IMG/VR virus record: IMGVR_UViG_3300018013_000028
Coordinates: 1 to 25,882 of that record
Direction: 5' to 3' (one strand)
DNA: 25,882 nt
DNA from: a virus
Shown: in pieces, positions 1-25,882 of the stretch
Position numbering within the stretch: the first letter of the stretch is position 1
Layout of the letters: every line of letters begins with the position of its first letter
Position numbers and translations under genes: made by a program
The notes under the pieces: generated by a model
Database searches by the model: none
What the model was told of the DNA's origin: nothing
The model's input: only the letters and a program-made list of their open reading frames with translations

Positions 1-2
1 CG

Positions 3-107
3 TTCGGTGGTGACGGCGTATATTCAGGTTTTGAAGAGCTCGGTGTATTTTTTCATAAGTATCTGGGAGTTTTAAGAGGTGGCTGTCCTGTATTTGATCA
101 AATTTAG
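3..107 (+). CDS. C-terminal end of an unidentified protein (partial)
   Basis: An open frame enters from the left edge and stops at TAG 105-107. It gives 34 residues, including FGGDGVYSGFEELGVFF. This frame looks more protein-like (Gly- and Asp-rich turns, no rare-residue runs) than the frame 1 alternative, which stops at 73-75. No family can be recognised from so short a tail. The stretch is AT-richer than the genes after 200. Confidence 0.35.
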   Translation, partial: FGGDGVYSGFEELGVFFHKYLGVLRGGCPVFDQI

Positions 108-116
108 GTAACTCGA

Positions 117-203
117 ATGAAAAGTGTTTTATCTCAACAAGATTTTTTGAAGCAAGTTGAGAAAATAAGCAAAAAGCAAAAGGAGAACTACTTTGGGAAT
201 TGA
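117..203 (+). CDS. Possible 28-residue basic peptide
   Basis: ATG 117 opens a 28-codon frame (begins MKSVLSQQDFLKQVEKISKK) ending at TGA 201-203, overlapping the TTG start of the next gene. The product would be a lysine-rich single helix. The upstream Shine-Dalgarno is poor (only AGG near 106-108). The alternative is that 108-192 is simply an AT-rich leader for the next gene. I see no promoter I would defend in this region. Confidence 0.25.
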   Translation: MKSVLSQQDFLKQVEKISKKQKENYFGN

Positions 204-522
204 CGATAAAGTAACGAGGATAATTAAGTGCGACGGACCCGATTGCCCCAACGAGGTGTCATTCGATCCGCGCGATCAGAAGGCGATCAGCGAGTTGCCA
301 GCGTGGCTGCGGACGACTCGTACGATCACTCTGGGAAACAATGCTCGGTTTTCGTATTGCTCCGATGTGTGTGAAGTTAAGGGCGCTACGACGGGCAATC
401 ATAACGTCCCGGAACCGAAGCAGATTCAGGAAGCGGGCTCTGTTGATTTGCAGCGCGCGATCGCTGAGAAGCAGATCGCCGATGCGATGAAGACGAAAGA
501 AACAAAAGTAACTTTGGAGTAA
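193..522 (+). CDS. Small putative zinc-binding protein, unknown function
   Basis: 109 residues. The start is a TTG with AGGAG at 181-185 seven bases upstream; no in-frame ATG gives a better site. Near the N-terminus is KCDGPDCPNE (CX4C), and about 40 residues later YCSDVC (CX2C), so four cysteines could hold one zinc ion. The C-terminal third is a charged helix rich in Lys, Glu and Ala. The family is not recognised. It is one of several small Cys-rich proteins in this genome and sits four bases ahead of the next gene, so they are probably co-transcribed. Confidence 0.7.
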   Translation: MGIDDKVTRIIKCDGPDCPNEVSFDPRDQKAISELPAWLRTTRTITLGNNARFSYCSDVCEVKGATTGNHNVPEPKQIQEAGSVDLQRAIAEKQIADAMKTKETKVTLE

Positions 523-525
523 TCG

Positions 526-819
526 ATGCAGACCCTGGTGATTGTTCGAGGACTTCTCAAGCGGCCCGACGGACCCAATCTAACGAAAGGGCAAGCGTTT
601 CTCGTTGAGCACCCGACTGAAGAGGTGCTTGGGGAGAGGATGCAAGCTGTCTTAGGAGAAGTCCTCACGTATCAAGGGTTAACAATAGTTGCAGACGAGA
701 ACAAGCCAAAGAGTCTTGATAATCTAGAATTTTGGCCGATGCACAATTTCCGTCGAATATGGTTGGAGCGGAAAGACCTCATTCGGCCATACGTTGAAGA
801 AAAAGGACCAGCTCAATGA
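526..819 (+). CDS. Hypothetical protein, 97 residues
   Basis: ATG 526 is preceded by GGAG at 516-519. The protein begins MQTLVIVRGLLKRPDGPN and looks like a small mixed alpha/beta soluble protein without cysteines or membrane segments. I recognise no family. Its TGA overlaps the ATG of the ClpP-like gene in an ATGA arrangement, which suggests translational coupling to that gene. Confidence 0.65.
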   Translation: MQTLVIVRGLLKRPDGPNLTKGQAFLVEHPTEEVLGERMQAVLGEVLTYQGLTIVADENKPKSLDNLEFWPMHNFRRIWLERKDLIRPYVEEKGPAQ

Positions 820-1373
820 GTAACTTCTACGTGGTCGGAGAGATCAGTCCCGCAATGGCCACCTCGTTCTTTAGGGGAGCAGCCGGTCGGTTTATCACAG
901 ATGTTGTGATATCTTCGCATGGTGGAGACACCGGTTTGACCTACGGGATGTTCGATGTGATCAAGCACCAGGAGATCAACACGCATGTGGTGGGGCTTGC
1001 CCAGTCGGCTGCGGCTGTACTGCTCCAGGCTGGCAAGTGGCGAACCATGACCAACAGCAGCTTGCTGCTGTTCCATCGTGCAGAAGAAGGCGTTTCTGAT
1101 CAGGAGTTTCGGTTGTTTACCCAGCTTGTTGAAATGGCTGCGCAGCGCGCTGGGCTTCCGTTCATAGAAGCGATCGGGATGTTTGACGATAAGTTTATCA
1201 ATGCGAATCGGGCCCTGGAGTTGGGCCTGATCGATGAAATTGCGGAAGATGCAAAAGTCATGAGGTGGATAGATGGGGAAAGTGATCGAGATAGACAGTC
1301 AGAAAAACCTCCCGAGCAGCCATGTGCGCTGCTGCGGGAAGGAAGTACCGGCGAATCTGAAACCCGATCGTAA
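816..1373 (+). CDS. ClpP-like serine protease
   Basis: 185 residues. ClpP-fold peptidases use a Ser-His-Asp triad and form ring-shaped chambers; in phages they often serve as head maturation proteases. Visible here are GLAQSAAAVLLQAG (nucleophile Ser64, in the place of the ClpP G-x-A-x-S motif), SSLLLFHRAEEG (His87) and FDDKFINANRALELGLIDEI (acidic residue at Asp124 or Asp125, followed by the classic A-LELGLIDEI helix). SSHGGDTG (34-40) matches the ClpP oxyanion loop. The gene lies far from the portal and capsid genes, unlike typical prohead proteases, while a ClpA-like unfoldase is encoded about 13 kb downstream. The last ~35 codons, outside the ClpP fold, overlap the next gene. The fold is clear; the role is inferred. 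Confidence 0.88.
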   Translation: MSNFYVVGEISPAMATSFFRGAAGRFITDVVISSHGGDTGLTYGMFDVIKHQEINTHVVGLAQSAAAVLLQAGKWRTMTNSSLLLFHRAEEGVSDQEFRLFTQLVEMAAQRAGLPFIEAIGMFDDKFINANRALELGLIDEIAEDAKVMRWIDGESDRDRQSEKPPEQPCALLREGSTGESETRS

Positions 1374-1596
1374 GACGCAGCTTGACGACGCAACGTCAGC
1401 ATTCTATTTTTCGCGGCTGCCAAGGGAAGAGCGTATTGCCAAGACTCTTCAATGGGCCTGTTTAGGGGGAATGACACTTCTTGAGTCTGCGCAGGCTTTA
1501 CTTCCTTTCAGAGATTGGTCTGATTTGATGGAAGTTGCTACAAGAATTGCTCCATATGCAGTTAAAGATTTTGCGGTGCGTCCAGGGAAACTGTAG
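1273..1596 (+). CDS. Hypothetical protein, 107 residues
   Basis: ATG 1273 follows GGTGG at 1264-1268 and lies inside the end of the ClpP-like gene, giving an unusually long 101-nt overlap. The protein has HVRCCGKEVP near residue 20 and an all-helical remainder (REERIAKTLQWACLGG). No family is recognised. A later start would shorten the overlap, but I see no convincing alternative ATG with a ribosome site. The stop TAG shares a base with the GTG of the next gene. Confidence 0.6.
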   Translation: MGKVIEIDSQKNLPSSHVRCCGKEVPANLKPDRKTQLDDATSAFYFSRLPREERIAKTLQWACLGGMTLLESAQALLPFRDWSDLMEVATRIAPYAVKDFAVRPGKL

Positions 1597-1943
1597 TGGC
1601 GCGCCGAAGAGTTACCAGAGACAAAGACGAGATTGAATATCGTCTTCTGGAACTAGTTCGTCACGCGCGAGCGTGGGGTCCAGAGGAAATCAAAGCACGG
1701 CTTTTTGCGATTCTTATGCTCGCGAAGATGTGGGGCGTTGATTTGTCCAACGCTCTTATTGACAGCGCTTTAGAGAATCTCAAGGTGCCGCGAGTTACGC
1801 TTCGGGGATCATATCCTACAAAAGAAAAGACACCCGAAGAAGTGGTGCCAGTTCCTGAGAAAAAAGACTTGACACCGAAACTAGAAGGTGGTATTCTCGC
1901 AGAGATGGGATACGGAGAAGAAGATGGCGACCAAAAAGATTAA
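1596..1943 (+). CDS. Hypothetical helical protein, 115 residues
   Basis: The start is GTG 1596, overlapping the preceding TAG by one base, with AGGGA around 1584-1588. The N-terminus is basic (MARRRVTRDKDE), the middle is helical and hydrophobic (ARLFAILMLAKMWGVDLS), and the tail is rich in Pro, Glu and Lys. There is no signal peptide and the hydrophobic stretch is too short and broken for a confident membrane helix. Function unknown. Confidence 0.62.
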   Translation: MARRRVTRDKDEIEYRLLELVRHARAWGPEEIKARLFAILMLAKMWGVDLSNALIDSALENLKVPRVTLRGSYPTKEKTPEEVVPVPEKKDLTPKLEGGILAEMGYGEEDGDQKD

Positions 1944-2301
1944 GTATATCCCGATGGAAGACACGTTGAATATTGCGGAGGGGTTTCCTCCCCAATGGCG
2001 TGTCGAGGCTCTTGACACCGATACCGGGGGCGTGTATATCGCTATATTTGACGGCCCGGGAGCGCAGTTGAGAGCTGTTGAGTACGCCGCATTCAAGAAT
2101 GGTGCAATGCCTGCGGTCGTTCCCGGTCTTGAAAAGCCGGCGGCAAGTCTTCGCATAAAAATCAAAGACGGCACCGAGACGACTTTGTATTTCAGCGGGA
2201 TTTACTGGACCCAAGACATAAAGCGGAGAACAGTTACCGCTCACGAAAAGCGTTCGATCGTTCCGGTCGACGAAGAGTCGATGGATTCACTAGGAGCATA
2301 A
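1924..2301 (+). CDS. Hypothetical protein, 125 residues
   Basis: I chose ATG 1924 (MATKKIKYIPMEDTLN) because GGAGAAGAAG sits just upstream; the frame is open further to 1888 but without a good ribosome site. The start overlaps the end of the previous gene by 20 nt. The protein looks like a compact beta-rich soluble domain (WRVEALDTDTGGVYIAIFDG), with a charged C-terminus. No family is recognised. Confidence 0.65.
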   Translation: MATKKIKYIPMEDTLNIAEGFPPQWRVEALDTDTGGVYIAIFDGPGAQLRAVEYAAFKNGAMPAVVPGLEKPAASLRIKIKDGTETTLYFSGIYWTQDIKRRTVTAHEKRSIVPVDEESMDSLGA

Positions 2302-2303
2302 TC

Positions 2304-3008
2304 ATGTTAATAGCCGCTTTTGACCTGGAGACAACCGGGCTGGACCGCAACCAGGATCGCGTCACCGAAGTGGGCGCCATTCTGTACAGTACTACCCGTA
2401 AGCATCCGTTGATGAGCGAGGGGTATCTGGTCGACAATGAGATCAAGATTCCCAAGAACATCACCGACCTTACCGGTATCAGTACCGGCATGGTGGAAAA
2501 GTTCGGGCTTACTTCGTCCGACGCCTTGGCGCGGTTGCAGAACATTTTTGATCTCGCGGAGACGATCGCGGGCAAGAACATTCGGGACTTCGATCTTCCG
2601 TTCTACAAGAACTGGTGCCTGCGCGAGAAGGTTGATCCGATTGAGAAGCCGGTGATCGATATTGAAACTGATCTCCCGGGTGCGCAACAGAATAGGCTGT
2701 CGTACATGATGGCCGATCACGGGAAGCTGAATCCATTTCCACACCAGGCGCTGTGCGATGCCTTGTCAGTGTTGTGCTTGATCGAGGAGTACCCGCTGGA
2801 CAAGGTTATGGAGCGCGCGCTGTCTCCGCGGATGGCCCTGCAAGCGATAGTGACATTCGATACGAACTACAAAGCCAAGGACGCCAAGTATCGGTGGGAT
2901 CCAAATACGAAGGTGTGGTATAAAAATTTGAAGGAGCAGGACGTGGAAGCCGAGACGAAGGCTGTGCCTTTTGATGTCAAGCGCATCCCATACGTCGAAC
3001 AACATTGA
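2304..3008 (+). CDS. DEDDh-type 3'-5' exonuclease (DnaQ/ExoX-like)
   Basis: 234 residues. This family removes nucleotides from DNA 3' ends using two metal ions. Motif ExoI is FDLETTGL (Asp7, Glu9), ExoII is GKNIRDFDLPF (probably Asp97), and ExoIII is HQALCDAL (His147, Asp152), which makes it the DEDDh subclass. The C-terminal ~50 residues carry KDAKYRWDPNTKVWYKNL, a small module seen after exonuclease domains and in DUF5710-like proteins; its role is unclear. GGAG at 2293-2296 precedes ATG 2304. It opens the DNA replication block and may proofread, process recombination ends or degrade host DNA. Confidence 0.88.
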   Translation: MLIAAFDLETTGLDRNQDRVTEVGAILYSTTRKHPLMSEGYLVDNEIKIPKNITDLTGISTGMVEKFGLTSSDALARLQNIFDLAETIAGKNIRDFDLPFYKNWCLREKVDPIEKPVIDIETDLPGAQQNRLSYMMADHGKLNPFPHQALCDALSVLCLIEEYPLDKVMERALSPRMALQAIVTFDTNYKAKDAKYRWDPNTKVWYKNLKEQDVEAETKAVPFDVKRIPYVEQH

Positions 3009-3060
3009 GTTTCGGGCACAAGCCTGAATGCAAAGACAAAATGAAAAAGGAGCAATGCTT

Positions 3061-3612
3061 ATGCTAGTCTCAGGAAGCAACAAAGTCTACGAGCAACCGA
3101 AGGGTGGTTTGTATGAAGGCGTTCTCGCAGACGTGATCGACCTCGGGATGGTCCAAGGGATGTATGGAATCAAGCCTCGGACGCGTCTTATTTGGATTCT
3201 CAACGCGACGGATTCGGAAGGAAACTTCTTCCGTGTGCAGAAATCCTACAACGCAGTTCTTCACGAGAAGTCAAACTTGTATGCCGATGTTCGGGATATG
3301 CTTGGTGCAGCCCCGTCCATTCCGTACGAATTGGACCTTCTCATTGGCAAGAATTTTCAACTGGTGATCGTGCCTGCGACCAAGAAAGACGGCACACCGT
3401 GTGTCAATGTCAAGGCAATTCTGGCCCCCAAGTCTGGTCAGAACTTCCAGATTCCTGCCGACTTTGTTCGGAACAAGGATCGTTCGAAAACTCAACAGCC
3501 AAACACTCAAGCAGCCCGTCCAGCAACCGCCGCCCCCGCGCAGCCCGCGGCGTCGGTACAAGCACCAGCGGCACCGCCCGTGGAAACAGCTGATGAGGAT
3601 TTACCCTTTTGA
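3061..3612 (+). CDS. Single-stranded DNA-binding protein-like, acidic SSB tip
   Basis: 183 residues from ATG 3061. GGAG at 3049-3052 is eight bases from this ATG but only two from the ATG at 3055, so 3061 is preferred. The first ~125 residues look like an OB-fold core with beta strands (TRLIWILNATDSEGNFFRV). A Pro/Ala/Gln-rich disordered linker follows, and the protein ends in DEDLPF, closely resembling the DDDIPF tip by which bacterial SSB recruits partner enzymes. It lies between an exonuclease and the primase-helicase, which suits an SSB. The core is not a textbook SSB match, so the name rests on tail, linker, size and context. Confidence 0.68.
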   Translation: MLVSGSNKVYEQPKGGLYEGVLADVIDLGMVQGMYGIKPRTRLIWILNATDSEGNFFRVQKSYNAVLHEKSNLYADVRDMLGAAPSIPYELDLLIGKNFQLVIVPATKKDGTPCVNVKAILAPKSGQNFQIPADFVRNKDRSKTQQPNTQAARPATAAPAQPAASVQAPAAPPVETADEDLPF

Positions 3613-4034
3613 TTAAGACTTGTTTTAAGTGTAATGTTCCTAAGCCGATCGAAGATTTCTACGAGCACCGTGGTATGTCTGACGGTCGGCTTGGGAAGTG
3701 TATTGAGTGTTGCAAGAAAGAAGCAAACAAAAGACGCAGCGAAAAACTCAAAGAGATTCAGGAATATGACCGTAGACGATCGAGTTTACCTCACCGCATC
3801 GCGTTACGAGTGAAGTATTTCAAAGATCATCAATTCGGTAAAGAGAGGAGAGCACGACAGGCTGTAGCAAATGCCGTTAGAGATAGGCGGTTGGTGAAGA
3901 CGCCTTGTGTTGTTTGTGGGGCAGAAAAAGTTGAATCACATCACGAAGATTATGACAAACCGTTAGAGGTGATTTGGCTCTGCAAAAAGCACCACGTAGA
4001 GGCAGATAGAATTCGGAGAGAAAATGTCCTTTAA
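3609..4034 (+). CDS. HNH-like nuclease with N-terminal zinc finger
   Basis: 141 residues, starting at TTG 3609 overlapping the TGA of the SSB-like gene. The N-terminus has TCFKCNVPKP and then KCIECCKKEANKRR, a CX2C...CX2C finger found on many phage HNH proteins. The C-terminus has CVVCGAEKVESHHEDYDKPL followed by LCKKHH, a Cys-Cys/Cys-His zinc site with a His-His-x-Asp core typical of small HNH domains. It resembles the protein at 16618-16962. It may be a free-standing homing endonuclease, or a structural or regulatory relative that has lost catalysis; both are possible. Confidence 0.7.
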   Translation: MIKTCFKCNVPKPIEDFYEHRGMSDGRLGKCIECCKKEANKRRSEKLKEIQEYDRRRSSLPHRIALRVKYFKDHQFGKERRARQAVANAVRDRRLVKTPCVVCGAEKVESHHEDYDKPLEVIWLCKKHHVEADRIRRENVL

Positions 4035-6186
4035 GGATTTAGCTTTACCTCTCGCAATGAGGGGTGTCCGGGTAGCAAGACTCCACCCCCGGAGTAAGAT
4101 CCCCCTGGAGAAAAATTTTCAGAATCTCGCTACAACTGATGTTGATAAGATTTTGGCGTGGGATTCGGAGACGCCCGGGGCAAACTGTGCGTGTATAGCA
4201 AAACCTGACGGCGTTTGTTTCTTTGAGTCGGATGTTCCTGGCACCATGGAACGGTATGAAAAGGAAACCGGCACGTCGGTAAAAACGTTTACTGTGCAAT
4301 CTCGACCCGGTCGGTTGCACTATTACTTTTTACAAACGGACGAAACAAGAGAGTGTGGAAATATTATTCAGTCTTCGAAAGGTGGTGCGACTGGTCTTCC
4401 TTTCGGATCATTTCGTCAGGCTAACGAATTTGTGGTGGCGCCCGGATCTACTCATCCGGATACCGGTCTTAAGTACGAAATTTTTGACTCTTCTCCGATT
4501 ATCTCCGCTCCCAATGGGTTCGCGGGTTGGCTGTCTGCTCAACGATCTAAACCACCCGCAGCGAATCCTGAAACAACTGAAATAGGGCCGATTCTTGAGG
4601 GTGGTCGTGACAACACGTTGACATCGATCGGTGGAAAGCTGCGGCATGCGGGATTGGACTACGCGGAAATTGAAGCCGCGCTGCTGCGCATCAACGAAGA
4701 GCGTTGCAAGCCGCCCATGACCGTTGACGACGTGAAGCGCATTGCGTGCAGCGTGTCAAGGTATCCAAAAGATGATTTGAGTCCCACCGTGTTGATTGGT
4801 GGTGTTCCTGCCGGCCAGACAGTGGTGGCATCGTATGCACAAGCAAACGTCGAACAAGCACAGGTTGCGATTGAGACAGTTTCAGCCGCAGAGGCCGAAG
4901 GCCAGGAAGTTCGTGAAGAAGAGTTCGAGTATCCATACTGGTGCTGGAACGGGACACTGTACGAAGACTTCGCACAGTTGTGCGGCGAAAATAACGTGGT
5001 CCCGAAAGAGTACATGATCGAATCTATCAAGACGGTCGTAGGAGCAATATGCGGACACCGAATTTTTCCGTACAAGACCCCCAGTCAAGAATCAAGATTC
5101 TATACCGTCCTCATCGGTCCTGGGGGCACTGGGAAGACCTCTGCCGCACGATGGGCGCGCGACCTGTTTATTGGAACGGGTCTGTTGTACGAACTGAGTC
5201 AGAATGGCGGTTACTCGAACATTGGATGTGCTCAGGGAAGTTTTGCTTCGTCCTCCGGTTTGATAAAGAATGGTTTCTCGAGGCATTCCCGTATTCTTCA
5301 ATTCTACGACGAAGCGACGACGATGATCGAGAAGTTTGGTATCACCGGCTCTGGAGATTCTTTTCTCGACGCGCAGAATCAGCTTTACGAGGCTGGCGCG
5401 ATGCCGCAATTGACCACGAAAGAGCACAAGGACGAGAGCCCGCTGCGAGCCGGCCAACTGGTCCACAATAGTATTCTGTCCTGCACCACGAAAGAAAAGT
5501 GGGCGTCTTCATTCGTGAAGACCAATTCCGAAAGTAGCGGATTCTTTCAGCGGTTGAATGTCATTACCAACGACTCGGAAGACACGGTCGCCAATTTCAT
5601 GGATCCAGACCTCACGGCATTGCGTGATAGCTTCGTGAAGAAGATTCAGCCTTTGGAGTATCAGAATGTCGTGGTGATGAAATTACCCGAAGCTTCAGAT
5701 ATGCTTGAGAAGTGGTACAAAGAAAAGCGCGCAGAGTTTAGAGAGATGCCGACAGACGTTACCGGCCGAATTCAAGTTCTCGTGCAGCGCAACGCATCAC
5801 ATTTGGCGTGGCTTATGGCTGGAGACATTGTCCCCGATCCTGACAAGGCGAACGAGCCTATTGAAGTGGTTTGCGATGAAGACATTATGTCGCGCGCACT
5901 CGCGTTAGCGGAGTATCAGATTGGTGCCCGCCACGCGCACCAGCCAGCCCCCGGGAAGAACGACTGGGCCATCGTCGAGAACATGATTAAGATCACGATC
6001 AAACGGAAGGGCGCTATGCAGCGCAGCAAGCTACATCGTGAGATTCGCGCCGACAAATATGGAATCAACGCCTTTGATAAGGCAATCACAAACCTTGTAC
6101 AAGAGGGCATCGTGGCCATTTGTCAGAAAGAAGGAGAAACAAAAAGAGGAAGGAAAGCACAAATAATTAAATGGGTGAATGAGTGA
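4024..6186 (+). CDS. Primase-polymerase/helicase (AEP primase fused to an ATPase)
   Basis: 720 residues. Residues 1-170 resemble a bifunctional primase-polymerase (archaeo-eukaryotic primase) domain: FFESD (Glu68, Asp70) supplies the metal ligands, SRPGRLHYYF (about 93-102, His99) the second motif, and NEFVVAPGSTH the third. Residues ~190-245 (EGGRDNTLTSIGGKLRHAGL, then MTVDDVKRIA) resemble the PriCT linker. An ATPase domain follows with Walker A GPGGTGKT (365-372) and Walker B ILQFYDEA (Asp429, Glu430). The C-terminal ~70 residues look like a winged helix. It would prime synthesis and unwind the phage replication fork. GGAG at 4015-4018 precedes the ATG; the gene overlaps both neighbours. 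Confidence 0.88.
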   Translation: MSFKDLALPLAMRGVRVARLHPRSKIPLEKNFQNLATTDVDKILAWDSETPGANCACIAKPDGVCFFESDVPGTMERYEKETGTSVKTFTVQSRPGRLHYYFLQTDETRECGNIIQSSKGGATGLPFGSFRQANEFVVAPGSTHPDTGLKYEIFDSSPIISAPNGFAGWLSAQRSKPPAANPETTEIGPILEGGRDNTLTSIGGKLRHAGLDYAEIEAALLRINEERCKPPMTVDDVKRIACSVSRYPKDDLSPTVLIGGVPAGQTVVASYAQANVEQAQVAIETVSAAEAEGQEVREEEFEYPYWCWNGTLYEDFAQLCGENNVVPKEYMIESIKTVVGAICGHRIFPYKTPSQESRFYTVLIGPGGTGKTSAARWARDLFIGTGLLYELSQNGGYSNIGCAQGSFASSSGLIKNGFSRHSRILQFYDEATTMIEKFGITGSGDSFLDAQNQLYEAGAMPQLTTKEHKDESPLRAGQLVHNSILSCTTKEKWASSFVKTNSESSGFFQRLNVITNDSEDTVANFMDPDLTALRDSFVKKIQPLEYQNVVVMKLPEASDMLEKWYKEKRAEFREMPTDVTGRIQVLVQRNASHLAWLMAGDIVPDPDKANEPIEVVCDEDIMSRALALAEYQIGARHAHQPAPGKNDWAIVENMIKITIKRKGAMQRSKLHREIRADKYGINAFDKAITNLVQEGIVAICQKEGETKRGRKAQIIKWVNE

Positions 6187-8339
6187 AACACAAACTGCAC
6201 GTCGATTATGAATCGCGATCACCGCTCAATTTAGAAGATGTGGGCGTCGATGCTTACTTCTCCCATCCCAAAACTGAATTAATCCTGTTGGCTTATGCGT
6301 TTGATGACGGCCCGGTTGAAGTCTGTGACCTCACCAAAGACCCTCTCCCTCAGAAAGTAAAGGAAGCTTTTGCTGATCCGGACGTGACGAAATGTGCGTG
6401 GAACGTTAGCTTTGAGCGTACCGGCACAGAGAAGAAACTTGGGATATTCGTTCCGTTCGAACAGTGGGAAGATCCGTCTGTTGGCGCTCGCTATTTGTCG
6501 ATGCCCGGGAAATTAGATAGCGTTGGCGAGATCATGGGTATGCCTCCCCACCTAAGGAAGTTAGAAGCCGTAGGCGCGCCATTGCGGCATCTGTTTGGTG
6601 AACCGCGGCCGATCAAAAAGAAAAAAGAAGCTTCGGACATAAACTCTCTTTTCGATGTGTCTCCTATAGCTGGTCGAGAAGTGGAATACATGTTTGCAGA
6701 TGCAGTTTCCCATCCGAAAGAGTGGGAACAGTTCGTTGAGTATTGTCGCCAGGACGTGGTCGCGGAACGGGCAATCGGTCGTATCGTTAATAAGTTCCCG
6801 CTCACTGGCAACGAAACGAAGATGTGGCATCTTGATCAGAAGATCAATTACGTCGGCATCATGGCTGACAAGGCATTCGCGACGAATTGTTTTGAGTTGG
6901 CGGCACGAGATAAGAAGTACTACGGCGACCTTCTGAAAGAGATTACGCACCTGGAGAATCCAAACTCGAATCCTCAGATGATGCGGTGGGTTCAGGCGCG
7001 CGGCTATCCGTTCAACTCTCTACGCAAAGAGCCTGTCAACGCCGCACTTACGGACCCCGAAGTTCGGTTGACGGAAGAGTGCCGCGACGTTCTCGGGAAA
7101 CTGAAGTACTCCAAGAAGACTTCGTACACAAAGCTGGAGGCCATCACTCTAGCACTGGGCCCGGACATGCGGCTGCGCGATCAGTTTCTGTTTCTCGGTT
7201 CTCCGCGTGCGGGCCGGTGGGCCGGCCGCAACGTGCAGTTGCAGAACATGGCGCGGCCAATCAAGGCTCTCGAAAAGAAAGGTGCGCTCGAAGCCGCTGT
7301 GGAGTTGATCCGCCAACTGGACTATCAAGGAATTCGTGATCGGTTTCCGAAGGATCCTGTTATTGATGTCATGACGTCTTGCATTCGGTCGGCATTCATC
7401 GCCGCTCCGGGACACAGGCTGGACGTAGGAGACTTGAACGCGATTGAAAACCGCGTGCTCGGGTGGCTGGCAGATGAGCAGAAGATCCTTGACGTGTTCC
7501 GCAGAGGTCGTTGTCCGTATCTTGCCTTTGCTGCGATGATGTACAACATCCCATATGAAGTCCTCAAATCCGCGTACGATAAGGGAGATGAGGATGCGAA
7601 GGAGAAAAGGCAGGTTGCAAAGCCTGCAGTCCTAGGCGCCGGTTATCGCCTATCCGGTGGCGACTGGAAGGAGAACAAGTACGGCGATCGGGTGAAGGGT
7701 GGCCTGTGGGGCTATGCCGAGAACATGCACGTCATCATGTCGAAAGAGGACGCCCAAAAAGCCGTGGCCGTGTTCCGGGGTGAATACAAGAAAGTCGTGC
7801 AACTTTGGTACGATTGCGAGAACGCGGTAGCTCGTTGTATCCAGACCGGCAAGACCCAATGGATGGGCCCGACGCAGCTTGTGTGGTGCGGCCGTCGGAA
7901 GATGAAGAATGGTAAGTTCATGCTGGTTATACACTTACCTTCCGGTCGGTGTCTTCACTATCTTGATGCTTGGATTGACGAAGAGAAGAAGATCGGGCGT
8001 AGCGGTAAGGAGTACACAAAGCGCACGATGCACTACAGTGGCATCAACCAGGATACGAAGACCTGGGGTGATATCAGTACACATGGTGGGAAACTGGTCG
8101 AGAACATCGTCCAGGCGATCAGTCGGGATATCCTGGTGGAAGCGATGCTTCGGGCAGATGAGATTGGGCTCAATATCGTGGGCCATGTTCATGATGAGAT
8201 TATCACCGAGAATCCGGATACTCCGGATGGGATGGGATTGGACGATCTACTTTGGTGTCTTTCGCAGACGCCAGAGTGGGCCCCAGGATTACCCTTGACA
8301 GCAGCCGGATATTCTGGTACATTTTATAAGAAGGGTTGA
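6183..8339 (+). CDS. polA: Family A DNA polymerase with 3'-5' exonuclease domain
   Basis: 718 residues from GTG 6183, overlapping the previous stop. The exonuclease domain has VDYES (Asp8, Glu10), AWNVSFER (Asn74, Glu78, with Glu in place of the usual Asp) and EYCRQDVVAE (Tyr187, Asp191). The polymerase domain has motif A GDLNAIENR (Asp417, Glu422), motif B R476-x3-K480-x7-Y488, matching R754, K758 and Y766 of E. coli Pol I, and motif C VHDE (His670, Asp671, Glu672). The residue equivalent to Phe762 is Leu484. There is no 5' nuclease domain. It is the replicative polymerase of this phage, paired with the adjoining primase-helicase. Confidence 0.95.
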   Translation: MKHKLHVDYESRSPLNLEDVGVDAYFSHPKTELILLAYAFDDGPVEVCDLTKDPLPQKVKEAFADPDVTKCAWNVSFERTGTEKKLGIFVPFEQWEDPSVGARYLSMPGKLDSVGEIMGMPPHLRKLEAVGAPLRHLFGEPRPIKKKKEASDINSLFDVSPIAGREVEYMFADAVSHPKEWEQFVEYCRQDVVAERAIGRIVNKFPLTGNETKMWHLDQKINYVGIMADKAFATNCFELAARDKKYYGDLLKEITHLENPNSNPQMMRWVQARGYPFNSLRKEPVNAALTDPEVRLTEECRDVLGKLKYSKKTSYTKLEAITLALGPDMRLRDQFLFLGSPRAGRWAGRNVQLQNMARPIKALEKKGALEAAVELIRQLDYQGIRDRFPKDPVIDVMTSCIRSAFIAAPGHRLDVGDLNAIENRVLGWLADEQKILDVFRRGRCPYLAFAAMMYNIPYEVLKSAYDKGDEDAKEKRQVAKPAVLGAGYRLSGGDWKENKYGDRVKGGLWGYAENMHVIMSKEDAQKAVAVFRGEYKKVVQLWYDCENAVARCIQTGKTQWMGPTQLVWCGRRKMKNGKFMLVIHLPSGRCLHYLDAWIDEEKKIGRSGKEYTKRTMHYSGINQDTKTWGDISTHGGKLVENIVQAISRDILVEAMLRADEIGLNIVGHVHDEIITENPDTPDGMGLDDLLWCLSQTPEWAPGLPLTAAGYSGTFYKKG

Positions 8340-8349
8340 GGAGATAATC

Positions 8350-9351
8350 ATGGAAAGCATCGTGGTAACTGGAGACCTTATTCTGTTGTCCGCGGAAGAC
8401 CGCGTGAAGTTCTACGTCCAGGTTTGCGAGGCGATGCATCTTGACGTCAGGACTCGTCCGCTGCAATACTTTGAACAGATCGATCGGAACGGAAAGCACA
8501 GTTTGATTTTGTATGCTCTCCGAAATGCGTCCGTGCAACTTAGTCACCACCACGGATTAAGTGTGTCGTTGTCGAAACCAGAGATTCAACAGGACGTGGT
8601 GATGTTCACGGCGACTGTCACAGACATGCCCGGTCGCACCGATTCGGCTGTTGGCGCTCAATCTTTGAAAGGCCTCTCAGGAAAAGATTACGCCGATGCG
8701 ATCATGGCCGCACAGACGAAAGCCAAGCGCCGTGCCATTCTAGATTTTGTTGGCTCGGGTTTGTTAGACGAATCCGAAATCGAAGGAATGAACGGGGCGC
8801 CCGTGGAGATGAAATCGGATTTGATAGATTCGTATGTTCCGCCTCCCCCGGCCCCTGTGCCATCAAGTGCGCCGGCGGTGGAGGTATCAGAAGTGATTGA
8901 TCCGGGATTGCACGATCCTTTGGATGAAAAACTATCTCCCTCAATATTTAATCCGAATCCGCCGTTCGAGATTCAACCGCCGCCCCCAACCGAAAAAGCA
9001 GCAAAACAGTACTATGGTAATAAGATGACCGATCCGGGCAATACTGCGTTTAGTGTCAATTCTGCATCTGTTTCTACGTTCGAGAGTCCGGCAGTTTCGC
9101 AGACTGAATCTCAAACCATGGATCAAATCACAGCGCGCCTCAACACCTATCGGCGCGACGTGCTCCAGCGTGGCGGCATGCGTCCCGCGAAGGGTTTGGG
9201 GATTGCGGCGAAGTGGGAGAAGTTTAGGGCTCGTAAGGTTGCAGAGAAGACGGTTGAGGAATATGCCAAGCTTCTATCCGAGTTGGATGCTGTGCTTGCG
9301 AAGAGCGGTGATGTGGGCGTGGTCGCGTTTATTGAGAAGGAGATTGCGTGA
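8350..9351 (+). CDS. Putative single-strand annealing/recombination protein
   Basis: 333 residues; GAGGAG at 8338-8343 precedes ATG 8350. Residues ~1-155 contain SVSLSKPEIQQDVVMFTATV and the pattern IMAAQTKAKRRAILDFVGSG followed by LLDESEIEG. A similar (M-x-A-x-TKAKRR...G-x-LDE-x-E) signature is common in phage recombination-associated proteins of the RecT/ERF type. A Pro-rich disordered linker covers about 160-245, and a helical C-terminal domain (about 255-333, including GMRPAKGLGIAAKWEKF) ends the protein. It sits between the polymerase and the helicase/nuclease pair, a fitting place for an annealase. The family assignment is from memory of the motif, so I hold it loosely. Confidence 0.55.
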   Translation: MESIVVTGDLILLSAEDRVKFYVQVCEAMHLDVRTRPLQYFEQIDRNGKHSLILYALRNASVQLSHHHGLSVSLSKPEIQQDVVMFTATVTDMPGRTDSAVGAQSLKGLSGKDYADAIMAAQTKAKRRAILDFVGSGLLDESEIEGMNGAPVEMKSDLIDSYVPPPPAPVPSSAPAVEVSEVIDPGLHDPLDEKLSPSIFNPNPPFEIQPPPPTEKAAKQYYGNKMTDPGNTAFSVNSASVSTFESPAVSQTESQTMDQITARLNTYRRDVLQRGGMRPAKGLGIAAKWEKFRARKVAEKTVEEYAKLLSELDAVLAKSGDVGVVAFIEKEIA

Positions 9352-11240
9352 GCGACTTCCCCCTCAATCCAGAGCAGCGAGAAGCTGTCCGAACTAGAGA
9401 CGGCGCCTATGTGGTTACGTCGTGTCCAGGTAGTGGCAAGACGCGTGTTATTGTAGAGCGTGTGCATTCACTGCTGGAAGAGGGGTATCCGCCCGAGACA
9501 ATCCTGGCGCTTACATTCACGCGAGAGGCTGCACTCGAAATGGGACAGCGAGCGGCGCTTCCGGAGGACCAGAAGATCTTTCGGACGTTCCACAGTTTTT
9601 GTTTGGAGCTGATTCATCAGGAAGTTTCAAAGCTTCCGTTTCAACTGTTGCACGCACCACCAGAGGCTGGGCAGCAGCGTAAGTTATTCGGGACACTGTG
9701 TCGTGCCAATCGGTTGGATTTCAAGAAGATGACGGCATATATTTCAAACATGAAGCGGAAGGGCACAGAGCCGGACAAGGCAATGGAGTTCGCGCGCGGC
9801 GCAGAAGGTATGCGCATGGCCCTGGCTTATCGACAGTATGAACAGCGGTGTCGGGAAGAGGGTTGGTTGGATTTTGATTCAATGTTGCTAGAGAGCGTAC
9901 GACTGCTGGAGGCGAACGAGGAAGTTCGTACCCGGTGGCAATTCAAGTTCGTTCTCGTAGATGAAGCGCAGGATACAGATGAAATACAATGGCGATTGGT
10001 TAAACTTCTTTCGGAAAAACACCGAAACGTTTTCGCGGTCGGAGATGAAGAACAGCTTATTTATGAGTGGCGCGGGGCAGAGCCAAACGGATTATCCAAT
10101 TTTGACACACGATTCCCGGGAGCCAAGACAATCTATCTATTTAGAAATTATCGATCGACTCCTGAGATTGTGGGGTTCTGTAAGCAGTTTGCTCCCAAAG
10201 AAAGCAGACTCATCGAACTCATGGTCTCGGAAAGGAATAGCGGACCCATACCCAGAGTACTCAAATTTGGGTCCGACTCTGATGAGGCATCAAAGATTCT
10301 CGGATCAATTACGGACCCAGAACACACTGCCATCCTTACCAGGACCAACAGACAACTTGCCCGCTTCGAAAACGCCTGTATTGACCGAGGGATTAAATAT
10401 AACTTACTCGGAAAATCTGGGTTCTGGACCCAACCCGAGGTTCGTTATCTGCTCGCTTATGTCCAATCCAGTGACTTCCCCAGCGACGCCGCCGTCAAAA
10501 CCATCATCCAGTCTCCCTTCCGATACACCAAGTATCTTAAGAAGAGAGACCTTGTTTCCGCTCTCGAGCGCGCTTCGAAAACTGAAAAGGAAGCGACGGG
10601 CAAGGCGGCTCCGTTTATCACGATGATGACTTCCCCGGAAATCCTGGGGCAGTTTGAGGCGAATCAGCAGGACAACATTAAGGCCGCGGCGCACTTCATG
10701 AAATCAATGCGCCATGGGCCGACCGCGAATCCGGCGTTGGTGTTGCAGGACGTTCTGGCCCGCGCAGACATTCGGACTTACTATGAGACCGAGGAAGAAG
10801 GCGACGAAGATAATGACGCGTTGGAGAACATCAATGAGCTCTACAAAGTTTCAACCAAATTTGGAACCGTTCACGAATTCATCGCCCACGCCCGTAAAGC
10901 TATTGCTGCCTCCCGCAAATCTAAACAGCCTCGACTTACTCTTTCCACCATCCACCAAGCCAAAGGAAAAGAGTGGGAGCACGTTTTCGTGGCTGGAGTT
11001 TGCCAAGATATTCTTCCCCACAAGCGCGGAGCGCTCTCGGAAGAGAGGCGGATAATGTGGGTCGCGCTTACGCGCGCCGCTACGTATTTGACTGTGACAT
11101 TTTTTGGATCTATGTCTCCGTTCTTGACGGGCCATTGGGACCCCGTGAAGCAGGAAGAGTTTGAGAAGCAACCATTGCCCGGATTCAAAGGTCAGCAAAC
11201 GTTGTTTGAGGGAGCGATCGATGGCAATTTTATACATTGA
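9348..11240 (+). CDS. UvrD/Rep-type superfamily 1 DNA helicase
   Basis: 630 residues from GTG 9348, coupled to the previous TGA. ATP-driven 3'-5' translocation on single-stranded DNA is expected. Visible motifs: Q-like NPEQREAV at the start, Walker A SCPGSGKT (25-32), motif Ia ALTFTREAA, Walker B VLVDEAQD (202-209), motif III VGDEEQLIYEWRGA, motif IV YLFRNYRS, motif V STIHQAKGKEWEHV, and motif VI EERRIMWVALTRA (about 565-577). It lacks a fused nuclease, but its 3' end overlaps the RecB-type nuclease gene by 20 nt, suggesting that the two act together, much like the halves of AddA or RecB. Confidence 0.95.
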   Translation: MSDFPLNPEQREAVRTRDGAYVVTSCPGSGKTRVIVERVHSLLEEGYPPETILALTFTREAALEMGQRAALPEDQKIFRTFHSFCLELIHQEVSKLPFQLLHAPPEAGQQRKLFGTLCRANRLDFKKMTAYISNMKRKGTEPDKAMEFARGAEGMRMALAYRQYEQRCREEGWLDFDSMLLESVRLLEANEEVRTRWQFKFVLVDEAQDTDEIQWRLVKLLSEKHRNVFAVGDEEQLIYEWRGAEPNGLSNFDTRFPGAKTIYLFRNYRSTPEIVGFCKQFAPKESRLIELMVSERNSGPIPRVLKFGSDSDEASKILGSITDPEHTAILTRTNRQLARFENACIDRGIKYNLLGKSGFWTQPEVRYLLAYVQSSDFPSDAAVKTIIQSPFRYTKYLKKRDLVSALERASKTEKEATGKAAPFITMMTSPEILGQFEANQQDNIKAAAHFMKSMRHGPTANPALVLQDVLARADIRTYYETEEEGDEDNDALENINELYKVSTKFGTVHEFIAHARKAIAASRKSKQPRLTLSTIHQAKGKEWEHVFVAGVCQDILPHKRGALSEERRIMWVALTRAATYLTVTFFGSMSPFLTGHWDPVKQEEFEKQPLPGFKGQQTLFEGAIDGNFIH

Positions 11241-12420
11241 TTCAGAAGGAAACGAGCGCAACCGGCACTCTTATAGTGCGGGCCTAGAGTTCACAGGCAA
11301 TGCGTATAAGTATTACCTACACCGCATCATGGGGTGGAAAGAGAAGGATACGAAGGCGGCGCTGCTCTTCGGACGTGATCTGGAAGACACGGTGGAGTTC
11401 TATCATAAGACCGCCGGCAAGTGTGACCCTGTGGAAGAGTTCACGCGCCTGTGGGCGCAGCGCAAGGACATGAAGCAGTTGGTTTATACCACGCGCGAGA
11501 TCGACTGGGCCAGCCTATTACGCGCTGGCACGGAAATGATGCGTCTCTACAAGATTCGGCAGCCAAGTCTTCCAATTCCGATGGACACGATTTTTCAACG
11601 TCCGTTTACGAAGGAAGTCTTTCCAGGCCACCCGAAGTATGGCGGCATAGATTTCTACGCCAAGCTGGATATGATTGCGCGCGTGCAGCCCGATCATCCT
11701 ATGCTTCCGAAGGTTGAGTGGAAGAAGGAAGACGGCCTGTTTCGCCAAGTGATCATCGATATGAAGACCAGCGGTTTGGACCTGGACGACACGAAAGGCA
11801 TCGTTGCGCATGATCAACAAATGCGGGTATACGCGTGGACCGTCAATATCTTTGATGTAGCTTTCCTGTGGTTTAAGAAGTGCGGACACAGCGTCAAGAA
11901 AGGTTATAGTGCCACGATGCTGGTGGATGCGGGTCGATTTGCGGCCGGCGATGAAGTAGTGATCGCATCTGTCGAGGAAGACTCTTGCTATGTTGTTGGC
12001 AACGACGTGATGGTCGAGGAGATGAATAAGGCCCAGGGATTCCGCGAGAATGGCGACTTGGATACCAAGAAAGATGCGAAGGAACGGGCAGCTAAGTGGC
12101 GTGAAGAGAATGCTGTGTTGGTGAAGCGCGAAGATCTTACGCGACAGAGGCTCCAGTTCAGTGCGGGCATCGTGGACAAACTTAGTGCGGATGACGCCGG
12201 CCAGATCGCTGCCGATCAGATTGTTCGTATCGTGAACGCCTGGGAAACTGGTAAATGGACGAACACTTTCGGGATTCGTTTTCCGCACGACGATCGCCGT
12301 GACAATTATTTCAAGGCTTTCTGCTTGCGGGACAACGTGTTACGTGACAGTATTTTTGAACAAAAGACGGAAGAAGATTTGAAGGATGACTACTTTGATG
12401 AGCCCGAGGAGGCCCTATAA
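11221..12420 (+). CDS. PD-(D/E)XK nuclease, RecB/Cas4 superfamily
   Basis: 399 residues. ATG 11221 (MAILYIDSEGNERNRHSYSA) has GAGGGAG just upstream; an open extension to 11161 has no ribosome site. Core motifs are YAKLDMIAR (Asp150), VIIDMKTSG (Asp180, Lys182) and QQMRVYAW (Gln199 or Gln200, Tyr204), the RecB-type D...DxK...QxxxY signature. ALLFGRDLEDTVEFYH near residue 48 fits the N-terminal motif. I see no four-cysteine iron-sulfur cluster, so it is not a standard Cas4 or AddB. With the overlapping helicase it probably resects DNA ends for recombination. Confidence 0.82.
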   Translation: MAILYIDSEGNERNRHSYSAGLEFTGNAYKYYLHRIMGWKEKDTKAALLFGRDLEDTVEFYHKTAGKCDPVEEFTRLWAQRKDMKQLVYTTREIDWASLLRAGTEMMRLYKIRQPSLPIPMDTIFQRPFTKEVFPGHPKYGGIDFYAKLDMIARVQPDHPMLPKVEWKKEDGLFRQVIIDMKTSGLDLDDTKGIVAHDQQMRVYAWTVNIFDVAFLWFKKCGHSVKKGYSATMLVDAGRFAAGDEVVIASVEEDSCYVVGNDVMVEEMNKAQGFRENGDLDTKKDAKERAAKWREENAVLVKREDLTRQRLQFSAGIVDKLSADDAGQIAADQIVRIVNAWETGKWTNTFGIRFPHDDRRDNYFKAFCLRDNVLRDSIFEQKTEEDLKDDYFDEPEEAL

Positions 12421-12674
12421 TGCCGATTGGAAGGATGTGTGTTAAACTGATGTGTTCAGAAATGGCTTTTGGTGATAGTGCTTATTGTGAGCGTCACAAA
12501 AAGATGTATGAGACTATTCCCGATCCCGGACCAGATCCGTATTTGGTTACAGAAGATCGGGCACGGAATCTCGAAGAAACGCGACGTCTTCTTCTTGATC
12601 GTCGTGGGTGGAGGGACAAGCAGCCAGTAGGGGATGTGCTGGAAGACGATTATAGTGAGGAGTCAATGCCATGA
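12420..12674 (+). CDS. Small zinc-binding protein, 84 residues
   Basis: ATG 12420 overlaps the previous TAA; GAGGAGG at 12406-12412 is a strong ribosome site. The N-terminus has CVKLMCSE then YCERHKK, a CX4C...CX2H pattern often seen in small phage zinc proteins. The rest is acidic and helical (DRARNLEETRRLLLDRRGW). Function unknown. Its end overlaps the next start by a few bases. Confidence 0.65.
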   Translation: MPIGRMCVKLMCSEMAFGDSAYCERHKKMYETIPDPGPDPYLVTEDRARNLEETRRLLLDRRGWRDKQPVGDVLEDDYSEESMP

Positions 12675-13225
12675 ATACGATACTCCGTTGTTCTGGTGAC
12701 CACTGTTCTAGTTGGGTGTCTGTTCCTGTTGAACAAGTTACCGAAAGATCGAAGTATCTGTGTTCGAAATGTTCGCCGCCGGATACGGTTAATGGAAACA
12801 TACATTTCCAAGATGTAGCGTTTGATTCCACGTTGAATCGACACAGTGCGGAGAAAGAACTTTTAAAGTCATTTCCAGAAGAAGACTTATCAGATCTGCG
12901 TGGTTTTCTTAGTGGGTTTCAGATTAAGAAGATTCGTACGGAGGAGCGGGAGTTGCCCGACTGGGCGAGAACAACGAAAGGAATTCAGAAAATTCTTCTG
13001 ACTGCGTTTCCAAAATTAGCAGTAAATGAAAACCAAAGGAAAAGAGCCGGACGTTGGGCTCAGGTTATTCAGTTGTATTTTAGGATGGGCTGGACGTTCG
13101 ATGAAGTCGCAAAAGAAATGAATGAAAAATCTCGAACGGTCGAGATGCTTATTAGAAGCATTGTTCGAACTTCGAGAGGTGAAAGACCCGACGGAAGCGG
13201 GCCTCGGGTCAGAAACATGCCGTAA
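12671..13225 (+). CDS. Zinc-finger and helix-turn-helix protein, possible late regulator
   Basis: 184 residues; GAGGAG at 12657-12662 precedes ATG 12671. Cys7, Cys12, Cys31 and Cys34 could form one zinc site. The C-terminal region, about 125-168 (RWAQVIQLYFRMGWTFDEVA, then KEMNEKSRTVEMLIRSIVR), has the shape of a sigma-70 region 4 type helix-turn-helix, as in phage ArpU/RinA-like activators. The gene lies between the replication block and the lysis/structural block, where a late-gene regulator would be expected. The regulatory role is inference. Its stop codon lies inside the first copy of the repeated hairpin motif. Confidence 0.6.
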   Translation: MNTILRCSGDHCSSWVSVPVEQVTERSKYLCSKCSPPDTVNGNIHFQDVAFDSTLNRHSAEKELLKSFPEEDLSDLRGFLSGFQIKKIRTEERELPDWARTTKGIQKILLTAFPKLAVNENQRKRAGRWAQVIQLYFRMGWTFDEVAKEMNEKSRTVEMLIRSIVRTSRGERPDGSGPRVRNMP

Positions 13226-13248
13226 CCGGTCAGTCTTATGGAGAGAGG
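13215..13248 (+). promoter_or_regulatory. Hairpin leader motif, copy 1
   Basis: The bases AACATGCCGTAAC, then eight variable bases, then GTCTTATGGAG, recur at 16441. CCGTAA (13220-13225) can pair with TTATGG (13234-13239), a six-base stem with one G.U pair, leaving a loop of eight bases or so. A purine-rich ribosome-site-like stretch (GGAGAGAGG) directly follows the right arm. This copy overlaps the end of the helix-turn-helix gene (stop TAA 13223-13225). It could be a translational operator or a processing signal. Confidence 0.45.
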
Positions 13249-13264
13249 AACAAAGACCCACAAT

Positions 13265-13305
13265 GGAACCTCTCAACCGTCAAAGTTCTTGGGGTGACGG
13301 GTTCC
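13265..13305 (+). promoter_or_regulatory. Possible structured leader before gene 13333
   Basis: GGAAC (13265-13269) and CCGTC (13277-13281) can pair with GTTCC (13301-13305) and GACGG (13296-13300). This forms a two-part stem with a seven-base bulge on the left arm and a 14-base loop. It lies in the only noncoding stretch between two tightly packed genes and ends 28 bases before the proposed GTG start. No T-tract follows, so it is not an intrinsic terminator. Confidence 0.35.
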
Positions 13306-13332
13306 CTCTCCGATTCTTCAAAGGAAGGCATT

Positions 13333-13785
13333 GTGGTCAAGGGCGTCGTTGAAGTTCATTCGTGTTACAACATCGAGCTGGGGGAACCGCGGCCGATCCC
13401 GTGCGCCTGCCGGAAAATTGTAAGCATCGCGAGAGCAAATGAACTGGTTAAGCTGGGTGGGGCAGAATGGGTAATTGGGTATGATCGTCCGAAGCCTTAT
13501 CATGACGGCGGAAAGATTTGCCTTACTGGACGTATGAACCAAACTCCTCGGGCTGCTACGATTGATGATGTTCATATTGAGCGCGCGTATGTGGACGGTT
13601 ATCAGGAAGAAAAATCGCGCATTGAGGAGTATGGTAAGTTGAATTATGACGAACTTGCTTACCTGTTTGTAAATGTATCGGCAGCCGATTTTAGAAAACA
13701 GGAAGACGCCGATTGGGGAATTCCGGTTTTGCAGTTTACAGAAAACAACCGGACACTTGGTGGAATCAATAGAGAGGAACGATGA
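13333..13785 (+). CDS. Hypothetical protein, about 150 residues
   Basis: The preferred start is GTG 13333, with AAGGAAGG at 13321-13328. The frame is open back to a GTG at 13294, but that start would lie inside the leader hairpin and has no clear ribosome site. The protein has PIPCACRKIVSIARANELVK near the N-terminus and a mixed alpha/beta character; a single CXC plus nearby Cys residues could bind metal. The family is not recognised. Its TGA overlaps the next ATG. Confidence 0.6.
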   Translation: MVKGVVEVHSCYNIELGEPRPIPCACRKIVSIARANELVKLGGAEWVIGYDRPKPYHDGGKICLTGRMNQTPRAATIDDVHIERAYVDGYQEEKSRIEEYGKLNYDELAYLFVNVSAADFRKQEDADWGIPVLQFTENNRTLGGINREER

Positions 13786-14117
13786 GCGACGAATTGTTGA
13801 CTGAACAACAGGTTGAGAAAATCGCGAACAAAGCCAGCGAAACTCTTAAGATGTTTGTAGCCACTGAGAGTTTCAAGAAAGAATTTAAGTTGCGCTCATT
13901 CTTTGGCCGGCACCCCGAGATCGGCAAGATGATCAAGTGTGCCAAGTGTGGTCGGCGTCATCGGGAGTTTGACGTGGAGAGTTGCGGGACGTTCAATCTG
14001 GTCAAGGAAGCGGAGGGGCAAAGAGCCCATACATCCGCGAACCCCTTTTGGCGTTCGCACCCTGGCGCGTATGTTTGGATTCGGGATTTGAAGCAGTTTG
14101 TTACAATCCACCGATAG
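13782..14117 (+). CDS. Hypothetical protein with CXXC motif
   Basis: 111 residues, starting in an ATGA overlap with the previous gene, with GAGG at about 13774-13777. A helical N-terminal half is followed by IKCAKCGRRHREFDVESCG, a CX2C with a third Cys and a His nearby, so a small zinc knuckle is likely. The C-terminal segment is aromatic (NPFWRSHPGAYVWIRDL). Function unknown. It directly precedes the AAA+ unfoldase gene, separated by 11 bases. Confidence 0.62.
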   Translation: MSDELLTEQQVEKIANKASETLKMFVATESFKKEFKLRSFFGRHPEIGKMIKCAKCGRRHREFDVESCGTFNLVKEAEGQRAHTSANPFWRSHPGAYVWIRDLKQFVTIHR

Positions 14118-14128
14118 AAAAGGGAGTC

Positions 14129-15478
14129 ATGGGCCTATTCACGAAGGACAAGCCGGAAGTCGTAAAGATGGACGAATCCAAAGTCCCCGAGGAAGTTGCA
14201 AAACTGGAAGAGGGGCTGAAAGCTAAAGTCGCCGGTCAGGATAGGGCGATCAAGCATTTCGTTCGCGTCCACGAGACGTACATGGCTGGAATGGCTGCGG
14301 CTGATCGTCCGCTCGGGGTGTTCTTGTTCGTTGGTCCCACAGGATCGGGAAAGACACACGCGACGGAAGTTTTTGCCGAATTGATGGGCGTCACGCTTAT
14401 TAAGATGGATTGTGCGGAATACCAGGCCTCTCACGAGATTGCCAAGTTGATCGGCTCGCCACCGGGATATATCGGGCACAGAGAAACAGAGCCAAAGATC
14501 ACAAAGAAAGCCATTGAAGCAAAATGGGCTGATGGAAAAAGTCCGAAGTACACAATCATTCTTTTTGACGAAATTGAGAAGGCTCACAATTCAATGCACC
14601 AGATTCTTCTGGGAATCATGGATCGCGCGACTTTGACCACTGGGACGAATGAAGCGATCGATATGCATAATTGCGTTATCGTGATGACGTCCAATCTTGG
14701 ATCGTCCGACATGAAAAAGATTTTGAGTGATACGAAGGAAATGGGATTTGTGTCCAAGAAAGAAAGCCAAAAGTCGACCGAAGATGAAATCTACCATGCC
14801 GCGAAGGATGCGGTGAAGAAGTTTTTCTCCATGGAATTTTTCAATCGGATTGATCGCATGATTGTGTTTCAGCCTTTGACGGATGAAGTACTTCGAAAGA
14901 TTCTTGAGATCGAGTTGAAGCGTATTCAGGATCGGATTCTGAAATCACACAAGTACATTTCCGTCGATCTATCCGATCGTGCAAAAGATTTTATAATCAC
15001 AGAAGGAACGAGTAGAGAGTTCGGGGCGCGAGAACTTCGTCGTACTCTGGAGCGGTTCCTTGTAAGCAAATTGACACGTGCGTTCGCGACAAGTCAAGCA
15101 GTCGATGGCGATATGATCGTGGCTGACAAAATTCCTGAACACGAGGGGCTTACGCTGGATATCGTCAAGGACGCCATGGTCATACCCGAGAAGGCTGTAG
15201 CAGTGCCAGTAACAACAAGCAATACTTCGGGATCACAACCAGTGCAGAAGCCAAAAGCAGCTTGGATAGAACCAGACAGTCCGACGGCGTGGATCCCGTT
15301 AGAAAGTGCCAGTCACCCGGGTTATTGCGCGCGTTGCGGCTTTCGCTGGTACGCCGGACACAAATGCATTCTTGATCCGTCTCCATCCGGCTTTGACCGT
15401 TCCAAAAAGGACTCGGCACCGTTTGAGCGGTTCAAGAAAGATCTCGAGGACAGGGCAAAAGAAAAGGGAGACAAGTAA
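14129..15478 (+). CDS. ClpA/ClpC-like AAA+ unfoldase with C-terminal zinc ribbon
   Basis: 449 residues from ATG 14129 with AGGGAG at 14121-14126 (the frame is open upstream, but inside the preceding gene). It is a single AAA+ module matching the D2 domain of ClpA/B/C. It has Walker A GPTGSGKT (69-76), pore loop GYIG (113-116), Walker B ILFDEIE (144-150), sensor 1 MTSNLGS, arginine finger FFNRID (about 237-242) and sensor 2 GAREL (299-303). Where ClpA has IGL and ClpC VGF, this protein has EMGF (204-207), a plausible ClpP-docking loop. There is no N-domain or D1. Residues ~400-413 (YCARCGFRWYAGHKC) form a zinc ribbon, possibly an adaptor or substrate-binding tail. It probably unfolds proteins, perhaps for the ClpP-like protease. 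Confidence 0.88.
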   Translation: MGLFTKDKPEVVKMDESKVPEEVAKLEEGLKAKVAGQDRAIKHFVRVHETYMAGMAAADRPLGVFLFVGPTGSGKTHATEVFAELMGVTLIKMDCAEYQASHEIAKLIGSPPGYIGHRETEPKITKKAIEAKWADGKSPKYTIILFDEIEKAHNSMHQILLGIMDRATLTTGTNEAIDMHNCVIVMTSNLGSSDMKKILSDTKEMGFVSKKESQKSTEDEIYHAAKDAVKKFFSMEFFNRIDRMIVFQPLTDEVLRKILEIELKRIQDRILKSHKYISVDLSDRAKDFIITEGTSREFGARELRRTLERFLVSKLTRAFATSQAVDGDMIVADKIPEHEGLTLDIVKDAMVIPEKAVAVPVTTSNTSGSQPVQKPKAAWIEPDSPTAWIPLESASHPGYCARCGFRWYAGHKCILDPSPSGFDRSKKDSAPFERFKKDLEDRAKEKGDK

Positions 15479-15479
15479 C

Positions 15480-16025
15480 ATGGCAAATTTTGGAAGTATT
15501 ATTGAGTGGGTGCTCCGGCTCGAAGATCGGACGCTTGCAGGAAAGACGGAGGACTTGGGCGACGGCGCCGGCCTGACGCGGTTCGGGCTCACGATCCGGG
15601 ATGAATGCTTGGTATTGCCTAAGTGTTATTGGGTTGATGATCCTCCAGGTACGAGGCTCAGTAATGTGGACGCGTTGGAGATGGCCAAGCAAATCTATCA
15701 CGATAAGTACTGGACCCCCATACGGGGCAATCAGATCGCCTCAGACGAGCTTGCGGCCACTCTCATGTCCTTCGCTGTCAACGACGGCATCGAGACGGCT
15801 GTGGAGCTCCTACAGCGCGTTCTGGGTATGCAGGCGGTGGATGGTAAGCTCGGCCCGTGGACGCTGGCAGCCATATCGGACCACAACGCGGAAGAGCTCA
15901 CAGAACAGCTCAGGGATGCCCAAGAGGCCCGATATCTGGCGATCGAGGCCCGGAAGCCGCAAGATGTCAAGTTTCACGATGGGTGGCGGAAACGGGCTTA
16001 CGTTCGGTATCCGGATTTGCCATGA
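15480..16025 (+). CDS. Endolysin, GH108-type muramidase
   Basis: 181 residues from ATG 15480, with GGGAG upstream at about 15465. The protein starts with a helix carrying VLRLEDRTLAG (probable catalytic Glu15, in the place of the family's EGG). It then has GLTRFGLTIRDE, EMAKQIYHDKYWTPI and SFAVNDGIETAVELLQRVLG, the usual order of a glycosyl hydrolase 108 lysozyme, and ends with the peptidoglycan-binding segment DGKLGPWTLAAI. It would cleave the glycan strands of the host wall at lysis. No signal peptide or membrane anchor is visible, so it probably needs a holin; one candidate is at 17295. Confidence 0.86.
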   Translation: MANFGSIIEWVLRLEDRTLAGKTEDLGDGAGLTRFGLTIRDECLVLPKCYWVDDPPGTRLSNVDALEMAKQIYHDKYWTPIRGNQIASDELAATLMSFAVNDGIETAVELLQRVLGMQAVDGKLGPWTLAAISDHNAEELTEQLRDAQEARYLAIEARKPQDVKFHDGWRKRAYVRYPDLP

Positions 16026-16381
16026 GTGGGAAACCTATTTATGTCGTGTATACCCCGCAAGTACAGCAGTTGTTTCAAAAACGTCTTGAAAGACACAATT
16101 ATCGTGTACTTCGCAAAGGGTGGCCAGATCTTCTCGTTAAACGGGACGATTTGCTGGTGGCTGTTGAAGTGAAAGGACCAACAGACAAACTTCACGGTCT
16201 TCAACCGGAGATGCTGGAAATATTAAACAAAGCCGGCATCCCTTCGGTTGTCGCGAAGGTTACTAAAGAAGGGGCCTTGGTGGATATCGAGGGGGATTCG
16301 GTTATTGTAGAGAAACTGAAAAGACTTTGGAAGACGGAAAATCTGTATTCTTCGAGTTTTTATTTTTTGGATGAGAAATAA
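16022..16381 (+). CDS. VRR-NUC-type nuclease
   Basis: 119 residues; ATG 16022 overlaps the end of the muramidase gene. The pattern KGWPDLLV (Asp36), VAVEVKGPTDKL (Glu49, Lys51) and Gln61 in HGLQPEM is the PD-(D/E)XK core of VRR-NUC domains, found in stand-alone phage nucleases and in FAN1. These enzymes cut branched or nicked DNA, so a role in processing replication or recombination intermediates before packaging is likely. Its placement among lysis and late genes rather than in the replication block is a little unusual. Confidence 0.8.
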   Translation: MSGKPIYVVYTPQVQQLFQKRLERHNYRVLRKGWPDLLVKRDDLLVAVEVKGPTDKLHGLQPEMLEILNKAGIPSVVAKVTKEGALVDIEGDSVIVEKLKRLWKTENLYSSSFYFLDEK

Positions 16382-16440
16382 TGGCTTTTGGCGGTACTTA
16401 AGTCTTTTGTTTTCTGTGACTTGATAGGTGGGGTGGGAGC

Positions 16441-16477
16441 AACATGCCGTAACTCGTTGGTCTTATGGAGGGGAGTA
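16441..16477 (+). promoter_or_regulatory. Hairpin leader motif, copy 2
   Basis: AACATGCCGTAAC, eight variable bases, then GTCTTATGGAG match the copy at 13215. CCGTAA (16447-16452) can pair with TTATGG (16463-16468). The right arm runs into GGAGGGGAG (16467-16475), the ribosome site of the next gene, so folding would partly hide that site. The 60 bases between the VRR-NUC stop and this motif show no clear promoter. Confidence 0.45.
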
Positions 16478-16639
16478 GTGCGCTATCAATATGCTTGTGT
16501 TAAGTGTGGAAGTTCGGTTCATAAGCCGAAAGTCGAGATGGCCGAGAAGAAATTCGTCCATGGGCTTCACGGCTGGACCTGTCCAACCTGTGGCCCGACG
16601 AAGGTAAAGAGGATTTTATGCCCACCGTCGCAGAATTAG
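16478..16639 (+). CDS. Small zinc ribbon protein, 53 residues
   Basis: GTG 16478 follows the very strong site GGAGGGGAG at 16467-16475. The frame is open back to 16388, but that extension would translate the repeated hairpin motif, so I prefer the short form. ACVKCGSSVH and WTCPTCGPTK give CX2C...CX2C, a classic zinc ribbon of the kind used for protein or nucleic acid binding. The C-terminus is basic. It overlaps the start of the HNH-like gene by 22 bases. Confidence 0.62.
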   Translation: MRYQYACVKCGSSVHKPKVEMAEKKFVHGLHGWTCPTCGPTKVKRILCPPSQN

Positions 16640-16962
16640 TTGAAGCCTTCAACAATAAAGCGCCGAAGGCTTATTCGACGGCAAGCACGGCTTTTGTGGC
16701 CAGGAGTCCAGGAAATCTTAAGAACTACCACTCGGCTTTGAATTTAGAGCTTTCGATTGAAGCTCGTATTCTTTTTGCAACACTTAGACGTATATTAGCT
16801 ATGAGAAACGAGAACCCGTGGCCAAATGTTGCGCCTTGTGAAGTGTGTGGAAGTGTCGGTAAGATTTACTGGCATCATGATGATTATTCGAAACCTTTTG
16901 AAGTACGGCCATTTTGTTATAAGCACCACACAGCGTGGCACCGCCCCAAAGAATCTGAGTAG
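16618..16962 (+). CDS. HNH-like zinc protein, paralogue of 3609-4034
   Basis: 114 residues; AGAGG at about 16607-16611 precedes ATG 16618. The C-terminal half has CEVCGSVGKIYWHHDDYSKP then FCYKHHTAWHR, sharing with the protein at 3609 the layout CxVCG, HHxDY-KPxEV and CxKHH. The N-terminal half differs and lacks the CX2C finger. It may be an HNH endonuclease that nicks DNA for packaging or homing, or a noncatalytic zinc fold. The shared motif suggests duplication or separate acquisition of one family. Confidence 0.66.
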   Translation: MPTVAELVEAFNNKAPKAYSTASTAFVARSPGNLKNYHSALNLELSIEARILFATLRRILAMRNENPWPNVAPCEVCGSVGKIYWHHDDYSKPFEVRPFCYKHHTAWHRPKESE

Positions 16963-16979
16963 CACCTGGAGAGGCCCCG

Positions 16980-17183
16980 ATGCCGGTTTACGAGTTTTTG
17001 TGTCCAGTTTGTACGAAGAAGTTTGAGTTGATGATTTCGTTTGAGCAAAGTGAACGATCCAAGCAGCCCTGTCCCAATTGCGGGCGTGTTCGCAGAGTTG
17101 AAAAAGTTCTGTCTCGTCCCGGGTCTCCGATCTTAGTCGGCAGTGGTTTCCACGCGAACGACTATTCGGCCCCCACAAAGTAA
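16980..17183 (+). CDS. FmdB-family zinc ribbon protein
   Basis: 67 residues. The start MPVYEFLCPVCTKKFELMIS, then CPNCGRVRRVEKVLS and GSGFHANDY, match the FmdB/CxxC-CxxC-SSSS family of small zinc ribbon proteins, whose members are often labelled regulatory without a proven role. GGAGAGG just upstream at about 16968-16974 sets the start. It is the last gene before the terminator, closing the lysis/accessory operon. Confidence 0.8.
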   Translation: MPVYEFLCPVCTKKFELMISFEQSERSKQPCPNCGRVRRVEKVLSRPGSPILVGSGFHANDYSAPTK

Positions 17184-17190
17184 CTACCCC

Positions 17191-17246
17191 GTTCGCTGTT
17201 TGCGAACAACGAAGGGCGAATTCCTCCATTCGCCCTTTTTCTTTTG
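17191..17246 (+). terminator. Rho-independent terminator with a preceding hairpin
   Basis: GGGCGAAT (17214-17221) pairs perfectly with ATTCGCCC (17228-17235) around a six-base loop. It is followed by TTTTTCTTTT (17236-17245), a textbook intrinsic terminator. Just upstream, GTTCGC (17191-17196) pairs with GCGAAC (17202-17207). The pair ends the block that runs up to the FmdB-like gene and separates it from the structural genes. A promoter for those genes must lie between here and 17295, but I cannot point to convincing -35 and -10 boxes. Confidence 0.9.
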
Positions 17247-17294
17247 TTATATCATTCCTCGACGATTTGAAGATTTTTAGTTGGAGTATATTTT

Positions 17295-17567
17295 ATGACC
17301 CTCCAAGGTTTTAAGAAAATGGTTCGTGAAATTCACAGCGAGCCTAACGGTGGAACTCTATCGTGGGGTCGCTGTGCCTCGACAGGAACGTTGATTGCAA
17401 TTTTGATATATGTCGGGCACATTGTGTTTCATTCGCACGCGCTTCCTGATTTGGCGGGTGCCAGCGCCTTTGCAATCTCTCCGTACGCGGCAAACCGGGT
17501 TGCAACGGCTGTGCAGTCGTTCAGCAGCAATCCAGTAACGCCGTCGATCGATCCTACAAAGGTGTAA
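17295..17567 (+). CDS. Small membrane protein, possible holin
   Basis: 90 residues; GGAG at about 17282-17285 precedes ATG 17295. After a charged amphipathic N-terminus comes TGTLIAILIYVGHIVF (about 38-53), a good membrane helix, then a second weakly hydrophobic stretch, LAGASAFAISPYAANRVATA. The size, one or two membrane spans and position after the muramidase and just before the terminase region suit a holin. The same features suit other small phage membrane proteins, so this is only a candidate. Confidence 0.6.
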   Translation: MTLQGFKKMVREIHSEPNGGTLSWGRCASTGTLIAILIYVGHIVFHSHALPDLAGASAFAISPYAANRVATAVQSFSSNPVTPSIDPTKV

Positions 17568-17569
17568 TC

Positions 17570-17767
17570 ATGTCATTTGAAAGCAAAGCACAAAACGCCT
17601 GGGCTCACACCAAGAAAGGAACCGAAGCACTCGGCGGTCCAGAGAAAGTAAAAGAGTGGGAACAAGCAACAGATTATTCAAGTCTCCCGAAGCGTAAAAA
17701 GCATCCGAAGACCAAGGCGCCAGCGGCGCCCGTACAACGAATGAGACACACGGCAACGCCGCGGTGA
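17570..17767 (+). CDS. Hypothetical basic protein, 65 residues
   Basis: ATG 17570 lies two bases after the preceding stop, with AAGGTG upstream. The product has a helical first half and a Lys/Pro/Ala-rich, probably disordered tail (KRKKHPKTKAPAAPVQ). No family is recognised. Its strongly basic tail suggests nucleic acid or membrane contact, but this is a guess. Confidence 0.55.
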   Translation: MSFESKAQNAWAHTKKGTEALGGPEKVKEWEQATDYSSLPKRKKHPKTKAPAAPVQRMRHTATPR

Positions 17768-17777
17768 GGAAACGATC

Positions 17778-18521
17778 ATGCCACAAAATACAGCAAAAGA
17801 TGACGGCGGAGTAAGTAAGAAAGTTGCGGATGCCAAGAAAGCTTTGGATACTGCATGGAATTCTAAAGTGTCAGGCAGACGGCCGCCTGTTCCAGCAGCT
17901 CCCGGCGTTGCAGCGCCGAAGGAAGATTCTAAGCCTGCGGGAAGCAAAGGTCTGCTTGGTCCCGAAGGTGTTGATCTTGAAGGATCCGTGCATGGTGTTG
18001 AAGAGCGTAACAGGCAAATGGAAGGAGTCAAGGACTTGCTGGCTCCACAGAAAATGCACGATGGCGGAAAAGTCAAGGAAAGTGGAGTGAAGGATTTAGA
18101 GAAGGGCGAAACCGTTCTTCCAAAAGACAAAAACAAAGCGGAGAAACTAGCCATGGAACATCTAGGAAAGAAAGCCAAGGGCGTTATGTCCGCGGCAGTT
18201 GAAGAAGAGGAAGCGGAGCCCAAGGAAGAAGAGAAGCACGAAACCAAGAAAGAAGAGAAGGCCGAGGGCAAGCACAAAGGCGAAAAGAAACCGGCTGGCA
18301 AAAAGCATGTTGGATTCCACGGATACACCCACAAGGGTGGTCACGCGCTTCATCATGTGTTTGATGATGGTTCGAGCGAGACGCATAACTTCGCGCTCGG
18401 CGATCACGCAGCCCTAGGCAAGAACATTACGGATATGCTCGGTTCACAAGGCGAAGAGCCAGCCGAGGGTGGAGCAGGTGGTGGTCAGGGTGGAGCATCC
18501 CCGGAACCGGCCGCGTTATAA
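17778..18521 (+). CDS. Charged low-complexity protein, unknown
   Basis: 247 residues; GAGGAAA precedes ATG 17778. The N-terminal third is Pro/Ala-rich. The middle has KMHDGGKVKESGVKDLEKGE and ETVLPKDKNK, recalling the 'HDGG...GE-VLP' segment of many short phage proteins near structural genes. Residues ~138-180 are a Glu/Lys-rich run, very likely a charged helix or coiled coil. The C-terminal part has KHVGFHGYTHKGGHALHHVF, rich in His. It lies just upstream of the terminase gene. I do not know its function; a packaging or internal virion protein is conceivable. Confidence 0.6.
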   Translation: MPQNTAKDDGGVSKKVADAKKALDTAWNSKVSGRRPPVPAAPGVAAPKEDSKPAGSKGLLGPEGVDLEGSVHGVEERNRQMEGVKDLLAPQKMHDGGKVKESGVKDLEKGETVLPKDKNKAEKLAMEHLGKKAKGVMSAAVEEEEAEPKEEEKHETKKEEKAEGKHKGEKKPAGKKHVGFHGYTHKGGHALHHVFDDGSSETHNFALGDHAALGKNITDMLGSQGEEPAEGGAGGGQGGASPEPAAL

Positions 18522-18576
18522 ACGAAATTGATGTACCGTGAAACGGCTCGGATTGGGCCCTTCCGAGGTCGCGAAT

Positions 18577-20583
18577 ATGTCGGAACCAATTTGGACTATT
18601 GATTATTTACTTAACGAGGGTAAAGCCGAAGCTGCAAAAGCCGGCGACCAATTGTCTATCAAGCATTTCTGGAAAGTGGCAGATCGTGATCTTGCGGGCC
18701 CCGCTCCGAAAACGTTTGACGAATTAGTTATACGCGCGAAGAATTACATCACGTTTGATATGGTGATGGCTGCATATGGTGAAGCAGGTTCTAATGAGAA
18801 CATTGATTCTTCGATTCGGCGATTGGAAATTTTAGGCCTTAAGCACAAAGGAAAAGATTCGAGCGGCAAAGATTTGTGGGTAGATCAGAAAAAGTGTCCA
18901 AGCTCGACGTCAACGACGGATTTCTTGAGATTCATGTGCCGGACGAATTTGTTGTTTCTGGGCCGTGAGATTTTCAACAAAGACTTCACATTCCTAACGC
19001 ACGCGCCTGTCTGTAATTTTTTCGTGCAGAAGGATCCGTCGAAGAAGATCGAAGAGCAGGATGAGACGAAAGAACGTCTTTTGCTGTATCCTCGCGGAAG
19101 TTTCAAGTCTACGATTAACGTGGTTGATTGCGTGCAGTGGTTTATCAATCTTCCAAACATTCGTATTTTGATTCTTACGGCCGAGTCTGGTTTGGCGGTC
19201 GCGTTCATTGGGGAACTTAAGAACTATTTTCTGGTTCTCGATAATGCGGATGGCACGATTTTTCAGAAATTATTTCCAGAGTGGAATCTCACTCGCAAGA
19301 ATGAAGGCATCGAGGACGAATTCATTTGTCCTTGCCGAACAGTAGGCGACGAAAAGAAAAGGGATCCATCGGCTTGGGCATCATCGATTCTATCGAACTT
19401 GCCGGGTTGGCACTGCGATTTGATGAAGGGCGACGACGTCGTTAACGACAAGAACACCGATACTTCGATGCTCGTAGTCAAGGTGATTCGGAAGATCAAT
19501 TATGCCGAGTCGCTGGTTGACCCAGGCGGATACAAAGACCTTCTGGGAACGCCGTATGCTCCTGGTGATTTGTATGCTCATACAGTCGAAAGCGTTTTGC
19601 ATCCGGGCGATTTGAAGGTTTTGATTACTCCGGCTCGCTGGTTGCGGCCCGAGATGATTCACAAGGATGAGCGTGATTGCACGCCAGCCGATTATGAGTT
19701 GTTGTTTGAAAAAGACAAGACCGGTCGCGTGAAGTTGGATCACAAGTTTCTCGACAGGAAGAAGAAGAAAGACATAGCGGTCTATCTCTCGCAGTACATG
19801 TTGAGTACGGCGGGCACCCGTAAGATCAAGTTCACGGTGGATCTTATGCTCCAGCGGACGGTTGGGTTGAACGCCATTCCGCATCAACTTCAGTACTATA
19901 TCATTTGGGATTTTGCGTACGCAGTAAACCAGAAGAACGATTATTCAGTCGGTGCCGTGGTTGGCCTTGACATAGAAAATCGTGTGTATGTAGTGGAAAT
20001 TTTTAGAGACCATTATCTTGACAATGATCTGGCGAAAGAAATTGCTTCGTCATTTCAGAAATATCACCCGCGTCTGGTTCTGATCGAGAACTCGAACGGG
20101 GCCCAGTTTTTGGAGCGCTCAATTCGTCAGTACGCCTTAGAGGCAGGAACTGAGTACATCCCGTTGGACTTCTTCAAGGTTGATCGTTCTCCGAACGCTA
20201 AAGCGTCCCGTGTAGGTGCCCTACAACCGCTTCTTTACGGGGGACAGTTATTCTTTTTGAACACGATTTCGTGTCTTGAAGATCTCTACAAAGAGTTTAA
20301 AGATTTCGGGACTTCGCTTCATGACGACATTCCGGATACGATCAGTCACATTCATCGAATCATTCCGACCGGAACCACGGAGCCCGGTGGCCCTGGCGGC
20401 AGAGACCGTCAGAAGGAATTCGATCGCATTCTCCGCGAGAAAGATTTTTATGACCTGATATTTGGGCAGGGTGATTATGCTCCAGGAACGAATGAGTTAC
20501 CTATTGTTCCAGAACCCGGCACCGGCGACACAGCCGGTGAAGAGCTCTACGACCCATACACCCCGATAGGATTCAAACGATAG
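18577..20583 (+). CDS. terL: Terminase large subunit
   Basis: 668 residues from ATG 18577, with GAGG at 18565-18568; a GTG at 18538 is in frame but has no ribosome site. The ATPase domain has the variant Walker A YPRGSFKST (171-179), then NLPNIRILILTAESGLAVAF and WHCDLMKGDDVV (Walker B). The nuclease domain has YIIWDFAYA (Asp445), LVLIENSNGAQFLE and SLHDDIPDTISH (Asp583, Asp584, Asp587). It pumps DNA into the prohead through the portal and cuts it. No small terminase subunit is recognisable; one of the small genes at 17570 or 17778 could be it. Confidence 0.93.
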   Translation: MSEPIWTIDYLLNEGKAEAAKAGDQLSIKHFWKVADRDLAGPAPKTFDELVIRAKNYITFDMVMAAYGEAGSNENIDSSIRRLEILGLKHKGKDSSGKDLWVDQKKCPSSTSTTDFLRFMCRTNLLFLGREIFNKDFTFLTHAPVCNFFVQKDPSKKIEEQDETKERLLLYPRGSFKSTINVVDCVQWFINLPNIRILILTAESGLAVAFIGELKNYFLVLDNADGTIFQKLFPEWNLTRKNEGIEDEFICPCRTVGDEKKRDPSAWASSILSNLPGWHCDLMKGDDVVNDKNTDTSMLVVKVIRKINYAESLVDPGGYKDLLGTPYAPGDLYAHTVESVLHPGDLKVLITPARWLRPEMIHKDERDCTPADYELLFEKDKTGRVKLDHKFLDRKKKKDIAVYLSQYMLSTAGTRKIKFTVDLMLQRTVGLNAIPHQLQYYIIWDFAYAVNQKNDYSVGAVVGLDIENRVYVVEIFRDHYLDNDLAKEIASSFQKYHPRLVLIENSNGAQFLERSIRQYALEAGTEYIPLDFFKVDRSPNAKASRVGALQPLLYGGQLFFLNTISCLEDLYKEFKDFGTSLHDDIPDTISHIHRIIPTGTTEPGGPGGRDRQKEFDRILREKDFYDLIFGQGDYAPGTNELPIVPEPGTGDTAGEELYDPYTPIGFKR

Positions 20584-20593
20584 AGGAAACACA

Positions 20594-22729
20594 ATGGCAC
20601 CAGTTCTACCTCTCCCCGGTACGTCGAGCTCGGGGCTGCTGAACTTCAAGGAAGTTTTCAGTCCTGAGGAAGTAAGTGATGATGTTGCGCTAAAACTGGT
20701 TACTCTGGACTCGAAATTTACCCGCGCGTGGATTGAAAGCCGTTATTTCAATATTCGGTGGATAGAAATCGACCTGTTGTACCAATCGCCCCCGACGCTT
20801 CGCGTTTGGGAAGGCACCTCGATGCCCAAGGCGAACATCGCCAAATTTACGGTTGCGACGCACGTCAATGCTATCAATTCGAAACTTGTAGGCGGAATGT
20901 TCTATGAAGAACCTCCGTTCAAACTTGAATCTCGTTCTAGCATTTCAGCTAATATGGCGCGTGCTATTCAAGAACTGACGGCATATCAGTTGGATCAAAT
21001 GAATTTCAAGCAGGAAGTAAAGTATGGGCTTTTCTCCTGTTTGCTCAATGGCACCGGTATTTGGAAGTGGGGTTGGAAAGATCGTTACGAAACCGATTGG
21101 GATTTCCAACCGGTTCATGAATCTCTCACAACTACAGGCGCAGACGGAAACATTGAGGAATTACCGACGCCCGACCAAGACAAGTTTCGTATGGTCAGAA
21201 CGGAGCGGCTGGTATCGCATCCGTATTTCGAGAATTGTGACATCCGCACGGTCCTGGTGGACCCGGGTACGCGCGTTCCCGATATTCGTGAAGCCAAGTT
21301 CGTCATTCATGAATTTCCGGTCACGTATCGTGACATAATTAAGTGGAAGGACGAAGTTTACTACAACGAAAAGAACGAACCGATTTATCGCTACAATTTG
21401 CCAGACGAATCGACGATTAGATCTTGGTTCGAGACGCCCGCGGCAGCCGACCAAAGTCAGGCAATCGCCGGTCAGAATATGACTTCGGGCCAGAATAATA
21501 CACAGTTTGTGCAGCACGCGGCTCCTTTGTTTGCGAAGACGACCGACGATCCTCTCAACGAACCTTTGCTTATTCAAGAACGTTGGGACCGCGACAAGAT
21601 TATCACAGTCCTGGCCGGTCAGCGCGTCATTCGTAATGAGCCAAATATGTTTGGTTGCATACCGTTCTATTCTGTGAACTGGTGGATGATTCAAGATTGT
21701 TTCTGGGGCATCGGCCTCGGGACCGCGCTCGGCGGCGAGCAGCGGCTGCAGCAAGGGTTCATCAATGCGGTTGCCGATATCGGCACTCTGTCAGCCAATC
21801 AACCGATAGTCCGTTCGCGCGGCGCCAATATTAACACGCAGCAAGTCCGGGCTCGCCTGGGCGGCTTCATCGACGTTGACGGAGACGCAACGAAAGCGCT
21901 TCATCCGCTGGACCTTCCAAAGATTCAGCAAGAGTTATTCCAGGTGGTCGCAGCTTCCGAAGCGCGTACCGAATCGACTTCCGGCGCCAATGAAATGCTT
22001 ACCATGGGCGCGTCTAAACCTAGCGGTCGAGGCTCTTCGATGGGGCGTACAGCTACAGGCGCAGGCGGCATGATGCAAGCGGCCGTAGATCGTATCGGCG
22101 GATTGGTTGAAGACTTCAACCGCCAGGTGTTCCAGCCGTGGCTGTGGAAGATCTACGATTTGAATCGTATGTTCCTTCCGGCCTCGGTGTACAAAGAAAT
22201 TCTAAACGAACAACTCGGAAAAGATTACAAGGCCAGCTTCCGTGACTTCATGGGCAGTAAGAATGGCATCAAGCGGTTCAGTGTGCTCGCCGGCAGCCAC
22301 ATGGCGGCCCGTCAGCAGATGGCCCAGTCCATGCCGCTGATCATGCAGTACTTCACGAACCCGGCCCTCGCAGGTCAGATCGCAGACATCAATGGCGAGT
22401 ACATCGCCTTCTCCGAATTGCTCCACATGCTGACAGACGTCAGTGGTTATGGCAGTTCGCAGTATTATTCGATCTTTCGTCCGTTGACTCCGGAGATGAA
22501 GGCGCAACGTGCTGCTAACAATCCGGCAGCGGCCAAGATGGCAGCACAGAAAGCCAACAACGATCAAAAGTTCCAGGCAAAATCCCAGTTACAGGATCAG
22601 GCGTGGACACAGCGTGCGGCGGGGGATATTATCCGCCACTCTCTCGAAAAAGCCGGAGAACCAGAAGCAGTAACCGGAGAACCCGGGGGCCCAGGATTTG
22701 GTGGCAATGCCGAAGGCATGCCAGCGTAA
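20594..22729 (+). CDS. Portal protein
   Basis: 711 residues; GAGGAAA precedes ATG 20594. It is placed directly after the terminase, as is usual. The sequence has the portal style: a clip/stem region with DLLYQSPPTLRVWEG, TAYQLDQMNFKQEVKYGLFS and a long helical C-terminus. QDCFWGIGLGTALGGEQRLQ and TESTSGANEMLTMGASKPSG are typical portal wing and stem segments. The length is close to that of P22-like and N4-like portals (about 720-760 residues). The C-terminus is Gln/Ala/Gly-rich. It forms the ring through which DNA enters and leaves the head. Confidence 0.88.
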   Translation: MAPVLPLPGTSSSGLLNFKEVFSPEEVSDDVALKLVTLDSKFTRAWIESRYFNIRWIEIDLLYQSPPTLRVWEGTSMPKANIAKFTVATHVNAINSKLVGGMFYEEPPFKLESRSSISANMARAIQELTAYQLDQMNFKQEVKYGLFSCLLNGTGIWKWGWKDRYETDWDFQPVHESLTTTGADGNIEELPTPDQDKFRMVRTERLVSHPYFENCDIRTVLVDPGTRVPDIREAKFVIHEFPVTYRDIIKWKDEVYYNEKNEPIYRYNLPDESTIRSWFETPAAADQSQAIAGQNMTSGQNNTQFVQHAAPLFAKTTDDPLNEPLLIQERWDRDKIITVLAGQRVIRNEPNMFGCIPFYSVNWWMIQDCFWGIGLGTALGGEQRLQQGFINAVADIGTLSANQPIVRSRGANINTQQVRARLGGFIDVDGDATKALHPLDLPKIQQELFQVVAASEARTESTSGANEMLTMGASKPSGRGSSMGRTATGAGGMMQAAVDRIGGLVEDFNRQVFQPWLWKIYDLNRMFLPASVYKEILNEQLGKDYKASFRDFMGSKNGIKRFSVLAGSHMAARQQMAQSMPLIMQYFTNPALAGQIADINGEYIAFSELLHMLTDVSGYGSSQYYSIFRPLTPEMKAQRAANNPAAAKMAAQKANNDQKFQAKSQLQDQAWTQRAAGDIIRHSLEKAGEPEAVTGEPGGPGFGGNAEGMPA

Positions 22730-22757
22730 TAAGTAGCGAGCTTCCGGGAGGAATCTC

Positions 22758-23150
22758 ATGGAAATCGAAGAATTCGAAACAGGGCCGGTCGAAGGGTTAC
22801 AAGTTCCGATTGCGATGAGGGACCCGCGGTTCCTCAAGCTTTCGTCTACCGAAAAAGTCACGCTGGCAAACTGGTACGGGACTCCTGCCTATCAGGTCTG
22901 GATGAAGCTGTCGCAAGGCGAAATTGAAAAGCTTGAGACATCTCACTTTCAGAACTGGAAAAATAAGGAAGAGTTCGAGCGTACCGGTCTTCTTGCCGTA
23001 TCCGCGCGAATATTTTTCGAGCGCATTCAGAATGAGTGTACTCGGCAGATGGAAGAATTTTCTGGTGAAGTGGAGTTTATCAAGCAGAAGAAAGATCTTT
23101 TAGGCACTTCGCTGGAAGATCAAGTCAAAAAGGAATTCAAACCCGAATAA
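22758..23150 (+). CDS. Hypothetical protein in the head module, 130 residues
   Basis: GGGAGGAA precedes ATG 22758. The product is helical and acidic (LGTSLEDQVKKEFKPE at the end), with no cysteine cluster or membrane helix. It stands between the portal and the putative scaffold genes, so a minor head or assembly role is likely, but no family is recognised. Confidence 0.65.
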   Translation: MEIEEFETGPVEGLQVPIAMRDPRFLKLSSTEKVTLANWYGTPAYQVWMKLSQGEIEKLETSHFQNWKNKEEFERTGLLAVSARIFFERIQNECTRQMEEFSGEVEFIKQKKDLLGTSLEDQVKKEFKPE

Positions 23151-23160
23151 GGAGAATATC

Positions 23161-23331
23161 ATGGTTTACGAAGTCGTCGCATTGGTAGTTGCTCTCGGCC
23201 TTGGTTTCGCAGCCGGCCGCGTGAAGAACGCAGCCAAGCTTGCGGCCGTCAAGGCAGAGCTCGTCAAGGTCGAAGGATCGGTGGTCGCGGAAGTCAAGGC
23301 TCTCGTGGCAGCGGTCAAGGCCAAGTTGTAA
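23161..23331 (+). CDS. Small membrane-anchored helical peptide, 56 residues
   Basis: ATG 23161 has AAGGAGAA nine bases upstream and follows the previous gene by ten bases. The translation starts MVYEVVALVVALGLGFAAGR, one strong membrane helix with a basic end. It then continues as a regular Lys/Ala/Val heptad-like helix (KNAAKLAAVKAELVKVEG...), ending in AAVKAKL and TAA at 23329-23331. The regular composition and good ribosome site argue that it is real. The role is unknown. The 84 bases that follow contain only a 5-bp hairpin (GTGTC/GACAC, about 23384-23398) before the next ribosome site. Confidence 0.68.
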   Translation: MVYEVVALVVALGLGFAAGRVKNAAKLAAVKAELVKVEGSVVAEVKALVAAVKAKL

Positions 23332-23415
23332 CTGGATTAAAAGCTACGAAAACGGAGAAAGAACCAAACATCTAATCAGTGTTGTGTCGGATTGACACCA
23401 CCAGGAGATAGTGTT

Positions 23416-24735
23416 ATGAAAAGCGTTGAAGAACTAATCACGCTGGGTAAAGTCCCAGCAGATACAAAGCAGTCAGAAAATACCCCCGGTTATCCGAACG
23501 GCTGGCCCCTATTCACCGATTTGAACGAGCAAGTGAAATACGATTGGGCCAATCTGCCGTCGGATCGGGTTCGTAATTTGCGAAGTAATCTGGAGTACAA
23601 GACGGCTCTCGAAGCTTTCTTGCTTGCTCCCGCGGTTGTGGTTGACGCCTCTGGCGCCACACCACCCGTTGTTGAAGAGCAGATTGTCGCGGCCCCTCCG
23701 ACGCCCGTCGCGGCGGCAGAACCGGCGGTAGTAATCGCGGAGCCTCCGGCGCCAGTTGTACCGACTGAAGAAGAGGAAGGAACGAAGTCCGGACCTTACA
23801 CGAAGGTGAAGGGCGGATGGGAAGCGCGTGTTGAAGCGATTGATGGATCGGGCGAACAGGTTTGGTTCGCAAAGACGAAAGACGAATTGAGCCAGAAGAT
23901 TTTGGACGCGCAGGCGAATGCGACTGCCAAAATTCGTCAACAGCAAGAAGAGAACAACCAACTGCTTCTTGAACAGCCGGCCGATATTGCTTCACCTCGT
24001 AAAAAGTTGGAGCCTCGGGCTCTGACGGCTGATGAGCAGTTTGAAATTGCAGAAGATCTAAAATCCGGTGATCCTTCACGCGTCAATAAGGCGCTCGAGA
24101 GGAGAGACCGCATTCGATTCGGCGCCCCTGCCGAAGAAATTGTCACCCGTGTGGTGACCAGTGAAGCACAGCTTGACAGGGCGAGTTATCTCGCAACTGC
24201 CAAGTTGTTTATGAAACAGCATTCTGATGTCGAGTTCAGCAAAGAACTCGGCGACAAGATGGATGTAATCCTTGCTGAAAGTAATTGGGATTACACCGTT
24301 CGCAATTTGAACAAGGCCCTTGGTATGTTGAAAGAAAAGGGCGAAGTTCCAACTAGAGTTTCAACACCGGTTGAGCGAAGGGAGCTACCCGCTCCTGTAG
24401 TCGCTTTACCGTCGGCCGCGGATCCAGCAGCACCGGTAGCCGCAGCCGTAACACCGACGAGCGCAGAAGCGCCCGTCGTAACACCAGTATCGAAGGTCAC
24501 ACCACCCGCCGCCGCGCCAGTCGTGGAAGTGGGCAGGTTGCGACCAGGGTCTGCATCCACAGGGCTATCTCCGCGTCAGGCAAGTGTTAGGCCTGGTTCG
24601 AGGCCCGAACCATCCGTGGGGCTGACCGTCGAGGAATACAACAGAATGTCCGTTAGCGAGACGCGTCGCAGATACAGAACCGACTTGGGATTCAAGGCGG
24701 CTGTCGACAAGTTGATCGCGGACGGCAAGCTCTAA
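23416..24735 (+). CDS. Putative capsid scaffolding protein
   Basis: 439 residues from ATG 23416, with AGGAGA upstream; the ORF opens at 23392 but without a ribosome site. The sequence is long, acidic and mostly disordered. Pro/Ala/Val-rich segments (about 75-120 and 325-375) flank a helical Glu/Gln/Arg-rich middle (AKIRQQQEENNQLLLEQ). A short C-terminal folded patch (VEEYNRMSVSETRRRYRTDL) could be a capsid-binding helix-turn-helix, as in other scaffolds. Its place directly before the capsid gene supports scaffolding. I recognise no specific family. Confidence 0.62.
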   Translation: MKSVEELITLGKVPADTKQSENTPGYPNGWPLFTDLNEQVKYDWANLPSDRVRNLRSNLEYKTALEAFLLAPAVVVDASGATPPVVEEQIVAAPPTPVAAAEPAVVIAEPPAPVVPTEEEEGTKSGPYTKVKGGWEARVEAIDGSGEQVWFAKTKDELSQKILDAQANATAKIRQQQEENNQLLLEQPADIASPRKKLEPRALTADEQFEIAEDLKSGDPSRVNKALERRDRIRFGAPAEEIVTRVVTSEAQLDRASYLATAKLFMKQHSDVEFSKELGDKMDVILAESNWDYTVRNLNKALGMLKEKGEVPTRVSTPVERRELPAPVVALPSAADPAAPVAAAVTPTSAEAPVVTPVSKVTPPAAAPVVEVGRLRPGSASTGLSPRQASVRPGSRPEPSVGLTVEEYNRMSVSETRRRYRTDLGFKAAVDKLIADGKL

Positions 24736-24776
24736 CGTAATCCGCGCACACCCTGTATTACAAGGAAATATCCACC

Positions 24777-24940
24777 ATGTCTCTCGGATTTCCCGCGTCT
24801 AACGTGACCGGGAATTTGCCTCAATCTACCGTCTTGTTTTATGACAAGCAGTTCGTTGAGAACCTGAAGGCTGAGACGCCCTTCGTGCGTTGCGCGGAAC
24901 GGCGTGATCTGCCCCTTAACTCTGGTAACCAACTCGTGCT
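24777..24940 (+). CDS. Major capsid protein (N4-gp56-like), exon 1
   Basis: AAGGAAA precedes ATG 24777. Exon 1 gives 54 codons (MSLGFPASNVTGNLPQSTVL ... GNQLV) plus two bases of a split Leu codon. Patterns such as VLFYDKQFVENLKAETPFVR and LPLNSGNQLVL resemble N4-gp56-family capsid N-termini. Read without splicing, the frame hits TAA at 24942-24944, right after the splice site. Joining to exon 2 at 25555 gives LVLFEYNTFGAN in frame. The capsid protein builds the icosahedral shell and is essential, so its split by two introns is notable. A 5-bp inverted repeat (GTAAT/ATTAC) sits upstream. Confidence 0.82.
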
Positions 24941-25554
24941 TTAATCAAATAGGTTCGAGTATAAATAAATTTGACTAAATCGGTGAAACTCTGATATTAT
25001 GAGTATCAGACAATACCGAGGAAAGGATTCTCAGATGGAAAAGAATGCATGGCCGTATGTGGCCGGGATACTTGATGGAGAAGGTTCTCTATCTATTCAT
25101 AAGGCCGACGTCGCTGGCGGAAGCTACAGACTTCAGATTGTAATTTATGGAACGTCTGTTAAGCTGATGAAGTGGCTGTTGGGGAATTTTGGCGGAACGT
25201 TCTATTCTCGAGATAACAACCCTTCTGGTTGGACAAAGACATACAGTCGTCCGATTCACAAGTGGACTATCTCGGGGCGAGCAAACAAGGAAAGATTTTT
25301 ACTTGGAGTCATTCCTTATTTGATCATAAAACGGGAACAAGCCGAAGTCGCTCTGGAGTTTGTAAGACTTGGAAATTCACAAGTCCCAGAGATCCGAAAA
25401 CGATTAGAAGAGAAAATGAAGTTTCTCAATCAGGGAGAATCATCCCTAACGACTAATACGTCAAACACCTCTCCTGAGGTGAAGATAGAGTCTGAACATC
25501 ACGAGCAATCGTGAGAGCGAACCTGTGGTGACACAGGATTCCTAAACAAAATTG
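24941..25554 (+). mobile_element. Group I intron 1 in the capsid gene (complete)
   Basis: 614 bases. P1 pairs exon bases 24933-24940 with 24952-24959, with the splice-site U.G pair (24940/24952). P10: 24945-24950 (TCAAAT) pairs with the first six bases of exon 2 (ATTTGA). P3: TTTGAC (24970-24975) with GTCAAA (25460-25465). P4: CGGT (24981-24984) with ACCG (25015-25018). P5: TCTGATA (24990-24996) with TATCAGA (25004-25010). P6a: GATTCTC (25026-25032) with GAGAATC (25435-25441). P7: GACT (25451-25454) with AGTC (25489-25492). P8 hairpin: 25466-25481. P9 hairpins: CACGA-GCAA-TCGTG (25500-25513) and CCTGTG-GTGA-CACAGG (25522-25537). The last base is G. The ORF lies in the P6a loop, as in phage T4 td. 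Confidence 0.9.
25035..25514 (+). CDS. LAGLIDADG homing endonuclease in intron 1
   Basis: 159 residues from ATG 25035, with AGGAAAGG upstream. The in-frame ATG at 24999 lies inside the P5 stem and has no ribosome site. WPYVAGILDGEGSL (about residues 6-19) is a LAGLIDADG motif with the catalytic Asp/Glu positions kept. Only one copy is seen, so it probably works as a dimer that cuts an intronless capsid gene. IIKREQAEVALEF is a conserved helix of the family. The last ~27 residues are Ser/Thr/Glu-rich, and their codons also form P6a, P7, P3, P8 and P9 of the ribozyme. The stop TGA is in the P9 hairpin. Confidence 0.88.
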   Translation: MEKNAWPYVAGILDGEGSLSIHKADVAGGSYRLQIVIYGTSVKLMKWLLGNFGGTFYSRDNNPSGWTKTYSRPIHKWTISGRANKERFLLGVIPYLIIKREQAEVALEFVRLGNSQVPEIRKRLEEKMKFLNQGESSLTTNTSNTSPEVKIESEHHEQS

Positions 25555-25661
25555 ATTTGAATATAACACGTTCGGTGCCAATATCGTCCAAGCCACAGAA
25601 GGCACCCCTGGCCCCGGTCAGGCTGCCAGCTTGGTCACCAACACCTCCACCATCGGTGAGT
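25555..25661 (+). CDS. Major capsid protein, exon 2
   Basis: 107 bases. After the shared Leu codon it encodes FEYNTFGANIVQATEG, then a Gly/Ala/Thr-rich loop and TSTIGE, with one base (T) of the next codon before intron 2. The start at 25555 is fixed by the terminal G of intron 1, the P10 pairing and the reading frame; the end at 25661 by P1 of intron 2. The segment continues the N4-gp56 pattern in which a TEG turn leads to a strand ending in IGEY or QYG. The remaining exon(s) lie beyond the window. Confidence 0.8.
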
Positions 25662-25882
25662 TAATCGTCAGCTCACCTAAACAAAAACTTGACTATATCC
25701 GTCAAAGTATGCTACAGTTAAAGCTGGCAGCATAAGAGACGGAGGTAAGATTCCAAATGCAAATCAGTAAAACGAAGTGGTCTTACGTCGCCGCAATGGT
25801 TGACGCCGAAGGAGGAGTTTTCCTCAGTCGGACCACCTTGTACACTTCAAGTGGCAAACCGTATTTCGGTTATGACTTAAAA
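25662..25882 (+). mobile_element. Group I intron 2 in the capsid gene (5' part, cut by the window)
   Basis: P1 pairs exon GGTGAGT (25655-25661) with GCTCACC (25671-25677), seven unbroken pairs including the U.G splice-site pair (25661/25671). The P3 left strand is probably TTGAC (25689-25693). P4: CCGTC (25699-25703) with GACGG (25738-25742). P5: TATGCT (25708-25713) with AGCATA (25729-25734), topped by CAG/CTG. The layout matches intron 1, but the paired bases differ and change together. The frame read through from exon 2 reaches TAA at 25732-25734. The 3' core and splice site are outside the window. Confidence 0.82.
25757..25882 (+). CDS. LAGLIDADG homing endonuclease in intron 2 (partial)
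   Basis: ATG 25757, with GGAGGTAAG at 25741-25749. The visible 42 codons begin MQISKTKWSYVAAMVDAEGG, a LAGLIDADG motif aligned with that of the intron 1 enzyme (W-x-YVA-x2-x-D-x-EG). The rest continues beyond the window with no stop. The two enzymes differ outside the motif, so the introns are related but not recent copies of each other. Confidence 0.84.
   Translation, partial: MQISKTKWSYVAAMVDAEGGVFLSRTTLYTSSGKPYFGYDLK

Follow-up and report, generated by a model that had tools for sequence, protein, structure and literature searches.

Two Predicted Sister Group I Introns With Endonuclease Genes Interrupt the Major Capsid Gene of an Uncultivated Tailed Phage

The Interrupted Capsid Gene

The DNA analyzed here, IMG/VR record IMGVR_UViG_3300018013_000028, is a stretch of 25,882 nt (the window) of an uncultivated phage from an environmental sample. 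Near its end lies a major capsid gene in which we recognize a complete group I intron (intron 1) with a LAGLIDADG homing endonuclease gene in one of its loops, and the 5′ part of a second group I intron (intron 2), which is cut off by the end of the contig together with its own LAGLIDADG gene (Table 1). The original prediction had described intron 1, with coordinates that proved exact, and had overlooked both the LAGLIDADG gene within it and intron 2 from 25662 onward.

Table 1. Features of the interrupted capsid gene, in window coordinates.
Feature	Position	Strand	Remarks
Major capsid gene, exon 1	24777..24940	+	codons 1–54 and two bases of codon 55
P1	24933..24959	+	exon CUCGUGCUU (24933–24941) with guide AGGUUCGAG (24951–24959); U.G at the splice site
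Group I intron 1	24941..25554	+	614 nt, final G; assigned by RF00028, the independent model R1 and the same intron in IMG/VR contigs L002 and L003
P10, 5′ side UCAAAU	24945..24950	+	pairs with 3′ exon AUUUGA, 25555–25560
P3, 5′ strand UUUGAC	24970..24975	+	partner 25460–25465
P4 enclosing P5	24980..25019	+	P4 24980–24984/25015–25019; P5 24990–24996/25004–25010
Likely Shine-Dalgarno of the endonuclease gene	25018..25029	+	GAGGAAAGG; within P4′/P6; read from the sequence
P6a	25026..25441	+	25026–25032 with 25435–25441; endonuclease gene in the loop
LAGLIDADG homing endonuclease gene, intron 1	25035..25514	+	single-motif, 159 aa; assigned by PDB profile, AlphaFold and Foldseek
3′ core	25449..25537	+	P7 25449 and 25451–25454 with 25489–25493; P3′ 25460–25465; P8 25466–25481; P9 25499–25514; P9.1 25522–25537
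Capsid gene, exon 2	25555..25661	+	107 nt
Group I intron 2, 5′ part only	25662..25882	+	ends at contig end; P1 GGUGAGU 25655–25661 with GCUCACC 25671–25677
LAGLIDADG gene of intron 2, truncated (start)	25757..25882	+	

Unspliced, the capsid reading frame (24777–24944) terminates after 55 codons, as had been stated. The boundaries of intron 1 are exact (ACTCGTGCT/TTAATC at the 5′ side and AAAATTG/ATTTGAATA at the 3′ side), and removal of 24941–25554 restores NQLVLFEYNTFGAN in frame, so that the joined capsid protein reads ...NQLVLFEYNTFGANIVQATEG... across the site. The peptide NQLV-L-FEYNTFGAN, which was foreseen at the splice junction, is shared by seven intronless relatives in the alignment, and NQLVLFEYN is what homologues lacking the insert show at this place. 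Alignment of the exons to capsid proteins, which had been proposed as a check, thereby places the junction as in the intronless relatives, and profile searches agree on the family: TIGR04387 (NCBIfam capsid_maj_N4) matched the joined gene or spliced relative at 1.3e-9 (37.8 bits, below its 60-bit cut-off), and PHROG 1357, a major head protein family, was matched by the uninterrupted homologue L004 at 7.5e-14. Pfam gave no match to the individual capsid exons of the window, and no relative of the capsid protein was found in the genome contigs database. The upstream portal gene is SU10-like, and both the terminase and the portal gene beside the capsid gene are intact. Judged by these similarities, the interrupted gene is an N4-gp56-type major capsid gene of a tailed phage. 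An uninterrupted homologue that is 66.6% identical and annotated as major head protein occurs in Tunturiibacter phage Tunturi_3, an isolate from soil in Finland, which makes an acidobacterial host a reasonable guess for the window phage, and no more.

Ribozyme Core and Splice-Site Pairings of Intron 1

All pairings that had been claimed for the intron (P1, P10, P3, P4, P5, P6a, P7, P8, and P9) are present in the window, as are the U.G pair at the splice site and the terminal G. P1 forms 8 of 9 pairs with a single U.U mismatch and is more stable than 196 of 200 shuffled counterparts, and P10 is a perfect helix of 6 bp (6/6) that adjoins the terminal G (AAAATTG/ATTTG, in frame). In the core, P3, P8, P9, and P9.1 each pair at 6/6 positions, P5 and P6a at 7/7, and P4 comprises 5 bp. 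P7 consists of GACU/AGUC plus A25449-U25493 around a bulged C; this bulged register was read from the sequence, the automatic pairing having used a register without the bulge.

The Rfam group I intron model RF00028, the search suggested with the original prediction, matched 24914–25515 with 31.7 bits and an E-value of 5.7e-6 when applied to the last 1.2 kb. This is below the gathering score of 50, which is why a scan of the whole window at the gathering threshold listed nothing, and the interruption of the core by the endonuclease gene accounts for the low score; two sister introns, L014 with 62.5 bits and L063 with 59.5 bits, exceed the threshold. Independent evidence comes from R1, a covariance model built from an alignment (A3) of 12 sister introns of other contigs with the window intron left out, which found the 3′ half of intron 1 with 111.7 bits (E 3.4e-28) and the 5′ half with 43.6 bits (E 2.3e-10). 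The helices P3, P4, P5, P6, P7, P9, and P9.1 were annotated by hand on this alignment, and among the 12 sisters 98.4% of the cells are paired while both sides have changed at 20 of 36 pairs, including five of the six pairs of P3. When the partners are slid by 1–3 columns, pairing falls to 33–46%; this control is lenient in that the alignment itself was used to locate the helices, but that use does not account for the compensatory-change count. Taken together, 24941–25554 is, by its predicted structure, a group I intron with a P3-P8/P4-P6 core, and the same structure and the in-frame joining of the exons argue for splicing.

The Endonuclease Gene in the P6 Loop

The protein encoded in intron 1 has no Pfam match of its own, and the PHROGs label for its family is HNH (phrog_5046), so that its assignment to LAGLIDADG is drawn from the profile of its family together with its fold. 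PF00961 (LAGLIDADG_1) is matched by 25 of 61 sister proteins, and a profile of these 61 sisters (A6) searched against the PDB hit an I-MsoI fusion chain at 4.5e-25, native I-MsoI at 8e-12, and I-CreI at about 1e-10. The AlphaFold model of the window protein reaches a pLDDT of 88.4 (50 in a single-sequence run) and has a predicted alpha-beta-beta-alpha-beta-beta-alpha fold, for which Foldseek lists I-CvuI, I-CreI, and I-MsoI as nearest structures (E about 1e-8 to 1e-6; TM about 0.7 to I-CvuI and I-CreI). The HNH assignment was rejected, and by profile and modeled fold the enzyme is a single-motif LAGLIDADG endonuclease of the I-CreI/I-MsoI type. With its single motif it probably acts as a homodimer, by analogy with the I-CreI and I-MsoI families. 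The intron 1 insertion site, CGTGCTATTTGAATATAACACG, is symmetric at 8 of 11 positions and unmatched elsewhere in the local exon; a palindromic target as a general rule fits this site and fails at most sister sites.

Gene and ribozyme overlap. The 3′ end of the endonuclease gene doubles as the core elements P7-P3′-P8-P7′-P9, and the likely ribosome-binding site lies within P4′/P6, so that reading of the endonuclease and folding of the ribozyme would compete for the same RNA. Elsewhere in the window, two small free-standing ORFs carry HNH-like patterns and likely encode homing-type endonucleases, namely 3609–4034 (CVVCG..SHHEDYDKP..CKKHH) and 16618–16962 (CEVCG..HHDDYSKP..CYKHH).

Intron 2 and a Probable Homing Footprint

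Intron 2 lies 107 nt from intron 1 in the same gene and is 58.3% identical to it. R1 scored its part in the window with 48.3 bits, a value to be read with the fact that R1 includes an identical copy from L003 (IMGVR_UViG_3300018015_000095), the contig that carries the complete intron 2 of 633 nt. A third contig, L002 (3300038416_000144), has intron 1 and an empty site 2. Between L002 and L003 there are 2 differences in 4663 nt upstream of site 2, and 5 differences in the 83 nt compared on its 3′ side, all within the first 20 nt. These exon changes beside site 2 would be the co-conversion footprint, that is, what homing leaves behind. Alternatively, L002 may have lost intron 2 by recombination. 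Moreover, the intron 2 copies of L003 and L015 are 92.9% identical and their 5′ exons 76.8%, with 86.6% identity of the 3′ exon DNA between L002 and L015; that the introns are more alike than the upstream exons points to horizontal movement.

The window and L003 are nearly identical save for two blocks of dense differences at window 22726–22845 and 24586–24770, the latter just upstream of the capsid gene, and both look like recombination patches.

Sister Introns Across the Capsid Family

Inserts occur in relatives of the capsid gene near residues 3–5, 23, 32, 52, 54, 55, 91, 92, 188/189, 212, 271, 295, and 316. Those at 295 and 316 and most of those at 23 are introns of a different type, and the remainder belong to the lineage of the window, which is thus found at about ten to a dozen other sites of the N4-gp56 capsid gene, with up to three copies per gene. 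The extreme case is L017, in which two of three introns of the lineage are separated by an exon of 27 nt. A gap at residue 314 of L069 was considered as an intron and left uncounted, being too short with 40 nt. Among 36 whole records (1.21 Mb), all R1 matches map to the capsid gene, and RF00028 at an E-value of 0.01 found nothing outside this gene; since RF00028 misses the other intron type, further introns may still be present.

In a tree of the endonucleases the insertion site changes 31 times, compared with a mean of 39.6 for shuffled sites and none of 200 shuffles as low, and there are a clade of 11 members for site 91 and one of 6 members for site 188/190. It is likely, on the evidence of this tree, that the introns spread mainly by homing to one and the same site and rarely jump to another within the same gene.

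A terminal G is near-universal in group I introns. Several sisters are without an in-frame 3′ boundary after G (L065:780–1010, L016:3564–4190, L017:3468–4128, L088:3049–3737, L136 near 3341–3965, L070:3140–4054, and L071:3125–4039); they sit at capsid residues 31, 188, 189, and 212 and read ..AATA/C, with a good P1, a P10 of 3–8 bp immediately beside the boundary, and an unaltered G-C pair at the guanosine site of P7. Going by these boundaries, the last base of the sisters at the four residues seems to be A. A simple dependence of the terminal A on J7/9 was considered, but L123 contradicts it. In some sister introns (L070:3236–4033, L125:3939–4766, L178:2617–3552, and L197:4887–5741) two LAGLIDADG genes stand in tandem.

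Distribution Beyond the Capsid Family

A core motif comprising P7, P3′, P8, J8/7, and P7′ was searched in IMG/VR and found in 109 stretches, of which 80 were retrieved; 87 hits were evaluated. N4-gp56-type capsid exons adjoin 63 of these hits, on both sides for 36 and on one side only for 27, and 17 of the remaining 24 lie upstream of SU10_MCP (PF17236) or PHROG major head proteins (phrog_1357, 9953, 2522, and 752). In total, 80 of the 87 hits are located at genes for major capsid proteins from several families, a count that is partly redundant (64 distinct downstream frames) and obtained with probes designed on capsid introns. Among the remaining hits are unclear cases and a rare non-capsid host, L149, where the motif at about 5057 lies just upstream of a SNF2 helicase frame starting with GLGKT (Walker A), the point at which the helicase is interrupted.

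In 84,980 cellular genomes the core motif occurs in 17 stretches, and of the introns that the model confirmed, eight are situated within 23S rRNA genes of bacteria and archaea. As motif and model also find 23S rRNA introns, the probe is not bound to yield capsid genes. A second lineage of introns served as control, and 28 of its 85 hits are near N4-type capsid exons; this number is a lower bound and, as the control lineage itself lies partly in capsid genes and is often followed by endonuclease frames, it bounds the background rather than measuring it. It also means that capsid genes may attract introns more generally. We lean toward the view that a LAGLIDADG group I intron lineage has specialized on phage major capsid genes, including the N4-gp56 type, the SU10 type, and others, with cellular relatives in 23S rRNA, as these sequence matches suggest. 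If true, the capsid gene would be the phage counterpart of the cellular rRNA genes as a home of introns.

Two observations lie beside this survey. In L130:13443–13726, on the contig of L014, two introns of the other lineage are found by the gene for a portal or head-tail adaptor protein. L351, a contig of Streptomyces fumigatiscleroticus, gave a weaker core match (24.8 bits), and the frame after the core resembles cytochrome c oxidase subunit I and contains GLIDGDGS, a stretch similar to the LAGLIDADG motif.

Proposed Mechanism and Alternative Explanations

The reading that we favor, with a probability of about 0.93, is that the capsid gene contains two mobile group I introns from a single lineage, which are predicted to excise themselves, to home by means of their LAGLIDADG endonucleases, and to reside in phages mostly in capsid genes. 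Each intron would fold in the pre-mRNA into a P3-P8/P4-P6 ribozyme that locates its 5′ splice site through P1, where the upstream exon ends in the U.G pair, and its 3′ splice site through P10, in which the first bases of the downstream exon are paired, and its self-excision, suggested by the structure and the in-frame joining, would yield the full capsid protein. The endonuclease encoded in the P6 loop would cut intronless capsid sites of co-infecting phages, whereupon repair would copy the intron in, a step that the footprints support. For the most part the lineage would spread through site-specific homing of this kind, with an occasional move to a new site.

That intron 1 is dead or decaying, and the capsid gene therefore broken in a defective phage or remnant, might be suspected from the mismatch in P1, but the core is conserved under an independent model, the endonuclease frame is open, the exons are in frame next to intact terminase and portal genes, and an identical protein is present in two further contigs of other samples; we regard such decay as very improbable. 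Even less weight, close to none, can be given to an assembly chimera that placed the endonuclease region in the capsid gene. The window is a metagenome contig and ends inside a repeat-like sister intron, yet the same junctions recur in contigs from two other metagenomes, the same architecture is found in many independent relatives, and pairing of P1 and P10 with both exons would not result from misassembly.

The remaining alternatives accept the introns and concern what they are for and how far they are confined to capsid genes. They may be kept for an attack on the capsid genes of rivals or for regulation of capsid output and so would not be purely selfish. Competition by an intron endonuclease has a precedent in gp210 of phage PhiPA3 (PMC11620839), cleavage of capsid genes would block virion assembly, and the lineage is concentrated in one late, highly expressed gene; homing footprints are, however, equally expected of a selfish element, and nothing separates benefit from selfish spread, so that we consider a benefit of this kind unlikely, if worth keeping in mind. 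The enrichment in capsid genes could, in turn, be an artefact, produced by the probes and by a few phage clades having been sampled repeatedly. Motif and model were derived from capsid introns, the contigs are redundant to the extent given above, and the second lineage is also often located at capsid genes, but the same motif and model detect 23S rRNA introns in bacteria and archaea, the capsid hosts come from several unrelated sequence families, and the introns occupy at least some ten different sites, which leaves an artefact doubtful in our estimation.

Mobile introns concentrated in capsid genes, as in the favored reading, make the gene choice of such elements testable with respect to expression strength, target conservation, and damage to rival phages; strong late expression, conserved targets, and harm to competitors are accordingly the candidate answers to why capsid genes are used. 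Capsid protein is needed in large amounts late in infection, and introns in its gene would be tolerable only if splicing is very efficient. The finding is also a warning that in many uncultivated phages the capsid genes are entered in annotations as fragments and escape marker-gene surveys.

Comparison With Known Systems

I-CreI, I-CvuI, and I-MsoI, which belong to 23S rRNA introns of algal chloroplasts, are LAGLIDADG endonucleases with a single motif. The predicted window endonuclease shares their fold and motif at about 20% identity, and the targets differ, being rRNA genes there and a phage capsid gene here. Introns in capsid genes have been described in phages and in giant viruses. The major capsid gene of mycobacteriophage LittleE carries a group I-like intron with a LAGLIDADG-like frame, the efficient splicing of which was demonstrated by RT-PCR and protein sequencing, and a capsid intron of lactococcal phage Tuc2009 is cited in the same report (Pope et al., 2013; PMC3706429). 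The likeness of LittleE to the window lies in the gene and in the LAGLIDADG-like frame, whereas LittleE has one intron at one site, an insertion of 819 bp with the endonuclease on the opposite strand, and the window has two sister introns in the one gene with a sense-strand endonuclease in L6 and about ten further sites in relatives. The major capsid gene of Faustovirus E12 contains many introns, five of them group I, and capsid genes of mimiviruses are also rich in introns (PMC6247863). Faustovirus is a giant amoebal virus with mixed intron types and GIY-YIG endonucleases, in contrast to the single LAGLIDADG intron lineage of a bacteriophage considered here. Jug jumbo gut phages have many group I introns in essential genes, with splicing supported by metatranscriptomes (PMC12363816), but these introns are small, the HNH genes mostly free-standing, and the named targets terL, nrdD, and DNA polymerase rather than the capsid gene.

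In the open-licence papers searched, no intron lineage concentrated in phage capsid genes is described. The original remark that capsid insertions are less usual holds for the published record (LittleE, Tuc2009, Faustovirus, and mimivirus) and does not hold for the lineage of the window, most known copies of which are in capsid genes. An intron in a capsid gene is by itself already known, and the notable part is the concentration of this lineage in capsid genes.
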